This document shows, piece after piece, positions 1 to 64,000 of a stretch of DNA of 64,000 nt. Both the position numbers and the translations under genes were made by a program. Origin of the DNA: Halorubrum aethiopicum (lineage in GTDB: Archaea; Halobacteriota; Halobacteria; Halobacteriales; Haloferacaceae); NCBI RefSeq assembly GCF_001542905.1, contig NZ_LOAJ01000001.1, positions 2,852,001 to 2,916,000 on the forward strand, in the 5' to 3' direction. Every line of letters begins with the position of its first letter. The stretch's first letter is position 1. Below the pieces are notes generated by a model, which worked only from the letters and a program-made list of their open reading frames with translations, was not told the origin of the DNA and did no database searches.

Positions 1-26
1 ACGAATCCGGCGGTGGCTGTCGCCAT
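1..26 (-). CDS. Start of an unidentified gene, cut by the window edge
   Basis: A minus-strand ATG at 24-26 opens a frame that runs off the left edge after eight codons (MATATAGF). The start is supported by an upstream TATA-like element (TTTAT on the minus strand, near 50-56), about 27 bases from the ATG, the same spacing seen at other genes here. Too little protein is visible to assign any function. The call rests on the promoter-start geometry only. Confidence 0.45.
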
Positions 27-49
27 ACGTCCCGTGTCGTCGAACGGCG

Positions 50-56
50 CATAAAC
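50..56 (-). promoter_or_regulatory. TATA box for the edge gene
   Basis: GTTTATG on the minus strand, centred about 27 bases before the ATG at 26, consistent with a leaderless transcript. Confidence 0.5.
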
Positions 57-90
57 CTGATCCCGGCGGCCGTCTCCGCCTCGCCGGACG

Positions 91-834
91 CTACACCGAG
101 ACGGTCGCGAGGTCGCTCTCCAGCTCCTCGACGAACTCGTTGTACGCCTCGACGAAGCCCGCGAACGGCTCGGCGTACTCGCGCACGTCGGCCGCTGAGG
201 GGGCCTCGTACTGCGAGAGGAGGTAGAGCCCGCCGGAGCCGCCGACGCGGAGGTACGACACCGATCCCTCCTCCCACTTCAGCTCCCAGCGGTCCCCGCC
301 GACGCGGGCGGTGAACGTCCCGTACTCGTCGCCCTCGTAGCGGTACACCTCGCCGGCGATGACGCCGCAGGTCTCGCGGATCGAGTCGAGCACCCGGTCG
401 CGCTCGGCGACGACCCCGTCGGTCGAGGCGGGCTCCGGGAACTCCGCGGAGACGCCGTCGAGCACGCCCGACAGCGAGTCGACGTACGCGTTCCAGGCGG
501 CCACCATGTTCGGGTAGTCCTCGAGGGCGGCCGACAGCCCCGCGGGATCGGGGGGCTGTTTCGTCGAGACGACGTAGGTGTCCGAGCCGCGCTTCGGGGA
601 GAACAGCAGGAACTCCAGCTCGCCGGCCTCGTGTTTGACGGTCCACTCGCCGGCGTCGGTCTCCAGCGTCTCCCGGCCGTAGTCGCCGCCCTGGAGCTTC
701 GCGAGCCGGTAGGCGATCCCACCGGCGTGGTCGCGGACCGCGGCGACCAACTCGTCGCGCCGGTCCGCCACCGCCTCCGCGTCGGACACGTCGAGGTCGA
801 TGCCGAGCCCGGCCGTCTCGGAAGGGGAACTCAC
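91..834 (-). CDS. Conserved haloarchaeal protein with an internal duplication
   Basis: A 247-residue soluble acidic protein with no signal peptide or membrane segment. Its two halves resemble each other: residues about 36-125 and 155-243 both run through a Tyr/Gly-containing start (GGDYG, GDEYG), a WT/WEL strand, a stretch of beta-type sequence, and an alpha-helical end (AAWNAYVDSL, EAYNEFVEEL). It therefore looks like a tandem two-domain fold. The start is a GTG at 832-834; a TATA-like GGTTAACC at 858-865 lies 27 bases upstream, which supports this start and a leaderless mRNA. I do not recognise a function. It is transcribed separately from the FtsZ-like gene behind it. Confidence 0.75.
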   Translation of the reverse strand: MSSPSETAGLGIDLDVSDAEAVADRRDELVAAVRDHAGGIAYRLAKLQGGDYGRETLETDAGEWTVKHEAGELEFLLFSPKRGSDTYVVSTKQPPDPAGLSAALEDYPNMVAAWNAYVDSLSGVLDGVSAEFPEPASTDGVVAERDRVLDSIRETCGVIAGEVYRYEGDEYGTFTARVGGDRWELKWEEGSVSYLRVGGSGGLYLLSQYEAPSAADVREYAEPFAGFVEAYNEFVEELESDLATVSV

Positions 835-857
835 GTCCCGACGGGGGCGACGAACGG

Positions 858-865
858 GGTTAACC
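858..865 (-). promoter_or_regulatory. TATA-like element GGTTAACC
   Basis: Centred 27 bases upstream of the GTG start at 834; fits the leaderless spacing used across the window. Confidence 0.5.
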
Positions 866-879
866 GGTTCGGTCGGGAA

Positions 880-2037
880 CTACTCGGTTCGATCCGGGAT
901 CGACGCGCGGATCTCGCGGATCCGCTCGGGCTCGTCGATCCCCGACCGCAACACGATCGCGAACACCGCCTCGCCGTCGGGGACCGGCGCGTCCCCGCTC
1001 AAGATCGCGCCGGAGCCGGTCTCCTCGGCGAGCCACCGCCGCCCGTCGGCGATCGCCTCCCGGTTGAGCCAGGCGGGCGGCCCGCCGACGACGAGCAGGG
1101 TCCGGTCGGCGCGGCCCTCGGGGACCTCGACCGTGTTCTTCCCGCGGGTCGCCTTCCGGATGACCGTCTCGACGGCCGACACCGCGGCGCTCGTGTCCAC
1201 CTTCTCCGGCTCCGAGGAGCCGAACAGCCCGAGTCCGAACCGCGACTCCGTCTTCGGGGACTCGACCGCCTGGGTCGCGTAGCCCAGCGCGGCGATCTCC
1301 CCGTCGTCGCCGACCGCGCGGGCGACGTCGCTGGCGTCGAGCACCTGCTGGGGGGTGACGGCGTCCTCGTCGCCCTCGCCGGCCCCGAACAGCGCCGCGA
1401 TCCGGTCGGCGACGACCCCGTTCAGCCGGTCGCGAGCGTCCGCCACCGTCTCGCCGCCGCCGAGCCACGCGTCCGTGTCGAAGGGGAAGACGGCGGCCGT
1501 CCGCTCCGAGAGCGCCCCGAGCGTCCGGGCCGCGTTCCGCTCCGCGAGCGGCCGTCGCGGGCTCGGGCCCCCCTCGTCGCCGTCCCTCGGTGTCGCCCCC
1601 GTCTCCGCGTTCGGGTCGCTCTCGGCGGGCGTCGGGAGGACCGCGACCGCGTACACCGGCGCGTCGTACAGCGTCTCGAGCTCCGCGGCGAGCGCCGGGG
1701 CCGCGCCGCCGCCGGCCGCGCCGCCGACCCCGACGACGAGGAGGAACGCCTCGGCGAGCGACGGGCGCTGGTCGTCGAGCGCGCGACCGAGCTCGCTCGC
1801 GTGGACCTCGCCGAGCTCCCGGCCGGCGTGGAGGTCGCCGTCGAGCCCGTCGCCGCCGGCGGCGTCCCCGAACCGGTACCGGCGCTCCTCGCCGAGCGCC
1901 TCCAGCGAGTCGAGCGCCGCCATGTCCGTGTCGAACGCGGAGACGCCGTGGAGGAAGGGATCCCCGTCGTGGTCGGCCGCGAGCCGGTCCGCGATCCGGC
2001 CGCCCGCCCCGCCGAGGCCGATGACGTGTACGCGCAT
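880..2037 (-). CDS. Divergent tubulin/FtsZ-superfamily protein (CetZ/FtsZ3-like)
   Basis: A 385-residue protein that begins MRVHVIGLGGAGGRIADRL, the nucleotide-binding N-terminal loop of the FtsZ/tubulin fold. At about residues 101-112 it has GVGGAAGGGAAP in the place of the tubulin signature GGGTGTG. Thr/Ser in that loop is replaced by Ala, so GTP phosphate binding is probably altered. The C-terminal half has LNGVVADRIAALFGAG followed by TPQQVLDASDVARAV, where FtsZ carries its T7 region. Haloarchaea encode FtsZ1, FtsZ2, several CetZ shape proteins and a non-canonical group; this one fits the non-canonical group best. Role in division or shape is inference. A TATA element (CATAAATCC, near 2064) lies 27 bases before the ATG and overlaps the end of the permease gene. 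Confidence 0.7.
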   Translation of the reverse strand: MRVHVIGLGGAGGRIADRLAADHDGDPFLHGVSAFDTDMAALDSLEALGEERRYRFGDAAGGDGLDGDLHAGRELGEVHASELGRALDDQRPSLAEAFLLVVGVGGAAGGGAAPALAAELETLYDAPVYAVAVLPTPAESDPNAETGATPRDGDEGGPSPRRPLAERNAARTLGALSERTAAVFPFDTDAWLGGGETVADARDRLNGVVADRIAALFGAGEGDEDAVTPQQVLDASDVARAVGDDGEIAALGYATQAVESPKTESRFGLGLFGSSEPEKVDTSAAVSAVETVIRKATRGKNTVEVPEGRADRTLLVVGGPPAWLNREAIADGRRWLAEETGSGAILSGDAPVPDGEAVFAIVLRSGIDEPERIREIRASIPDRTE

Positions 2038-2062
2038 ACGTCCCCGGTCGGCGAACGGGGAT

Positions 2063-3316
2063 TTATGACCTTCGGCCGCCCGCGGGGCGGTCGCGGTCGC
2101 CGGGGACGCCGGGCCAGTCGTCGTCGTCCCGGGGAGAATCCGACGCGCCGGAGGCCGCCGAGCCGGACGCGTCCGGGGCGTCCGACGCGTCGTCGCCGGA
2201 GACCGTCCACGCGAACTCGTCGAGGCGGCGCTGGCCGTCGGGGAGCCGCTCCGCCGGGTCCTCCGGCTCCACGCCGAGCAGGCGGGGCAGCGCGGTGTCC
2301 CCGAACGTCAACACGAGCACCAACACGATCGGCGCGAGAAAGAGGCCGTGGAAGCCGAACACGACCGGGCCGAAGATGTACGCGAGCATCAACAGCCCGA
2401 CGTGGGTCGTCTTCCCGCTGAAGTACGGCCGCAACACGATGTCCGGGATCGTGTCGACGACGACGACCGCCACGAGGAGGAAGCCGACGACGTACGCCAA
2501 CAGCCCGGTGTCACCCCCCATGACCGTCGGAACCGCCGTCACCGCCGCCAGCGGCAGGTAGACGATCTTCATGCCGATGACGGGGATCAGGCTCGCGATG
2601 CCGGTGAGCGCTCCCGCGAGCGTCGGGTACGGAACGGCGACGGCCTCGGGCGCGACCACGTTGTAGCCGGTGTACGTCGCGATCGCGATGATCGAGATGG
2701 CGATGACGTTGAGCAGGTTCCCGTACAACACCGCCTCGAGCTCCGCGTCCGCGGCCTCGAAGTACTCGCGGACGATCGCGTCGTCGTCGAAGCGGAGCAC
2801 CCACTCGTGGAACTTCGAGCCGTCGAGGAGCAGGTAGTAGGTGACCACGACGGTGATGAGGAGGTTCAAGAGGAGTCCGGAGACCGTGTTCGTCAACAGC
2901 GCGGCGTTGTCGAGGAGGAAGTCGATCAGCGGGTCGAACTGCCCGGAGCGGTACGCCTCGACGACGTTCCCGAGAGAGAGGTTCGACAGCTCCGTCAGGC
3001 GCTCTACCCACTGGTTCCCCTCGCCGAGCGTCTCCGCGAGCGGGAACTCCTCGAGGAACCGCCGCGTCTCGACGACGAGAAGCACCACCGCGGAGCTCAA
3101 AAGCAGGATGAGCGGGACCGCTATCACCGAGAGCGCGGTCACCGCCCGGATCCGCGGGGGCAGCCGGAGCCGCTCGAGGTCGTGGTAGAACCGGCGGGTG
3201 GAGTAGTAGAGGAAGACGGCGACCGTGAGGGCGGCGACGAAGCGGTAGGCGATGTAGCCGGCGATGAGGGCGACCGTGAGGCCGAAGAGGGCGACGACGA
3301 AACGCTTCTCGTCCAT
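2063..3316 (-). CDS. AI-2E family transporter (PerM/UPF0118-type membrane protein)
   Basis: A 417-residue integral membrane protein. Two or three N-terminal membrane segments (residues about 5-85) are followed by a charged extracellular or cytoplasmic domain (90-135), then repeated hydrophobic segments ending near residue 335, including the family-typical FGPVVFGFHGLFLAPIVLV close to the last helix. The last 70 residues form an acidic, Ser/Ala/Asp-rich tail. The family includes exporters of AI-2, Na+/H+ antiporters and proteins of unknown substrate, so the transported molecule is not known. TATA (CGTTTATGTT, near 3343) sits 27 bases before the ATG, separating it from the glycosyltransferase upstream. 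Confidence 0.85.
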   Translation of the reverse strand: MDEKRFVVALFGLTVALIAGYIAYRFVAALTVAVFLYYSTRRFYHDLERLRLPPRIRAVTALSVIAVPLILLLSSAVVLLVVETRRFLEEFPLAETLGEGNQWVERLTELSNLSLGNVVEAYRSGQFDPLIDFLLDNAALLTNTVSGLLLNLLITVVVTYYLLLDGSKFHEWVLRFDDDAIVREYFEAADAELEAVLYGNLLNVIAISIIAIATYTGYNVVAPEAVAVPYPTLAGALTGIASLIPVIGMKIVYLPLAAVTAVPTVMGGDTGLLAYVVGFLLVAVVVVDTIPDIVLRPYFSGKTTHVGLLMLAYIFGPVVFGFHGLFLAPIVLVLVLTFGDTALPRLLGVEPEDPAERLPDGQRRLDEFAWTVSGDDASDAPDASGSAASGASDSPRDDDDWPGVPGDRDRPAGGRRS

Positions 3317-3370
3317 GCGTGGACGTGTTCGACCCGGAACATAAACGATGTGGAGGGTTCGAGATTCGCT

Positions 3371-4429
3371 TCAGTCTCCCGCCGACTCCGCCGCGAGCCC
3401 GTCGTCGGTCCCGTCGGATCGACCGTCGTCGGTCCCGTCGGATCGACCGTCGTCGGTCCCGTCGGATCGACCGCTCGTTACGTTCCCCGCCTCGTCCGTC
3501 GACGCCAGCCGCTCCTCGACGACGCGGTCCTGTCGGTCAAGCTGCTCGCGGTGGAGAGAGAGGATCATGTCGGCGAGCACGCCGAACACGAGCAGCTGCA
3601 TGCCGAGGATGATCGCGCCGGTCGCGGCGACCGCGACTATCTCGTGGCCGACCTCGAAGACGATCCACCGGTAGAGGACGAACGCGGCCATGAGGATCCC
3701 GGCGGCGGTCGACACCGTGCCGACGCTCCCGAAGTAGAAGAGCGGGTTGTTGGTCTTCGCCTTCCGGTACAACTCGAGAAAGATCACGCCGCCGTCGCGG
3801 ACCGGGTGGAGGTTCGTCGAGGAGCCGTCGGGACGCGGCCGGTAGGTGACGGGGACGACCGCCACCGCCACCCGCTGTTTCACGCACTCGACGGCCATCT
3901 CGGTCTCCACGCCGAACCCGTCTGCGGTCAGGTTGAGTCGGCGGAACGACTCGCGGGTGAACGCCCGGTACCCGGAGAGGATGTCCTCGTAGTCCTCGCC
4001 GTGGATCGCGCGGAACGCCCCGTTGATGATCCGGTTGCCGATGCGGTTCAGCCGCGTCATCGCGCCGGGGCGCATGTCCGCGAAGCGGTTCCCGATGACG
4101 TGATCGGCCTCCCCCTCGAAGAGCGGCGTCAACATCGCCTCGGCGTCCGCCGCGTCGTAGGTGTCGTCGGCGTCGGCCATCAGGACGTAGGGCGAATCGA
4201 CGTGATCGCGGACGGCCTCGCGGATCGCCTGGCCCTTGCCCTCGCCGGACTGGACGACGACGCGTGCGCCGGCCTCGCGGGCGAGCTCGCGGGTGCCGTC
4301 CGTCGACCCGCCGTCGATAACGAGGACCTCCCGGAGTCCCGCCTCCCGGAACGAGGAGACGACGGCCTCGACCGTCTCGGCCTCCTCGAAGGTGGGCAAC
4401 AGGACGCAGACGTCGTCGAAGTCGCTCAT
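3371..4429 (-). CDS. aglJ: AglJ-like dolichyl-phosphate hexosyltransferase (GT2) with a repeat tail
   Basis: A 352-residue GT-A glycosyltransferase of the type that adds the first sugar to dolichyl phosphate in haloarchaeal S-layer N-glycosylation. Visible landmarks: LLPTFEEAETVEAVV (donor-binding start), VIDGGSTDGT, and MADADDTYDAADA carrying the DxD-type metal site. GNRFADMRPGAMTRLNRIGNR resembles the family acceptor region, and two C-terminal membrane segments follow. I use the ATG at 4427-4429 (MSDFDD) rather than a longer start 25 codons upstream, because a TATA element (GAGTTTAGC, near 4457) lies 28 bases before it. The C-terminus carries an octapeptide repeated three times (GRSDGTDD), encoded by exact 24-bp repeats. 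Neighbouring GtrA, VTT and phosphatase-fold genes suggest an envelope-glycan region. Confidence 0.85.
   Translation of the reverse strand: MSDFDDVCVLLPTFEEAETVEAVVSSFREAGLREVLVIDGGSTDGTRELAREAGARVVVQSGEGKGQAIREAVRDHVDSPYVLMADADDTYDAADAEAMLTPLFEGEADHVIGNRFADMRPGAMTRLNRIGNRIINGAFRAIHGEDYEDILSGYRAFTRESFRRLNLTADGFGVETEMAVECVKQRVAVAVVPVTYRPRPDGSSTNLHPVRDGGVIFLELYRKAKTNNPLFYFGSVGTVSTAAGILMAAFVLYRWIVFEVGHEIVAVAATGAIILGMQLLVFGVLADMILSLHREQLDRQDRVVEERLASTDEAGNVTSGRSDGTDDGRSDGTDDGRSDGTDDGLAAESAGD
3401..3472. repeat. Three exact 24-bp tandem repeats inside aglJ
   Basis: Units 3401-3424, 3425-3448 and 3449-3472 are identical and begin GTCGTCGGTCCCGTCGG. Each encodes one GRSDGTDD octapeptide on the minus strand, keeping frame. 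Complete identity suggests recent slippage or unequal recombination. Confidence 0.95.
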
Positions 4430-4554
4430 CGTCCGGGCGATGTCGGCCGAGTCGCTAAACTCTGTCCCTCCGATCGCGAGACGCGGTCGGACCCGCGGTC
4501 GCAAAAGGCGGGACGACCCATACTCTCATGTATGCCTCCGACATACGTGGTAGC

Positions 4555-4935
4555 ATGTCACAGGCACTCGAAGAACACACCGAGGAACTGCTCAGCGCGG
4601 CTCGGACCGCGACGGGGGACGAGCTCCGGAGCCTCACGTACTTCACCGAGGAGATGGTCGAACAGCTCTACTTGCGCAGCGACCTGAGCCGGACCGCCGA
4701 CCTCGTCGGGTTCGCCGAGAGCGAGCGACACGGCTTCCACGCGCAGTCGCTGTACGCCAACACGCAGCTCGGCGACTACTTCTTCACCGTCCGGGTGTTC
4801 GAGAACGGCTACCTCACCCGCGTCATCGCCAACGGCCACGGCGTCTGGGTGACGACCGACTCGATGGAGATCGACCGCTTCGAGGAGCTCGCCAGCGCGC
4901 TCGCGGAGATCCTCCGCTCGTTCGATCCGGTCTGA
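4555..4935 (+). CDS. Conserved haloarchaeal protein (DUF7522-type, from memory)
   Basis: A 126-residue cytosolic protein starting MSQALEEHTEELLSAART. The conserved core LRSLTYFTEEMVEQLYLRSDL, then DYFFTVRVFENGYLTRV and a C-terminal helix FEELASALAEIL, matches a small alpha/beta family that is common in haloarchaea and has no assigned function. A start nine codons upstream (4528) is possible; I prefer 4555 because the family normally opens at this Met. It diverges from aglJ and converges on the VTT gene. Confidence 0.7.
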   Translation: MSQALEEHTEELLSAARTATGDELRSLTYFTEEMVEQLYLRSDLSRTADLVGFAESERHGFHAQSLYANTQLGDYFFTVRVFENGYLTRVIANGHGVWVTTDSMEIDRFEELASALAEILRSFDPV

Positions 4936-4988
4936 GTTCGCTCGTTCGATCCGATTGAAGGCGGTTGAAGGCCTTCGGCCGCGCCGGC

Positions 4989-5591
4989 TCAAAACACCGT
5001 GAAAAGCCCGCCGACGAACGCGACGGTGACGACGAGCCGACCGAGGCTCCCGAGGAACGTCGCCACGGCGAACCGGGTGTAGTCGCGCTCGAGGACCGCG
5101 AACGCGTATATCGAGATGGTGTCGGGGAAGAAGGGGACCGACAGCGCCATCGCGAGGCCGCCGTAGCCGTACCGCTGGGCGAGCTCGACCGACCGCTTCT
5201 CCGACCACTCCATGACGTTCCACCGCGAGCGCCGGAGCCACCGGACGACCGGGCCGGACCGCTTGACCTCCTGGCCGATGTGGAACGCGAACAGGCTGCC
5301 GACCGCCTTCCCGGTCGCGCTGACGAGCATGATGCTCCCGAGGTGCGCCCACGGCGGGAGCCCGAGGTCGATCGGCGCGACGAGGACGACCTCGCTCGGG
5401 CCGGGGAGCGCGAACGCGATCAGGAACGAGTAGACGAAGACGATGCCCATGCCGGGCCAGCCCGTCGCCGACTCGACGAGCGACTCGAAGCCCCCGCCGA
5501 ACGCCGAGAGCACTCCGTCGACCGCGAGCGGGGGAGCCGAGGCGAGCGGGAGGGACGAGACGAGCGGGACGAGCGGCGTCACGGAGCTCAC
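4989..5591 (-). CDS. VTT-domain (DedA/YqaA-type) membrane protein
   Basis: A 200-residue polytopic membrane protein. It has the VTT core: a hydrophobic IVFVYSFLIAFALPGPSE re-entrant segment (residues about 50-70), SATGKAVGSLFAFHIGQ (about 100-117), and MALSVPFFPDTISIYAFA, which holds the Pro/Asp motif typical of the YqaA branch. Members act as lipid scramblases or flippases of polyprenyl lipids, so in this neighbourhood a role in moving dolichyl-linked intermediates is plausible, though that is inference. It overlaps gtrA upstream by four bases (ATGA), so the two are translationally coupled. Confidence 0.8.
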   Translation of the reverse strand: MSSVTPLVPLVSSLPLASAPPLAVDGVLSAFGGGFESLVESATGWPGMGIVFVYSFLIAFALPGPSEVVLVAPIDLGLPPWAHLGSIMLVSATGKAVGSLFAFHIGQEVKRSGPVVRWLRRSRWNVMEWSEKRSVELAQRYGYGGLAMALSVPFFPDTISIYAFAVLERDYTRFAVATFLGSLGRLVVTVAFVGGLFTVF

Positions 5592-6016
5592 GTGTCACCC
5601 CACGTCCATCGAGCATCAAGGACGTATCGGTAGAGGCCGCTGAGGAAGATCGCGACCGCGTTCGCGACGAGGTACATGATCTCCCCCCACTCGACGAGCG
5701 CGAAGAGGATGGCGAGCTGGATCGGGATCGCGGTACCGCGGACCAGGTTCGTCTTGAGCAGCCCCGAGAGGTACCCGATCCGGCCGGTGTTCCGCGAGGC
5801 GCGGAAGGTCCAGGCGTTGTTGAGGACGTACGAGAACACGATCGTGATCTCGATGGCGATCGTCGCGCCGAGCAGGTAGTTCAGTCCCGCGGCGTCGACG
5901 AAGAGCCATAAAAGCGCCATCTGGACCGCGGACGCGACGAGCCCGACCGTGACGAAGCGCCGGAGCTGGACGGCGAGCGGCCCGTAGACGAGACCGCGAA
6001 GGAGCGACCGGACCAT
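5588..6016 (-). CDS. GtrA family membrane protein
   Basis: A 142-residue protein with four membrane segments. The N-terminal RRFVTVGLVASAVQMALLWL is the GtrA opening, AIEITIVFSYVLNNAWTFR carries the conserved NxxWTFR, and YRYVLDARWTW ends the domain. GtrA proteins are thought to help polyprenyl-phosphate-linked sugars cross the membrane during glycan modification. The gene begins at 6016, directly next to the stop of the phosphatase-fold gene (6017-6019), and its end overlaps the VTT gene by four bases. The three genes 7471-4989 therefore form an operon. Confidence 0.88.
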   Translation of the reverse strand: MVRSLLRGLVYGPLAVQLRRFVTVGLVASAVQMALLWLFVDAAGLNYLLGATIAIEITIVFSYVLNNAWTFRASRNTGRIGYLSGLLKTNLVRGTAIPIQLAILFALVEWGEIMYLVANAVAIFLSGLYRYVLDARWTWGDT

Positions 6017-7471
6017 CTATCGGTAGCCCAGCGCCTCCAGACGAGCGTTGAGGTCCTCGTCCACGGACCCGTCCCCCTCCTCGCCCGTGCCGTCCCCGCC
6101 GTCCCCCCCGCGCCCGCCGGCGCGGACCGCCTCGGCGTGCGCCTCGGCGAGCGGGGCGAACCGGTCGACGACCGCCCGGTCGTCTTCGGTCGGGTCCACG
6201 GAGCGGTCGGTCGCCTGGAGCGGGTCCGAGGGGCGGTGGTACAGCTCGGTCGTCCCGGCGTCGACGTTCTCGATGTAGGTCCACTCGCGGTCGCGGACGC
6301 TCACGTACAGCTCCCCGTCCTCGAGCGATCGGGGGATCGGCTGTGCGGTGACCTCCTCGTCGCGAACGGTGACCGAGACCACGGGCTCGTCGGGGGGCTC
6401 CTCGCCGTCGATCGCGGTCGGCGCGAGGCTCGTCCCCGTCCACTCCGCCGGCGCGTCGACGCCCAGCAGATCGGTCACGGTCGGCGGGATCGCGTCGAGG
6501 CCGACCTGCCGGTCGACCCGCCCGCCCGACGCTCCGGGGACGTCGACGACGAGCGGGACCCGGATCAGCTCGTCGTACAGCTTCGGGTAGTGCGCGAGGT
6601 GCCCGTGCTCCTGGAACTCCTCGCCGTGGTCGCCGGCGAGGACGACCGCGGTGTCGTCGTCGACGCCCGCCGCCGAGAGCGTCTCGAGGACCCGGCCGAC
6701 GCTGGCGTCGATCTGGCGGACGGCGGCCTGATACAGCGTCCGGAGCTCCTCGAGGGTCCGGTCGTCGACGTCCAGCCCGAGCCCCGTCCGGGTGTGCGCG
6801 TGGAGCATCCGGTGGGTCCCGAGCCAGTTCGAGGACACCTCGCGGATGTACCTCGGTGCCGGAACGTACGGGGTGTGCGCGTCCATGTAGTGGATCCAGA
6901 GGAAGAAGGGGCCGTCGGCTCCCTCGATGAACTCCGTCGCGGCGTGTTCCACGTCGAACATCCGGGAGGTGTCGAGGAACGGCCGGTCGTCGGTCTCGCC
7001 GCGGATCCACGACCCCGCCCGCCTGAGCGGCGACGTCGCGAGCTGGATCCACGCCTCGACGGTCGGGTGGGTCGCGAGGTAGCGGCTGTAGACGCTCGAC
7101 CCGACGCTGGCGACGAACGGCTCGAACTCGTCGAAGCCGTCGTCGTATCCCCAGTGGGAGGTGAGAAAGCCGTTGGCGGCGTTGAATCCGGCGGTCGAGA
7201 GGTCGGCGTCGGCGAGCGTCCCCGCGAGCGTCGACGCGCCCTCGACGCCGATGTCGCCGGTGCCGGTGAACACGTCCTTCGAGGCCAGGATGGACGGGAA
7301 CGAGAAGGGGGTCCAGTTGCCCGTCGCGAAGGCGTGATCGAAGACGGTTCCACGGTCGGCGAGCGAGTCGATGACCGGCGTGTATCGCGTCTCGTCGTAC
7401 GTTCCGACCGCGTCCGCCCGGAGCGAGTCGACCGTGACGAGGACGACGTTCGAGACGTCGGGGTCACCCAC
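6017..7471 (-). CDS. Sulfatase-like alkaline-phosphatase-superfamily hydrolase/transferase
   Basis: A 484-residue enzyme of the sulfatase/phosphoglycerol-transferase fold. Metal-site residues are visible in VTVDSLRADAVGTY (Asp15) and AGDHGEEFQEHGHLAHYP (about 295-312). At the nucleophile position it has NWTPFSFPS, so Thr54 replaces the formylglycine Cys/Ser of true sulfatases. This favours a phosphoglycerol transferase or phosphodiesterase, as in LtaS-type enzymes, over sulfate ester hydrolysis. No membrane segment is seen. The C-terminus ends NARLEALGYR, common in haloarchaeal homologues. The start is a GTG at 7469-7471. It leads the operon with gtrA and the VTT gene, suggesting modification of surface glycans or lipids. 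Confidence 0.82.
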   Translation of the reverse strand: MGDPDVSNVVLVTVDSLRADAVGTYDETRYTPVIDSLADRGTVFDHAFATGNWTPFSFPSILASKDVFTGTGDIGVEGASTLAGTLADADLSTAGFNAANGFLTSHWGYDDGFDEFEPFVASVGSSVYSRYLATHPTVEAWIQLATSPLRRAGSWIRGETDDRPFLDTSRMFDVEHAATEFIEGADGPFFLWIHYMDAHTPYVPAPRYIREVSSNWLGTHRMLHAHTRTGLGLDVDDRTLEELRTLYQAAVRQIDASVGRVLETLSAAGVDDDTAVVLAGDHGEEFQEHGHLAHYPKLYDELIRVPLVVDVPGASGGRVDRQVGLDAIPPTVTDLLGVDAPAEWTGTSLAPTAIDGEEPPDEPVVSVTVRDEEVTAQPIPRSLEDGELYVSVRDREWTYIENVDAGTTELYHRPSDPLQATDRSVDPTEDDRAVVDRFAPLAEAHAEAVRAGGRGGDGGDGTGEEGDGSVDEDLNARLEALGYR

Positions 7472-7617
7472 GGGTCGATGACACCCCCGTCGAGATTCCG
7501 GTCGAGAACGCGGTCACGATGGCTGTACCATGGTCAGTTTCGGCTTTTACCCTTTCGGTACCGCCGACGGCCCGCCTCGCGGATCCGGCCGCGGGACGGG
7601 TCGAGCCGGCCGCCATC

Positions 7618-8220
7618 TCACTCGCCCCCCTTCCGAAGCACTGCGTCCACGTACTCGTCGGCGACGCGCCGCGCCGCGGCGAGCTCCTCGGGGTCCTCCA
7701 ACACCGCCGCCCTGGTGCGTGCCCCGTCGACGACCGTCATGAGCCCGTTCGCGACGTGTTCGGCGTCCGCGTCCGCGAAGACTCCCTCGGCGATCCCGTC
7801 GTCGATCACCGTCCGAAGCAGGTACCGGACGTACTCGTCGTTCCGCCGGAAACGCTCGCCGAACGCCTCCTTGTAGGGGGCTTGGCTCCGCATCTCCAGC
7901 ATCGCGACGAGCAGGTCGTAGTGCTCTTCGGCGTCGACGAGCAGCTTGTCCAAGAGCAGCTCCAGCCGCCGTTCCGGGTCGGTGGTCTCGACGTCGTGGA
8001 TCGCCTCGACGAACCGGTCGAGGATGTACTCGAGAAACGCCGCGAGCAGGTCCTCCTTCGTCTCGTAGTGGTAGTGGATCGCCGCGGTCGACTTCCCGTA
8101 CTCCCGGGCGATGCGTTTGATCGTGAGGTCCGCGTACCCGTGCTCGCGCAGGGCGCGATACGTCGAACGCATGATCTCCTCGTCCGCGTCCGAGACGGAC
8201 CGGTCCGGCGCGTCGGCCAT
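7618..8220 (-). CDS. TetR/AcrR-family transcriptional regulator
   Basis: A 200-residue repressor-type protein. The N-terminal helix-turn-helix spans residues about 15-55 with LTIKRIAREYGKSTAAIHYHY and TKEDLLAAFL, the classic TetR signature. The rest is an all-helical ligand and dimerisation domain that also contains EMRSQAPYKEAF, as in the second TetR gene of this window (EMRSQGPFNDRI). I use the ATG at 8218-8220 (MADAPDRS); a TATA (GGTTATG, near 8248) lies 28 bases upstream. A perfect palindrome at 8350-8365, between this gene and the divergent 8435 gene, is a candidate operator. Ligand and targets are unknown. Confidence 0.85.
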   Translation of the reverse strand: MADAPDRSVSDADEEIMRSTYRALREHGYADLTIKRIAREYGKSTAAIHYHYETKEDLLAAFLEYILDRFVEAIHDVETTDPERRLELLLDKLLVDAEEHYDLLVAMLEMRSQAPYKEAFGERFRRNDEYVRYLLRTVIDDGIAEGVFADADAEHVANGLMTVVDGARTRAAVLEDPEELAAARRVADEYVDAVLRKGGE

Positions 8221-8349
8221 TACCGCACCCTCTCTCCCCCGCCGCATAACCGTTTTGACTCCACGGTCAGGATCCCCGAGCCGCCACACCGGATCGGTTC
8301 CGTACACCGTCGTGTCGCCCTCGAGCGGACGCGTCCGTGTTCACGGCGT

Positions 8350-8365
8350 CTGACCGATCGGTCAG
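8350..8365. promoter_or_regulatory. 16-bp perfect palindrome, candidate TetR operator
   Basis: CTGACCGATCGGTCAG reads the same on both strands. It lies between the divergent TetR gene (start 8220) and the gene at 8435, about 40 bases upstream of the latter's TATA. It shares TGACCG...CGGTCA with the palindrome at 15832-15849 next to the second TetR gene. Confidence 0.6.
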
Positions 8366-8434
8366 TAACCGACAACCGATCGAGGACGCGAACGCGTCCC
8401 GGGTCTTTATTCTCGGCCCGACGAACCCTCGGAC

Positions 8435-8803
8435 ATGCCCGATCTCCACCCGGTCGCCAAGCGGATCCACAACGTCCAGCCCGACCCGATCCGCCTCGAG
8501 CTCGATTCCGGCGAAACCGGCGTCTACGAGTTCTCCTCGACGGAGTTCTTCCGGCGGGAGTTCCGCGGCGAGGGAGTCCGAACCGACGCGGACGCGGACG
8601 CCGCCTTCCGGCTCGTCACCTCCGAGGACAACGAGCGGGTCCTCCTCGGCCGCTCCGGGCCGGACGAGGACGGCTGGTCGATGCTCGGCGCGGTCGTCGC
8701 CGCGGAGCGCGCCGGCGAGGGGGACCACGCCGGCGATGAGAGTGACGCCGGGGACGAGGGTGGCCCCGGAGACGGGGCCGCGGAGCCGGACGACCCGTCG
8801 TAG
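8435..8803 (+). CDS. Conserved haloarchaeal hypothetical protein
   Basis: A 122-residue acidic soluble protein. The N-terminal 80 residues (PDPIRLELDSGETGVYEFSS, then AFRLVTSEDNERVLLGR) look like a small beta-rich domain. The last 35 residues are a Gly/Asp/Glu tail of low complexity. TATA-like GTCTTTATTC (near 8406) sits about 28 bases before the ATG. It faces the TetR gene across the palindrome and may be regulated by it. I do not recognise a function. Confidence 0.65.
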   Translation: MPDLHPVAKRIHNVQPDPIRLELDSGETGVYEFSSTEFFRREFRGEGVRTDADADAAFRLVTSEDNERVLLGRSGPDEDGWSMLGAVVAAERAGEGDHAGDESDAGDEGGPGDGAAEPDDPS

Positions 8804-8804
8804 A

Positions 8805-9272
8805 TCAGCGCACGACCGTCACCGGCACCTGCGCGCGCCGGACGACGCCCTCGGCGACGCTCCCGAGGACGACCCGCGAGAGCCCGGTGCGCCCGCGGCT
8901 CGCGAGCACGACGTGATCGAAGGGTTCGGCGTCCTCGTCCTCGCCGCTCTCCTCGCTCCCGCCGGCCTCCTTCTCGCCGTCGGCGACGTCGAGGATCGTC
9001 GTCGTCGGCCGGCCGACCTCCAGTCGAGTCGCCACGTCGCGGTCGACCGCGTCGGTCGCGTCGGCGAGGATCCGCTCGCCCCGCTTTCTCGCGCTGTCGT
9101 ACCACTGGTCCACCGCGCCGGGGAACCCGCCGTCGACGCCGGTCGTCGAGTCGGCCGGGTTGATCACGTGAAGCGCCGTCAGCTCCGCGTCGGGCCACTC
9201 CTCGGCCGCGAACCGGAGCGCCTCGACCGCCTCCTCCGAGCCGTCGACCGCCACCAGGATCCGTTTGGCCAT
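8805..9272 (-). CDS. Universal stress protein (UspA family)
   Basis: A 155-residue single-domain protein beginning MAKRILVAVDGSEEAVEAL, the typical beta-strand plus Asp/Gly/Ser opening. Near the C-terminus it has GRTGLSRVVLGSVAEGVV, which matches the ATP-binding pattern G-x2-G-x9-G-S; it is therefore probably the nucleotide-binding class. An acidic, Glu/Asp-rich insert (about 100-115) sits in a loop. TATA-like GCTTTTGAG (near 9299) lies 27 bases upstream of the ATG. UspA proteins bind ATP and modulate stress responses; the specific signal cannot be read from the sequence. Confidence 0.9.
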   Translation of the reverse strand: MAKRILVAVDGSEEAVEALRFAAEEWPDAELTALHVINPADSTTGVDGGFPGAVDQWYDSARKRGERILADATDAVDRDVATRLEVGRPTTTILDVADGEKEAGGSEESGEDEDAEPFDHVVLASRGRTGLSRVVLGSVAEGVVRRAQVPVTVVR

Positions 9273-9384
9273 GTCCGGCGGTTCTCACGGTCCCCTCAAA
9301 AGCGCGGCGGCGGTTCTTCGGCGGCGGAAACGCGTCTCACGAGGGTCGCGCTCCGCTCGCCGCCCGCACTTCGCTCCTCGCAGC

Positions 9385-11292
9385 TCACTCCCCGTGGCGG
9401 GTCACGCACGTCGACAGCCCGATCAGTTCGACGGGCTCGGAGTTGTCCGGCGAGTACACGACCATCTGGCCCTTCTCCATGTACGGCACCTTGCCCGCGA
9501 GGTTCGAGGGGATGTTCACGCTCTGGATCGCGTCCTCGTCGCCGAGGTTCAACACGATCTTCGTGTTCACCTGTTTGAACACCGACTCGGCCACGTCCTG
9601 GGGGTCCTGCGTGATCAAGAAGAGCCCGAGCCGCTCCTTGCGGCCCTGTTTGGCCGCCTCGGTGAACGTGTCGACCACCTTGCGCGCCTGAACGTTGTCG
9701 GCGTCCGCGAGGAAGTTGTGCGCCTCGTCCATCCCGATCAGAAGCGGCGTCTCCTTCACCCGGTCGCTCCGCGGGTCGTTCGAGAGCTTGTCGCCGACGA
9801 GCATCGCCGAGACCGCCAGCACGACGATCTCCTTCTGTCTCGAGGTCGGCAGGTGGTAGGTCGGCACGACGCTGAGCCCGCCCGGACGGACGAGGGTGTG
9901 ATCGAGGTCGGTGATCGGCCGCGCGTCCCCGTCGAAGACCCCGCCGGGAACGCCGCGGACCCGGCGCATGACCGCCTCGAACGTCTTCTCGTGGATCCGC
10001 CCGGACTCGTCGAGCTCCTCTTTGAGCGCCGGGTCGTCGAGATACGAGAGGAACTCCCTGTAGGTCCCCGAGTCGCCGTAGTCGGAGAAGAACCGATTGA
10101 GCAGCGTCAAAAGCGCCGGGTACTGGTTCTCGTTGAGCCCGGAGCCGGCGACGAGCCACGGCATGTCGTACTCGTTCACCATCGAGAACGGGATCGTGAA
10201 CTCGACCCGCTCCGCGCGGTGGCCCTCGCCGGGGTACGTCGCGTTCGGGACCTTCGGCACCAGCGCGACCGTGTCGTCGTGGCCGCCGTGGGCGATCCCC
10301 TCGCGCTCGAACCGCCGGGCGGTCTCCGGATCCATCGCGGGGTTGTCGTCGTGCATCTGGGCGTACTCGTCCTGCGGGTCGAACTGGACCACCGCCATCC
10401 GCGCCTCGCGGCCGTCGTCCATCGGATACGTCCGGTCGGGGTCGAGGTACTGCCGGAGCACGTTCTTCGAGGCGTGGGTCTTCCCCGACCCCGTCCCGCC
10501 GGCGACGAGCGTGTGTCTGAACGCGAGGGGGTCGCCGTCGGCGTAGTCGTCCGTGATCCGGTAGTCGACCGTCGGGGGCTCGGCGGCGGTCCGCACCTTC
10601 TCGCCGCCGACCGAGAGGTGACCGAGGAAGACGCCCTCCTCGGGGATCTTCAGCCCGGTCTTGATCTCCGCGTCGTCCGCGGCCTCCTCGACGACCGCGC
10701 CCGGCTTCGGAACCCGGTCCGTCATCCGCCGACTCATCCCGTCGGCGTCGTCGTAGACGACCGACATGGGCTCGAGTTCGGCCATGAACTTGTAGTCGCG
10801 CTCGGCGAAGTCGTCGCGGCGCATCTGCCGGCGGGCGTGGATCTCGGTGGCGTCGTCGGACTGGAACTCCTGGGCGTACTCCAGCGCCGTGATCCGCGAG
10901 AAGAGCCGCTCGCCGTCGGGATACGGGACGAGGAGGTACTTTCCCAGCCGCACCGAGTCGCGGTTGCCGGTCGTGACGAACGCCTTGAGCGCCGTGTCGT
11001 CCTCCTCCTCGGAGACGCGGAGCCCCTGCGAAACCGAGACGACCCCGAGGCCGGCGTCGCTGCCGGCGGGGTCGACGTCGTAGGCGGCGAAGTCGTCGCT
11101 CCCGGCGTCCTCGGTGTCTCCGGCGTCGGGGGAGACCGCGGCGGCGGTGTCCCCGGCGTCGGGGGCGTCTTCGGCGTCCGAGGTTCCGGTCGCCGATCCG
11201 CCGTCGGCCTCCGTCGCGTCGGCGTCGCCGCCGCCCTCGTCGGTGTACTCGGTGAAGTCCTCGAGAGTCATGTCCGAGTCACCGTCGCCCAC
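9385..11292 (-). CDS. HerA-type DNA-translocating ATPase
   Basis: A 635-residue FtsK/HerA-superfamily ATPase. Residues 1-85 are an acidic low-complexity leader with Asp/Ala/Gly repeats. A beta-rich region follows (about 85-170, HAS-barrel-like). The ATPase core has a Walker A VAGGTGSGKTHASKN (about 263-277), a Walker B LLIGMDEAHNF (about 500-510) and a terminal sensor region near FLITQDPQDVAESVF. HerA works with NurA in DNA end resection, but no nurA gene lies next to it, so this may be one of the several haloarchaeal paralogues with another role. An in-frame ATG seven codons in (11269-11271) is an equally plausible start. Confidence 0.8.
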   Translation of the reverse strand: MGDGDSDMTLEDFTEYTDEGGGDADATEADGGSATGTSDAEDAPDAGDTAAAVSPDAGDTEDAGSDDFAAYDVDPAGSDAGLGVVSVSQGLRVSEEEDDTALKAFVTTGNRDSVRLGKYLLVPYPDGERLFSRITALEYAQEFQSDDATEIHARRQMRRDDFAERDYKFMAELEPMSVVYDDADGMSRRMTDRVPKPGAVVEEAADDAEIKTGLKIPEEGVFLGHLSVGGEKVRTAAEPPTVDYRITDDYADGDPLAFRHTLVAGGTGSGKTHASKNVLRQYLDPDRTYPMDDGREARMAVVQFDPQDEYAQMHDDNPAMDPETARRFEREGIAHGGHDDTVALVPKVPNATYPGEGHRAERVEFTIPFSMVNEYDMPWLVAGSGLNENQYPALLTLLNRFFSDYGDSGTYREFLSYLDDPALKEELDESGRIHEKTFEAVMRRVRGVPGGVFDGDARPITDLDHTLVRPGGLSVVPTYHLPTSRQKEIVVLAVSAMLVGDKLSNDPRSDRVKETPLLIGMDEAHNFLADADNVQARKVVDTFTEAAKQGRKERLGLFLITQDPQDVAESVFKQVNTKIVLNLGDEDAIQSVNIPSNLAGKVPYMEKGQMVVYSPDNSEPVELIGLSTCVTRHGE

Positions 11293-11361
11293 GCCGAAAG
11301 CGTTTCCCCCCGCGCGTCGGCCGCGTGCCCGGGCGGGCGTGCCCCCGAGGGCCGCGGACGG

Positions 11362-11368
11362 CTTTTAC
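11362..11368 (+). promoter_or_regulatory. TATA box for the 11391 gene
   Basis: CTTTTAC centred 26 bases upstream of the ATG at 11391, which decides that start over a longer in-frame alternative at 11325. Confidence 0.6.
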
Positions 11369-11390
11369 CGGTGGGGACCTTATCGGGGAC

Positions 11391-11726
11391 ATGATATTCG
11401 TTCGCGGCAGCGGCGGCGGGACCGACCTCACCGGGACGGTGTTCGAACGCGGCGAGGACCCGCCGACGTACAAGGGCGCGCCGGACGAGGACGCCGCGTA
11501 CGTCTGGGTGTGCGACTCCTTCTACCAGGTCGAGAGCGGCGGGTCGGCCCTGCTCGTCGACGGCTCGGAGATCCGCGTCGCGTTCGAGGAGCCGATGCCG
11601 CGCGGCTTCGACACCCGCGACCGGGCGGTGTCCGCGGCCCGCGAGCACGTCCGGACCCAGTTCGCGCGGATCGGCGTCGATCCGGGAGACGTCGACGTCG
11701 CGGTGACGAAGGCGGATCCGGCCTGA
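11391..11726 (+). CDS. Conserved haloarchaeal protein (DUF7113-type, from memory)
   Basis: A 111-residue protein starting MIFVRGSGGGTDLTGTVFERG. It continues through DPPTYKGAPDEDAAYVWVCDSFYQVESGG, a compact beta-type region, then a helix (DRAVSAAREHVRTQFARIG) and a short strand. The start is fixed by a TATA box 26 bases upstream. The family is widespread in haloarchaea and has no assigned function. It diverges from the HerA gene and converges on the sugar kinase. Confidence 0.7.
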   Translation: MIFVRGSGGGTDLTGTVFERGEDPPTYKGAPDEDAAYVWVCDSFYQVESGGSALLVDGSEIRVAFEEPMPRGFDTRDRAVSAAREHVRTQFARIGVDPGDVDVAVTKADPA

Positions 11727-11790
11727 TCGTCGCTTCCGCCCGTCGTCCCCACTGCGACGCCGCTTCCGCCCGGCCGCCGTTTCGGGCTCG

Positions 11791-12780
11791 TTACGTCGAC
11801 CCGTTCGTCTCCCGGAGCGACTCGACCTCCGAGCGGGTCGGAAGCGCCGTCATCGCCCCCTTCGCGGTCGTCGACCGCGCCGCCACCGCGTTCGCGAACG
11901 CCAGGGCCTCCGAGAGCGACTCGCCGGCCGACAGCGCCGCGACCGCGCCCGCGGTGAACGCGTCGCCCGCGCCGGTGGTGTCGACGGGGTCGACCGGGTA
12001 CCCCCCGTGTTCGACCACGAGCGGCTCGTCGGTCGGGTTCCACGGCGCGTCGGGCGTCGCCCGCGCGAGCGCCCCGTCGGGGCCGCGCGTGAGCAGCGCG
12101 GTGTGAGGTCCCAGATCACAGACGGCGCGGGCGAGCTCCGCGGCGTCGCCGTCGTCCGCGTCCGGCTCCGCGATCCCCGCCGCGACGAGGTCCTCGACGG
12201 TCGCCTTCGCCACGTCCGAGAGACCGAGCGCGCGCCGGCAGGCGTCGGCGAAGTCCGTGCCCTCGAACAGCTCCGGGCGGGCGTTCGGGTCGAAGGAGAC
12301 GACCGCGTCGTCGACCTCGTTCGCGCGTGAGAGCAGGTCGAACGTCGCCGTGCGGCTCGGGTCGTCCGCGAGGACGACCCCGCCGGCGTGGACCCACTCC
12401 GTGCCCGCGAGGACCTCGTCGTCGACGGCCCCCGGCCGCATCCGGGTGTCGGCCGTCCCGTTCCGGTGAAAGCTGAACGCCCGGTCCGCGTCGGCGTCGA
12501 GACCGACGAAGACGAGCGTCGTGTCGGCGTCGGCGTCGCGCTCGATCAGGTCCTCCCGGACGCCCTCCTCGGCGAGCGTCCGCGCGAGGTAGTCGCCGAA
12601 CGCGTCGTCGCCGAGGCGGGTCCAGAACAGCGGGGGCTCTCCCAGGCGCGAGAGCCCGACCGCGACGTTGGCGGGCGCGCCGCCGGCGCGACGGTGGAAC
12701 GTCTCGACGGCGTCGAGCGCGCCGTGGCCCTCCGGAACGAAGTCGACCAGCGTCTCGCCGGCGACGAGGAGTCGAGTCAT
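11791..12780 (-). CDS. PfkB-family sugar kinase, probably fructokinase-like
   Basis: A 329-residue ribokinase-fold kinase. The first family signature, RRAGGAPANVAVGLSRLG (about 30-47), and the second, DTTGAGDAFTAG (267-278) with the catalytic base Asp, are both intact. The opening VAGETLVDFVPEG is shared with fructokinases and 2-keto-3-deoxygluconate kinases. Substrate cannot be fixed from sequence; fructose is favoured by the overall pattern and by the GH68 fructan enzyme at the far end of this window. It is transcribed alone, ahead of rpl11 on the same strand with a 120-base gap. Confidence 0.82.
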   Translation of the reverse strand: MTRLLVAGETLVDFVPEGHGALDAVETFHRRAGGAPANVAVGLSRLGEPPLFWTRLGDDAFGDYLARTLAEEGVREDLIERDADADTTLVFVGLDADADRAFSFHRNGTADTRMRPGAVDDEVLAGTEWVHAGGVVLADDPSRTATFDLLSRANEVDDAVVSFDPNARPELFEGTDFADACRRALGLSDVAKATVEDLVAAGIAEPDADDGDAAELARAVCDLGPHTALLTRGPDGALARATPDAPWNPTDEPLVVEHGGYPVDPVDTTGAGDAFTAGAVAALSAGESLSEALAFANAVAARSTTAKGAMTALPTRSEVESLRETNGST

Positions 12781-12901
12781 GTTCCTCCGTCCGGCCGGGA
12801 GGAGGAAGTCGGTTCGGGTTCGGACGGTCGGTGCCGGCGGCTCGCCGGTACCGGATCGGAAACGAGCGAACGGCCGCAGGAAGCGTGGGGGAACCGGAGC
12901 G

Positions 12902-13378
12902 TTACGCCTCGAGGACGTCGTCGTACTCGCCGGCGTCGACGCGGTCGTCGAACGTCCGGGCGTCCTCGCCCTCGATGGTGACGCCGAGGGAGGCGCAGGT
13001 GCCGCCGACCTCCTTGGCGGCGTTCTTCGTGTCGTACGCCAGCAGGTCGCTCGACTTCTGTTCGGCGACCTTCTTCACCTGCTCGACGGACATGTCGGCG
13101 ACGAAGTCCTCCTGGGGCTCGCCGGAGCCCGTCTCGAAGCCGGCCTCGTCCTTGATCAGTTCCGCGGTCGGCGGAACGCCGACGTCGATCGTGAAGGAGC
13201 CGTCGTCCTCGTACTCGACGGTGACGGGGACCTCCATCCCGTCGAACGCGGCGGTCTCCTCGTTGATCCGGTTCACGACCTCCTGCACGTCCACCGGCGT
13301 CGGGCCGAGCTCCGGACCGAGCGGCGGACCGGGGTTGGCCTGCCCGCCGGGGACGAGCGCTTCGATGGTTCCAGCCAT
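12902..13378 (-). CDS. rpl11: 50S ribosomal protein L11 (uL11)
   Basis: A 158-residue protein with the L11 core: the N-terminal domain LVPGGQANPGPPLGPELGP binds the GTPase-associated centre, and the C-terminal RNA-binding domain has DLLAYDTKNAAKEVGGTCASLGVTIEG. The archaeal C-terminal extension is acidic. TATA (GTTAAAAG, 13401-13408) lies 26 bases before the ATG. The gene stands apart from the L1-L10-L12 cluster, as in other haloarchaea where L11 is separately transcribed. A 23-bp triple repeat lies upstream. Confidence 0.97.
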   Translation of the reverse strand: MAGTIEALVPGGQANPGPPLGPELGPTPVDVQEVVNRINEETAAFDGMEVPVTVEYEDDGSFTIDVGVPPTAELIKDEAGFETGSGEPQEDFVADMSVEQVKKVAEQKSSDLLAYDTKNAAKEVGGTCASLGVTIEGEDARTFDDRVDAGEYDDVLEA

Positions 13379-13400
13379 GTCCGTACGAACCCGCCGATGA

Positions 13401-13408
13401 CTTTTAAC
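13401..13408 (-). promoter_or_regulatory. TATA box of rpl11
   Basis: CGTTAAAAG on the minus strand, 26 bases from the start codon. Confidence 0.65.
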
Positions 13409-13450
13409 GGTTGTTCTTTGAACCAGCGGGCGCGAGCGGTTCGCATACGG

Positions 13451-13519
13451 CGGTCCGGCGGCGACGCGAAGGGCGGGCCGTCAGCGACGCGAAGGGCGGT
13501 CCGGCGGCGACGCGAAGGG
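13451..13519. repeat. Three 23-bp tandem repeats upstream of rpl11
   Basis: Units 13451-13473, 13474-13496 and 13497-13519. The outer two are identical (GCGGTCCGGCGGCGACGCGA...), the middle differs at three positions. They lie between the MFS gene end and the rpl11 promoter and are non-coding. Confidence 0.9.
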
Positions 13520-13567
13520 CACCGGCGGAACCGTGAGACCGCCCCCGCGGCGACCCCGGCGCGCGGC

Positions 13568-14950
13568 TCACGCCTCGCTCGGGGCGGCCTCCCCGCCGGT
13601 CGCCTCGCCGGCGTCGCGACCGGGGACGAACGTCCCCGTCTCCCGCCGAACGCCGACGAGCAGCGCGATCCCGGCGGCGAGCGGCACGGCCGCACACGCC
13701 GCGTAGATCGGCGCGAACCCCACCGTCTCGACGAGCGGGAGCGACACCATCGGCCCCAGCCCGCCACCGATGTCGCCGAAGACGTTGTTGGTGCCGGAGG
13801 CCCGACCCATCCGCTCGTCGGGCGTCAGATCGGCTAAAAGCGCCATCATCGGGCCGCTCGTCCCGCCCTGTCCCGCCCCGATGGCGACGCAGGCCACCCC
13901 GAGTTCGAGCGACGAGCCCGCCCGCGCCAGGAGCAGGAAGCCGACGAAGGAGACGGCGAGGAACGCCAAGAGGATCGGCGTCCGCGACTCGCGGGAGTCG
14001 GAGACCCGCCCGCCGGCGAACATGAACACCGCGGCGGAGATCACGGTTCCGGCCATGAACAGCCCCGAGGTCCCCTGCGGGGCGAGCCCCAGAAGCGAGA
14101 TGTCCGTCTCGGCGAGGAACAACACGAGGGTCGCGAACAGCGCCCCGATGTACGCGAACATCAGCCCGAAGTTGACGAGCCCGACCGTCACGGCGGGCGT
14201 CGAGGTGTCGATCTCCCACGGTTTGACCGACCGCTTCTCGCCGTCGGTCGTCACGTGCGTCTCGGGGACGAGCCGGTAGGCGACGACGCTCGCGAGCAGC
14301 GCGAACGCGGCGGCGACGACGAACGCCGCGACGTTGCCCGCGAGCGAGGAGACGATGCCGCCGAGGACGAGCCCCGCGGGAAAGCCCATCGTGATGCCGC
14401 CGCGCACGACGCCCATGTTCGTCCCCCGCGAGCCGCTGTCGGAGACGTCCGCGGCGATGGTGTAGGCGGTCGCGAACACCGCGGCCGACCCGACGCCCCA
14501 GAGGACGCGCGCCAGCAGGAACCACGCCTCGGGCGCGACCGCGACCGAGAGGGCCGCGAACCACTCGCTCGGGCCGACGACGAGCGGGCCGATCGACCCC
14601 GTCGGCAGCCCCGTCGCGAACGGTCGGAGCGACTCCGCCGACGGCAGCGCGATGGCGACGACGTAGCCGAGGGTGGCGATCCCCTCGATGAACAGCCCGG
14701 CGACGAAGGGCTTCCGGGTGCCGTAGCGGTCGATGAGCGCTCCCGCCGGCGCGTTGGCCACGAGCCGGACCCAGCGGTTCGCGGAGAGGATCACCCCGAC
14801 CATGAACGCGGAGATGCCGAGGACCGCGCCGAGGTTCGGGAGGATGGGGAAGACGACGCCCCCGCCGAACCCGACGAAGAACGTGCTGGCGATCACCGCG
14901 AGCAGCACGGGCGGGAGCCGTGGGAGGCCGATCGAGGGGAGCCGGGCCAT
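13568..14950 (-). CDS. MFS transporter, probable drug/metabolite exporter
   Basis: A 460-residue protein with about 12 membrane helices. The first half holds ANRWVRLVANAPAGALIDRYGTRKPF, the major-facilitator loop 2-3 motif region. A longer loop with Leu/Ser residues follows helix 3, and the mid-protein charged loop (TDGEKRSVKPWEI) separates two six-helix bundles. It sits 47 bases behind a TetR-family gene on the same strand, and that gene carries a palindrome at its start. This arrangement suggests a self-regulated efflux operon. Substrate is unknown. Confidence 0.87.
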   Translation of the reverse strand: MARLPSIGLPRLPPVLLAVIASTFFVGFGGGVVFPILPNLGAVLGISAFMVGVILSANRWVRLVANAPAGALIDRYGTRKPFVAGLFIEGIATLGYVVAIALPSAESLRPFATGLPTGSIGPLVVGPSEWFAALSVAVAPEAWFLLARVLWGVGSAAVFATAYTIAADVSDSGSRGTNMGVVRGGITMGFPAGLVLGGIVSSLAGNVAAFVVAAAFALLASVVAYRLVPETHVTTDGEKRSVKPWEIDTSTPAVTVGLVNFGLMFAYIGALFATLVLFLAETDISLLGLAPQGTSGLFMAGTVISAAVFMFAGGRVSDSRESRTPILLAFLAVSFVGFLLLARAGSSLELGVACVAIGAGQGGTSGPMMALLADLTPDERMGRASGTNNVFGDIGGGLGPMVSLPLVETVGFAPIYAACAAVPLAAGIALLVGVRRETGTFVPGRDAGEATGGEAAPSEA

Positions 14951-14997
14951 CGGTTACGGGCCCGCGTCCCTCGTCGAACGCGTCGGGTGCGCCCCCG

Positions 14998-15831
14998 TCA
15001 TTCCCGCGCCTCTCCCTCCGCCTCGGAGCCGCCGGCGGGGTTCTCGCCGGTCCGGGCCGTGAGCTGCTCGAGCGTGGCGTCGAGCGACGGGAGCGTCACC
15101 CCCTCGGCGAGCAGGGGCTCGACGATCCGTCGCAGTGTCGCCTCCGCGACCGTCCGCGTGTACGCGATGTCGGCCTCCGTGGCGTCGGCGGTCCCGTCGC
15201 CGGCGGGCGCGCCGCCGGGCGTCCTCCCGTCGCCGGGCGCGCCGTACGCGACCCCGTCTCCGGCAGCTCCGGCGGCTCCGGCGTCCCCGGCGGCACCCTC
15301 CCCGCCGAGGCCGGTCCCGAGGGTGATCTGTCTCGTCCGCGCGCCGTCCAGCGTCGCCACGAGGAGCGCGGCCGTCTCGTCGACGTCGACCTCGCGGAAG
15401 GCGCCCTCGTCGATCCCGTCGGCGAGGATCTCCGCGGCGGTCTCGCGCAGGAGCCGGTCGCTGCGGAGCAGCTGTTCGCGGATCCGGTCGTTGAACGGCC
15501 CCTGCGAGCGCATCTCGAGGAGCCCGATGTGGAACGATTCGCGCTCGGTCTCGGCGGGCTCGAAGACGAACCAGCCGACGAACGCGACGAGCCGCTCCAC
15601 GGGGGGCGCGTCCGCGCCGCGGGACATGCGGTGCTCGAAGTCGGAGATGACCCGCGAGAGGAACGCCACGAGGAGGTCCTCCTTCGTGTCGTAGTGGTAG
15701 TGGAGAAGCGACTTGCTCTTCGAGCACTCGTCGGCGATGTCCTGCATCGTCAGCCCCGCGTAGCCGTGTCTACACAGCGCCCGGTAGACGCCGTTCATGA
15801 TCTCGTCGGCCGCGCCCGGCTGCTCGCTCAT
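14998..15831 (-). CDS. TetR/AcrR-family regulator with an inserted Gly/Ala-rich segment
   Basis: A 277-residue regulator. The DNA-binding domain (about 8-55) contains YAGLTMQDIADECSKSKSLLHYHYDTKEDLL. The ligand domain is helical up to about residue 165. Residues about 175-225 are a Gly/Ala/Pro-rich low-complexity insert (GAAGDAGAAGAAGDG and following), after which a terminal helical part resumes; typical TetR proteins are near 200 residues, so the insert explains the extra length. An 18-bp palindrome (15832-15849) directly abuts the ATG, so the protein very probably represses itself and the downstream MFS exporter. Confidence 0.85.
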   Translation of the reverse strand: MSEQPGAADEIMNGVYRALCRHGYAGLTMQDIADECSKSKSLLHYHYDTKEDLLVAFLSRVISDFEHRMSRGADAPPVERLVAFVGWFVFEPAETERESFHIGLLEMRSQGPFNDRIREQLLRSDRLLRETAAEILADGIDEGAFREVDVDETAALLVATLDGARTRQITLGTGLGGEGAAGDAGAAGAAGDGVAYGAPGDGRTPGGAPAGDGTADATEADIAYTRTVAEATLRRIVEPLLAEGVTLPSLDATLEQLTARTGENPAGGSEAEGEARE

Positions 15832-15849
15832 TGACTGACCGGTCAGTCA
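15832..15849. promoter_or_regulatory. 18-bp perfect palindrome at the TetR start, candidate operator
   Basis: TGACTGACCGGTCAGTCA is a perfect inverted repeat immediately upstream of the ATG at 15829-15831. It would cover the transcription start of a leaderless mRNA. Core TGACCGGTCA resembles the palindrome at 8350-8365. Confidence 0.7.
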
Positions 15850-16007
15850 GCAAGGCTCAAAGCCCTGTCGGTGAGCGGCGCGTCTCGCCGGGATCGGTCG
15901 ATTCCGGACGGTTTCGCCGGATGTCGCGACCGACGAACGTCGGCGCGAAGCGGTCGCTAGCGGGTGTAGAACGGTCGAAAAGCCGATACAACAGAACGTC
16001 TGACGCC

Positions 16008-16202
16008 TTACAGACGGGTGACGTTCGTCGCGCGCGGACCCTTGTCCGCCTCCTCGATGTCGAACTCGACTTCCTGACCCTCCTCCAGGTCCGGGCCGCC
16101 GACGTCCTCCATGTGGAAGAACACGTCCTCGTCCGCGTCGTCAGTCTCGATGAATCCGTAGCCGCCAGTGTCGTTGAAGAAATCAACTTCGCCTTTCGCC
16201 AT
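16008..16202 (-). CDS. cspA: Cold-shock domain protein (CspA family)
   Basis: A 64-residue single OB-fold protein. Both nucleic-acid-binding motifs are intact: RNP1 as GGYGFIE and RNP2 as DVFFHM. It is more acidic than bacterial CspA, as expected in a halophile. It acts as an RNA chaperone binding single-stranded RNA or DNA. TATA (CTTTTATG, 16228-16236) is about 30 bases before the ATG. It diverges from the sdh operon. Confidence 0.95.
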   Translation of the reverse strand: MAKGEVDFFNDTGGYGFIETDDADEDVFFHMEDVGGPDLEEGQEVEFDIEEADKGPRATNVTRL

Positions 16203-16227
16203 TGCGTCCGTACTGGCGAGAGGGGCA

Positions 16228-16236
16228 CATAAAAGG
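16228..16236 (-). promoter_or_regulatory. TATA box of cspA
   Basis: CCTTTTATG on the minus strand, about 30 bases from the start at 16202. Confidence 0.6.
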
Positions 16237-16350
16237 CTTCCGCGAGCGATCCGTGCGCGTCAACGGCTGTCACATGGGTTCGCCGCGACGGCCGGCGCGT
16301 GGAACGCGGACGCCGATCCCGCGACGGATCGGCGGCAGCGATCGGCCGTG

Positions 16351-16367
16351 GTAGTAACTACTATACG
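16351..16367 (+). promoter_or_regulatory. sdh operon promoter with a small inverted repeat
   Basis: CTATACG (16361-16367) is the TATA element, centred about 27 bases before the sdhC ATG at 16391. GTAGT-A-ACTAC (16351-16361) is a perfect 5-1-5 inverted repeat that overlaps the BRE position, a candidate regulator site. Confidence 0.5.
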
Positions 16368-16390
16368 ACCGCGGTACCGAGGTCCCACGT

Positions 16391-16816
16391 ATGAGTCAGT
16401 CGTACAATCGAGGCCTCATCGAGGACTTCAGTCGGTGGCGGGAGTTCGAGGCCGGCATGTGGGCGTGGATATTTCATAAGTTTACGGGGTGGGTGCTCAT
16501 CGGGTACCTCTTCACCCACATCGCCGTCCTGAGCACGGCGATCCCCGCGTCGGGGGCGGAGACGGCGGTACTCCAGGCGGGCAACGACGTGTACACCCAG
16601 ACGATCGTCTCGCTCGAGGGGCTGTTGCTGGTTCGGGTCCTCGAGGTCGGGCTGCTCGCCGTCGCCGTGTTCCACATGCTCAACGGCGCGCGCCTGCTGT
16701 TGGTCGACCTCGGCGTCGGACTGGAGTCACAGGACAAGAGCTTCTACGCGTCGCTGGTGCTGACGGGGGCCATCACGGTCGCGTCGGTGCCGACGTTCAT
16801 CGCGGGGGCCTTCTGA
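16391..16816 (+). CDS. sdhC: Succinate dehydrogenase cytochrome b subunit SdhC
   Basis: A 141-residue membrane anchor with three hydrophobic helices. [17 protein letters not shown] (about 28-44) contains the conserved His and the quinone-side region; [17 protein letters not shown] (about 94-110) holds the haem-ligand His. It begins the operon sdhCDBA and is followed by sdhD after one base. Confidence 0.93.
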
Positions 16817-16817
16817 G

Positions 16818-17189
16818 ATGGCACAGCGCTACTCCTCGTTCGACAAGGGCGGGCGGATGTGGCTGCTCCAGCGGGTCACGGCCGCGTTCCTGCTCGTCGT
16901 GTTGGCGTTCCACTTCTTCCTTTTACACTTCGTCCACCACGCGGACGAGGTGTCCTTCCTGATGAGCGCCGGCCGGATGGAGACCATGAGCTACTACTCG
17001 CTCATGGTGTTGTTCCTCCTGACGGCCACGTTCCACGGCGTCAACGGCGTCTACAACGCCCTCGTCAACCAGGGACTCACGGGAACGAAACGCACCGTCA
17101 TCAAGTGGACGCTCGTCGCCGCGAGCGTCGTCCTGATCGTCCAGGGGATCCGGACCGCGAACGCGTGGGCGGGGATCCCCCTTTACTGA
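16818..17189 (+). CDS. sdhD: Succinate dehydrogenase membrane anchor SdhD
   Basis: A 123-residue partner anchor with three membrane helices. LLQRVTAAFLLVVLAFHFFLLHFVHH (seen at residues about 14-39) and ATFHGVNGVYNAL (about 75-87) carry the conserved His residues that bind haem and form the quinone pocket with SdhC. Start lies one base after the sdhC stop codon, and sdhB follows seven bases downstream. Confidence 0.9.
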   Translation: MAQRYSSFDKGGRMWLLQRVTAAFLLVVLAFHFFLLHFVHHADEVSFLMSAGRMETMSYYSLMVLFLLTATFHGVNGVYNALVNQGLTGTKRTVIKWTLVAASVVLIVQGIRTANAWAGIPLY

Positions 17190-17196
17190 TCGAACC

Positions 17197-18090
17197 ATGA
17201 GCACGCAGATACCCAAACAGACCGAGAAAGCGGAGGAGACGGCCGAAACCGAGACGGAGGCCCCCTCGAAGGGGGACGAGCGCCGTGCCGAGAAGCGCCG
17301 GCGGGCCGACGAGCGGCGTCGCCAGCGCGAGGCCGAGGAGGCCGAGAAGGCGGCGGCCGACGAGAACACCGTCGAGTTGCGCGTGTTCCGGTACGACCCC
17401 GACGTCGAGGGGAAACAGGAGCCGCGCTTCGACACGTTCCACGTCCCCTTCGAGAAGGGGATGACCGTCCTCGACGCGCTGATGTACGCGCGCGACACGT
17501 ACGACTCCTCGCTCACGTTCCGGCACTCCTGCCGGCAGGCGGTGTGCGGTTCCGACGCGATGTTCGTCAACGGCGGCCAGAAGCTCGCGTGTAAGACCCA
17601 GATCGGCGAGCTCGAGGAGCCGATCCGCGTGGAGCCGCTGCCGCACGCCGAGGTGACGAAGGACCTCGTCGTCGACATGGAGCACTTCTACGACCAGATG
17701 GAGGCGGTCGAGCCGTACTTCCAGACGAACGAGTACCCCGAGGGCGAGCTCGAAGAGCAGCGTCAGACCCGGGAGAACCGCGAGAAGATCAAGATGTCGA
17801 CCCGGTGTATCTGGTGTAGCGCGTGTATGTCCTCGTGTAACATCGCCGCCGGCGACAACGAGTACCTCGGTCCGGCCGCGATCAACAAGGCGTACCGGTT
17901 CGCGATGGACGAGCGGGAGGGCGAGGACATCAAACAGAAGCGCCTGGAGATCATCGAGCAGGAACACGGCGTCTGGCGGTGTCAGACCCAGTTCTCCTGT
18001 ACGGAGGTGTGTCCGAAGGACATCCCGCTCACCGAGCACATCCAGGAGCTGAAACGCGAGGCCGTCAAGAACAACCTGAAGTTCTGGTGA
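17197..18090 (+). CDS. sdhB: Succinate dehydrogenase iron-sulfur subunit SdhB
   Basis: A 297-residue protein carrying three Fe-S clusters. The [2Fe-2S] site is C112, C117, D120 and C132 (CRQAVCGSDAM); Asp in place of the third Cys also occurs in E. coli SdhB, so it is not a defect. The [4Fe-4S] and [3Fe-4S] ligands are C204/C207/C210/C214 (CIWCSACMSSC) and C262/C268/C272 (CQTQFSCTEVCP). Residues 1-57 are an unusually long Glu/Lys/Arg-rich, probably helical leader not found in the bacterial enzyme. It passes electrons from SdhA to quinone. Confidence 0.95.
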   Translation: MSTQIPKQTEKAEETAETETEAPSKGDERRAEKRRRADERRRQREAEEAEKAAADENTVELRVFRYDPDVEGKQEPRFDTFHVPFEKGMTVLDALMYARDTYDSSLTFRHSCRQAVCGSDAMFVNGGQKLACKTQIGELEEPIRVEPLPHAEVTKDLVVDMEHFYDQMEAVEPYFQTNEYPEGELEEQRQTRENREKIKMSTRCIWCSACMSSCNIAAGDNEYLGPAAINKAYRFAMDEREGEDIKQKRLEIIEQEHGVWRCQTQFSCTEVCPKDIPLTEHIQELKREAVKNNLKFW

Positions 18091-18130
18091 GGACCGAGAG
18101 CCAGACCAACCACACACTAATCCACAAACC

Positions 18131-19960
18131 ATGCACGAACACGACGTCGTCGTCGTCGGCGCGGGCGGAGCGGGCCTCCGCGCGGCGATAGCGGCACAGG
18201 AGGAGGGAGCCGACGTGGCGATCGTCTCGAAGCTGCACCCGGTGCGGTCGCACACGGGCGCGGCGGAGGGCGGAATCAACGCGGCGCTCCGGGACGCGGA
18301 CTCCTGGGAGGACCACGCGTACGACACGATGAAGGGATCGGACTACCTCGGGGACGCCCCCGCGGTCGAGGCGCTCTGTAAGGAGAGCCCCGAGGAAGTG
18401 ATCCAGCTCGAACACTGGGGGATGCCGTTCTCGCGGGAGGAGGACGGCCGCGTCTCCCAGCGGCCCTTCGGGGGGCTCTCGTTCCCGCGGACGACGTACG
18501 CGGGCGCGGAGACGGGCCACCAGATGCTCCACACGATGTACGAGCAGGTGGTCAAACGCGGGATCACGGTGTACGACGAGTGGCACGTGATGGATCTGGT
18601 CGTCACCGACGAGGACGACCCCGCCGACCGGACCTGTCACGGCGTCGTCGCCTACGACATCCAGCGCGGCGAGGTCGACGGCTTCCGCGCGACGGGCGGC
18701 GTCATCCTGGCCACCGGCGGGATGGGACAGGTGTTCGATCACACCACGAACGCGGTCGCGAACACCGGCGACGGCGTCGCGATGGCCTACCGCGCGGGCG
18801 TCCCGATGGAGGACATGGAGTTCATCCAGTTCCACCCGACGACGCTCCCCTCGACGGGCGTGCTCATCTCCGAGGGGGTCCGCGGCGAGGGCGGCATCCT
18901 CTACAACGAGAAGGGCGAGCGCTTCATGTTCGAGCACGGCTACGCCAACAACGACGGCGAGCTCGCCTCCCGCGACGTGGTCTCGCGCGCGGAGCTGACC
19001 GAGGTCAACGAGGGTCGCGGCATCGAGGACGAGTACGTCCACCTCGACATGCGGCATCTCGGGGAAGAGCGCATCCTCGACCGGCTGGAGAACATCCTCC
19101 ACCTCGCGGAGGACTTCGAGGGCGCGGACGGGCTCACGGAGCCGATGCCGGTCAAGCCCGGGCAACACTACGCGATGGGCGGCATCGAGACGAACGAGCA
19201 CGGCGAGACCGTCATCGAGGGGCTGTACGCCGCCGGCGAGTGCGCCTGCGCGTCGGTCCACGGCGCGAACCGCCTCGGCGGGAACGCCCTGCCCGAACTC
19301 ATCGTCTTCGGCAAGCGCGCCGGCCACCACGCGGCCGGAAAGGAGATGGGCGAGGCGGAGATCCCGACCGGCCGGACCGGCGACTGGGAGCCCGCGGAGT
19401 ACGAGTTCGAGGTCGACGTGGGCGCGGTCGGCGACCGCGGCCCGGCGGCGGCCGACGGCGGCGCGGTGGCGGCGGACGCCGAGGGGCTGCTCGAGGCGGA
19501 GATCGAGCGCGCCCGCGAGCGCGTCGAGGACCTGCTCTCCCGGAAGGGCCGCAACCACGCGGAGATACGTTCCGCGGTCCAGGAGACGATGACGGCCAAC
19601 GTCAACGTGTTCCGCGAGGAAGAGGGCCTCAAACAGTCGCTCGAGGACCTCCGCGAGGCGCGCGAGGCGTACACGGAGGTCGCGGTGTCGGATCCGTCGC
19701 GGACGTTCAACACGGACCTCATCCACACGATGGAGACGCGGAACATCCTCGACATCGCGGAGGCGCTGGCGATGGGCGCGCTCGCGCGCCGGGAGTTCCG
19801 CGGCGCGCACTGGCGCAAGGAGCGCCAGGAGCGCGACGACGAGAACTGGCTGAAACACACGCTCGTCTCCTGGAACGACGGCGAGCCCGAACTCTGGTAC
19901 AAGCCCGCCATCCTCGAGGGCGAGGCCAAGACGTACGAGCCGAAGGTCCGCTCGTACTGA
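18131..19960 (+). CDS. sdhA: Succinate dehydrogenase flavoprotein subunit SdhA
   Basis: A 609-residue FAD enzyme that oxidises succinate to fumarate. The dinucleotide motif is VVVVGAGGAGLRAA (6-19), and His41 in RSHTGAAEGGINAAL is the residue expected to bind FAD covalently. QFHPTTLPSTGVLISEGVRGEGG holds substrate-site His/Thr and Arg; GECACASVHGANRLGGNALPE is the second FAD region. A low-complexity Ala/Gly linker (about 436-455) sits before the C-terminal helical domain. It closes the operon, 40 bases after sdhB. Confidence 0.97.
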   Translation: MHEHDVVVVGAGGAGLRAAIAAQEEGADVAIVSKLHPVRSHTGAAEGGINAALRDADSWEDHAYDTMKGSDYLGDAPAVEALCKESPEEVIQLEHWGMPFSREEDGRVSQRPFGGLSFPRTTYAGAETGHQMLHTMYEQVVKRGITVYDEWHVMDLVVTDEDDPADRTCHGVVAYDIQRGEVDGFRATGGVILATGGMGQVFDHTTNAVANTGDGVAMAYRAGVPMEDMEFIQFHPTTLPSTGVLISEGVRGEGGILYNEKGERFMFEHGYANNDGELASRDVVSRAELTEVNEGRGIEDEYVHLDMRHLGEERILDRLENILHLAEDFEGADGLTEPMPVKPGQHYAMGGIETNEHGETVIEGLYAAGECACASVHGANRLGGNALPELIVFGKRAGHHAAGKEMGEAEIPTGRTGDWEPAEYEFEVDVGAVGDRGPAAADGGAVAADAEGLLEAEIERARERVEDLLSRKGRNHAEIRSAVQETMTANVNVFREEEGLKQSLEDLREAREAYTEVAVSDPSRTFNTDLIHTMETRNILDIAEALAMGALARREFRGAHWRKERQERDDENWLKHTLVSWNDGEPELWYKPAILEGEAKTYEPKVRSY

Positions 19961-20184
19961 CCCCGGCGTCGGGGACCGTTCAGGGCGGATCGTTCACGGT
20001 TTCCTATGCGTCGACGGTCGAAAGTACCGGCCGGATCCGGTCGGTCCGGCCGCGCTCCGGAGGCTTCGACATCGACGCGATCCGACGCGAACCGGCTCGG
20101 TGAGACCCGTACCGTCGGTCCTCCGTGATTCGACGATCGTTGAAATGGGGGTTTATTATCGTCGAACTCATGGCATCGAGCAAG

Positions 20185-20412
20185 ATGATAGAAGCCGAGA
20201 CGGCGTACGCGGCGGCACCCGCGCTCCCGCCGGAGCTACAGTCGCCGCGCGCGAAGCTGGTGTACCTCTATCTGACGACCAACGAACACGCGACGGTCGC
20301 GGAGATGGGCGACTCGCTCGGCATGAAGAAGCTGTCGCTGTACAGCATCCTGAAGACGCTGCGGAAACAGGACCTGGTCGCCCGCGACGGCGACGCCTAC
20401 GCGCCCGCTTGA
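20185..20412 (+). CDS. Small winged-helix DNA-binding protein
   Basis: A 75-residue protein that is almost entirely one winged helix-turn-helix: LVYLYLTTNEHATVAEMGDSLGMKKLSLYSILKTLRKQDLV, with a wing ending in RDGDAYAP. It probably regulates transcription, but no target is evident. The TATA-like TTTATTA at 20152-20158 is too close to an earlier in-frame ATG (20170) and 30 bases before the ATG at 20185, so I favour 20185. It lies between the sdh operon and a UDG-like gene. Confidence 0.75.
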   Translation: MIEAETAYAAAPALPPELQSPRAKLVYLYLTTNEHATVAEMGDSLGMKKLSLYSILKTLRKQDLVARDGDAYAPA

Positions 20413-20465
20413 CGGGGCGCGGCCGGTCCCGGCCTCTCTCAGTCTCCGCTCGCGATCCCCCGAGA

Positions 20466-20470
20466 CTTTA
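20466..20470 (+). promoter_or_regulatory. TATA-like CTTTA before the UDG-like gene
   Basis: Centred 27 bases upstream of the GTG start at 20495, which supports GTG as the start. Confidence 0.5.
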
Positions 20471-20494
20471 GGTCGCCGAGCGCCCAGTACGGCC

Positions 20495-21130
20495 GTGGAC
20501 GCAAGCCAGGAGGAGTTCGCGAACCCGTTCGGGATGGACCCCGACTGCGAGAACTGTCCCGAGCTGTGTGACCGCCGCGACCGCGTGGTCCACGGCTACG
20601 GCGACGTGGGCGCGGAGTTCCTCGTCGTCGGCGAGCGCCCCACGGCGGCCGCAGAGCGGAACGGGATCCCCTTCACCGGCGAGGGCGGCGGCGAACGCGT
20701 CCAGTCGATCTTCGCCGACCTCGGCTTCGTCAGGTCGCCGCCGGAGGCGACCGAGCCGGACGTCCAGAACGTCTTCTTCACGAACCTGACGCGCTGTCGA
20801 CACCCGGACCGGGAGCCGACCGACGAGGAGGTGGCGACCTGCGAGCCCTTCCTCAACGCGGAGATCCGGATGATCAACCCGCAGATCATCGTGCCTGTCG
20901 GCGAGCGAGCGCTCCGCGAGCTCGCGGTGGCGTACACGACCCGGCGGCCCGACTCCTTCGACGTCGAGGCCGAACACGCGACGACGATCCGCGGCCGCGG
21001 CTTCGAGATCGTCCCGATGCGCGAGCCGGACGCGATGGGCGAGGAAGCGGCGGACGCGTTCGTGGGGCACATGCGCGAGAACGTGTTGAGCCGGGACTAC
21101 CGCCAGACGAAGGGTCGGCGGAGCCGCTGA
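20495..21130 (+). CDS. Uracil-DNA glycosylase superfamily protein (family 4-like)
   Basis: A 211-residue protein. It keeps the Fe-S pattern of family 4 UDGs: Cys residues in CENCPELC near the N-terminus and C-x14-C in TRCRHPDREPTDEEVATCEP. The first motif reads GERPTAAAERNGIPFTGEGG, a variant of the family GEAPG..ED..G.PFVG.AG. The late HPS motif that inserts into the DNA helix and stabilises the transition state appears as MREPDAM, without His. It may therefore be a non-catalytic or altered-specificity member. The start is GTG. Confidence 0.75.
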   Translation: MDASQEEFANPFGMDPDCENCPELCDRRDRVVHGYGDVGAEFLVVGERPTAAAERNGIPFTGEGGGERVQSIFADLGFVRSPPEATEPDVQNVFFTNLTRCRHPDREPTDEEVATCEPFLNAEIRMINPQIIVPVGERALRELAVAYTTRRPDSFDVEAEHATTIRGRGFEIVPMREPDAMGEEAADAFVGHMRENVLSRDYRQTKGRRSR

Positions 21131-21142
21131 CCCGCTGAGTCG

Positions 21143-22309
21143 CTACTCCGCTCCGGAGTCGAAGGCGTCGTCGGCGATCCGACCGATCGAGTCGCCGTTC
21201 TCACCGAACGCGCAGTCGATGAGGATGTGTCCGCCGAGCGTCGCCGGCGAGATGACCTGGTCCGCGCCGGCCCGCCGGAGCTTGTCGATGTTCTCCCGCT
21301 GGGTCGCGGCCGCGACGATCCGAACGTCCGGGTTGAGCTGGCGGGCGGTGAGGATCGCGAGGGCGTCGCGGGCGTCGTCGTCCGTCGCGACCACGACGGC
21401 GCGGGCGTCCTCGATGTGGGCGCGGTGGAGCGGCTCCACGTCGCTCGGGTCCGCGGTCAACACGGGTATCGAGCGCTCGTCGAGCCGCCGTGCGGCCGTC
21501 TCGTCGGTCGTCACGACGGCGTGCTCGACGCCGTCCCGCTTCGCGAGTTCTTCGAGTATCGGTTCCGTCAGGTCCCCGGTTCCCAACACGAGGACGTGGC
21601 CGTCGAGGAGGTCGAACTGTTTCTCTGTCATCTTTCCGAGCGCCTTGGAGAGCTGCGCCTCGATGGCGGGCGTGAGGAGGACCCCGAGCGCGACCGCGAA
21701 CGCGGCGACGTTCATCACGAGCGCGGAGAGCACGAACAGCTTGGCGATCCCGGTGTCGGGGGTCACGTCGCCGTAGCCGACCGTCGAGGCGGTGACGACG
21801 GTGAAGTAGAACGCGTCGACGATGGTGTCGACGCCGGCGAACTCGTCGCGGAGCGCGTAGGAGCCGACGGTTCCGTACGAGATGGCGGCCGCGAGCGCCG
21901 CCGCCGCGGCGAGCTGCGTCGGCGAGGGGGTGAACTCGCGGTCGAACCGTCCCCGGTTGATCACGAGCGCGGGGACGGAGACGAGAGAGAGCACGACGAG
22001 CGGCAGCGAGAAGACGGACACCTGTAACAACCCCTGTACCGCGGTCAGCGGGAGCAGGACCGCCGTGGAGTGCCAGCCGACGCGGTACCCCCGCCTGAGC
22101 GCGAACCCGCTCCCGAGCATCGCGAAGCCGGTGATCGTCCCGGTGAAGCCGACGGTCCGCCGGACGAGTTCGGGAATGTGCGGCGACAGCGGGCCCTGAA
22201 CGCTGAACCCGCTGATGTGGAGCAGTCCGACGACGATGGACAACAGCGCCACGGCGAAGGTCAGGACCACCGAGGCCCGCACCGAGACCCACTCGCGAGT
22301 CCGCTCCAT
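21143..22309 (-). CDS. Potassium channel with RCK (TrkA-N) domain
   Basis: A 388-residue ion channel. Several N-terminal helices (about 10-125) precede the pore module, which has the K+ selectivity filter TVGYGD in TASTVGYGDVTPDTG (about 178-192). The cytosolic domain, HVLVLGTGDLTEPILEELAK onward, is a Rossmann RCK_N fold with GxGxxT. An RCK_C domain is not clear, and the C-terminus is short. A GTG two codons upstream is possible, but a TATA element (CTTAAA read on the plus strand, 22334-22339) lies 28 bases before the ATG at 22309. It diverges from two RCK_C genes, so K+ flux and its sensing appear linked. Confidence 0.9.
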   Translation of the reverse strand: MERTREWVSVRASVVLTFAVALLSIVVGLLHISGFSVQGPLSPHIPELVRRTVGFTGTITGFAMLGSGFALRRGYRVGWHSTAVLLPLTAVQGLLQVSVFSLPLVVLSLVSVPALVINRGRFDREFTPSPTQLAAAAALAAAISYGTVGSYALRDEFAGVDTIVDAFYFTVVTASTVGYGDVTPDTGIAKLFVLSALVMNVAAFAVALGVLLTPAIEAQLSKALGKMTEKQFDLLDGHVLVLGTGDLTEPILEELAKRDGVEHAVVTTDETAARRLDERSIPVLTADPSDVEPLHRAHIEDARAVVVATDDDARDALAILTARQLNPDVRIVAAATQRENIDKLRRAGADQVISPATLGGHILIDCAFGENGDSIGRIADDAFDSGAE

Positions 22310-22333
22310 AGGCACCCGGTGGCCGACACCGAA

Positions 22334-22339
22334 CTTAAA
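22334..22339 (-). promoter_or_regulatory. TATA box of the K+ channel gene
   Basis: TTTAAG on the minus strand, 28 bases before the ATG at 22309. Confidence 0.6.
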
Positions 22340-22410
22340 CCCCTCGCGGACGGCGCGGGGGTCGACGCGGATCGGAGCGGTCGGTGACGACCGTGCCGGC
22401 GGCGGTACTG

Positions 22411-22418
22411 GTTTAACC
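22411..22418 (+). promoter_or_regulatory. TATA box of the RCK_C operon
   Basis: GTTTAACC centred about 25 bases before the ATG at 22439; the divergent channel promoter lies 75 bases away. Confidence 0.6.
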
Positions 22419-22438
22419 GCTCCGGGAATTGTCGGGGT

Positions 22439-23731
22439 ATGGCGCTGCCCGTCGAGATCCTGTTCGGCATCTACCTGGGGGTCCTCACGGGGATCATCCC
22501 CGCGCTGATCGCCGGCGTGTTAGGGTTCATATTCAAGTACTTCACCGGGGTGACGATCCCCGGGCTCGGGGTCGTGGCGCTCGCGCTGGCGATCGCGGGC
22601 GTGAACGGCGGACTGCTCGCGTTGAACGACCAGACGATCCGCAGCTCCGACCGCGCGCCAGCGATCCTCACGGCGATCCTCGTCGTGTTGATGCTCTCGC
22701 TGTACGCGCACGCCCAGGGCGACAAGCTCGGCGCGAACGTCCCCAAGCGCGTCTCCTTCCGGAAGCTCCGCGAGCGCACCCTCTCGACCGACGTCGTCGA
22801 ACTCGTCGGCGGCCGCGGGCAGGTCCGCGTCACCGTCGCGGGCGAGGTCGGCGACATGGAGGGATACCCGCCGCTGCCCGCGGAGACCCGGCGGGCGATC
22901 GCCGACGGCGAGTGGACGTTCCCCGCGGACGTGCCGCTCGAGGAGCTGGAGACGCGGTTCGCTGAGCGGCTGAAGACGGAGCTCGAGCTCGTCGACGTGA
23001 GCGTCCGGATCGACGAGGAGGCGCGGGCGACGGTGGCGGCGGCCCCGCCGACGGGCGGGCTCTCCAAGCGCGTCCCGAAGGGGAAACGCGCCGTGTCGGT
23101 CCCGGCGCTCGTGCCGACCGGCCTCGCCCGCGGGGACGTCGTCCGGATCGTCGCGGCCGACCTCACAGTCGAGGGAACGCTCCTGGCGGCGAGGTCGGGC
23201 GGCAAGCCCGTCGAGGGGGGCGGCGGGTCGACCCCGACCGCGGCGGGCGGGGACGACCCGGAGGCGGACGCGCGTCCCGAGAACGGGCGAGGGGAGGACC
23301 CCCGAACCGACGGCGGCGAGCCGGCGGCGACGCCGACCGCTCCCCCGACGACGGGGACCACGACCGGCGGCGAGGGTCGCGTGACCGTCGCGGTCGACCG
23401 CTCGGAGGCGGGTCCGCTGCTCCGGGCCGGTCGCGGGCGGGTCCTCGTGTGCTCGCGTGGGACCCGCCGGGAGTTCGAGCTGACGACGCTGTTGCGCCGG
23501 GCGGGCAAGCGGTTCCGGAAGGTGACCGTCGTCGCCGGCGGGGCGCTCGACGGTCACACCATCGGCGAGGTCGGCGTCCGGGAGGCGTACGACGTGGCGG
23601 TGCTCGCGGCGCGACACGAGGCGGAGTGGACCGTCGCGCCGAGCGGGAGCCAGTCGCTCGCTGCGGGCGACGAGCTGTTCGTCGTCGGCACCCGCGAGGC
23701 GCTCGACCGCTTCGGGGAGGTGGCGGCGTGA
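22439..23731 (+). CDS. Membrane protein with C-terminal RCK_C (TrkA-C) domain, first of a pair
   Basis: A 430-residue protein. Three hydrophobic segments lie in residues about 5-95. A cytosolic mixed region follows (about 95-245), then a Gly/Asp/Pro-rich linker (about 255-315). The C-terminal 85 residues read as an RCK_C ligand-binding domain: GHTIGEVGVREAYDVAVLA and SLAAGDELFVVGTREALDRF. RCK_C domains bind ions or nucleotides and control K+ transport. No Trk-type pore is present, so it may be a regulatory partner. The next gene starts inside its stop codon, so the two are coupled. Confidence 0.75.
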   Translation: MALPVEILFGIYLGVLTGIIPALIAGVLGFIFKYFTGVTIPGLGVVALALAIAGVNGGLLALNDQTIRSSDRAPAILTAILVVLMLSLYAHAQGDKLGANVPKRVSFRKLRERTLSTDVVELVGGRGQVRVTVAGEVGDMEGYPPLPAETRRAIADGEWTFPADVPLEELETRFAERLKTELELVDVSVRIDEEARATVAAAPPTGGLSKRVPKGKRAVSVPALVPTGLARGDVVRIVAADLTVEGTLLAARSGGKPVEGGGGSTPTAAGGDDPEADARPENGRGEDPRTDGGEPAATPTAPPTTGTTTGGEGRVTVAVDRSEAGPLLRAGRGRVLVCSRGTRREFELTTLLRRAGKRFRKVTVVAGGALDGHTIGEVGVREAYDVAVLAARHEAEWTVAPSGSQSLAAGDELFVVGTREALDRFGEVAA

Positions 23732-25020
23732 CGGCGACCGTCCTCGCGGGGGGCGGAGGGACGGCGACCGCGACCGGCGTGAACTTCGGGGACCCGCGTG
23801 CGGCGGCGATCACGCTCGTCACGTTCGCGGTCCTCGCCGTGGTCGTCTCGGCGTCGGGCGCGCTCGTCTACCGGTGGTACTTCCGGGCGGCGATCCCGGA
23901 GGGCGTCGCGGTCCTGCTCGGCGTCTCGATCGTCGCGTTGTACCTCAACACCACGTCGCTCGGGGCGCTCGTCAGCGCGGAGACCGCGGAGCTGCTCACC
24001 GTCGAGACCGTCGTCTTCAACGTGGCCGCGCTCGCGCTCGCGGCGGTCGTCTCCCCGGCGGGCAGGTACGCGGGCGACCGGCTCGCGGTCGACGTCTTCG
24101 CGCTGTCGGGGATGAAGGGCATCGAGGGCGAGATGAGCCGGTTCGTCAGGACCGTGGGTCGGATGACGCCCGTGACGCTGCCGGCCGCCGACGAGATCGA
24201 GGACATGGACACGTACGAGCCGGTCACCGCCGAGAAGAAGGCCGAGATGGCCGACCGGACGCTGGTCTTTGCCCGCGGCCTCACGGTCGAACAGCTCCGC
24301 GAGCGGCTCGTCGAGCGGGTGAAGACGGATTACGGAGTCGGTTACGTCGACGTCGACGTCGCCGAGGACGGGACGCTCGAGTACTTCGCGGTCGGCTCGC
24401 GGGTGACCGGGCTCGGCCCGACGCTCGCGCCCGGCCGGGTCGCGGTCGCGCTCTCCGCGGACCCGCCGAACAACGCGACCGCCGGCGACATGGTCCAGAT
24501 ATGGCGGACGGACCCCGATCCGGAGCGCGTCGCGACCGGGGAGCTCCGGGGCGTCGCCGGCGACGCCGCCACGGTCGCGCTCGACGAGTCGGACGCGGAG
24601 CGGCTCTCCTCCGAGGGGGGCTACCGGCTGGTGACGCTCCCGGCGGAGCCGCAGGCGGACCGCGAGTTCGCCTCGCTGCTCCGCAACGCCGACGAGACGA
24701 TGGCGACGGTGACCGTCGAGGAGGGGAGCGAACTCGTCGGCACGACCGTCGGCGCGGTGAGCGCGGTCGTCGCGGCGGTCCGCCCCGTCGAGGGGTCGGT
24801 CCAGCCGATCCCTCGGCGGGCGTACGCGTTCGCGGCCGGCGACACGGCGTTCCTCGTCGGGCGCCCGGACGCGATCCGGCGGTTCGAGGCGGGCGCGAGA
24901 CCCGTCGAGGGCGGCGGAGACGGAGAGGGAGCCGCCGCCGGGCCGGACTCAACTGCCGACGCCGGCGACGCCGTGGATTCCGAGGGCGGCTCGGCGGGCG
25001 GGGACGTGACACAACGCTAA
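23728..25020 (+). CDS. Membrane protein with C-terminal RCK_C domain, second of a pair
   Basis: A 430-residue protein with the same plan as its upstream neighbour: N-terminal membrane helices (about 22-110), a cytosolic domain (about 110-300), and an RCK_C domain near residues 305-385 (VEEGSELVGTTVGAVSAVVAAVRPV and YAFAAGDTAFLVGRPDAIRRF). A Gly/Ala/Asp tail ends the protein. The GTG start at 23728-23730 overlaps the upstream TGA (GTGA). Equal length and design suggest an ancient tandem duplication and a heteromeric complex. Function in K+ control is inferred. Confidence 0.75.
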   Translation: MTATVLAGGGGTATATGVNFGDPRAAAITLVTFAVLAVVVSASGALVYRWYFRAAIPEGVAVLLGVSIVALYLNTTSLGALVSAETAELLTVETVVFNVAALALAAVVSPAGRYAGDRLAVDVFALSGMKGIEGEMSRFVRTVGRMTPVTLPAADEIEDMDTYEPVTAEKKAEMADRTLVFARGLTVEQLRERLVERVKTDYGVGYVDVDVAEDGTLEYFAVGSRVTGLGPTLAPGRVAVALSADPPNNATAGDMVQIWRTDPDPERVATGELRGVAGDAATVALDESDAERLSSEGGYRLVTLPAEPQADREFASLLRNADETMATVTVEEGSELVGTTVGAVSAVVAAVRPVEGSVQPIPRRAYAFAAGDTAFLVGRPDAIRRFEAGARPVEGGGDGEGAAAGPDSTADAGDAVDSEGGSAGGDVTQR

Positions 25021-25045
25021 TGACGCGCCCCCGCGGGGATCGGGT

Positions 25046-25318
25046 ATGGAGTGGAAGCTGTTCGCGGACCTCGCGGAGATCGCCGGCGACCGCGTCGTCG
25101 CGGTCGACGCCGAACCGGGCGACACGGTCGGAGACGCGTTCGAGGCCCTCCTCGAGGCGCACCCGGACCTTCGCGACCGCGTGCTCGAGGACGGCGAGGT
25201 GGCGGACCACATCAACGTGCTCCGCAACGGGAGCAACGTCCACCACGAGGAGGGGATGGAGACGGTCCTCGAGGCCGGCGACGAGCTCGCGCTGTTCCCG
25301 CCGGTGAGCGGCGGGTAG
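25046..25318 (+). CDS. Small archaeal modifier protein / MoaD-like (ubiquitin fold)
   Basis: A 90-residue beta-grasp protein beginning MEWKLFADLAEIAGDR and ending ALFPPVSGG. The C-terminal diglycine, after the family PPVSGG turn, is the residue pair that is adenylated by the E1-like enzyme UbaA. Proteins of this type (SAMP1) are attached to lysines or act as sulfur carriers in molybdopterin and tRNA thiolation. It lies 25 bases behind the second RCK_C gene and is probably co-transcribed, an unusual context for a modifier. Confidence 0.88.
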   Translation: MEWKLFADLAEIAGDRVVAVDAEPGDTVGDAFEALLEAHPDLRDRVLEDGEVADHINVLRNGSNVHHEEGMETVLEAGDELALFPPVSGG

Positions 25319-25379
25319 CGCGGTCGCGGCCGAACCCGGCCGCCGGCCCCCGTCGACGGCCGGCTCCCTCCCGACGACG

Positions 25380-25400
25380 GACCGATCGGTCGTTTCAAAC
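25380..25400. promoter_or_regulatory. Palindrome and TATA upstream of deoxyhypusine synthase
   Basis: GACCGATCGGTC (25380-25391) is a 12-bp palindrome. TTTCAAAC follows to 25400, about 28 bases before the ATG at 25424. The palindrome matches the centre of the TetR-type site at 8350-8365, but 12 bp can recur by chance. Confidence 0.4.
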
Positions 25401-25423
25401 GGTCGCGCGTCGCAGTGGCGGAC

Positions 25424-26512
25424 ATGAGCGACGACCACGAGGCGGGCGTGGACGACTCCGAGCCGGACGTGGACGACGCGGACGGCCACGAGACGGACGC
25501 GGGCGACCACGACGGCCACCCCCACCGCGAGGAGTTCGACGACGACCCGGTCGGCCACGCGCGCGTCGGCGCGGGGATGACCGTCGGGGAGCTCCTCGAG
25601 ACGTACGGCGAGGCCGGGATCGGCGCGGCCGACGTCCACGAGGCGGGCGACGTGCTCGCCGAGATGTTCGGGAACGACGACTGTACCGTCTTCCTCTCGC
25701 TCGCGGGCGCGATGGTGCCCGCGGGGATGCGCGGGATCGTCTCGGAGCTGATCTACGACGGCTACGTGGACGCGCTGGTGACGACGGGCGCGAACCTCAC
25801 CCACGACGCGATCGAGGCGATCGGCGGGAAACACCACCACGGCCGCACGCACGACCCCGAGAAGACGCTCCGCGAGCACGACGAGGGGCTCCGCGAGGAG
25901 GGCGTCGACCGCATCTACAACGTCTATCTGCCCCAGGAACACTTCGCCGAGTTCGAGGGCCACCTCCGCGAGGAGGTGTTCCCGGCGCTCGAGGGCGAGG
26001 GAGCCGTGTCGATCGCGGACCTCTGTGCCGAACTCGGACGGGCGAACGCCGAGGTGAACGAGCGCGAGGGGATCGCCGAGGAGGCGGGGGTCGCCGCCGC
26101 GGCCTACCAGGCGGACGTGCCCGTCTACTGTCCGGCGGTTCAAGACTCCGTGTTGGGCCTTCAGGCGTGGATGTACGCCCAGACGGCCGACTTCACGCTC
26201 GACGCGCTGGCGGACATGACCGAACTGACCGATCTCGCGTTCGACGCCGACGACGCGGGCTGCCTGCTCGTCGGCGGCGGCGTCCCGAAGAACTTCACCC
26301 TCCAGACGATGCTCGTCACGCCGCGGGCGTACGACTACGCGGTCCAGGTCACGATGGACCCCGAGGCGACCGGGGGACTCTCGGGGGCGACCCTCGAGGA
26401 GGCGCGCTCGTGGGGGAAACTCGAGACGGACGCGCGCAACGCCTCCGTCTACGGCGACGCGACGGTGATGCTCCCGCTGCTCGTCGCCGCCGCGAGAGAA
26501 CGGGTGGAGTAG
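25424..26512 (+). CDS. dys: Deoxyhypusine synthase
   Basis: A 362-residue enzyme that transfers the aminobutyl group of spermidine (or an agmatine-derived group) to a Lys of aIF5A, the first step of hypusine formation. The catalytic Lys lies in ARSWGKLETDARNASVYGDA, the counterpart of human K329 in SWGKI. NAD-binding and active-site sequences include SLAGAMVPAGMRGIV, TTGANLTHD and LLVGGGVPKNF. The N-terminal 40 residues are very acidic and His/Asp-rich. I prefer the ATG at 25424 over a GTG nine bases upstream, because of the TATA position. Confidence 0.93.
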   Translation: MSDDHEAGVDDSEPDVDDADGHETDAGDHDGHPHREEFDDDPVGHARVGAGMTVGELLETYGEAGIGAADVHEAGDVLAEMFGNDDCTVFLSLAGAMVPAGMRGIVSELIYDGYVDALVTTGANLTHDAIEAIGGKHHHGRTHDPEKTLREHDEGLREEGVDRIYNVYLPQEHFAEFEGHLREEVFPALEGEGAVSIADLCAELGRANAEVNEREGIAEEAGVAAAAYQADVPVYCPAVQDSVLGLQAWMYAQTADFTLDALADMTELTDLAFDADDAGCLLVGGGVPKNFTLQTMLVTPRAYDYAVQVTMDPEATGGLSGATLEEARSWGKLETDARNASVYGDATVMLPLLVAAARERVE

Positions 26513-26545
26513 GGCCGCGACCGCGGTTCGAACCGTGTCTTACGG

Positions 26546-26830
26546 ACAAGTCAATTTACTGTGGCGCGTGCCTGCGAGGCCGCCTCGCGGCCGAGCAGCG
26601 CCGCGCGAGGGAGTCAGTCGCCGGAGCGAAGCGGAGGCCGACTGACGAGGCTGGGGAGGCGTGAGGTGCGGTCGCGGCGCGGGGTGGGACTCAAAGGGGC
26701 AGCCGCCGGGACGGCGTAGGCGACGCAAGCACCGTAGGAACGAGCACAGCGAGTGACGAGGAGCGCAGCGAGCGTACGCCGTCCCGGCGGCTGGGGCTTT
26801 GGAGACGGTCACCGATCTGTTCTCGACTGC
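26546..26830. repeat. Structured non-coding element between convergent genes
   Basis: About 285 bases with no supportable reading frame. It holds at least three inverted repeats: GCGAGG/CCTCGC (26574-26588), GTCAGTCG/CGACTGAC (26613-26646) and a perfect 18-bp pair at 26701-26718 and 26775-26792. Its left end has an AT-rich patch, CAATTTACT. Dispersed motifs such as GGGACTCAAAGGGGCAGCC and CTGGGGCTTTGGAGAC resemble sequence I remember recurring in Halorubrum genomes, but only one copy lies in this window. Possible roles are a bidirectional terminator, a dispersed repeat or a small RNA. Confidence 0.6.
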
Positions 26831-26881
26831 TTCTCGAAGAGCGTTCGCGGGATCGAGAGCAGCCACCTCACCGGAGTCGAT

Positions 26882-27916
26882 CTATGCCCGCGAGTCCAGA
26901 TCCATCGCCTCGGCGAGCAGCGCGTGCGACTCCAGGGCGTCATCGTGGTCCGGAACCGTGTGCTGGATCATGACCTCGTCGACGCCGACGCGGTCTGCCA
27001 ACTGCTCGAGGAGGCCCGCGATCGTCTCCGGGCCCCCCGAGATCGACCGCGGCCACTCGTCGGGATCGAGCGTCGCGGGCGTCGGCTCCGGCGCGCCGCC
27101 GAGCTCGTCGACCGCCTCCTCGACGGTCGGGGTCTCGTCGCCGAGCTCGCCGCGTCGCATCCGTCGGAACGTCGCCTCCGCGGGGGCGCGCCGGCGGGCC
27201 GCCGCCTCGTCCGTCTCGGCCGCGACCGCGTTGACCGCGACCATGCCCCGCGGCTCGTCGAGGCCGCCGGGTCCGGCCTCGGTGTCGAACGACTCGCGGT
27301 ACTCGGCGAACGCGCGCTCGGCGAACCCCGGCCGGATGAACCCCGCGAAACAGTAGCGGAGCCCCAACTCCCCGGCGATCGCGCCGCTCGACGGGCTCGA
27401 CCCCAGCACCCATGGGACGGCCGGACCCTCCACCGATCCCGGCACCGAGAGGCTGGAATAAGGATGGTCGGCGGGGTAGGCGTCGCGGAGGTGGTTCACG
27501 ACCGCGGTGATCCGCTCGCGGTGGTCCTCGTCGGGGTTCTCGACGCCGCGGTCGGTGCCGAGCGCGCGGTCGGCCGCTGGCGACCCGTTGGCGCGGCCCA
27601 TTCCGAGGTCGACGCGGCCGGGTGCCAGCCCGTCGAGGACGCCGAACGACTCGGCCACCTTGAACGGCGAGTAGTGGTTGAGCAGCACGGCTCCGCTCCC
27701 GATCCGGATCGACTCGGTCGCGCCCGCGAGGCGGCCGAGCAGCACCTCCGGGGTGGTGCCCGCGAGCCGGTCGCCCATCCCGTGGTGTTCGGCGACCCAG
27801 AACCGCGAGTAGCCGAGTCGCTCCGCCCGCTCCGCGGCCTCGACGGTGTTGGCGTAGGCGTCCGCGGCGGTCCCGCCGCGCGGGACCGGCGAGAGGTCGA
27901 CGATGGAGAGGTCCAT
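26882..27916 (-). CDS. Luciferase-like (LLM class) flavin-dependent oxidoreductase
   Basis: A 344-residue TIM-barrel enzyme of the bacterial luciferase superfamily. The family opening is ERAERLGYSRFWVAEHHGM, with RIGSGAVLLNHYSPFKVAESFGVLDGLAPGRVDLGMGRANG in the middle, which matches the MsnO8/YwcH-type alkane-monooxygenase-like subgroup. It would use reduced FMN or F420 as cofactor; sequence alone does not decide which. TATA-like CCGTTAACGG (near 27942) lies 26 bases upstream of the ATG. The gene converges on deoxyhypusine synthase. Confidence 0.87.
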   Translation of the reverse strand: MDLSIVDLSPVPRGGTAADAYANTVEAAERAERLGYSRFWVAEHHGMGDRLAGTTPEVLLGRLAGATESIRIGSGAVLLNHYSPFKVAESFGVLDGLAPGRVDLGMGRANGSPAADRALGTDRGVENPDEDHRERITAVVNHLRDAYPADHPYSSLSVPGSVEGPAVPWVLGSSPSSGAIAGELGLRYCFAGFIRPGFAERAFAEYRESFDTEAGPGGLDEPRGMVAVNAVAAETDEAAARRRAPAEATFRRMRRGELGDETPTVEEAVDELGGAPEPTPATLDPDEWPRSISGGPETIAGLLEQLADRVGVDEVMIQHTVPDHDDALESHALLAEAMDLDSRA

Positions 27917-27982
27917 GTCCGGGATCGGAGGCTCCCGCCGTTAACGGTTCGGCTCGCGGCGGGTTCGTCGGGTGATCCGGGA

Positions 27983-28043
27983 CGGGATTCGATCCCGAAC
28001 GGCGTCGGTGGGCGATCGGGGACGGCGTCGGTGGGCGATCGGG
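27983..28043. repeat. Short inverted repeat followed by a 22-bp tandem pair
   Basis: CGGGAT-TCG-ATCCCG (27983-27997) is a hairpin-forming inverted repeat. Two exact 22-bp copies beginning ACGGCGTCGGTGGGCG follow (27999-28020 and 28022-28043), with a degenerate third start after them. They lie between the luciferase-like gene start and the end of rpl37e. Confidence 0.75.
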
Positions 28044-28113
28044 AACGCCGTCGCGGGCTCGAGACCGAGCGGCGGCTGGCAACTCGGGAGCGAAACGGAG
28101 AAACGGCGAGAGC

Positions 28114-28290
28114 TCAGTTGTCGCCGGCCTTCGACTGCCAGGCGTAGTCGCGGCGCTTCGCGGACTTCCCGAAGCCGCACGAGGAGCACCGCTCCTTCGT
28201 GAGGTGGTAGGACTTCTCGCCGCAGCGGCGGCACTTCACGTGAACCGTCTTGTTCTTTTTCCCTTGAGAGGGCGTACCGGAGCCGGTCAT
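28114..28290 (-). CDS. rpl37e: 50S ribosomal protein L37e
   Basis: A 58-residue basic zinc-binding ribosomal protein, [20 protein letters not shown] and on. It has two CxxC pairs, CRRC (20-23) and CSSC (35-38), which bind Zn, and ends with an Arg/Lys-rich region and QSKAGDN. The ATG at 28288-28290 overlaps the TGA of the Lsm gene (ATGA), so the two are translationally coupled, an arrangement conserved in many archaea. Confidence 0.96.
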
Positions 28291-28529
28291 GCTTTGATGG
28301 AAACGACGTTATCGCCGCGTATAATCGTTGTGTCTTCGATCGCGACCGCGAACTCCCCGTCGAGATCGTCGTCGACGCGGTCGCTGACGCCGGGTTCGGG
28401 TTCGATGACGACGTTCATGTGCTGGTCGTAGCCGGCCAGGATGCCGTAGTAGGTCGTACCGTCCTTGAGGTGTACCGTCACGGGGTCCTCGAGCGACGCT
28501 TCGAGCACGTCGAGGGGTCGTCCACTCAT
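28287..28529 (-). CDS. lsm: Sm-like RNA-binding protein (archaeal Lsm/SmAP1)
   Basis: An 80-residue Sm-fold protein. Sm1 is [27 protein letters not shown] (residues about 17-43) and Sm2 is [14 protein letters not shown] at the C-terminus (IRGDNV replaces the common IRGNNI). It forms a hexamer or heptamer that binds oligo(U) and small RNAs. I use the ATG at 28527-28529; a longer frame upstream has no support, and a strong TATA (TATTTTTAATA, near 28553-28561) is about 27 bases upstream. Confidence 0.94.
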
Positions 28530-28843
28530 TGTTCGTACGCCTCCCGTCGCACTATTAAAAATACCGGGAAGCGGACGCCTCCGGCGGGACGGGGGGAGTT
28601 CTCTCCCACGCTCCCGGCGGTCCTCCCGACCTCCCCGTTCCCGCGGCGCGCCGCCGAACCCGGACGTTTTTAACACGCCACGGTGTATCGGCGAACACCA
28701 CACTCCCGCGGGACACGGTGAGCCGGCGGCGGCTCGGCCGTAGCGGGGCCTTCACCGACACGCGGTTAGACGCCGGGGCTGACGGCTCCTTTGCGGGGAA
28801 TCAGTGACGGAGCGCCGGGAAACCGCGCTCGAAGACACACACC
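28530..28843. other. Intergenic region, lsm promoter and RNase J leader
   Basis: 314 bases without a supportable gene. Near the left end is the lsm TATA (28553-28561, minus). TTTTTAA at 28667-28673 looks like a plus-strand TATA; a transcript starting about 26 bases later would give the RNase J gene a leader of about 148 nt. Closer to the gene only weak TATA-like sequence (CTCCTTTGCG, near 28788) is visible, so the shorter-leader alternative remains. I find no tRNA or other known RNA fold. Confidence 0.55.
28553..28561 (-). promoter_or_regulatory. TATA box of lsm-rpl37e
   Basis: TATTTTTAATA, the strongest TATA in the window, about 27 bases before the lsm ATG. Confidence 0.65.
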
Positions 28844-30196
28844 ATGGAAATCGAAATCGCGACAATCGGCGGATACGAAGAGGTCGGTCGACAGATGACG
28901 GCGGTCCGTGCGGGCGAGGACATCGTCATCTTCGACATGGGCCTGAACCTCAGTAAGGTCCTCATCCACGACAACGTGGAGACCGAGAAGATGCACAGCC
29001 TCGATTTGATCGACATGGGAGCGATCCCGGACGACCGGATCATGAGCGACCTGGAGGGCGACGTCCAGGCGATCGTCCCGACGCACGGTCACCTCGACCA
29101 CATCGCGGCGATCCCGAAGCTCGCCCACCGGTACGACGCGCCGGTCGTCGCCTCCCCGTACACGATCGAGTTAGTCAAACAGCAGATCTCCGACGAGGGC
29201 AAGTTCCAGGTCGACAACGACCTCGTGAAGATGGAGGCCGGCGGCACGATGGCCATCGGCGACTCCGAGCAGGTCGAGATGGAGTTCGTCAACGTCACCC
29301 ACTCGATCATCGACGCGATCAACCCGGTCCTCCACACGCCCGAGGGCGCGATCGTCTACGGGCTCGACAAGCGGATGGACCACACGCCGGTCATCGGCGA
29401 CCCGATCGACATGGACCGGTTCGCGGAGATCGGCCGCCAGGACGAGGGCGTCCTCTGTTACATCGAGGACTGTACGAACGCGGGCCGGAAGGGCCGCACG
29501 CCCTCCGAGTCGGTCGCGCGGAAGCACCTCCACGACACGCTCAAGTCGGTCGAGGACTACTCCGGCGGGATCGTCGCCACGACGTTCTCCTCGCACATCG
29601 CCCGCGTGAAGTCGCTCGTCGAGTTCGCCCGCGAGATCGGCCGCCAGCCCGTGCTGCTCGGCCGCTCGATGGAGAAGTACTCGGGCACCGCGGAACGGCT
29701 CGACTTCGTCGACTTCCAGGGCGACGTCGGCATGTACGGCCACCGGAAGTCCGTCGACCGCGCGTTCAAGCGCATCATGAAGGAGGGGAAGGGCAACTTC
29801 CTCCCCATCGTGACGGGCCACCAGGGCGAGCCGCGCGCGATGCTCACCCGGATGGGACGCGGCGAGACGCCCTACGAGCTGGAGGACGGCGATAAGGTCG
29901 TCTTCAGCGCGGGCATTATCCCGGAGCCGACCAACGAGGGCCAGCGCTACCAGTCCGAGCAGCTGCTCCGGATGCAGGGCGCGCGCATCTTCGACGACAT
30001 CCACGTCTCCGGTCACCTCCGCGAGGAGGGCCACTACGAGATGCTGGACACCCTCCAGCCGCAACACCTCCTCCCGGCACACCAGGACCTCAAGGGTCGC
30101 TCGCCGTACGTCGACCTCGCGAAGTCGCAGGGGTACAAGCTCGGTCGTGACCTCCACGTCACGCAGAACGGCAACACCGTCCAGCTCGTCGAATGA
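28844..30196 (+). CDS. rnj: Archaeal RNase J (beta-CASP exo/endoribonuclease)
   Basis: A 450-residue metallo-beta-lactamase/beta-CASP nuclease. Zinc ligands are in [11 protein letters not shown] (H81, H83, D85, H86), with a later His in [10 protein letters not shown] and Asp in EDCTNA. The beta-CASP portion includes [14 protein letters not shown], and the terminal catalytic His is in [10 protein letters not shown]. It degrades RNA 5' to 3'. The 450-residue length fits archaeal RNase J, which lacks the C-terminal domain of bacterial RNase J. The downstream prenyl-transferase start overlaps its stop by four bases (ATGA), a gene pairing seen across archaea. Confidence 0.93.
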
Positions 30197-31239
30197 CGAC
30201 CGAGACGACGGAGGCGCGGGTGCTCGACGCCATCCGCGAGCGGCGCGACCTGGTCAACGCCGCTATCGACGAGGAGTTACCCGTACAGCGCCCGGAGCGG
30301 CTCTACGAGGCGTCCCGGTACATCCTCGAGGCGGGCGGCAAGCGGCTCCGACCGACGGTCACGACGCTGGCGGCGGAGGCCGTCGCGGGCGTCGAGCCGA
30401 TGAGCGTCGACTTCCGCGAGTTCGACGCGCTCGACGGCGAACCCGTCGACATCATGCGCGCGGCCGTCTCGATCGAGGTGATCCAGTCGTTCACGCTGAT
30501 CCACGACGACATCATGGACGAGGACGACCTGCGTCGCGGCGTCCCCGCCGTCCACGAGCAGTACGACGTGTCGACGGCGATCCTCGCCGGCGACACGCTC
30601 TACTCGAAGGCGTTCGAGATCATGAGCGAGACGGGGGCGGACCCGGCCGACGGGCTCGAGGCGATGCGGCTGCTCGCGTCGACGTGTACGGAGATCTGCG
30701 AGGGGCAGGCGCTCGACGTCGCCTTCGAGTCCCGCGACGACATCCTTCCCGAGGAGTACCTCGAGATGGTCGAGTTGAAGACCGCCGTGTTGTACGGGGC
30801 CGCGGCCTCGACCGCGGCGGTCCTGCTCGGCGCGGACGACGAGGTCTCCGACGCCCTGTATCAGTACGGGATCGACTCCGGTCGCGCGTTCCAGATCCAG
30901 GACGACGTGCTCGATCTCACGGTCCCCTCCGACGAGCTGGGCAAACAGCGCGGGTCGGACCTCGTCGAGGGCAAGGAGACGCTGATCACGCTTCACGCCC
31001 GCCAGGAGGGCGTCGACGTCGACGGTCTCGTCGACGCCGAGACGCCCGCCGAGGTGACGGAGGACGAGGTCGACGAGGCGGTCGCCGTCCTCGAGGAGGC
31101 CGGATCGATCGAGTACGCTCGCGAGACCGCCGAGGAGCTCACCGCCCGTTCGAAGGAGCACCTCCAAGTGCTTCCGGAGAGCGACTCGCGCGCGCTGCTG
31201 GAGGACCTCGCGGACTACCTCATCACGCGCGGGTACTGA
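30193..31239 (+). CDS. idsA: Geranylgeranyl diphosphate synthase (polyprenyl synthetase)
   Basis: A 348-residue isoprenoid chain-elongating enzyme. The first Asp-rich motif is [13 protein letters not shown] (D105, D106, D109), the second is [10 protein letters not shown]; both bind Mg2+ and the allylic diphosphate. [10 protein letters not shown] binds IPP. Phe100, five residues before the first DDxxD, is bulky as in archaeal type I GGPP synthases, which favours a C20 product; C25 products cannot be excluded in haloarchaea. It supplies ether-lipid and carotenoid precursors. The start overlaps the rnj stop. Confidence 0.93.
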
Positions 31240-31291
31240 ACTCCTCGACGCGGAACACAAGAGAGTTGAGCGTCCCCCGGCGAGGGGACGT

Positions 31292-33112
31292 ATGACCGAC
31301 CACTTCGAGGTCCTCGAGCGCGACGGCGCGGCCCGGATCGGGGAGCTCCGGCTCGCCGACCCGGTGACCACGCCGGCGCTCGCGGACCCTTTCCTCGTCG
31401 ACGCGGGCAGCCTCTGGACCGCCGACCGTGAGGTGCCCGAGGGCGACGAGGCGGCGCTCACCGTGTTGCCGCACCGGTCGTTCCCGGCGGGGACCCGGGA
31501 AGAGGTGCGCGAGTCGTTCCGGGTGGACCACCCCGCGATCGACGCGCCGACCGCGGCGGTGGTCGACGCCGCGGCTCCGCGCGACGTGGGCGCGGACGCG
31601 TACGTCCTCGCGGACGCCTCGGGGTTCGTCGGCCACGGCGAGGCGTTCCGCGACGCGATCCTGTCGGCGAAGTCGGCGCTGCCGGCCGACACCGCCCTTC
31701 TCCTTTCGGGCGTCGCCACGCCCATGAACGTCGCCCTCCTCGCGTACGCCGGCGTCGACCTCGTCGACGCCTCGCTCGCGCGGACGAAGGGGACGCAGGG
31801 GCGGTACCTCACCGCCGACGCCGAACACTTCCTCGAGGACCTCGAGGAGCTGCCCTGCGCCTGCCCGGCCTGCGCGACGCCCCGCGAGGAGTTCACCCGC
31901 GCCGACTGCGCCGAGCACAACGTGAACGCGCTCGAGGCCGAACTCCGCCGCGTCCGCGAGCGGATCCGGACCGGTCGCCTGCGGGACTACCTCGAGGGGC
32001 AGGCTCGCCACGAGCAGTGGCTCACGGCCGCCTTCCGCGAGTTCGACGACCAGTGGGGGTACCTCGAGGAGCGGACGCCGCTGATGCGCGACGCCGAGGT
32101 GACGGCCGCGAGCGCCGAGACGCTCGACCGCGTCGAGATCCGGCGGTTCGCCGACCGGGTTACGAGCCGGTACCGGAACCGATTCACGGACCAGCCGCTG
32201 GTTCTGGTCCCCTGCTCGGCGACGAAGCCGTACAGCGACTCCCAGAGCCACCGGCAGTTCCACGACGCGGTGAAGTGGCGCGGTCACACCGTCTCGATGA
32301 CCTCGCCGATCGGGGTCGTTCCCCAGGAGCTGGAGACGACGTACCCGGCCCAACACTACGATTCGGTGGTCACCGGCGACTGGAGCGAGGACGAGGTCGG
32401 CTTCGTCGCCGAGGTGCTCCGCCGGTACCTGTCCCGGAACGACTACTCCCGCGTGATCGCGCACGTCCCGGAACACGGCTACCGCGAAGTATGCGAGCGC
32501 GTCGAGGCCGACCCCGATATCGACGTCCCCTTCGAGTACACCTGCGTCGACCACCCGACGACCGACGAGTCGCTCGGGGAGTTGAACGCCGCGCTCTCCG
32601 GCGAGCCCGCCTACAGCAAGCGCGAGCGCGAGCACAACACGGTGAAGGCGATCGCCGACTACCTGATCGGCGACGGCGCAGGCGACGACCTCTTCGGCGG
32701 CTCCGGGGGCGGCGCGAGCGACGCCGGCGACGCGATCCGGACCACGGGCCGCTATCCCAAACTCCAGGTGTGGGGGAACGATCCCGACGCCGGCCGCGAG
32801 GGCGAGCCGGGCGAACAGCTCGCGACGATGGTCCCCCAGTACGGCACCCTCTCCTTCACCCTCACCGGCGCGCGGCGCTGGGTCGAGAGCGACGCCCCGA
32901 CGAAGCGCGTCGAGATCGACGGGTTCGTCCCGCACGGCTCCGTGCTCGCGCCGGGCGTCGTCGACGCCGACGAGGGGATCCGCGTCGGCGACGAGGTCGT
33001 CGTCGAGGGGCCGAGGGCGTTCGCGGTCGGCCGCGCGGAGATGTCCGGCCCGGAGATGGTCGAGTCGACCCGCGGCGTCGCCAGCATGGTGCGCCACGTC
33101 GACGAGAAGTAG
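31292..33112 (+). CDS. arcS: Archaeosine synthase ArcS (TgtA2)
   Basis: A 606-residue tRNA-modifying protein related to tRNA-guanine transglycosylase. It has a TGT-like zinc site (C189, C191, C194 and H209 region, CACPACATPREEF) but lacks the catalytic Asp set of the transglycosylase. It also has the ArcS signature PCSATKPYSDSQSH (307-320), and a C-terminal PUA domain (about 530-606, VLAPGVVDADEGIRVGDEVVVEG). It converts preQ0-15 to archaeosine in tRNA. No strong TATA is visible in the 52 bases after idsA, so co-transcription is possible. Confidence 0.9.
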   Translation: MTDHFEVLERDGAARIGELRLADPVTTPALADPFLVDAGSLWTADREVPEGDEAALTVLPHRSFPAGTREEVRESFRVDHPAIDAPTAAVVDAAAPRDVGADAYVLADASGFVGHGEAFRDAILSAKSALPADTALLLSGVATPMNVALLAYAGVDLVDASLARTKGTQGRYLTADAEHFLEDLEELPCACPACATPREEFTRADCAEHNVNALEAELRRVRERIRTGRLRDYLEGQARHEQWLTAAFREFDDQWGYLEERTPLMRDAEVTAASAETLDRVEIRRFADRVTSRYRNRFTDQPLVLVPCSATKPYSDSQSHRQFHDAVKWRGHTVSMTSPIGVVPQELETTYPAQHYDSVVTGDWSEDEVGFVAEVLRRYLSRNDYSRVIAHVPEHGYREVCERVEADPDIDVPFEYTCVDHPTTDESLGELNAALSGEPAYSKREREHNTVKAIADYLIGDGAGDDLFGGSGGGASDAGDAIRTTGRYPKLQVWGNDPDAGREGEPGEQLATMVPQYGTLSFTLTGARRWVESDAPTKRVEIDGFVPHGSVLAPGVVDADEGIRVGDEVVVEGPRAFAVGRAEMSGPEMVESTRGVASMVRHVDEK

Positions 33113-33180
33113 GCGGACGGCACCCCGGCACCCCGGCGGTCCGGCACTCCGGCGGTCGCTCCGCTGGTCGATCGCGGGCG

Positions 33181-33567
33181 CTACACGTCCGTCCGGACGT
33201 ACGTCCGCAGCTCGGTCAGTCGGCCGTCCGCGACGTCGAAGACGTCGACGAACGCGAACAGCTCGTCGCCGTCGGCGTCGAGGAGCCGCCCCCGGACGGC
33301 CACGCCGGTAGACTCGGCGGGGGCCGAACCGTCGTCGCCCCCGCCCGGGTCGCGCTCGTAGGTCGCGTCGACGACGTGTTCGGTGTCGGTCAGCGGCCGC
33401 TCGTCGCGCATGAACGCGACGAACCGGTCGCGTCCCTCGAGGGTGCGGTCGGGCCGATCGTGGACGAAGGCGGGATCGAGGAGGTCGCCGAGCCGGTCGT
33501 ACTCTCCGCCGTCGATCGCCGCGTAGTAGCTCCTGGCGAGCCGGGCCGCCCGAGTCGATCGGTTCAC
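33181..33567 (-). CDS. SnoaL/NTF2-like protein
   Basis: A 128-residue protein with the alpha+beta barrel pattern of the SnoaL/NTF2-like fold: an N-terminal helix LARSYYAAIDGGEYDRLGDLLDPAFVHDRPDR, then GRDRFVAFM, then strands through GVAVRGRLLDADGDELFAFVDVFDVADGRLTELRTYV. Such proteins are isomerases, polyketide cyclases or binding proteins. No catalytic residues can be assigned. The GTG start at 33565-33567 overlaps the stop codon of the PhoU/RCK_C gene upstream, so it is translated from the same mRNA. Confidence 0.72.
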   Translation of the reverse strand: MNRSTRAARLARSYYAAIDGGEYDRLGDLLDPAFVHDRPDRTLEGRDRFVAFMRDERPLTDTEHVVDATYERDPGGGDDGSAPAESTGVAVRGRLLDADGDELFAFVDVFDVADGRLTELRTYVRTDV

Positions 33568-34769
33568 GTCGCCAGCTCCGCGAACTCCGCGGCGGAGGTC
33601 CGCGTCCCCTTCGCGATGATCACGTCGCCGGCGCGGACGGTCGTGTCGAGGTCGGGACCGACGAGCCACCCCTCCTCCGGGCGGCGGATCGCGAGCACGC
33701 TCGTGGCGATCTCGGTCGCGGGAACGCCGGCGGCGATCCGCGTGCCGGCGAGATCGCTCCCGCGTTCGACCCGCGTGCGGGTGATGATCTCGTCGGACTC
33801 CTTGACGGCCATCTCGACGACCGGGTGGACGCCGATGTCGCGCAGCACGCCCTCCGTGATCTCGAGTGCCGCGTCGGAGATCTCCTCGGTAGCGACCCCG
33901 AGGTGGATGAGCCCCCGGAGCGAGACCGGGTCCTCGGCTTCCTTGGCCGCCCGCAGCGTCCACGCCTCGAACCGCGACTGGAGCGCGTCGACCTCGATCT
34001 CCAGGTTGTACACCTCCTCCGCCAGCTCCTCGTTGTCGAAGAGCACGGAGCCGTAGGCCAGATCGACGGCGAGCTCGGAGAGGTTCTTCATCAACACGAT
34101 CGAGTCGACCGCGCGCTCGAGGTCGTCGATCGCGGGGTCCGGCGCGTCGTCGGGTTCGAACGGCTCGCCCGTCAGCGTCAGGTGTACCTCCGCGACGCCG
34201 CTCTCCGGTCCCCGAAGCAGCGTCACGTCGCCGGGTTTCAGCCGGGTCTTCGGACCGGGGTTGAGGATCCAGTCGTCCCCGCGGTGGATGGCGATCACCC
34301 GGACGCCCGTCTCGGATTCGAGATCGACGTCCCGCAGCGTTCGGCCGCCGTAGGCCGACTCGTCGGCGACGGTGCCGCGGACGAGCGTCTCGACGCCCTC
34401 GGTGAGCGCGCCGCGCATCGCCTCCGGGAGCCCGATCTCCTCGATCACGATCTTCGCGATGTCGCCGGCGGCACCGGACACCCTGTCGGCGGCGGCGACG
34501 ACGCCGAGAACGGGCGCGAGCGTCTCCGCCTCGCTCGGTTTTCGCGCCGCGAGCATGAGGCTCATCCGGGCGCGCATCTGGAGCACGTCCATCCGGTGTT
34601 CGAGTTCGACGACCTCGCGTGCGACCGAGGGGCTGGCGTGAAGCACCGCCGAGTACGACAGGTCGATGAGGAGCTCCGCCGTGTCCTTCATCTCCACGAG
34701 GAGCTCCTTGACGCTCGCGGGCTCGTAGGACACCGCCTCCCGCGACCGCCGCCCGTCGAATCGTCCCAT
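33564..34769 (-). CDS. PhoU-RCK_C tandem-domain protein, probable K+ transport regulator
   Basis: A 401-residue cytosolic protein built as PhoU-like (about 15-105), RCK_C (about 120-205), PhoU-like (about 212-305), RCK_C (about 315-400). The halves align: LLVEMKDTAELLIDLSYSAVL with IVLMKNLSELAVDLAYGSVL, and RTLRDVDLESETGVRVIAIHR with TRIAAGVPATEIATSVLAIRR. RCK_C domains follow with GDVTLLRG and GDVIIAKG. The layout is that of archaeal proteins that partner Trk/Kch channels. TATA (CCTTTTG, near 34796) is 27 bases before the ATG. The SnoaL-like gene is coupled downstream. Confidence 0.83.
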   Translation of the reverse strand: MGRFDGRRSREAVSYEPASVKELLVEMKDTAELLIDLSYSAVLHASPSVAREVVELEHRMDVLQMRARMSLMLAARKPSEAETLAPVLGVVAAADRVSGAAGDIAKIVIEEIGLPEAMRGALTEGVETLVRGTVADESAYGGRTLRDVDLESETGVRVIAIHRGDDWILNPGPKTRLKPGDVTLLRGPESGVAEVHLTLTGEPFEPDDAPDPAIDDLERAVDSIVLMKNLSELAVDLAYGSVLFDNEELAEEVYNLEIEVDALQSRFEAWTLRAAKEAEDPVSLRGLIHLGVATEEISDAALEITEGVLRDIGVHPVVEMAVKESDEIITRTRVERGSDLAGTRIAAGVPATEIATSVLAIRRPEEGWLVGPDLDTTVRAGDVIIAKGTRTSAAEFAELAT

Positions 34770-34803
34770 ACCGGACCGTCTCCGGCTCCGGGCAAAAGGT
34801 TTG

Positions 34804-35349
34804 TTACGCGTCCGAGAGGGCGTCGCCGGCGACGTATCCCCGTTCGCGACCCTCGCCCGCGGACTCGCCGTCGGCGCGGTCGATCGGGGCAGCGAGATCG
34901 ACGAGCGCGAGCCAGCGGAGGAGCCGGTCGGCGCGGTCGCGCCAGGACCGCTCCCACTCCGCGTCGCGCGCGCGGTCGTGACGCGGGACCGACCCGCGGG
35001 TCGCCGAAAAGAGCGTCTCCGCGGTCACCGGCTCCGCCGGCGTCGCCGCGCGCAACAGCGAGAGCGCCTCGGGGACGAACAGCACGCCCTCGCGGAGCCC
35101 GCTCCGAACCGACTCCGGCGTCGGCTCCGCGTCGGCGCGGACGAACCCCCGCGGCGTCTCGCGAGCGAGTCCGAGCGTCCGGAGGAACGCGAGCCAGTCG
35201 TTCGCGCGCTGGCGGTTCGGGAGGTCGCGGCGGTCGCGCAGGCGCGCACAGCAGTCGTCCGTGCTGCCCGGAACGAGCGGGACCGCCCGCTGGAACGCGG
35301 CGAGTTCCGCGAGGTCCGCGGGCGGCTCGGGGACCGGCTTGATACGCAT
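34804..35349 (-). CDS. Haloarchaeal protein coupled to mch
   Basis: A 181-residue, mostly helical, Arg- and Asp-rich protein beginning MRIKPVPEPPADLAELAAF. DWLAFLRTLGLARETPRGFVR (about 51-71) looks like a winged-helix recognition and wing region. The rest gives no clear family. The ATG shares one base with the mch stop codon (TGATG), so the two are translationally coupled; a role linked to the C1 enzyme, or simple co-expression, are both possible. Confidence 0.68.
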   Translation of the reverse strand: MRIKPVPEPPADLAELAAFQRAVPLVPGSTDDCCARLRDRRDLPNRQRANDWLAFLRTLGLARETPRGFVRADAEPTPESVRSGLREGVLFVPEALSLLRAATPAEPVTAETLFSATRGSVPRHDRARDAEWERSWRDRADRLLRWLALVDLAAPIDRADGESAGEGRERGYVAGDALSDA

Positions 35350-36287
35350 CAGCGGTAGCCGAACGACTCCGCGAGCAGCGCCTCGTCCGTCTCGCCGACC
35401 GTGTAGACGGGGCCGTCGACCACGTCGACGGTCACCTGCGCGGGGGCGAACACGCTCTCCGGAACCTCGTAGAAGTCCCAGTCGGCCTCCTCGAACACCT
35501 CGAGGAAGGGCGTGCCGTAGTCGTCGCGCACGGTGGAGACGATCTCGCCGAACCGGTCGTCGTCGCGCGCGACCTGGAGGTGGACCTCCCCGCCGTACGC
35601 CAACGCGTCGTTCGTCCGCCCCATCGCGCGGTCCTCGTCGCGGGTGACGGGCGCGATCGGCGCGGTTCCGGAGGCGTGGAGCACGTCCGTCGGCTCGTAG
35701 CCGATCTCGAGCAGCCGGAAGACGGCGAGCTCGGCCGCGCGCGCCGCGGTCGAGACCGAGCCGGCCGTCGATCCGGTGGCGTACGTCGGGAGGAAGACGC
35801 CCTCCGGGTCGACCTCGGCGAGGTCGGCGACGTGCTCGGCGACCTCCTCGTCGGGGAGCGTCGTCGACTCGACCGCGAGGGTGGCGAACTCCGAGGAGTC
35901 GTAGTAGCCGACGCGCTCGAACTCCGTCTCCTGGCCCACGAGCGCGCGAGCGGGGCCGGAGCCGAGCCCCTCGAAGCCGCTCTCGAACGCCAGCTCCCAG
36001 CCCGCCTTCTGCGAGCACAACAGCGCGACCGCGGGGTGGTCAGTCGACAGCTCGACGTATCCGCGGGGCGCGCCGGCGACCTCGCCCATCCGGGTATTCA
36101 CGCTCGCCAGGCCGGCGGTCTGGATCTCGGCCAGAAGCAGGCCGGCCTCGACGCCGCCGTTGGCGTCGACGCCGAAGTCGACGACCGTCGCCCCGTTCTC
36201 CAACTCGTACCCCGCCACGTCGAGCTCGCCCGCGAAGTCGAGCGCCTCGTCGACGAGCTCGATCGCGGTCCGGTTGATGCTCTCCAT
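35349..36287 (-). CDS. mch: Methenyltetrahydromethanopterin cyclohydrolase homologue
   Basis: A 312-residue protein matching Mch over its whole length, including VDFGVDANGGVEAGLLLAEI, STDHPAVALLCSQKAGWEL, SGPARAL and the long HASGTAPIAPVTRDEDRAMGRTNDALAYGG region. It interconverts methenyl- and formyl-tetrahydropterin in one-carbon metabolism. In methanogens it belongs to the CO2-reduction pathway; haloarchaea lack that pathway, so here it probably serves folate or pterin C1 interconversion. TATA-like CCCTTAGG (near 36315) lies 28 bases before the ATG. Confidence 0.9.
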   Translation of the reverse strand: MESINRTAIELVDEALDFAGELDVAGYELENGATVVDFGVDANGGVEAGLLLAEIQTAGLASVNTRMGEVAGAPRGYVELSTDHPAVALLCSQKAGWELAFESGFEGLGSGPARALVGQETEFERVGYYDSSEFATLAVESTTLPDEEVAEHVADLAEVDPEGVFLPTYATGSTAGSVSTAARAAELAVFRLLEIGYEPTDVLHASGTAPIAPVTRDEDRAMGRTNDALAYGGEVHLQVARDDDRFGEIVSTVRDDYGTPFLEVFEEADWDFYEVPESVFAPAQVTVDVVDGPVYTVGETDEALLAESFGYR

Positions 36288-36391
36288 ACGCCCCCTTTCG
36301 CGTCCCCACCTAAGGGGCTTGCCGGTCGCGGCCGCGAGAACGGGGCGAAAACGTCACCGCGGCGGGATCGCCCAGACCCCGCCACACTCCG

Positions 36392-36808
36392 TCACCGGAA
36401 TCCCCCCGGACCGCCCGGTCCCGCCGGTCCGGACGGTCGCCGGCTCGGATCGATCGTCACGAACTCGCTTTCGGCGCGCGGGTCGATCTCTTCGCCCTCC
36501 TCGTAGCGGACGAACGAGAGGTAGAACGGCTCCCCGCAGCCGGCTACTGGCGGCGACGAGTCGTCGTCGCCGTCATCGCTCGCGGGATCGGTCCCGTCCC
36601 CGTGCGGGTCCCAGACGACCCCGTCGCTCTCGCCGCAGACGAACCGGACGCCGTCGGCAGCGTCGCCCTCGAACGGCTCGTCGGGATCGGCGTACGTCCA
36701 CCCCTCGAAGGGGTACGGCCGCACCGCCTTGTCCGCGAGGTAGCCCTCGCGTTCGATCTCGACGATCGTCTCACAGCGCGGGCAGTGGTACGTGACGGGG
36801 TAGCCCAT
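36392..36808 (-). CDS. Haloarchaeal zinc-ribbon-like hypothetical protein
   Basis: A 138-residue protein. YHCPRCET at the N-terminus supplies one CxxC pair, and Cys residues in VRFVCGESDG and VAGCGEPFYL could complete a zinc site. The middle is very acidic (DGTDPASDDGDDDSS), and the end is Gly/Pro-rich (PAGPGGPGG). It may be a small RNA- or protein-binding zinc ribbon. I do not recognise a named family. Confidence 0.65.
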   Translation of the reverse strand: MGYPVTYHCPRCETIVEIEREGYLADKAVRPYPFEGWTYADPDEPFEGDAADGVRFVCGESDGVVWDPHGDGTDPASDDGDDDSSPPVAGCGEPFYLSFVRYEEGEEIDPRAESEFVTIDPSRRPSGPAGPGGPGGFR

Positions 36809-36874
36809 GGGTTCGATACGGGTGCGACGACCATACGCTCGTCGGCGAGGAGGAGGGCGGACGCGACCGCGGCC

Positions 36875-38113
36875 TCAGTCGTCGGACGCCTCGACCGTCG
36901 GCAACTCGGCGCGCGTCGCCCGCGCGAGCGCCGCGATCCCCTCGTCGATCTCCTCGGGGGTGACGTAGCTGAACGAGAGCCGCGCGTACCGGCTCCCCCG
37001 GTCGTCGTGGAAGAAGTACGAGCCGGGGAGGTACGTCACGCCCTCCTCGGCCGCGGTCTCGAGCAGCTCCTCGGCGTCGATCCCCTCGGGGAACTCGACC
37101 CAGAGGAAGAAGCCGCCCTCCGGTTCGCTCCACTCCACGCCCGCCGGCATCCGCGAGGAGAGCGCGTCGAGCATGTGGTCGCGGCGCTCCCGGTAGCCCG
37201 CGCGCAGGTCCTCGAGGTCCGCCTCGAAGTCGGTCGCCTCGCAGTAGCGGGCGATGAGCCCGAGCGTGAACACGTTCTCGCCGCCCGCGTTGATCCGGTC
37301 GAGCTCCCGGACGATCGCCTCGTCCGCGACGACCCAGCCCGTTCGGATGCCGGGCGCGATCGTCTTCGAGAAGGTGTCGACCCGGACCACGCGGCCGTTC
37401 GTGTCGAGCGACTTGAGCGGCTCCGGCGTCGTGCCGTCGTACCGGAGCTGGCCGTACGGGTCGTCCTCGACGATCAGGAAGTCGTACGTCTCCGCCAGCT
37501 CGAGGAGTCGTTCCCGGCGGTCCGCCGACAGCGTCACGCCGGTCGGGTTCTGGAAGTCGGGGACCGTGTACAGGAACTTCGGCAGCGGGTCGCCCGCCTC
37601 CTCGCGGGCCGCGAGGTCGTCGGCGAACGCGTCGACGTCGAGGCCCTCCTCGTCCATGGCGTAGCCCTCGACGTCGACGCCGTAGTTGCGGAACAGCCGC
37701 AGCGCGCCCATGTAGGTCGGGGCCTCGACGGCGATGGTGTCGTCGGGGTCGAGAAACGTCTGTGCCACCGTGTCGAGCGCGTGCGTCGCGCCGTTCGTCA
37801 CGTGGACCTCCGCCTCGGTACACTCGATCCCGCGGGCGCGGGTCCGCTCGACCACCGTCTCCGTGATCGCGTCGGCGTAGTCGCCGCCGGCGTACTGGAG
37901 CGCGTCCTCGTGGTCGATCTCGAGGAGGGCGTCGACCGCCTCGTTGACCTTCTCGTTCGGCAGCGCGTCGGGGTACGGGAACCCGAACGCGAGCGACACC
38001 GCGTTCGGGGCCGTGATCGCCCGCCACGTTCCGTAGGTGGCACCGTCCATCGTCTCTCGGACGGGATCGGCGAAGAGTCGCTCGTACCCGTCGGATCCGT
38101 CGCTCTCGCTCAT
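36875..38113 (-). CDS. PLP-dependent aminotransferase (class I/II, LysN-like)
   Basis: A 412-residue fold-type I aminotransferase. VHVTNGATHALDTVAQTFLDPDD binds the PLP phosphate, VPDFQNPTGVTLS carries the conserved Asn, EDDPYGQLRYDG the ring-contacting Asp, and RVDTFSKTIAPGIRTGW the PLP-binding Lys. The overall pattern fits the 2-aminoadipate or aromatic aminotransferase group. No regulatory DNA-binding domain is attached. TATA (CTTATATC, 38138-38145) sits 28 bases before the ATG and diverges from the R15P isomerase promoter. Confidence 0.9.
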   Translation of the reverse strand: MSESDGSDGYERLFADPVRETMDGATYGTWRAITAPNAVSLAFGFPYPDALPNEKVNEAVDALLEIDHEDALQYAGGDYADAITETVVERTRARGIECTEAEVHVTNGATHALDTVAQTFLDPDDTIAVEAPTYMGALRLFRNYGVDVEGYAMDEEGLDVDAFADDLAAREEAGDPLPKFLYTVPDFQNPTGVTLSADRRERLLELAETYDFLIVEDDPYGQLRYDGTTPEPLKSLDTNGRVVRVDTFSKTIAPGIRTGWVVADEAIVRELDRINAGGENVFTLGLIARYCEATDFEADLEDLRAGYRERRDHMLDALSSRMPAGVEWSEPEGGFFLWVEFPEGIDAEELLETAAEEGVTYLPGSYFFHDDRGSRYARLSFSYVTPEEIDEGIAALARATRAELPTVEASDD

Positions 38114-38137
38114 GATAGATCACACGTTCACTCACCG

Positions 38138-38145
38138 ATATAAGC
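38138..38145 (-). promoter_or_regulatory. TATA box of the aminotransferase gene
   Basis: CTTATATC on the minus strand, 28 bases from the ATG at 38113. Confidence 0.6.
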
Positions 38146-38176
38146 CTGCTGGCGGGGAACGAAACCCCGCAATCCC

Positions 38177-38182
38177 TTTTAA
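38177..38182 (+). promoter_or_regulatory. TATA box of the R15P isomerase gene
   Basis: TTTTAA about 26 bases before the ATG at 38205; 32 bases from the divergent TATA. Confidence 0.6.
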
Positions 38183-38204
38183 CCGCGGCGTCGACTCTCA
38201 GGAC

Positions 38205-39047
38205 ATGATCGACGAGACGGTTGCCGAGATCCGGGCGATGCGGACCCACAGCACCTCCGCGGTGGCCGTGAAGGCGACCGAGTCGCTCGCGGAGCTGCTC
38301 GACCGCGAGTACGTCACCGTCGACGAGTTCGAGCGCGACCTCGAGCACAACGCGGGCGTGTTGCGCCGGTCGAACCCCTCCCACGCCGCGCTCCACAACG
38401 CGATGCGCGAGGTCGAGCGGTCGATCGTCGGCGAGCCGACCACGGTCGAGGGCGCGAAACAGCTCTTAGAGGACGTGATCGACCGCGTCGTCGAGGACGT
38501 CGAGACCTCGAAGGCGGCCGCCGCGGCCAACGCGGCGGAGCGGATCGTCGACGGCGACACGCTTCTCGTCCACGACTACTCCACGACCGTCCTCGAGTCC
38601 ATCGAGACCGCCGCGAGCGACGGCGCGCACCTGACGGTGTACGTGACCGAGGCTCGCCCGCGGACGCTCGGCCGGAAGACGGCGCGCGCGCTCGCCGGGA
38701 TGGACCGCGTCGACGCCCACATGGTCGTCGACGGCGCGATGGGGTACGCCCTCCGCGACTGCGACCGCGTGCTGCTCGGTATCACGTGTATCACCGGCGG
38801 CACCTACTACAACCGCGTCGGCACCTTCCCGCTCGTCGTGACCGCCCGCGAGCTCGGCGTCCCCGTCACCGCGGTCGGTTCCGGCGCGAAGACCATCGAG
38901 GAGTTCCGGTTCGAGAACGAGTTCCGCGACGCCGTGGAGGTGATGCGCGAGCCGGTCGAGGACGTCGAGATCGAGAACCCGAGCTACGACGCGACTCCGG
39001 TCGGGATGATCGACACCGTGATCACCGACGACGGCGTCAGGGAGTGA
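38205..39047 (+). CDS. Ribose-1,5-bisphosphate isomerase (eIF2B-like)
   Basis: A 280-residue protein of the eIF2B/MtnA/R15Pi family. The helical N-terminal domain is followed by a Rossmann-like domain with TLLVHDYSTTVLES, TVYVTEARPRTLGRKTARAL, VDGAMGYALRDCDRVLLG and VPVTAVGSGAKTIEEF. The Cys in LLGITCITGG and an Asp in the region MVVDGAMGYA match the catalytic Cys/Asp pair of R15P isomerase. With AMP phosphorylase this feeds ribulose-1,5-bisphosphate in the archaeal nucleoside pathway. A longer in-frame start upstream is excluded by the TATA position. Confidence 0.82.
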   Translation: MIDETVAEIRAMRTHSTSAVAVKATESLAELLDREYVTVDEFERDLEHNAGVLRRSNPSHAALHNAMREVERSIVGEPTTVEGAKQLLEDVIDRVVEDVETSKAAAAANAAERIVDGDTLLVHDYSTTVLESIETAASDGAHLTVYVTEARPRTLGRKTARALAGMDRVDAHMVVDGAMGYALRDCDRVLLGITCITGGTYYNRVGTFPLVVTARELGVPVTAVGSGAKTIEEFRFENEFRDAVEVMREPVEDVEIENPSYDATPVGMIDTVITDDGVRE

Positions 39048-39723
39048 GCGCGTCGATCCGGTCGCGGATCCGCCCGATCGTCGCGTCCGAGAGCCCGTGA
39101 CCCGACCCGGGGTCGATCCGGACGTCGACGGCCGCGCCGCCCGCCTCGAGGAGCCGGCCCGTCTCGCGCACTCGATCGGCCGGGACGTGCGGGTCCGCCT
39201 CGCTCGAGTCGAGCGACACCGGCGTTTCGGCGAGCGGGGTGGCGGCGTCGCTCTCGCCGTCGACGCCCGCGACCCGCCGCGTCTCGAGGTCCTCGCCCGG
39301 CAGCGCCGCCGAGGCGACGACCGCCCCGCCGAACCGCCGCGGGCGACGACACAGGAACTCCGCGAGGACGCAGCCGCCCTGTGAGACCCCGACGAGGAGC
39401 GTCCGCTCCGGAGGGACCCCGACGTCGCCCGCGGCCGCGACCGCGCCGGCGACGCAGTCGACCGCCGAGGAGAGCGCGGGCTCGTTGGCCGCGAGCGGCG
39501 CGTCGTGGCCCGCCGGGAACCAGGTCGACCGCCGTGCCGCGGGGGCGAGAAGCGTCACGCCCGGCCGGTAGAACCCGTCCGCCAGCCGGACGATCCCCTC
39601 CGCGGTCCCGCCGCGCCCGTGGAGGAGGACGACCGCGACCTCGGCGGCCGCGGCCGGCGCGCCCCCGACGACGAGCCGGGCGTCGGCGTGCGGGCCCTCC
39701 ACGTCGGGGAGCGTCCGGGTCAT
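39037..39723 (-). CDS. Alpha/beta hydrolase (carboxylesterase/phospholipase type)
   Basis: A 228-residue serine hydrolase. VVLLHGRGGTAEGI is the oxyanion-hole region, LLVGVSQGGCVLAEF the nucleophile elbow with catalytic Ser, and DPGSGHGLSD the catalytic His; an Asp in SSEADPHVPADR is the likely third residue. It resembles small carboxylesterases such as those of the dienelactone/phospholipase group. Its last 11 bases overlap the end of the R15P isomerase gene on the other strand. Confidence 0.84.
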   Translation of the reverse strand: MTRTLPDVEGPHADARLVVGGAPAAAAEVAVVLLHGRGGTAEGIVRLADGFYRPGVTLLAPAARRSTWFPAGHDAPLAANEPALSSAVDCVAGAVAAAGDVGVPPERTLLVGVSQGGCVLAEFLCRRPRRFGGAVVASAALPGEDLETRRVAGVDGESDAATPLAETPVSLDSSEADPHVPADRVRETGRLLEAGGAAVDVRIDPGSGHGLSDATIGRIRDRIDALTP

Positions 39724-39739
39724 GCCGACGACCCTCGGG

Positions 39740-40750
39740 TCATCGGCGACTCGGCGGCTCGATCCGCGGCAGCTGCCCCTCGATCAGGTCCCGGTCGTCA
39801 GCGAACCGGTCCGGGAGGTAGAGGTCGGTCGCGTGGCCGGCCGCGTCGGGGTCGGCGAGGCCCGGTCCCCGCGGGCCGTCCGGGGTCGGGGCCTCCGTCG
39901 CGAGCTCCACGAGGAGCCCGCCGGGCCCGCGGACGTACAGCGAGTGGAAGAAGTGCCGATCCTTCACGCGGGAGACCTCGTATCCGCGCTCGCGGAACAG
40001 GTCGTGCCAGTCGAGGAGCGCCTCGCGGTCCGGCATCCGCACCGCGACGTGGTGGAGCGTTCCGGGACCCTCGCGGAGGTAGGGCGCGTCCCGGACGAGG
40101 AGGTCGACGGCGGTCGCCCGCTCGCCCGGGGCGCGGTACCGGATCCGGTCGCCCGCGGCGGCTTCGTCTCCCGTCTCAGCCTCGTACTCGAAGCCGAGCG
40201 TCTCGAGGACGCTCGCGGCACCGTACGGGTCCGTCGGCGTCGCCGTCGCGCCGTACAGCCCCCGGATCGCGGCCCGCTCGGGGACCGGTCCCCCGGTCCA
40301 CGGGTCGGAGGGGTCGTCGCCCTCGCCCCACGGCGCGGAGGGGTCGTCGGTCGCGACGAGTTCGACCGCGGTCCCCGCGGGGTCGGAGAGACGGAGTCCG
40401 CGGTCGCCGAAGCGCTCGCCGGGGCGGAGCCGGTCCGCGTCGACCCCGCGCTCCGCCAGGCGGTCGCGCCAGTAGTCGAGCGAGCCGGGCGGGACGGCGA
40501 GCGAGACCGACTCGTATCCCGGCTTGCCGGGTCGCCCCGGCGCGCCCGCCGGGTCGGGAAAGACCGTGAGGACCGAGCCGGGACGGCCGTCGCCGGTCCC
40601 GAAGTAGAGGTGGTGTTGGAGGCGGTCCTCGTAGTTCACCGTCGTCCGGAGCAGCCGGAGTCCGAGCGTCCCCGCGTAGAAGTCGACGCTGGCCTGGGCG
40701 TCGCCGACGATCCCCGTCACGTGGTGGACGCCGGGCGTCTGGGTTGTCAC
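39740..40750 (-). CDS. VOC-family ring-cleaving dioxygenase-like protein
   Basis: A 336-residue protein with two vicinal-oxygen-chelate domains. The first starts PGVHHVTGIVGDAQASVDFY, the second is near LHHVAVRMPDREALLDWH; the metal-site His residues in both and the Glu in GGLLVELATE form the expected triad. The pattern is that of the MhqO/YkcA quinone-type dioxygenases. A TTG 27 bases upstream is possible, but the TATA-like TTTGAT (near 40778) is 28 bases before the GTG at 40748-40750, so I use this start. It is close behind the hydrolase gene on the same strand. Confidence 0.8.
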   Translation of the reverse strand: MTTQTPGVHHVTGIVGDAQASVDFYAGTLGLRLLRTTVNYEDRLQHHLYFGTGDGRPGSVLTVFPDPAGAPGRPGKPGYESVSLAVPPGSLDYWRDRLAERGVDADRLRPGERFGDRGLRLSDPAGTAVELVATDDPSAPWGEGDDPSDPWTGGPVPERAAIRGLYGATATPTDPYGAASVLETLGFEYEAETGDEAAAGDRIRYRAPGERATAVDLLVRDAPYLREGPGTLHHVAVRMPDREALLDWHDLFRERGYEVSRVKDRHFFHSLYVRGPGGLLVELATEAPTPDGPRGPGLADPDAAGHATDLYLPDRFADDRDLIEGQLPRIEPPSRR

Positions 40751-40814
40751 GCTCGACGGTTCGGCGCGGGGGATCAAATCGGTGTCGCCCGCCGTTCACC
40801 GGTGTCGCCGTCGC

Positions 40815-40835
40815 TCACACGCCGCGGCCGTGTGA
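40815..40835. promoter_or_regulatory. 7-7-7 inverted repeat between divergent genes
   Basis: TCACACG (40815-40821) and CGTGTGA (40829-40835) are perfect arms around a 7-base spacer. The repeat lies between the VOC gene and the DUF7260-like gene, a candidate operator. Confidence 0.35.
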
Positions 40836-40927
40836 AGGCGCGGACGGTTCGACCCCGCCGGAGGTCCGATGTTCGCGGCGTGACACCTGCCAAAACGGTT
40901 TTGAATGTGCGATGTGTTAACGAAATT

Positions 40928-41887
40928 ATGAGCGTGAATCGGGGCGGCGACGTCGCCTTCCGGATCCCGAGCGAGCCCGCCCTGGAACCCGAGTGTACGA
41001 GCCTCTCGTGTGAGCTGTCGGCGGCGGCGACCGAGCCCGGCGTCGTCACCGCCGTCGCGATCGCGGGCCTGCTCGCGCTCGTCGCGTTCGCGTACGTCCG
41101 CGACGCGGAGACGGTCTGTCGTCGCGAGCGCCGCCGCGTCACGGACGAACACGACGCCTTCGAGGAGTTCGCCGACCGGATCGCGGCGCTCGACCCGTGT
41201 CCCGCGGAGGCGACGCAGCCGTCCGCGGCCGCCGCCAGCCGGCTGGTCGGCGCGCGTCCGGGGGGCGGCGGTGCGGTCGGCGACGTCCGCCTCAGGCGCG
41301 TCCTCGACACCTACCGGGACACCGTGATGTCGCTGCCCCACTACACCGAGGAGTACGACGAGAGCGTCGGCGAGAGCCTCGCGGCCGAGTTGGGGCCCGA
41401 CACGGCCGTGTCGCTGGCGTCGAACGGGACGCTCTCGCCGGGGTTACAGTCGGCGCTCGTCGACCGGAGCCGGCGGGCGGCGGCCGCGAGGCGGTCGCTC
41501 GCGGACGCCATCGACGTCGAACTCGACGCGCTCGACGACGCCGGTGCGACCGCGGAGCGGATCGACCGTCGTCGCGTCCGGCTGAACCAGCACCTCGACG
41601 GGATCCCGCATGGGAGGCGAGCCGACGCCGCGATCGATGTCTGGGAACGGCTCGACGACCTCGAGTCGGAGTGTGACGCCGCCGCCGCCGACCGACAGTC
41701 GACGCTGCGGAACCCGCCGATGTCGCCGGAGCAGGTCGCCGGCGGCGTCGAGACCGGGTTCTACGAGTACCTCTACGTGCCGATGGACGGTCCCGACCAT
41801 CCGGTGTTGGCGTCGATCGCGACGCTCGTCGACCGGATCCGGGAGGACCGCGACCGCGTCGCGCGCCGGATCGCGGACGGCGTCTGA
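40928..41887 (+). CDS. Haloarchaeal membrane-anchored protein (DUF7260-type, from memory)
   Basis: A 319-residue protein with one membrane segment (VVTAVAIAGLLALVAFAYV, about 39-57) near the N-terminus, followed by a long helical domain. That domain includes RRVLDTYRDTVMSLPHYTEEYDESVGESLAAELG and a basic stretch ARRSLADAIDVELDALDD. It looks like a coiled-coil-rich anchor. The start is set by a TATA (TTTTGAA, centred 40902) 26 bases upstream. Function is unknown. Confidence 0.7.
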   Translation: MSVNRGGDVAFRIPSEPALEPECTSLSCELSAAATEPGVVTAVAIAGLLALVAFAYVRDAETVCRRERRRVTDEHDAFEEFADRIAALDPCPAEATQPSAAAASRLVGARPGGGGAVGDVRLRRVLDTYRDTVMSLPHYTEEYDESVGESLAAELGPDTAVSLASNGTLSPGLQSALVDRSRRAAAARRSLADAIDVELDALDDAGATAERIDRRRVRLNQHLDGIPHGRRADAAIDVWERLDDLESECDAAAADRQSTLRNPPMSPEQVAGGVETGFYEYLYVPMDGPDHPVLASIATLVDRIREDRDRVARRIADGV

Positions 41888-41977
41888 TCGGCCGGCCGGG
41901 CGACGTGGCGGACGCGGTCGGGGGACCGCCGCGGTCGACGGGAACGGGGAGGCCGGCGATCCGCGGATCGCACCCGC

Positions 41978-43072
41978 TCACCGCCCCAGCCGCGCCCACG
42001 CGAGGTCGGCGGCGACCCCGAGGAGGAAGGCGACGCCGAGGTTCGTGACCAGCGCGAGGGCGCCGATGCCGACCGAGAGCGGGAGGTTCGAGGACTCCTC
42101 GACGGCGCGACCGAGCGAGACGGCGACGACCGCGAGCACCGCGCCGACCATCGAGATCGGGAACGCCGCGAGCAGCGCCGGCGTGGCGACGAGCGCGGCC
42201 CCGAGGTAGCCGACGCCGATCAGGACGTTCGCGCCCCCTGTCCGCGCGCCGAAGGCGTGTTTGCCCGCGACGCCGTCACACCCGTGACACATCGGGATCG
42301 CGCCCATCGGGACGGCGAGCAGGTTCGTCAGGCCCATGCTCGTCGAGAGGTCGTCCGCGGACACCTCGGCGTCGAACCGGTCTGCGAAGAGCAGCGAGGT
42401 CGCGAGCGCGGCGTTGCCGACCGTCATCGCCAGCTGCGCGAACGCGCCCTCCGCCGCGTTCCAACCGACCGCGGACGCGAGGTCCGGAACCGGGGGCGCG
42501 CCGGGGAGCGTCGGGGTCGGCACGCCGGCGGTCCACGCCGCGATCGCGACGCAGGCCGCGACGACGGCGAGTCCGCCGGATTCGCGGCGGCCGGCGGCGA
42601 CGGCGAGCCCCGCGATCGCGAGCCCCGCGGCCCCGAAAAGCGGGTCCTCGAGCCCGATCCGGACGCCCGTCTCGAGGAGGATCAGCCCGACGGCGAACTG
42701 GATCCCGCGGATGACCGGGTCGCCGATCCAGCGCTCCACGGCCGCGAGCGTCCCCGAGAGCCCGATCGCGAGCAGGACGACGGCCAGCGCGAGCCCGGCG
42801 AGCGCCAGCTCGGCGTAGGTGAGCGCGCCGGCGATCGCGAGCGCCGCGAGCGCCTTCATCGGTTCCACCGAGACCGGGAGGCCGTAGGCGACCCCCCAGA
42901 CGACCTGGAAGACGCCGAAGCCGACGAGCACGTGCGGGAGCGACACGTCCGTCAACAGCGCCATCGCGACGATCAACGGGATCACCGTAACCGAATCCCC
43001 TATCGCGCCGGTGAGCTCCCCGCGACCAAATTCGAGCCGCGATCGGGTCGCCCCGTCGCCGAAATACCCCAT
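41978..43072 (-). CDS. MOT1-type molybdate/sulfate transporter
   Basis: A 364-residue integral membrane protein with about ten hydrophobic segments. The family signature PMCHGCDGVAGKHAFGARTGGAN (about 270-292), with PVSVEPMKALAALAIAGA (about 65-82), is diagnostic of MOT1 permeases related to SulP. High-affinity molybdate or sulfate uptake is expected. An inverted repeat and TATA-like TATAC lie just upstream of the ATG. Confidence 0.88.
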   Translation of the reverse strand: MGYFGDGATRSRLEFGRGELTGAIGDSVTVIPLIVAMALLTDVSLPHVLVGFGVFQVVWGVAYGLPVSVEPMKALAALAIAGALTYAELALAGLALAVVLLAIGLSGTLAAVERWIGDPVIRGIQFAVGLILLETGVRIGLEDPLFGAAGLAIAGLAVAAGRRESGGLAVVAACVAIAAWTAGVPTPTLPGAPPVPDLASAVGWNAAEGAFAQLAMTVGNAALATSLLFADRFDAEVSADDLSTSMGLTNLLAVPMGAIPMCHGCDGVAGKHAFGARTGGANVLIGVGYLGAALVATPALLAAFPISMVGAVLAVVAVSLGRAVEESSNLPLSVGIGALALVTNLGVAFLLGVAADLAWARLGR

Positions 43073-43074
43073 TC

Positions 43075-43093
43075 ATACCGACTGAACCGGTAT
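43075..43093. promoter_or_regulatory. Inverted repeat at the MOT1 gene promoter
   Basis: ATACCG (43075-43080) and CGGTAT (43088-43093), separated by 7 bases, lie directly upstream of the ATG and overlap TATA-like GTATAC. The position suits a repressor. Confidence 0.4.
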
Positions 43094-43177
43094 ACAGACT
43101 TGAGGCTTGTCGGTAACCGTCTCGCGTCACGATCGATCAGAGGGAAACCGAATGTGATTTCTCGGTCGTTCGCGCGA

Positions 43178-44272
43178 TTACGCCGAGCGTGACCGATCCG
43201 TCCCCTCCGTCGCCCGCTCTACGCTCCGATACCGGTCGCGAAGCCCGAAGGCGAGAGCGCCGAGCCCGACCAGCAGCGCGAGGAGCTCGACGATTCCGCC
43301 GACGAGGAGGACCGCTCCGAGAACCGCGAACCCGAGGAGCCCGGCGACGAGCGCGATCCACCGGTTCTCGCCGCCCAGCCGTCCCAGGATCCACGACCCC
43401 ACCGCGTACCGGCCGTACACGGTCCCGATCCAGATCGCGGCGACGTAGGCGGCGACCCCCAAGAGCGCGAGCGGGATCCCGACGATCGTGACCGTCACGA
43501 GGAGGAGCGCGAGCGGGACGCCGACGAGCGCCAGGAGCCCGACGCCGCCGCTCGCGAGCGGGTCGGTCTCGACGCGGGCCGCCACGTCGCGGGAAAACCG
43601 GGGGAACGCGAGGAGCAGCACCGCGCCGAGGACGAGGTTGGCCGCGAGGGCGTAGGCGGTGCCGAACCACGAGGGGACGATGTCCATGCCGAACCCGACG
43701 CCGGTGTCGCCCCGGAGGCTCATATCCTCGACGACGCCGCCCGCGACGCTCGCGTCGGGGCTCCGCGTGAACTCCTCGGCGTCGTACCGGAACTCCCCGC
43801 CGACATCGGCGTTCGGCCCGACGACGACCGAGTCGCCGGCCGCGCGGACGTCGCCGCCGACCGCGCCGTCGACGACGATCGACCCCGCGCCGACGTCGAT
43901 CGACCCGTCGACGCGTCCGCTGTCGGTCAGTTCGAAGGAGCCGACGCCGGCCTGGACGTCGCCCGCGACCGTACCGTCGACGGTCAGCGTGCCGGCGGCG
44001 GCGTCGACGTTCCCCTCGACGCGGCCGGTCTCGGCGATCCGGATCGATCCGGCGGCACCCGAGAGGTCGCCGGCGACGGTCCCGCGGACGACGACCGTCC
44101 CGGCGACGCCCTCGATCCCGTCGACCGTCTCCCCTTCGTCGACGACGATCGATCCGGACGCGCCCGCGACCGACTGGGCCACGGCGCCTCCCGTCGCGAG
44201 CGGGATCAGGAGCCCGACGACCAGGAGGGCGACGACGATTCGGCGACCGTAGCGGCGAAACGGAGGGGCCAT
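43178..44272 (-). CDS. Bactofilin-like repeat protein with C-terminal membrane domain
   Basis: A 364-residue protein. A signal-type hydrophobic segment (VVALLVVGLLIPLATGGA, about 13-30) is followed by a beta-helical repeat region (about 35-150), in which short units such as GTVVVRGTVAGDLSG, GTLTVDGTVAGDVQA and GSIVVDGAVGGDVRA recur about six times. Four membrane helices fill the last 170 residues. It resembles polymer-forming cytoskeletal or bactofilin-type proteins placed outside the membrane. Its TATA (ATTATA, 44299-44304) is 29 bases before the ATG. Confidence 0.8.
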   Translation of the reverse strand: MAPPFRRYGRRIVVALLVVGLLIPLATGGAVAQSVAGASGSIVVDEGETVDGIEGVAGTVVVRGTVAGDLSGAAGSIRIAETGRVEGNVDAAAGTLTVDGTVAGDVQAGVGSFELTDSGRVDGSIDVGAGSIVVDGAVGGDVRAAGDSVVVGPNADVGGEFRYDAEEFTRSPDASVAGGVVEDMSLRGDTGVGFGMDIVPSWFGTAYALAANLVLGAVLLLAFPRFSRDVAARVETDPLASGGVGLLALVGVPLALLLVTVTIVGIPLALLGVAAYVAAIWIGTVYGRYAVGSWILGRLGGENRWIALVAGLLGFAVLGAVLLVGGIVELLALLVGLGALAFGLRDRYRSVERATEGTDRSRSA

Positions 44273-44298
44273 ACGCGACGCGTCACGTGGAGATGAAC

Positions 44299-44304
44299 TA
44301 TAAT
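44299..44304 (-). promoter_or_regulatory. TATA box of the bactofilin-like gene
   Basis: ATTATA, 29 bases before the ATG at 44272. Confidence 0.65.
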
Positions 44305-44328
44305 TTCCGATCTGATATGTGTCGGCGA

Positions 44329-44790
44329 TCAGAACGGCCACCAGGACCGGTCGGTCACGCTCCGCCGGAGCCGATCGGCGATCCCCGCGTCGCTCTCGCC
44401 GTCCGAGGTCCCGGGCTCGCCGAGCGCCCACTCGGCCTTTTCGGCCGCCTCGCGGACCGTGCGATACTCCCAGCCGACGGTGTCGGCGAGCCGCCGGTCC
44501 GCCGGGCCGGTCCCGACGAACACGTGCCGCGGGGTCGCCGTCGCCTCGCCGATGTCGGCAAGCGTCCCCCACTTGTCCCAGTCGCGGAGCGCGTAGTCGT
44601 TCTCGAGACCGTGCCGGTCGAGGAACTCCCGGACCGCCTCCACGTCGTTGGCGACGACCCCGACGTGCGCGCTCCACCGGCGCGCGTCCGCGAACGCGGC
44701 GGCGGGGTCGGCGAGCGACCTGGCGGCCGAGAGCGTGAAGACGAGCGTCAACTCGCCCTCCGAGTCGTCGGCGTTGCGTACGACCGTCAC
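44329..44790 (-). CDS. Conserved haloarchaeal protein (DUF7124-type, from memory)
   Basis: A 153-residue protein starting with GTG. VFTLSAARSLADPAAAFADARRW, GVVANDVEAVREFLDRHGLENDYALRDWDKWGTLADI and VFVGTGPADRRLADTVGWEY form an alpha/beta pattern. It lies four bases behind the CocE-type gene and so is probably in the same operon. Function is not recognised. Confidence 0.7.
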   Translation of the reverse strand: MTVVRNADDSEGELTLVFTLSAARSLADPAAAFADARRWSAHVGVVANDVEAVREFLDRHGLENDYALRDWDKWGTLADIGEATATPRHVFVGTGPADRRLADTVGWEYRTVREAAEKAEWALGEPGTSDGESDAGIADRLRRSVTDRSWWPF

Positions 44791-44794
44791 GGTC

Positions 44795-46671
44795 CTATCC
44801 GGATCGGACCGGCAGCTCCACGCACGTCGGGTGTTCGGCCCCGTGGTGGATCGTGTTCATCGCGGTCCGGTACTCGCGGTCGCCGTAGAGGTCGCCGCCC
44901 GTGTTGTGGTTGACGTCGTACCGCGGGTAGTTCGACGAGGAGACGTCGAGCCGGATCCGGTGGCCCGGCTCGAACACGTTCGCGGTGGGGTATAACTCCA
45001 GCTCGAACTCGTACACCTCGCCCGGCTCGAGGAGGTCCGGCTCCCTCCGGTAGTTCCGGTAGCGTCCCCGGCAGATCGAGTCGGTGAGGTTGAGCGCGAA
45101 GCCGGAGGGGAACGCCTCGCTCGCCGGGTACTCGTCGATCAGCTTCGCGGTGAAGTCGGTGTCCGGGCCGTCGGTCGACGCGTGGAGGCGGACCCGGATC
45201 GGCCCCGCGACCTCGACGGCCTCCTCGAGCGGCGGCGTCCGGAAGACCACGACGTCGTTCCGCTCCTCCAGCGGGCCGTAGGCGGGTCGGCCCCGAACGT
45301 CTCCGGGCGCGTCCGCTGGTCGTAGCCGCCGCGGCCCGTGATGCTCACCGTCGGCCGGTCCGCGAGCGGGAGGTCCTCGATCCGCTCCTCGCGGGGCTCG
45401 AAGGTGTAGTAAGACGAGCAGTTCCCGCCGAGCGTCGGCACCGGGTCCCGCGGGTCGAACTCGTAGGTCGTCGACGCGCCCGCGGCGTCGGGCGGGTCGG
45501 TCGCGAGCGTGCCGTCGCCGTGCGCGTAGTAGGCGGTGACGTCGGCGTCCGGCAGCGGCCAGTCGCTCCCCGCCTTCCACTCGCCGCCGTGGCGGAGCTT
45601 CCCGTCCCCGGTCGCGGTGCCGTCGCCGGCACCCATCCGGAAGTACTGAACTCGGGGCTCGTCCCACGTGTCCCGCCCCTTGAGGTAGCGGTCGAAGAAG
45701 CGCAGCTTCGTCTCGAGGTAGTCGCGTTTCATCGCGTCGCCGAAGGCGGTCTCGCCCGAGTACGGCTTCGTCCACGTCGACTGGCCGCCGTGGGTCCACG
45801 CACCCATGAGGAGGAAGTGGTCGCTCGCCTTGCGGTCCGAGAGCGCCTCGAAGTTGTCGCAGGTCGCCTTCGCGTAGGAGTCGTACCACGAGCCGGCGTA
45901 GACGGTCGGCACGTCGGCGCTCTCCTCGTAGTGCGCCTCGAAGTTGATGCTCGGGTCCTCCCAGAACTCGTCGTCGCCGGGCGTCCGCGCGAAGTCGAAG
46001 ACGTACTCCTCGTAGTTCGGGAGGTGTGAGAGGGGCGACTGGCCGGGGCACACCGGCTCGTTCGCGAGCATGTCGCGCGTGTCGACGTCGGCGATCCGCC
46101 GGCGGAGGTCCTCGTCCTCGAGGACGCGCTTCGCGAAGCCGCCGCCGATCGTCAACGACCACGTGAGCCACCGCAACTCGAGGGCTCCGTGGTGACGCAG
46201 CGTCGCCTTCCACGCGTTCGCCGCGCCCTGGTTGACGAACATCGCCGCCAGCCCCCGCGGCCGCTGGGTCGCCAGCGCGTTCTGGACCCACGCCATGTAG
46301 GAGGTGCCCATCGTCCCGACCTGGCCGTCGCAGTACGGGCGGTCGGCCAGCCACTCGACCGTGTCCGCGCCGTCCTCGGCCTCGTTGACGAGGAGGTAGA
46401 ACTCGCCGTCGCTCGCGTACCGGCCGCGCACGTCCTGGAGCGCGACCACGTAGCCGCGCTCGGCGTACCAGTTCCCCGCCTGCTCGACGCGCTCGCGGGC
46501 GCGCTTGTCGTACGGCGTGCGGACGAGCAGCGCCGGCTTCGGATCGTCGATCGGCTCGCCCGTCTCCGGGTCGGCCGGGCGATACACGTCGGTCGCGAGC
46601 GCGACGCCGTCGCGCGTCTCCACCGTCACGTCGTGACGCACCGCGACTCCGTACTCGGGTGGTGATACCAT
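44795..46671 (-). pseudogene. CocE/NonD-family X-Pro-type hydrolase, broken by a frameshift
   Basis: The 5' frame runs 46671 to 45139 and starts VRHDVTVETRDGVALATDVYRP. It holds an alpha/beta-hydrolase fold with the nucleophile in GTMGTSYMAWVQ, then GGYDQRTRPETFGA. From about 45289-45294 (GGCCCC on the plus strand) the homology continues in a second frame, as RPAYGPLEERNDVVVF to the galactose-binding-like C-terminal part that ends near 44795. One base appears to be missing. The whole would be about 625 residues, normal for the family. It may be an inactive gene or an assembly error. TATA (46695-46700) precedes the ATG by 27 bases. Confidence 0.85.
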
Positions 46672-46694
46672 ACGTCACGCTCTCGGACGAGGAT

Positions 46695-46700
46695 CTTGAA
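46695..46700 (-). promoter_or_regulatory. TATA-like element of the CocE-type gene
   Basis: TTCAAG on the minus strand, about 27 bases before the ATG at 46671. Confidence 0.5.
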
Positions 46701-46877
46701 CCTTGCCCCGACGCGACCGCGAGAGATTTATGGCGTCCTCCCCACAAACCCGACACGGTGGCCGTGACGACGTGTTACCCCCACCGAGCCCCTTGTGACG
46801 ACGGGTTTCCACCGAGCCACCACCTTCCGACCGCCGAGAGCCACGGCGGCACCCGCCAGTACCGCCGGCGACGCCCG

Positions 46878-46884
46878 TTTTTAA
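46878..46884 (+). promoter_or_regulatory. TATA box of the MoaD-fusion gene
   Basis: TTTTTAA centred 29 bases before the ATG at 46910. Confidence 0.65.
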
Positions 46885-46909
46885 GCCGCCGCGGACCGAC
46901 CGGATCGAC

Positions 46910-47596
46910 ATGGAACTGGAGCTGCGGTTCTTCGCGACGTTTCGGGAGGCCGCCGGGGGGAAGACCGTCGTCCGCGAGTTCGAGGACGGCTCCGACGTCG
47001 GGGACGTGCTTCGCGCCCTGGAGGCGGAGTACGACGGGATGGACGGCCGGCTGATCATCGACGGCGAGTTGGCCCCCCAGATCAACGTGTTGAAGAACGG
47101 TCGCGAGGTGTTACACCTCCGGGGGCTCGACACCGATCTCGCCGACGGCGACCGCCTCTCCGTCTTCCCGCCCGTCGCCGGCGGGACGACGGACGCGGGG
47201 AGCGGGGCCGCCGACGCTGCCGACGCGGGGGGCGGGCCCGCCGACAGAAACGAGGACGGCGGCGGTGGCGACGTGGTCGACTCCGACGAACCCGCGACCG
47301 ACCCGCCCGCCGAACCCGGATGGGTCCGCCGCGAGGTCGCCTACCGGGGTATCTCGCGACGGCTCGCCGCTCACTACCTCCGGAACCTGGGCGGCGACCT
47401 CGTCGGGACCGACGATCCCGCGGAGGCGACCCGCGTCGACGGCGACGGCTGGCGGGCGAGCCTCGCCGCGGCGGAGGTGACCGCGGCCGCGTCGATCACG
47501 CTCACCGAGGTGACCGTGTCGTTCGCGGGCGAGGAGGCGGTCCTCGAGGAGCTCCTCCCGAGGTTCAAACGGAAGGCGATGCGCGCGGGGGGCTGA
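46910..47596 (+). CDS. MoaD/ubiquitin-fold domain fused to a C-terminal domain, two diglycine ends
   Basis: A 228-residue protein. Residues 1-94 are a MoaD-type beta-grasp domain ending SVFPPVAGG, with the diglycine normally found only at a C-terminus. An acidic Gly/Asp-rich linker (about 95-140) leads to a second domain (about 142-228, WVRREVAYRGISRRLAAHYL). This resembles the DUF1952-type domain attached to Thermus MoaD-related proteins; that match is from memory. The protein again ends in a diglycine, KRKAMRAGG. The internal diglycine would need cleavage before it could act as a modifier; the end diglycine would not. It may be a sulfur carrier or SAMP-type protein. Confidence 0.75.
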   Translation: MELELRFFATFREAAGGKTVVREFEDGSDVGDVLRALEAEYDGMDGRLIIDGELAPQINVLKNGREVLHLRGLDTDLADGDRLSVFPPVAGGTTDAGSGAADAADAGGGPADRNEDGGGGDVVDSDEPATDPPAEPGWVRREVAYRGISRRLAAHYLRNLGGDLVGTDDPAEATRVDGDGWRASLAAAEVTAAASITLTEVTVSFAGEEAVLEELLPRFKRKAMRAGG

Positions 47597-47994
47597 TGGG
47601 CGCGGGATCCGACGGGGAGGGAGCGGCCAGCCACCCGATCGACGGGACCGCGCTCCTGAAGACCGCGGCGCTCGCGAGCGTCCCGGCCGACCGGCTCCCG
47701 GCGCTTCTCGCCTGCGTTCAGGCCGACCTCGCCCCGCGACTCGACGAGTACCGCCGCCGGTACGAGCGGATCGAGGCCGCGCCGGACCGGGAGACGTTCC
47801 TCGTCGAGCCCGACCACTGGGAGGCGATCGGGAGGCGGCTCGACCTCGCCGACCGCGAGCGCGACGCGGTCGCCCGCGCACACGAGACCGCGGTCGAGCG
47901 CTGGGGGTCGACCACCGGCCGCCGCGGGGAGTTCGAGACCGCCCTCGAGATCCGGTCGGCGGTCGTGATCGGCGTCGACGCGAGCGGGGAGTGA
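47596..47994 (+). CDS. Hypothetical protein coupled to the MoaD fusion
   Basis: A 132-residue helical protein. Its ATG shares one base with the TGA of the MoaD-fusion gene (TGATG), so they are translationally coupled. ALLKTAALASVPADRLPALLACVQADLAPRLDEY and a charged helix RRYERIEAAPDRETFLVEPDHWEAI are the main features, and ALEIRSAVVIGVDASGE ends it. It may be a partner of the fusion protein. No family is recognised. Confidence 0.7.
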   Translation: MGAGSDGEGAASHPIDGTALLKTAALASVPADRLPALLACVQADLAPRLDEYRRRYERIEAAPDRETFLVEPDHWEAIGRRLDLADRERDAVARAHETAVERWGSTTGRRGEFETALEIRSAVVIGVDASGE

Positions 47995-48042
47995 GACCGC
48001 CCGTACCGACGGACCTTTCTCGGTCGCGAGAGAGGAACCCGC

Positions 48043-48767
48043 ATGCGACTCGCCCGCCTGCTGACGCCCGAGGGACCGGTCGCCGGCCGATACGAGGACG
48101 GAGCCGTCGTCGCCGACGACGGCCGGTACGAGGTCGGCCGCGACGGACGCCTCCTCCCGCCGTGCGAGCCCAGCGCGCTCTACTGCGTCGGCCGCAACTA
48201 CGCGGAGACGCTGGAACAGATGGAGTACGAGCGGCCGGAGGAGCCGGACTTCTTCATCAAGCCGCCGACGAGCCTCCTCGCACACGGGCAGCCGGTCCGG
48301 TACCCCGAGTGGACCGACGAGCTGACGTACGCCGGCGAGCTCGTGGCCGTGATCGACGAGCGCTGTCGCGACCTCGCGCCCGGGGACGTGCCCGACGCGG
48401 TCCGCGGCTACACGGTCATGAACGACCTCGACGCGCTCGATCAGGGGGACGGACCGCGCGGAAGGCGTTCGACGGCTCCGGCCCGCTCGGACCCTGGATC
48501 GAGACCGACGTCGACCCCGCGGGGGTGGAGATGTCGACGACGGTCGGCGGCGAGCGCCGGCAGGAGGCGAACACGGACCTCATGCTGTTTTCGCCCGACG
48601 AGGTCGTCTCGTTCCTCTCCCGGCGGTTCACCCTCAGGCCGGGCGACTGCGTCGCGTTCGGAAGCCCCGCGAACCCCGGACTCGTCGAGCCGGGCGAGCG
48701 CGTGGAGATCACCTACGAGGGCGTCGGGACGCTCTCGAACCGGGTCGTGGCGGGAGACGGAGAGTAG
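48043..48767 (+). pseudogene. Fumarylacetoacetate hydrolase-family gene, broken by a frameshift
   Basis: The 5' part (MRLARLLTPEGPVAGRYEDG, YCVGRNYAETLEQM, DFFIKPPTSLL, TYAGELVAVI, GYTVMNDLDALDQG) is a FAH-fold enzyme that cleaves C-C bonds or hydrates 2-oxo acids. Within GGGGG at 48444-48448 the frame is lost. The family sequence resumes one base off, as RKAFDGSGPLGPWIETDVDPAG and SFLSRRFTLRPGDCVAFGSPANPG, and ends at 48767. A sixth G would restore a normal 241-residue enzyme. This may be a real inactivation or a homopolymer sequencing error. TATA near 48016. Confidence 0.85.
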
Positions 48768-48771
48768 CGGC

Positions 48772-49980
48772 TCACTCCGATCCCGGGGTCCGCATCGGCT
48801 GGCGCTCGCCGTAGGTGAGCGTCCGCCAGAGCCACTCGACGGGGCCGAACCGGTACCGCCGGAGCCACAGCACCGACAGCGGCACCTGTATCGCCCAGAA
48901 GGCGACGACCATCCCCAGCGCCTCGATCCGGCTCACCGAGCCGAACAGCCCGAGCCCGTGGCCGTAGAAGACGGTGGTCGCGACGACCGTCTGGAGCAGA
49001 TAGTTCGTGAACGCGGTCCGGCCGACGGCCGCGAACGCGTGGGTCGCGGGGCCGTCCGGCCGCCACCGGGCGTAGAGTGTGACGAGCCCGACGTAGCCGC
49101 CGGCGACGAGGAGGCTCCCGACGTAGTTGAACTGCCGCCAGAACAGCGCCGCGCCCGCGCTCCAGTCGTTGGCCTCGACGTACCAGACGCCCGCGAGGAC
49201 GACGCCGACGCCGACGAGCCCGCCCGCGACGAGCCGCCGGTAGAACGCCGAGGAGCGCTCGCCGGTGAACACGCCCCACTTGTACAGCGCCATCCCGAGC
49301 AGGACGGTCCCGCCGACGCGCCAGAACGTCCCGCCGAGGAAGCCGACGGTCTGGCGCTCGAAGGCGGTGGGAACGCGGTGATCGAGCTGGGCGATCCAGC
49401 CGCTCCGGTAGGTCTCGACCTCCGCGCGGAGGATCGATTCCGCCGGTTGCCACTGGCTCGCGATCGCCTCGCCGCCGACGGTGAGGCCCGCGAACACCTC
49501 CAACAGGGGCGTGACGAGGAGGAAGACGGCCGCCAGCCCGGCGAGCGCCCGCGGCTCCCAGTCGTGTGCGAAGACGAGCGCCAGCCCGCAGAAGCCGTAG
49601 GCGACGAGGATGTCGCCGTACCAGAGCAGGTACGCGTGCGCCAGCCCGATGACGATCAGCCAGATCGTCCGCCGGTAGTGGAGCTTCATCGCCGGTTGGC
49701 CCTTCCGCTCCTTGCTCTCGATGAAGAGGACGATCCCCGCCCCGAACAGCGCCGAGAAGATCGTGATGAACTTCTGTTCGGCGAGGACGTGCCCGACGAG
49801 CCACGCCCAGTAGTTCACGCCGGAGAAGTCGCCGAAGACGGTGGGGTTGAGGAGCGTCGTCTCGGGCATCGAGAACACCCGGACGTTGATCACGAGGATG
49901 CCGAGGACGGCCACGCCGCGGAGCGCGTCGAGGCTGACGATGCGTTCGGAGGGCGGGGTGGGTCCGGGCGAATCGCTCAC
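48772..49980 (-). CDS. DUF418-domain membrane protein (YeiB-like)
   Basis: A 402-residue polytopic membrane protein with about ten helices. It opens with RIVSLDALRGVAVLGILVIN, the DUF418 signature, and its C-terminal half contains LGMALYKWGVFTG and FWRVGGTVLLG, then FTNYLLQTVVATTVFY as in the family. Function is unknown, possibly acyl or lipid transport. The GTG at 49978-49980 fits a weak upstream TATA better than a GTG five codons earlier (49995). Confidence 0.83.
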   Translation of the reverse strand: MSDSPGPTPPSERIVSLDALRGVAVLGILVINVRVFSMPETTLLNPTVFGDFSGVNYWAWLVGHVLAEQKFITIFSALFGAGIVLFIESKERKGQPAMKLHYRRTIWLIVIGLAHAYLLWYGDILVAYGFCGLALVFAHDWEPRALAGLAAVFLLVTPLLEVFAGLTVGGEAIASQWQPAESILRAEVETYRSGWIAQLDHRVPTAFERQTVGFLGGTFWRVGGTVLLGMALYKWGVFTGERSSAFYRRLVAGGLVGVGVVLAGVWYVEANDWSAGAALFWRQFNYVGSLLVAGGYVGLVTLYARWRPDGPATHAFAAVGRTAFTNYLLQTVVATTVFYGHGLGLFGSVSRIEALGMVVAFWAIQVPLSVLWLRRYRFGPVEWLWRTLTYGERQPMRTPGSE

Positions 49981-50075
49981 GATACGCGAGTCCACGGACT
50001 ACAGCGACGAATAGGTTCGTGATCCGGAGCGAAACGGGACCGTGATCCGGCCGGAGGCCGAACCCGCTCTGCGGT

Positions 50076-51140
50076 CTACTCCAACCGGACCGCGCGGCCG
50101 GTCTCCGAGGAGCGGTAGAGCGCGTCGATCACGCGCTGGACGGCCAACCCCTCCTCGACGGTGTTGATCGCGGGGGGCTCGCCCGCCGCGACGGCCTCGA
50201 GGAAGACGTCCTGTTCGGCCCCGTGGCTGTTGTCGTCGCGGGTCTCTATCTCCGTGTCCGAGAGGTGGTGGCCGCCGCCGACGCTCGCCTCGTGGAGCGT
50301 GAGCTCGTCGCGGCCGCGGTCGAACGTCGCGCCCGCCTCCGTGCCCCGGATCACGAACTCGTCGGTCGCCGGGCGGTTCGTCGCCCACGCGACCTCCAGC
50401 GAGACCGTGCTGCCGTCGGCCCCCCGGATGAACGCCGAGGCGGAGTCGTCGACGTCGAACCCCTCCGGGCCCTCGTCCTCGCCCCACGTGTCGATGTAGG
50501 CGTAGTCCTCGCGGCCGCCGAACTCCGAGCGCGTCTCGCCGCTGACCTCGACGATCTCGGGGTGATCGAGGAAGTACAGCGCCAGGTCGATGGCGTGGAC
50601 GCCGATGTCGATGAGCGCCCCCCCGCCGGCGACCGCCTTCGAGGTGAACCAGGAGCCGCGGCCGGGAACGCCGCGACGCCGGACGTAGTTCGCCTCGACG
50701 TGGTTCGTCTCGCCGAACCGCCCCTCGTCCTGGTAGTGTTTGATGACCCGGACCGGGTGGCGGAAGCGGTTGTTGAACCCGACCATACAGAACCCCTCCG
50801 CGTCGGCCGCCGCGTCGGCGATGCGCTCCGCGCTCTCGAGGGTGTGTGCCAGCGGCTTCTCCAAGAGCACGTCGAGGCCCGCCGCCAGCGCCTCCGTCGC
50901 GTACTCCTCGTGGAACCGGTTCGGCGTGGTGATCAGGACGGCCTCGCAGTCGTCGTAGAGGGCCTCGGCCTCCTCGTAGGCGTGGAGGCCGAACTCCTCG
51001 TGAAAGCGGCTTCGCGCGTCGGCGTCGATGTCCATGCCGCCGACGAGGTTCGCACCCCGCTCGAGGAACTGTCTCGCGTGGTGGGTGCCGATCCCGCCGA
51101 GGCCGACGATCCCGACGGGGACGTCGTTGGCGCTGGTCAT
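50076..51140 (-). CDS. Gfo/Idh/MocA-family oxidoreductase
   Basis: A 354-residue NAD(P)-dependent dehydrogenase. VGIVGLGGIGTHHARQF is the Rossmann motif; VLLEKPLAHTLESAERI carries the EKP motif of the family; GGGALIDIGVHAIDLALYFL contains the catalytic His region. Substrate (sugar, inositol or glyoxylate-type) cannot be fixed. TATA (CTTAAC, 51165-51170) is 27 bases before the ATG. It diverges in sense from no near partner, and the ThDP enzyme lies upstream on the same strand. Confidence 0.87.
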   Translation of the reverse strand: MTSANDVPVGIVGLGGIGTHHARQFLERGANLVGGMDIDADARSRFHEEFGLHAYEEAEALYDDCEAVLITTPNRFHEEYATEALAAGLDVLLEKPLAHTLESAERIADAAADAEGFCMVGFNNRFRHPVRVIKHYQDEGRFGETNHVEANYVRRRGVPGRGSWFTSKAVAGGGALIDIGVHAIDLALYFLDHPEIVEVSGETRSEFGGREDYAYIDTWGEDEGPEGFDVDDSASAFIRGADGSTVSLEVAWATNRPATDEFVIRGTEAGATFDRGRDELTLHEASVGGGHHLSDTEIETRDDNSHGAEQDVFLEAVAAGEPPAINTVEEGLAVQRVIDALYRSSETGRAVRLE

Positions 51141-51164
51141 GTCCCGGAATTCACAACGGGTGTT

Positions 51165-51170
51165 GTTAAG
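51165..51170 (-). promoter_or_regulatory. TATA box of the Gfo/Idh/MocA gene
   Basis: CTTAAC on the minus strand, 27 bases before the ATG at 51140. Confidence 0.6.
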
Positions 51171-51243
51171 ACTCACGCTCCGCGCGAAATGAGGGCCTCA
51201 CCGCCGCTCGATGGACCGTCCCGTCGCTCGCGGTTTCGAGGGG

Positions 51244-52932
51244 CTACCGCTCTCGAGTCATCCACTCGCTGGCCTGCGGCTCGTCCGGGTCGGTGACGAC
51301 CTCGACGAGCGCCGGCCCGTCGTGAGCGCGCGCGTCGTCGACGGCGTCGCCGACGGCGTCGAGGTCGCTCACGCGCTCGGCGCGCACGCCCATGCCGGCG
51401 GCGATCGACGCGATGTCGAGCCCGGTGTCGACCCAGCCGTACGCCTGTGCGGGGAAGTCATAGGTCCGCTCGGCCTCCTCGCTGATGATCGCGTAGTCGT
51501 CGTTGTTCAACGCGACCACGGTGACGTCGATGTCCTCGGACGCCAGCGTGTGGAGCTCGTGAACGCACATCATGAGCCCCCCGTCGCCGGTCAACGCGAC
51601 CACGTCGTCGTCGGGGTTCGCGAGCTTCGCGCCCATCGCCGACGGGAGCCCGGTGCCCATCGTCGCCCACGAGCCGGGGTTGACGTACGACTCGGGGCCG
51701 GCCGCCGGGAAGGAGACCAGCGTCCACAGCCGGAACCCGCCCGCGTCGGCGGTCACGACCGTCTCCTCGGGGAGCACCTCGCGGACCTCGCGGAGCACCT
51801 CGACCGACCGGAGCGGGGCGTCGGCGTCGCGGGCGGCCGCGACCGCGTCGAACCGGCCGCGGTCCGCCTCGCGGACCGCCGCCGCGCGGGCCGCGCCCGA
51901 CGTCCCGGAGTCCCCGGACTCGGCGGGCTCAAGCCGGTCGGCGAGCGCCCCGAGGAACCGGTCCGCGTCGGCGACGACGCCGAGGTCGGCCTCGTAGCCG
52001 AATCCGATGTCGTCGCCGTCGAGCGTGACGTGGACGAGGGACTCAGGCATCGGCACCGACCACTTGCCGGTCGAGACCGCGTCGAGGTCCGAGCCGACGA
52101 CGAGCCCCGCGTCGGCCTCGGCGAGCAGGTCGCGAAGCTCCGTGCTCGTGCCGCCACAGAGCACGCCCGCCGAGAGCGGGTGCGTCTCCGGGAGCACGCC
52201 CTTCCCCTTGTAGGTCCCGACGACCGGCGCGTCGAGCGCCTCCGCGACCGCCCGTAGTCGATCCGTCGCGCCGGCGCGGCGGACCCCGCCGCCCGCGATC
52301 ACCACCGGCGCGTCGGCGTCGCCGAGGCGGTCCGCGGCCGCCGCGACCACCGACGCCGAGGGCGCGGGGGGCTCCGCCGGCTCGACCTCCGGCGGCGTCG
52401 CCTGCGGCGTCCGGCTCGCGAGGACGTCCTTCGGGATCCCGACCCGCACCGGTCCCTGCGGGGCCTCGCGGGCGACCCGGATCGCGTCGGCGACGGCCGC
52501 GACCGCGCCCGCCGGCGACTCGACGAGGACGTTCTCCTTCACCACCGTGTCGTACGTCTCCGGGGGCGTCTCGTGGATCCCGTCGCCGCCGCGCACGTCG
52601 CGTTCGGTCTCGACGGCGAGGTGGAGCAGCGGGACGTTGTCGTTTTTGGCGTTCTTCAGCCCGTTCATCGCGTTCATGTCGCCCGGCCCGGGCACGACCA
52701 CGGTCGCGGCCATCGTCCCCGGCTCGGCCGTCTCCGCGTACCCCCACGCCTGGTGGGTGACCGCGGTCTCGTGTCGCGCCACGACGAACCGCGCGTCGCG
52801 GTCGGCGAATCCTCGATTGAGCGGGAGCGTCTGCTTGCCGGGGATGCCGAACGCCGTGTCGATCCCGCGGTCGAGCAGGCAGTCCACGACCGCCTCGCCG
52901 ACCGTTTTCTCGGAGCCGTCTGTCGAGTCCAT
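51244..52932 (-). CDS. Thiamine-diphosphate-dependent enzyme (acetolactate synthase-like)
   Basis: A 562-residue protein with the three-domain plan of ThDP decarboxylases. The PYR domain has the catalytic Glu in RHETAVTHQAWGYAE, the central domain includes VVIAGGGVRR, and the PP domain has GDGGLMMCVHELHTLA to NNDDYAII (ThDP motif GDG-x...-NN). The substrate is uncertain: it could be an acetolactate synthase paralogue, a 2-oxo acid decarboxylase or a sulfopyruvate-type enzyme. TATA-like TTTCAATT lies about 25 bases before the ATG. Confidence 0.85.
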   Translation of the reverse strand: MDSTDGSEKTVGEAVVDCLLDRGIDTAFGIPGKQTLPLNRGFADRDARFVVARHETAVTHQAWGYAETAEPGTMAATVVVPGPGDMNAMNGLKNAKNDNVPLLHLAVETERDVRGGDGIHETPPETYDTVVKENVLVESPAGAVAAVADAIRVAREAPQGPVRVGIPKDVLASRTPQATPPEVEPAEPPAPSASVVAAAADRLGDADAPVVIAGGGVRRAGATDRLRAVAEALDAPVVGTYKGKGVLPETHPLSAGVLCGGTSTELRDLLAEADAGLVVGSDLDAVSTGKWSVPMPESLVHVTLDGDDIGFGYEADLGVVADADRFLGALADRLEPAESGDSGTSGAARAAAVREADRGRFDAVAAARDADAPLRSVEVLREVREVLPEETVVTADAGGFRLWTLVSFPAAGPESYVNPGSWATMGTGLPSAMGAKLANPDDDVVALTGDGGLMMCVHELHTLASEDIDVTVVALNNDDYAIISEEAERTYDFPAQAYGWVDTGLDIASIAAGMGVRAERVSDLDAVGDAVDDARAHDGPALVEVVTDPDEPQASEWMTRER

Positions 52933-52969
52933 ACGACGACGTCACCCGGTCGGGAATTGAAAGCTTCGC

Positions 52970-53014
52970 TGTGTCCGCTCACTCCGCGACCGTTGTGTCC
53001 GCTCACTCCGCGAC
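52970..53014. repeat. 21-bp direct repeat spanning a gene end
   Basis: Identical copies at 52970-52990 and 52994-53014 (begin TGTGTCCGCTCACTCCGCG), giving a 24-bp period. The second copy contains the stop codon and last codons of the helicase gene; the first repeats them behind the stop. Confidence 0.9.
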
Positions 53015-54913
53015 GTTCGTCTCGCGCACCCGGACGCCCTTGCGCGCGAGGTGACGCATCTGCCGCTGTGCGAACTCCTCCTCGCTCGTCCCGCGGGTCG
53101 CGAGCACGTACACGAGCGCCGACCCCGCGGGCCGCATCGTCCGCCCGGCGCGCTGTGAGCCCTGACGACGGGAGCCGCCGAGCCCGCTCGCGACGACCGC
53201 CAGCTCCGCGTTCGGGAGGTCGATCCCCTCGTCGCCGACCCGCGAGACGACGAGGGCGTCGAGGTCGTCGTCCTCCTCGCGGAACCGCCGGAACAGCTCG
53301 GCGCGGTCGCGGTGCGGCGTCTCCCCGCTGACGAAGGGCGCGCCGATCGCGTCGGCGATCGCCTCGCCGTGGTCGAGGTACTCGACGAACACGAGCGCCT
53401 TCTTCCCGCGGTGGGCCGCGAGCAGGTAGCGGACCTCCGCGACCTTCGCGGGGTTCTCGGCGGCGAGCCGGCGGCGTTCCCGCCCGTCGGCGCTGGCGTA
53501 CTCGTTTCTGGCCCGCTCCTCGCGCCACGGGACGTACCGGATCTCGACTTCCGGCTCCTGGACGAACCCCGCCTCGAACAGCGCGTCCCAGTCCGCCCCG
53601 ATCGGCTGGCCGATCAGGGTGTAGATCTCCTCCTCGCTCCCCGTCTCGCGGACCGGCGTCGCCGACAGCCCGAGCCGGTGTTTGCTCTGGAGCTCGGCGG
53701 TTCGAGAGTAGACGGGCGCGGTGACGTGGTGCGCCTCGTCGAAGCAGATCAGCCCCCACTCGCGGGAGTCGAACAGGGATCGGTGGCGATCCATCCCCGC
53801 GATCTGGTAGGTCGCGATCGTGACCGGCCGGATCTCCTTCGTCCCGCCGTGGTACAGCCCCACGTCGGCGGGGTCGACCGTCGAGTGCGCCAGCAGCTCC
53901 TCGCGCCACTGCTCGGCGAGCTCGCGGGAGGGGACCAAGATCAGCGTCTCGCCGCCGACGGCCGCGATCGTCGCGATGGCGGCGACCGTCTTGCCCGACC
54001 CGGGCGGGCCGACGTACACCCCCGAGCGCGACTCGAGGAAGGTCTCGACCCACGTCTCCTGGTAGTCGCGGAGGTCGGTCGTGAGGTCGATCTCGACGGG
54101 ATCGCCCGTCTCCAGGTCGCGGTCGTCCTCGACGGGGTAGCCCGCGTCGTACAGCGCGCGTTTGACGCCCGCGACGGCGTCCTCGTTCACCCACGCCTCC
54201 GTCTCGGAGATGGGCGCGCGGAGCTGGCCGTCCTCGAGGTGGCTCTCGGCGACGTTGCCAAGGAGGCTCTCGTTGGCCGCCTCGAGGACGACGTAGCCGT
54301 CCTCGTGGGTGTACAGCCGGAAACGGTGTGCGCGCCGCCACTGGTCGCGGATCCACTCCTCGAGGTGGTCGGCGCGTCGCGGGAGGACGGCGCGCAGGCT
54401 CGCGATCAGCGCGTCCGCGTCCGCGAACGGCGCGGCCCACACGTCCTCCTGGCGGATCCGGTAGAGGTAGCCCCGCGTGCCGGGCTCGGTCCCCGTGGTG
54501 TCGACGAGGTAGGCGAACTGCGAGAGCCGCGCCCGCGTGAACTGCGTCGGCCGGTCGACGACGATCTCCCGGCGGCTCGGGAAGGCGACCACGCGCTCGC
54601 GGGACGCCAACGCACCCCAGTCGCTCGGGTAGAAGACGACGGGGTCGCTCTCGACGTCGAGCCGGTCCACGTCCCCGCGATCGACGAGGTCGGCGAGCGC
54701 GTCGCGGGCGGCGGCCTGCGTCGTGCCCAGCCGACGCGCGACCTCGCTGGCGGTCGCGACGGGGCGCTCCTCGGCCTCGAGCGCCTCGTGAAAGCGGTCG
54801 AGCGGGACGTCGGTCGGGCCGTCGTCGGGAGCGGTGGAGTCGTCGGAGACGGGTTCGGTCTCGACCGCGGAGTCGTCGTCGCCGGCGGCGGGGTCGCCGG
54901 TGTCGTCGGTCAT
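53003..54913 (-). CDS. XPB/Rad25-like DEAH helicase
   Basis: A 636-residue SF2 helicase. Acidic N-terminal leader and a helical, possibly winged-helix domain (about 40-90) precede the motor. Motif I YVGPPGSGKTVAAI, Ia LILVPSRELAEQW, II LICFDEAHHVTA, III GLSATPVR, and VI QRAGRTMRPAG are all intact. The overall order fits the archaeal XPB class used in nucleotide-excision repair. No Bax1 partner lies next to it. A longer upstream frame is not used; I start at the ATG at 54911-54913. The last codons are duplicated just after the stop. Confidence 0.85.
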   Translation of the reverse strand: MTDDTGDPAAGDDDSAVETEPVSDDSTAPDDGPTDVPLDRFHEALEAEERPVATASEVARRLGTTQAAARDALADLVDRGDVDRLDVESDPVVFYPSDWGALASRERVVAFPSRREIVVDRPTQFTRARLSQFAYLVDTTGTEPGTRGYLYRIRQEDVWAAPFADADALIASLRAVLPRRADHLEEWIRDQWRRAHRFRLYTHEDGYVVLEAANESLLGNVAESHLEDGQLRAPISETEAWVNEDAVAGVKRALYDAGYPVEDDRDLETGDPVEIDLTTDLRDYQETWVETFLESRSGVYVGPPGSGKTVAAIATIAAVGGETLILVPSRELAEQWREELLAHSTVDPADVGLYHGGTKEIRPVTIATYQIAGMDRHRSLFDSREWGLICFDEAHHVTAPVYSRTAELQSKHRLGLSATPVRETGSEEEIYTLIGQPIGADWDALFEAGFVQEPEVEIRYVPWREERARNEYASADGRERRRLAAENPAKVAEVRYLLAAHRGKKALVFVEYLDHGEAIADAIGAPFVSGETPHRDRAELFRRFREEDDDLDALVVSRVGDEGIDLPNAELAVVASGLGGSRRQGSQRAGRTMRPAGSALVYVLATRGTSEEEFAQRQMRHLARKGVRVRETNVAE

Positions 54914-55004
54914 CACTCCCGGTTCGACCGCGACGCGGAAATGGGTAGCGTCCGCGCTCGACCGGGACGGAAACCCGCCGGGCTCCGTGACCGGCTGCCG
55001 ACTC

Positions 55005-55754
55005 CTACCGCCCGGCCGACGGACCGCGACAGCGCCGCGAGGTGATCGCCTCCTTCGACCGGAACCGACAGCCGCACTCGACGCAGCGGACGAACGGCTC
55101 GCCGGGGTCGGTCTCCAGCCGGTGACCGCCGACGACGAACGGTCGGGTGACCGCACGCGGCCGGATTCGGTCGGGGATCGTGGTCTCCGGCGTCTCGCTC
55201 AACGCGGCCCGGAGGCCGATGGTGTCGACGTCGACCGGGTCGAACCGGCCCGCCTCCAGCGCCGCCTCGCGGTCCGCGACCTCGGTCCAGCCGGTGACGA
55301 CGACCGGGGAGTCGGTCTCGGTGTCGCTCACGACGACGACGAACCGGATCCCGCCGTCGACGAGCGCGAACCGCCACCCGTCGGTCCGGTTCCAGCGCAG
55401 CTGTCCCCGCCGGATCGCCTCGGTCACGGTCCGCGTGGAGACGTACCGGCCGGGCTGTTCGAGCCGCTCGTGGAAGTGGTTCGTGAGCGCGTACAAACCG
55501 GGGTCGCGGAGGGGAGGGTCCTCCGGAGTTCGGCTCCGCGGGGGGACCGACCGCCCGCGGTCGGGGCCGGGCGGCCGGCCTCTGGGGGCGGTCGATCGCC
55601 CTCGAGCCGCCGCGGTGTCGGGCGATCCGGGTCGCGCGGTCGACGCGCGGCGTCCGTCGGCCTCGGGTGACGCCGCGTGCGGTGCGGTCCGACGCTCCGT
55701 CGATCCGGGACGGGGGACCTCCTCGGCCCCCGACCCGCCCTGTCGGGATGCCAC
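55005..55754 (-). CDS. Haloarchaeal protein with C-terminal zinc-finger-like Cys cluster
   Basis: A 249-residue protein. Residues 1-85 are disordered, Arg/Pro/Gly/Ser-rich. The core (about 88-205) has an N-terminal helix LTNHFHERLEQPGRYVSTRTVTEAIRRGQLRW and strands such as RFALVDGGIRFVVVVSD and SPVVVTGWTEV. The C-terminus has CVECGCRF and a later Cys, which could bind zinc. The GTG at 55754 is supported by TATA CTTAAG (55779-55784) 27 bases upstream. Function is unknown. Confidence 0.65.
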   Translation of the reverse strand: MASRQGGSGAEEVPRPGSTERRTAPHAASPEADGRRASTARPGSPDTAAARGRSTAPRGRPPGPDRGRSVPPRSRTPEDPPLRDPGLYALTNHFHERLEQPGRYVSTRTVTEAIRRGQLRWNRTDGWRFALVDGGIRFVVVVSDTETDSPVVVTGWTEVADREAALEAGRFDPVDVDTIGLRAALSETPETTIPDRIRPRAVTRPFVVGGHRLETDPGEPFVRCVECGCRFRSKEAITSRRCRGPSAGR

Positions 55755-55778
55755 TGCGTGTGGATATAGAGCGTCCCC

Positions 55779-55784
55779 TTAAGT
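55779..55784 (-). promoter_or_regulatory. TATA box before 55754
   Basis: CTTAAG, 27 bases from the GTG start at 55754. Confidence 0.6.
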
Positions 55785-55875
55785 GTGTTACGGCGACCCA
55801 CGATCGCGGGGAACGGACGGGAGACGAAGGGGAGTCGGGCGGCCGCCGCTCGTACCCGGACTCGAGACCGGGTGC

Positions 55876-56001
55876 TCACTCGTGGCCGGAGACGCGAACC
55901 GGCTCGTCGAGCATCCAGTCGTGGCCGCTCCCGAAGCTCATACAGCCGAGACAGAGGCGGCTCACGGTCGTCCCCGTGTTCCCGAGCGTGGTGTACTCCA
56001 T
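55876..56001 (-). pseudogene. Truncated aldo/keto reductase (N-terminal fragment)
   Basis: A 41-codon frame MEYTTLGNTGTTVSRLCLGC continues with MSFGSGHDWMLDEPV and then stops. This is the N-terminal beta-strand and loop of an aldo/keto reductase, which would normally continue for about 300 more residues with DxxxY and the catalytic Lys/His; none of it is found downstream. The TATA element (ACTTATG, near 56026, minus) is 25 bases before the ATG and still looks functional, so the stub may be transcribed. Confidence 0.8.
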
Positions 56002-56092
56002 ACGCACGGTCCCCTCGCCCGCGGCATAAGTCCCGTGGCGGGTCGTCACCGCCGGATCCGGGCCGGGATCGCCGGGCCACCGCGGCGTACCC

Positions 56093-56098
56093 TTTATA
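56093..56098 (+). promoter_or_regulatory. TATA box of the aMBF1 gene
   Basis: TTTATA, 27 bases before the ATG at 56123. Confidence 0.7.
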
Positions 56099-56122
56099 CG
56101 ACCGGCCGCGTTACCGTCGCGT

Positions 56123-56650
56123 ATGCCCCAGTGTGAAATGTGTGGTTCCGAGCAGACCTCCCTGACGACGACGAAGGTCGAAGGCGCGGAGTTGGAGCTC
56201 TGCAGCTCCTGTACGGACTTCGGCACGGAGGTCCGCGAGGAGCCGAGCGGCTCGACGGGGAGCAAGTACTCGACGAGCTCCAGCTCGGGAACGCCCTCCT
56301 CGTCCTCCTCGAGCGGTTCCGGCGGGTCTAGCGGGTCCGGCGGCTCGCGGCGTCGCCGCGACATGTTCGACGACATGGAGGAGATCGCCACCGACTACGA
56401 CGACCGGATCCGCAACGCTCGGGAGGCGAAGGGGTTGAGCCAGGAGGAGCTGGCGGACGACCTCAACGAGAAGGCGAGCCTGATCCGGAAGCTCGAGCGC
56501 GGCGACACCCTCCCCACCGACGAGATCCAGCGGAAGCTCGAGCGCGCGCTCGACGTCTCGCTCGTCGAGGGCGAGGACGTCGACGCCGACTGGGAGTCGA
56601 ACGACGCCGGCACGATGACGCTCGGCGACGTGGTCAAACGGAAGGACTGA
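56123..56650 (+). CDS. Archaeal multiprotein bridging factor 1 (aMBF1)
   Basis: A 175-residue transcription and translation-associated factor. The N-terminal zinc ribbon has C4, C7, C27 and C30 (CEMC and CSSC). A Ser/Gly-rich linker (about 42-75) follows; it is longer than in many homologues. The C-terminal XRE-type helix-turn-helix is GLSQEELADDLNEKASLIRKLERGDTLPTDEIQRKLERAL (about 102-141). The protein ends TMTLGDVVKRKD. It bridges transcription factors or binds ribosomes. Confidence 0.92.
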   Translation: MPQCEMCGSEQTSLTTTKVEGAELELCSSCTDFGTEVREEPSGSTGSKYSTSSSSGTPSSSSSSGSGGSSGSGGSRRRRDMFDDMEEIATDYDDRIRNAREAKGLSQEELADDLNEKASLIRKLERGDTLPTDEIQRKLERALDVSLVEGEDVDADWESNDAGTMTLGDVVKRKD

Positions 56651-56701
56651 CGCCCGAACGCGACCCGCCGCCGGCACCGAGTCGGCCGGACCGCCTCGCC
56701 G

Positions 56702-57130
56702 TCATTCTTCCTCGACGTGTACCCACATTCCGACGAGGAGGACCGCGATCAGGCCGAACGCGACGAGCGAGAGGTTCGGGATGGTGAGCCCGACGACCGG
56801 GTCCCGCCACTGGACGGCCGCGCACGGTCCCCCGAACGTACAGCGTCCCGTTGTGGCCTGGAGGAAGGAGTGGTAGCCGGCGAGACACAGCCCGGGGATC
56901 ACGAGCGGGAGGGCGGTCCGCCGGACGGCCGTCCGCTTTTCGAGGGTCGCGACGCCGAGGACCACGACGAGCGGGTACATCAGGATACGCTGGTACCAAC
57001 AGAGCGTACACGGCTCGAGGCCGAGACCGAGACTGAACCGGAGACTCCCGGCCGTCGCGACCGCCGCGACGAGGGTCGCGGTCGACAGCCACGCGGTCGC
57101 GCGATCGGGACGGAACGACGCGGCCGTCAT
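56702..57130 (-). CDS. dsbB: Disulfide bond formation protein DsbB
   Basis: A 142-residue membrane protein with four helices. PCTLCWYQRILMYP (C41, C44) is the first redox pair next to the quinone site, and GRCTFGGPCAAVQW (C97, C103) is the second, extracytoplasmic pair. It reoxidises an extracellular thiol oxidase using quinone. The ATG overlaps the stop codon of the DICT-domain gene by four bases (ATGA), so the two are translationally coupled. Confidence 0.9.
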   Translation of the reverse strand: MTAASFRPDRATAWLSTATLVAAVATAGSLRFSLGLGLEPCTLCWYQRILMYPLVVVLGVATLEKRTAVRRTALPLVIPGLCLAGYHSFLQATTGRCTFGGPCAAVQWRDPVVGLTIPNLSLVAFGLIAVLLVGMWVHVEEE

Positions 57131-57945
57131 GCCGTCGCGTCGTCCTCGTCGGGGGGTTCCGACTCCCAGTACCTGTCGGTCAGGTAGTCGATGATCCGGT
57201 CGACGGTGTCGGGATCGTAGCTCCAGAAGCCGTAGAACCGGCCGGGTTCGCGCTCCTCGGCGAGCAGCACGCACTTCGCGCCGTCGAAGCCGCCGCCGTC
57301 GTAGGCGACGAACCACGTCTCGCGGATCTCCGCGGTGCGGCCGATGTGGACCTCGTACTGGTCGGTCTCGGGCGCGTCTCCCTCGGCGGCCGCGTACGCG
57401 TGGACGTCGAGGCGCTCCTTGCCGGCGAGCCGGTCGTACGTGTTCGCCTCGCCGGTGAGGACGTCGAGCGTCTGGAACCCGGCGTGGAGCTCGCCGCCGC
57501 CGACGCGCCAGGCGCGGTCCTCGATCTCGCGGGAGGCGGCGACCATCTCGGCGCGCGAGTAGGAGGTGAAGAGCGTCCCGTCGAGGTGATCGAGTATCGG
57601 CTGACCGACGCGCCGGGGAGGGGTCTCCCCGTCGCCCTCGGCCGACTCGCCATCGGCCGACTCGCCATCGGCTGACTCCCCCTCGGCCGACTCGCTCCCG
57701 GAACGGTCCCCGTCGTCGCCCGCGGGAGGGAGGAGGTCGTCGATGGCGGCCGCGGTGACGAACTCGCCGTCGCGGGAGAGGACGGCGTAGCCGGTCGGAC
57801 CCTCCTCCGGGCGCTCGGCGACCACGCGGAGGTTGCGGTCGGCGAAGTGCTCCGCGAGCGTTTCGGCGACGCTCGGGTCCGGATCGAACACCGTCAGCGT
57901 GGCCTCGCGGGCCTCGACCCCGGAGATGATCTCGATGAGCGACAT
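57127..57945 (-). CDS. DICT-domain sensory/regulatory protein
   Basis: A 272-residue protein. The N-terminal half ([20 protein letters not shown], then [34 protein letters not shown]) and the C-terminal half ([40 protein letters not shown]) match the DICT domain, found with diguanylate cyclases and light-sensing proteins and common alone in haloarchaea. A low-complexity ESADG repeat (about 84-103) splits it. dsbB is coupled downstream. It may sense light or redox; that is inference. Confidence 0.78.
57636..57695. repeat. Four 15-bp tandem repeats in the DICT gene
   Basis: Units 57636-57650, 57651-57665, 57666-57680 and 57681-57695, related by one to three substitutions, encode alternating [10 protein letters not shown] pentapeptides in frame. 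Confidence 0.9.
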
Positions 57946-58018
57946 GCGATATCCGACCCGTCGAAACGCGGGTCGGTGTGTCGGTATCTCCCGTGGGTTA
58001 AGAGTGTTGCTCCGGAGG

Positions 58019-58078
58019 ACCCGGTTCCGGGAGACCCCGGCTCCGTGAACCCCCGTTCCGGAAGCCCCCGACTCCGAG
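58019..58078. repeat. Four degenerate 15-bp tandem repeats upstream of tpiA
   Basis: Units 58019-58033, 58034-58048, 58049-58063 and 58064-58078 share the pattern [A/G]CCC[C/G][G/C]G..TCCG. They lie between the divergent DICT gene start and tpiA, 51 bases upstream of the latter's ATG. Confidence 0.75.
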
Positions 58079-58128
58079 AGACTCGACCGACCACGAAGGT
58101 ATTTGCGGCCCCGTCCGTTACCCCGGGT

Positions 58129-58773
58129 ATGTTCATCCTGGTGAACCTGAAGGCGTACCCCTGTGATCCGATCGAGGTCGCGACCGCCGCCCGTGACGTC
58201 GCCGAGGCGTCGGGCGCGCGGATCGGCGTCGCGCCGCAGGCGGCCGACCTCGCCCGCGTCGCGGAGACGGGCGTCGAGACGTGGGCCCAGCACGTCTCGC
58301 CGAACGGACACGGCTCCCACACCGGGTCGACGCTGGCGGAGGCGGTCGCCGACAACGGGGCCGAGGGGACGCTGATCAACCACTCGGAGAATCGTCTCAA
58401 GCTCGCCGACATCGACGGCTCCGTCGAGGCGGCCGAGCGGGCCGACCTGGAGACGGTCGTCTGTGCGAACAACCCGGCGCAGATCGGCGCGGCCGCGGCG
58501 CTCTCGCCCGACGCGGTCGCCGTCGAGCCGCCGGAGCTCATCGGCGGCGACGTCTCCGTCGCGACGGCCGACCCCGGCATCGTCGAGGACGCGGTCGCGG
58601 CCGCCGAGGCCGTCGACCCCGACGTCGACGTGTTCTGCGGGGCCGGCGTCTCGACCGGCGACGACGTGGACGCGGCGGGCGAGCTGGGCGCGTCCGGCGT
58701 CCTCCTCGCCTCGGGCGTCGCCAAGGCGGACGACCCGGCGGCGGTGCTCGAGGACCTCGTCTCGGGGCTCTGA
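58129..58773 (+). CDS. tpiA: Triosephosphate isomerase
   Basis: A 214-residue TIM-barrel enzyme interconverting glyceraldehyde-3-phosphate and dihydroxyacetone phosphate. Active-site Lys is in LVNLKAYP, the His in TLINHSENR, and the catalytic Glu in [11 protein letters not shown]; the phosphate loop is near [13 protein letters not shown]. The short length is normal for archaeal TIMs. The ATG at 58129 is chosen; an upstream in-frame stretch is not supported. It is transcribed away from the DICT gene. Confidence 0.95.
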
Positions 58774-58860
58774 GTCGGGTCCGATTCTGCGGGGCGTCGG
58801 CGGGGCGTCGACCGAACGCCGACCCTCCCTCGACGGCGGGCGACTGGGTTTGCGGGTCAG

Positions 58861-58867
58861 TATAAAG
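58861..58867 (+). promoter_or_regulatory. Distal TATA upstream of dnaK
   Basis: TATAAAG. A transcript starting about 26 bases later would carry a leader of about 100 nt before dnaK. Its use cannot be read from sequence. Confidence 0.4.
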
Positions 58868-58917
58868 ACACCGATGTGAGTGCCTACCACGATCGCGGAA
58901 ACCGCAACACTGCGTCG

Positions 58918-58932
58918 GGATCGATTCGATCC
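58918..58932. promoter_or_regulatory. 7-1-7 inverted repeat upstream of dnaK
   Basis: GGATCGA-T-TCGATCC is a perfect inverted repeat that ends 23 bases before the proximal TATA at 58956; a candidate heat-shock regulatory site. Confidence 0.45.
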
Positions 58933-58955
58933 GCATGTCGGGCCGTCTAGTAACC

Positions 58956-58960
58956 TTTAA
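58956..58960 (+). promoter_or_regulatory. Proximal TATA box of dnaK
   Basis: CCTTTAACC context with TTTAA, about 31 bases before the ATG at 58989. Confidence 0.6.
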
Positions 58961-58988
58961 CCGACACAAGCCGGTATTCACGTGCAAG

Positions 58989-60914
58989 ATGGCGACCAAC
59001 AAGATCCTCGGTATCGACCTCGGTACCACCAACTCCGCGTTCGCGGTGATGGAGGGCGACGAGCCCGAGATCATCGCGAACGCGGAGGGCGACCGGACGA
59101 CCCCGTCGGTCGTCGCCTTCTCCGACGACGGCGAGCGGCTCGTCGGGAAGCCGGCGAAGAACCAGGCCGTCCAGAACCCCGACCGAACGATCCAGTCGAT
59201 CAAACGCCACATGGGCGAGGACGGCTACACCGTCGAGGTCGGGGACGACGAGTACAGCCCCGAGCAGATCTCGGCGATGATCCTCCAGAAGATCAAACGC
59301 GACGCCGAGGAGTACCTCGGCGACGACGTCGAGAAGGCGGTCATCACGGTCCCCGCCTACTTCAACGACAAGCAGCGCCAGGCGACGAAGGACGCCGGCG
59401 AGATCGCCGGCTTCGACGTCGAGCGCATCGTCAACGAGCCGACCGCCGCCTCCATGGCGTACGGGCTCGACGACGAGTCCGACCAGACCGTCCTCGTGTA
59501 CGACCTCGGCGGCGGCACCTTCGACGTGTCGGTCCTCGATCTGGGCGGCGGCGTCTACGAGGTCGTCGCCACGAACGGGGACAACGACCTCGGCGGCGAC
59601 GACTGGGACGAGGCGCTCATCGACCACATCGCCGAGGAGTTCGAGAACGACCACGGCATCGACCTCCGCGAGGACCGGCAGGCGCTCCAGCGGCTGAAGG
59701 ACGCCGCCGAGGAGGCGAAGATCGAGCTATCGAACAAGAAGGAGACGACGGTCAACCTCCCCTTCATCACCGCGACCGACAGCGGTCCGGTCCACCTCGA
59801 GCAGTCGATCACGCGGGCGACCTTCGAGAGCCTCACCACGGACCTCCTCGACCGAACGGTCGAGCCGACCGAGCAGGCGCTCGCCGACGCCGGCTACGAG
59901 AAGGGCGACATCGACGAGGTCATCCTCGTCGGCGGCTCCACCCGGATGCCGCAGGTCCAGGAGAAGGTCGAGGAGCTCGTCGGCCAGGAGCCGAAGAAGA
60001 ACGTCAACCCCGACGAGGCGGTCGCGCTCGGCGCGGCGGTCCAGGGCGGCGTGCTCTCCGGCGACGTCGACGACATCGTGCTGCTCGACGTGACGCCGCT
60101 CTCGCTCGGCATCGAGGTGAAGGGCGGGCTCTTCGAGCGGCTCATCGAGAAGAACACCACCATCCCGACCGAGGAGTCGAAGGTGTTCACCACGGCCGCG
60201 GACAACCAGACCTCCGTCAACGTCCGCGTCTTCCAGGGCGAACGCGAGATCGCCGAGGAGAACGAGCTGCTCGGCGCGTTCCAGCTCACGGGTATCCCGC
60301 CCGCGCCGGCCGGCACCCCCCAGATCGAGGTCTCCTTCAACATCGACGAGAACGGCATCGTCAACGTCGAGGCCGAGGACCAGGGCTCCGGCAACGCCGA
60401 ATCGATCACCATCGAGGGCGGTGTCGGCCTCTCCGACGAGGAGATCGAGGAGATGCAAGAGGAGGCCGAGAAGCACGCCGAGGAGGACGAGAAGCGCCGC
60501 GAGCGCATCGAGGCGCGCAACGAGGCCGAGACGGCGATCCAGCGCGCGGAGACCCTCCTCGAGGAGAACGAGGAGGAGGTCGACGACGACCTCGTCGCCG
60601 ACATCGAGGCGGCGATCGAGGACGTCGAGGAGACGCTCGAGGACGACGACGCCGAGACCGAGGAGATCGAGGAGGTCACCGAGGCGCTCTCGGAGCAGCT
60701 CCAAGAGATCGGCAAGCAGATGTATCAACAACAGGCCGCACAGGCCGGTCCCGGCGGCGCGGGCGGTGCCGGTCCGGGCGGCATGGGCGGCATGGGCGGC
60801 CCCGGCGGCGCCGCCGGTCCGGGCGGCATGGGCGGCGAGGACGCAGACGGCGACGAGTACGTCGACGCCGACTTCGAGGACGTCGACGACGAGAACGACG
60901 AGAACGAGGAGTAG
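58989..60914 (+). CDS. dnaK: Chaperone DnaK (Hsp70)
   Basis: A 641-residue Hsp70. The ATPase domain has [47 protein letters not shown] and [11 protein letters not shown]. The substrate-binding domain includes [12 protein letters not shown]. The helical lid is very acidic, and the tail is Gly/Met/Ala-rich, ending [15 protein letters not shown] as in other DnaK proteins. The ATG at 58989 is chosen over an in-frame upstream ATG (58935) that precedes the TATA. No grpE lies beside it. Confidence 0.97.
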
Positions 60915-61020
60915 CGTCGACGCGTCGCGACCCCGACCGGCTCGCCGTGACCGACCCGCCGTCGCGGTCGGCCGCGCCGCTTAACACGACCGAACCACGA
61001 CCACATCACCAACGCAACGC

Positions 61021-62181
61021 ATGAGCGAGGACTTCTACGACGTCTTGGGTGTCTCCCGGGACGCCAGCGAGGACGAGATCAAGAAGGCGTACCGGAAGAA
61101 GGCCGCGAAACACCACCCCGACGTCAGCGACGACGACGACGCCGAGGAGCGGTTCAAGAAGATACAGAAGGCGAAGGAGGTGCTCACCGACGAGGAGAAA
61201 CGCCGCCAGTACGACCAGCTCGGCCACGAGCGGTTCACCGAGGCCGACAAGCGGGGAGCGACCGGCGGCGGGGGCGGTCCCGGCGGCGCGGGCGGCATGG
61301 GCGGCATGGGCGGCCCCGGCGGCTTCGAGGACATCTTCAACCAGTTCTTCGGCGGTGGCGGCGGCCCGGGCGGTGCCGGCGGTCGCAGGGACGATCGCCC
61401 GCGACAGGGTCAGGACCTCCGGACGGGCCTCACGATCGACCTCGAGGAGGCCTTCGAAGGGACCGAAAAGCAGTTCACGATCACGCGGCCCACGCGGTGT
61501 GACACCTGCGGCGGCGACGGACATCCCCCCGACGCCGACGTGAACACCTGTCCGCAGTGTAACGGGCAGGGACAGGTGCGACAGGTCCAGCAGACGCCGC
61601 TCGGGCGCGTCCAGCAGACCTCCACCTGTCCGCGGTGTGAGGGCGCGGGCGAGGTGTACAGCGAGGACTGTTCGGACTGCGGCGGCGACGGGATCGTCCG
61701 CGAGGAGGCCACCCTCACCGTCGAGGTTCCCGCGGGGATCCAGTCGGGCCAGAGCCTCCGGATGGAGCGGGAGGGCGCGCCCGGCGAGAACGGCGGGCCG
61801 AACGGCGACCTCCTGATCGAGGTCGACGTCGACGTCGGCGACCGGTTCGAGCGCGACGGCGACGACCTCCGCGTCAACGAGGCGGTCTCGTTCCCGCAGG
61901 CGGTCTTCGGCGACACCATCGACGTGGAGACCGTCGACGGCACCGTCGAGATGGACGTGCCCGCGGGCACCCAGAGCGGCGAGACGTTCCGGCTGAAGGG
62001 GAAGGGGATGCCCCACCTCCGGCGTCGCGGCCGCGGCGACCTGTACGTACAGGTCGCCGTCGTCGTCCCCGAGTCGCTCAACGAGGAGCAGCGCGAGGCG
62101 CTGGAGGCGTTCGCGGAGGCCGGCGGCGAGGACATCGACGTCGGCGGCGGCTTCTTCGAGAAGCTGAAGAGCACGTTCTGA
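61021..62181 (+). CDS. dnaJ: Chaperone DnaJ (Hsp40)
   Basis: A 386-residue type I Hsp40. The J-domain opens [22 protein letters not shown] and contains the HPD motif in [10 protein letters not shown] Gly/Met-rich region (about 78-130) replaces the usual Gly/Phe part. Four CxxCxGxG zinc repeats follow ([32 protein letters not shown]). The C-terminal substrate-binding domain is typical. A weak TATA (GCTTAAC, near 60982) would give a short leader. It is 106 bases after dnaK. Confidence 0.97.
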
Positions 62182-62237
62182 AACGACGAAAACGGATCCG
62201 AAGACAGGCTTTTCGGGCGTCCGGTCCAAGCGGCGGT

Positions 62238-62558
62238 ATGGGCTACGACGAAGCCGCCTACACCGACGTCGAACCGAAAGCGCCCGGCATGTACTTCCTG
62301 CGCGAGGCGCTCGACTGCGCGGAGCTCGGCGTCACGGTCGTCGAGGCCGACGCCGACTGGGACGGGATGGAACACGACCACGCCGAGGACGGTCAGGAGG
62401 AGGTGTACGTCCTCCTCGAGGGCGAGGCGACCATGGACGTCGACGGCGAGTCGGTCGCGCTCGCGGCCGGCGACGCGATCCGCGTCGACCCCGAGTCGAG
62501 CCGCACGCTCTCGTTCGAGGCGGACGGCTCCCGGATGGTGGTCGCGGGCGCGCCCTGA
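62238..62558 (+). CDS. Cupin-domain protein
   Basis: A 106-residue single cupin barrel. EADADWDGMEHDHAEDGQEEVYVLLEGEATMDVDGE supplies the first cupin motif with two His and a Glu; AAGDAIRVDPESSRTLSFE gives the second half. It may bind a metal; the substrate is unknown. TATA-like GCTTTTCG (near 62211) lies 27 bases before the ATG. Confidence 0.8.
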   Translation: MGYDEAAYTDVEPKAPGMYFLREALDCAELGVTVVEADADWDGMEHDHAEDGQEEVYVLLEGEATMDVDGESVALAAGDAIRVDPESSRTLSFEADGSRMVVAGAP

Positions 62559-62562
62559 GGCG

Positions 62563-63324
62563 GTGACCGGGATCGAGGTCGTCGGCGACCTGCTCGGACG
62601 CGACCGGCGGAGCCGCGACCCCGCGCTCGTCACCCCCGACGGCCGCGAGCGGACCGCCCACGACCTGATCACCAACGCGTACAAGGCCGCGAACGTGCTC
62701 CGGTACCTCGGCGCGCGCGAGGGGTCGACCGTCGCCGTCGACCCGACGCCGGGGCTCCACGCCGCGCTCGCGTTCCTCGGCGCGGCACGCCTCGGCGCAG
62801 TGGTCCGGTTCGACCCGGCCGCAGGCGTCGACGCGGGCGACCGGGTCGCGGTGGTCCCCGTCGACCGCGAGCGGTCGCTCGACCCGAAGCCGGGGACGAA
62901 CCTCGCCGCCTTCGGGGGCCCGCCGGAGCGCCCCGAGACGACACACTGGGAGCAGGAGCTGTGGAGCGAGAACCCCGCCACGCCGCCCGCGACCGTCTCC
63001 CCGACCGATCCCGTCCTCCGGACCGACGACGGAACCGTCCCGCACGGTCGGCTCGTCGACGCGGCGAGGGCGGCGGCGACGGAGCACGGGATCGACGCCG
63101 GGACGCGGGTCGTCGTCCGGACGACGTTCGCGGACCCGCGAGCGATCGCGGCGGGCGTGGTCGCGCCGCTCGCTCGCGGGGGCGTGGTCGTTCTCGCGGG
63201 ATCCGCGGGGGAAACGGCTCCGTCGGAGCCTCGCGGGGATCTGGCGGTCGTCGACGACGCGGACGCGGACCCGCCCGAACCCGCGCGGATCGACGTGGCG
63301 ACGCTGCCGTCGCTGATCGGTTAG
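62563..63324 (+). CDS. Short AMP-binding-like protein
   Basis: A 253-residue protein starting with GTG, MTGIEVVGDLLGRDRRSRDPALVTPDGRER. It resembles the N-terminal part of acyl-CoA synthetases (AHDLITNAYKAANVLRYLGAREGSTVAVDPTPGLHAALAFLGAARLGAVV) and repeats a related stretch near 170-235. The Thr/Ser/Gly-rich ATP loop and the C-terminal domain are absent, so adenylation is unlikely. It follows the cupin gene after four bases and overlaps the GH68 gene end by four. Confidence 0.65.
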   Translation: MTGIEVVGDLLGRDRRSRDPALVTPDGRERTAHDLITNAYKAANVLRYLGAREGSTVAVDPTPGLHAALAFLGAARLGAVVRFDPAAGVDAGDRVAVVPVDRERSLDPKPGTNLAAFGGPPERPETTHWEQELWSENPATPPATVSPTDPVLRTDDGTVPHGRLVDAARAAATEHGIDAGTRVVVRTTFADPRAIAAGVVAPLARGGVVVLAGSAGETAPSEPRGDLAVVDDADADPPEPARIDVATLPSLIG

Positions 63325-64000
63325 GACCGGTAGGAACCGCCGTCGCGGTCGGTTCCGCGCGGTCGCCCGCCGCGGTCGACCGGAGAGAGCTCCTCGGAGG
63401 CAAGCGGCAGGGAGCCGTGTCGGAGCGTCCCGAGCAGCTCGGTTCGGTCGCCGTCGAGACCGATCCGGAGCGTCGGCGCGAGGGTGCCGCCGAACCGGCG
63501 TCGCTGCTCGCTCTCGGGGAGGTCCGCGATCCCGTCGAGGCTCTCGCCGACGTACTCGTAGTAGTTGAAGAAGCTCACCACGAGCATCTCGTCGCCGTGG
63601 TCGTAGGCGGTCCACGAGTACGACTGGAACGGCGCGTTCGCGGGGTTGGTCGCGACCATGCCGTGGCCGTTCAGCGGGCGATACTCGCCGCGGAGGTCGT
63701 CGGCGACGAAGCCGTACAGCGCGTCGTAGCCGACGATCCCCGGGGCGAACGTGTGCTGGTGACTGGAGACGAACAGGTAGTAGGTGCCGTCGCGGACGAC
63801 GAGGTGGGGTCGCTCGAGTTCCTGGTTGACGCAGACCGCGTCGAGGAGCGGCGGCTCCAGCTCCCAGTCGGTCGGGTTGCCGGTCGGCGAGCGCGCGATC
63901 CCGACGCTCCCGTTGAACGACGCGGCCTCGACGTCGCCGTCGCAGGGGTCCGCGTCCTCCGGCACCGGGGTGTTCGCCTCGAAGAGGAGGTACGTCTCGC
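63321..64000 (-). CDS. GH68 levansucrase/inulosucrase-type enzyme, 3' part only
   Basis: About 226 C-terminal residues are visible; the frame is open to the window edge. ETYLLFEANTPVPED is followed by GSVGIARSPTGNPTDWELEPPLL and by QELERPHLVVRDGTYYLFVSSHQHTFAPG, which contains the E-L-E-R box holding the GH68 acid/base Glu. The N-terminal Asp nucleophile region is outside the window. The enzyme splits sucrose and builds levan or inulin outside the cell; no signal peptide is visible in this part. Confidence 0.88.
   Translation of the reverse strand, partial: ETYLLFEANTPVPEDADPCDGDVEAASFNGSVGIARSPTGNPTDWELEPPLLDAVCVNQELERPHLVVRDGTYYLFVSSHQHTFAPGIVGYDALYGFVADDLRGEYRPLNGHGMVATNPANAPFQSYSWTAYDHGDEMLVVSFFNYYEYVGESLDGIADLPESEQRRRFGGTLAPTLRIGLDGDRTELLGTLRHGSLPLASEELSPVDRGGRPRGTDRDGGSYRS

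Follow-up and report, generated by a model that had tools for sequence, protein, structure and literature searches.

The bacterial intergenic repeats ERIC/IRU, BOX, bcr1 and similar elements are structured sequences of 100-300 nt, dispersed in tens to hundreds of copies. REP/BIME elements are dispersed palindromic intergenic repeats accompanied by a RAYT (Y1) transposase, and PATE and other MITEs, described from Haloquadratum, are non-coding and dispersed in haloarchaea. The element analysed here, from Halorubrum aethiopicum, is like ERIC/IRU, BOX and bcr1 in size, structure and intergenic dispersal and, for some of them, in having modular tandem parts. It differs from them in being archaeal and order-wide, with invariant internal segments and a strand-specific RNA constraint, and we claim no sequence relation. 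With REP/BIME it shares the dispersed palindromic intergenic character, but it is a multi-helix element of ~240 nt and Y1 is absent from three high-copy genomes. Like PATE and other haloarchaeal MITEs it is non-coding, haloarchaeal and dispersed; by description it is set apart from them by the lack of a consistent TnpA/TnpB link, by RNA covariation and by chromosome bias. A halite metatranscriptome contains conserved intergenic sRNAs of Halobacteria, to which no function is assigned (PMC7002113). By description these sRNAs are, like the element, intergenic and conserved among Halobacteria.

We propose that the locus is probably a member of a family of non-coding RNA elements dispersed in haloarchaeal genomes. 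Judged from sequence, the best reading is a multicopy structured RNA element that behaves like a dispersed structured repeat; readings as a terminator or as a DNA repeat are weaker. The original prediction, which had considered a terminator, a mobile element, a small RNA or a promoter, is partly supported.

The window copy and its fold

The window is a 64,000-nucleotide stretch of H. aethiopicum (contig NZ_LOAJ01000001.1, positions 2,852,001-2,916,000, forward strand), and all coordinates count from its first letter. The element is flanked by the convergent genes for deoxyhypusine synthase (25415-26512, + strand) and a luciferase-like monooxygenase (26882-27916, - strand), and the region between the two holds no protein-coding frame with support. 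Folding of the stretch first singled out, 26546-26830, is predicted at -153.1 kcal/mol, against a mean of -133.0 for shuffled sequences (z = -4.19; none of 200 shuffles equalled it). Together with the gene ends and the inverted repeats, this confirms the observation of a structured non-coding stretch between convergent genes. A covariance model built from 28 H. aethiopicum copies (R1) has its sole strong match in the window at the conserved core (Table 1), so that the outer ends given earlier take in unique flank. A perfect 18-bp pair with a 56-base loop had also been noted; the loop length holds, and the pair is 19 bp long (26700-26718 / 26775-26793), lying inside the long inverted pair that forms P4. 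The repeated words GAGCACAGCGAG / GAGCGCAGCGAG are located at 26742 and 26761.

Table 1. Features of the window copy, in window coordinates.
Feature	Position	Strand	Basis
AT-rich CAATTTACT, decayed, where relatives have a TATA-like box	26552..26560	+	Ortholog comparison
Element core (model R1, 241 positions)	26561..26802	+	cmsearch 155.5 bits, full length 1-241
P1 helix, 5' strand, GCGCGTGCC	26564..26572	+	RNAalifold and R1 alignment
Hairpin P2 with tandem G-A loop, CTGC-GA-GGCCGC..GCGGCC-GA-GCAG	26572..26598	+	Alignments; covaries in other copies
Hairpin P3, TCAGTCG..CGACTGA	26613..26646	+	Sequence and copy alignments
Nearly invariant segment CGAGGCTGGGGAGGCGTGAGG with 3' strand of P1	26646..26666	+	28 aligned copies
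Nearly invariant segment GGGGTGGGACTCAAAGGGGC, running into P4	26681..26700	+	Copy alignments
Long bulged arm P4, arms 26692-26721 / 26772-26801	26692..26801	+	Conserved across Halobacteriales
3' tail AGACGGTCACCGATC	26803..26817	+	In relatives, tail and TATA-like box often tandemly repeated

The overall fold is a small three-way junction (P1, P2 and P3) followed by the long bulged arm P4. P1 pairs GCGCGCC with GGCGTG and encloses the hairpins P2 and P3, of which P3 is variable, the R1 model aligning that of the window copy poorly. The nearly invariant strand GCGAGGCTGGGGAGGCGTGAGG comes after this part, and P4 begins with GGGTGGGACTCAAAGGGGC and ends with GGGGCTTTGG; GGGTGGGACTCAAAGGGGC and GAGGCTGGGGAGGCGTGAGG are among the invariant segments. 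A second model covering only the P4 arm (R2) matches the window at 26682-26809 with 111.9 bits. In most of the 28 aligned copies GA lies opposite GA at four internal loops; these conserved loops interrupt the helices and have the arrangement of sheared G-A pairs in tandem. The shortest form, found in other genera, is P4 alone, with GACGYAAGSACCGCAG opposite GAGGASCGCAGCGAG.

Two variants of this architecture were observed. Two P4 units may stand head to head, ~25 bp apart, as a near-symmetric palindrome (loci L178, L195, L211, L235, L256 and L260; genomes G075 and G080). Nested in copies L035, L047, L092, L099 and L102 are short inserts of two hairpins, such as CGCCGGCG..CGCCGGC followed by GCGAGAGCTTCGCTCTCGC, which suggests that another repeat, smaller than the element, inserts into its copies.

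Copies in H. aethiopicum and across Halobacteriales

A DNA search of the H. aethiopicum genome returned dozens of copies, the stronger ones 73-87% identical, and R1 finds at least 130 at E<=1e-3 (150 candidates scored). The original prediction had proposed a dispersed family in Halorubrum and had named a single copy as an outcome against it; the copy number here bears the proposal out, and all sampled genomes of the genus match strongly. All 130 R1 matches sit on the chromosome (contig C1); by proportion, the other contigs, 280 kb in all, would be expected to carry ~11. The copies are intergenic: of 100 examined, not one overlaps a gene predicted by a simple codon-bias script.

One of these 100 copies has no downstream gene, and the remaining 99 were classified by flanking genes: 46 are convergent, 15 co-directional sense, 22 co-directional antisense and 16 divergent. 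Convergent pairs make up 11 of the 64 gene pairs in the window overall, an enrichment that would suit two-way termination of transcription, or 3'-end processing, at convergent genes, as would the strong hairpins and the T-rich stretches after some copies. However, a same-strand gene lies upstream of 61 of the 99 copies and is absent for 38, and because of these 38 the two-way terminator suggested earlier is weakened. Co-directional copies moreover occur in both orientations, with similar figures in other genomes, and termination has no need for a ~240-nt fold with order-wide invariant internal segments. We consider such a role distinctly unlikely. Clustering of the neighbours across copies gave no convincing recurrent gene; the largest cluster comprises regulator-like proteins from seven loci, which stand at no fixed distance and seem to reflect general paralogy.

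R1 matches 217 of 293 genomes and 66 of 87 genera of Halobacteriales. With R2, matches are found in 44 of 53 Halobacteriales genomes sampled and in none of 242 elsewhere in the phylum, a split taken from the kinship order of the match listing. Carriers include Halorubrum, Halobaculum, Haloarcula, Haladaptatus, Natrinema, Halovenus and Halorussus. Genomes differ in copy number, from a single copy to at least 150, and in some no copy is seen; the element is therefore not essential. In another genome of the same genus, 69 of 70 matches lie on the main replicon, and searches of plasmids and phages gave four weak matches and none, respectively. A pattern match on a viral contig (L169) looks like chance, with no element sequence around it. 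One exact 19-base core match was seen on a Bacteroidales metagenome-bin contig (L185, DCIY01000010.1), which R1 does not match at E<=1e-6; it is probably chance or contamination.

Across the whole window Rfam (release 15) gave no match at gathering score, and a search with copy L031 gave three weak matches, all far under threshold. The texts of the open-access papers searched contained no description of the element, and the family is apparently undescribed so far. A fold conserved across an archaeal order, at more than 100 copies per genome, thus lacks an Rfam entry or a description in that literature. The element also matters for annotating intergenic regions and for mapping RNA-seq reads in many genomes of haloarchaea. 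If transcribed, it could rank among the largest families of non-coding RNA in these archaea, and would offer a ready system for the spread and upkeep of structured RNA repeats in archaea with no obvious transposase or reverse transcriptase.

Compensatory changes and strand constraint

Stems without compensatory changes had been another outcome named against the original prediction. Among the 28 H. aethiopicum copies, double compensatory changes occur in 33 of 60 pairs. A set of 47 sequences, the majority of them from other genera, has 421 double-changed paired cells versus 117 in shuffled controls, and P4 across the order gives 318 versus 104. The compensatory changes exceed the controls, as in a structured non-coding RNA. 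Since base pairs in the helices change together, it is the RNA shape, not a protein, that appears to be kept by evolution. The pattern also holds in place: in nine pairs of position-orthologous copies from two sister species, one pair containing the window copy, double changes keep pairing in 75 cases and break it in 3; for single changes the figures are 20 and 22. Three copies beside the same gene pair in another lineage, one of them in Natrinema mahii, have stems that differ yet pair. Near-identical tracts are shared by distant copies, a sequence pattern that suggests gene conversion, and for this reason the compensatory changes in place need not all reflect independent selection.

If DNA or the other strand were constrained, G-U and A-C mismatches would be expected to be about equally common. 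The observed ratios of G-U to A-C are 41:5, 152:41 and 97:14 in three alignments (GU-dominant pairs left out), 27:2 on covarying pairs only in H. aethiopicum (p=1.6e-6) and, more weakly, 37:20 on the unfitted order-wide P4 alignment (p=0.03), with the alignments and structures behind these counts made by programs that favour G-U. Because G-U mismatches outnumber A-C, the + strand RNA emerges as the constrained molecule. Covariation and this excess together favour the RNA reading.

The strand asymmetry of the mismatches also bears on a DNA-level chromosome site for organisation, segregation or recombination, whose palindrome would be read by a DNA-binding protein. Such a site would account for the location of almost all copies on the main chromosome and for the near-symmetric head-to-head pairs of some genera. 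It is nonetheless very improbable, in that most copies stand alone and lack symmetry and copy number is very different between species, in addition to the asymmetry itself.

Spread, edges and tails

Reverse transcriptase (PF00078) was found in none of eight genomes, which argues against a retroelement or SINE-like family. Y1 transposase (PF01797) is absent from G000, G004 and G026, each with about 99-130 or more copies, and ten Y1 matches occur in G052, which has no R1 match; this pattern does not fit REP/BIME elements mobilised by RAYT. TnpB (PF07282) has no match in G026 despite its 99 copies, and in G004, with 129 copies, there are four TnpB. Reverse transcriptase, Y1 and TnpB are each absent from at least one high-copy genome, and therefore none of them explains the family. 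An omega-RNA guide scaffold of an IS605-type TnpB element that has lost its protein gene would likewise be structured, dispersed and followed by unique flank, but G026 contradicts it and no TnpB cluster was found among the genes next to copies; we give this explanation almost no credence.

The original suggestion of a mobile non-autonomous element keeps some force. In a MITE or REP/BIME type of DNA element the palindromes would serve a transposase and the RNA structure would be a by-product of DNA hairpins. Consistent with this are the dispersed intergenic copies enriched between convergent genes, the spread in copy number from 1 to more than 150 between genomes, the near-identical stretches in distant copies and the GCGGTG and CACCGC carried by the element ends. 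The inverted ends are imperfect. Close species differ at one site at least, where a relative lacks the copy; the boundary there is not clean, and no clean target-site duplication was found in 400 kb of a close relative. Against it stand this missing duplication, the distribution of Y1 (the transposase tested for), the few plasmid and absent phage matches with a strong main-chromosome bias, and the strand-specific excess of G-U. We regard a mobile DNA element as unlikely, though it deserves more weight than the other alternatives.

For the preferred reading, a multicopy structured RNA, we infer that transcription would start at a promoter of the element itself or at one nearby, and that a host protein would bind the RNA by recognising its invariant purine-rich segments and G-A loops. 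New copies would arise by some copying process and be partially homogenised by gene conversion. A more far-reaching version is put forward tentatively: the many chromosomal copies in each genome would make up a non-coding RNA system found throughout the order, with the folded RNA of each copy maintained by selection and acting with a host protein, and would be a family of genes instead of mobile relics.

A promoter at the AT-rich left edge, proposed earlier, finds support in relatives and is decayed in the window copy. Where the latter has CAATTTACT, the orthologous copy L080 has TATTTATAAATCGATCTGCCGTGG, and the window's own locus in relatives carries TTTATAAA. In other Halorubrum-type genomes a TATA-like motif lies within 32 nt of GGTGG in 40 of 58 copies, 33 of these 40 with a spacing of 15-17 nt before it, compared with 3.5% of random windows. 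The box is largely lost in H. aethiopicum (2 of 100 copies) and not evident in most of the distant genera read. It may serve as a promoter or belong to the unit that is copied.

Tail and TATA-like box are tandemly repeated two to five times in L087, L090, L091, L092 and L102. In many H. aethiopicum copies (L009-L048, L109-L168) a TCARTACAG-type sequence replaces the TATA-like box of the 5' edge, and in several tails GTACAG stands in for the TTATAAG of other Halorubrum. A separate repeat, CTGGAGGGAAAAAGCCGAC..GATGCTCAC, lies directly upstream of several H. aethiopicum copies (L031, L114, L119, L139 and similar).
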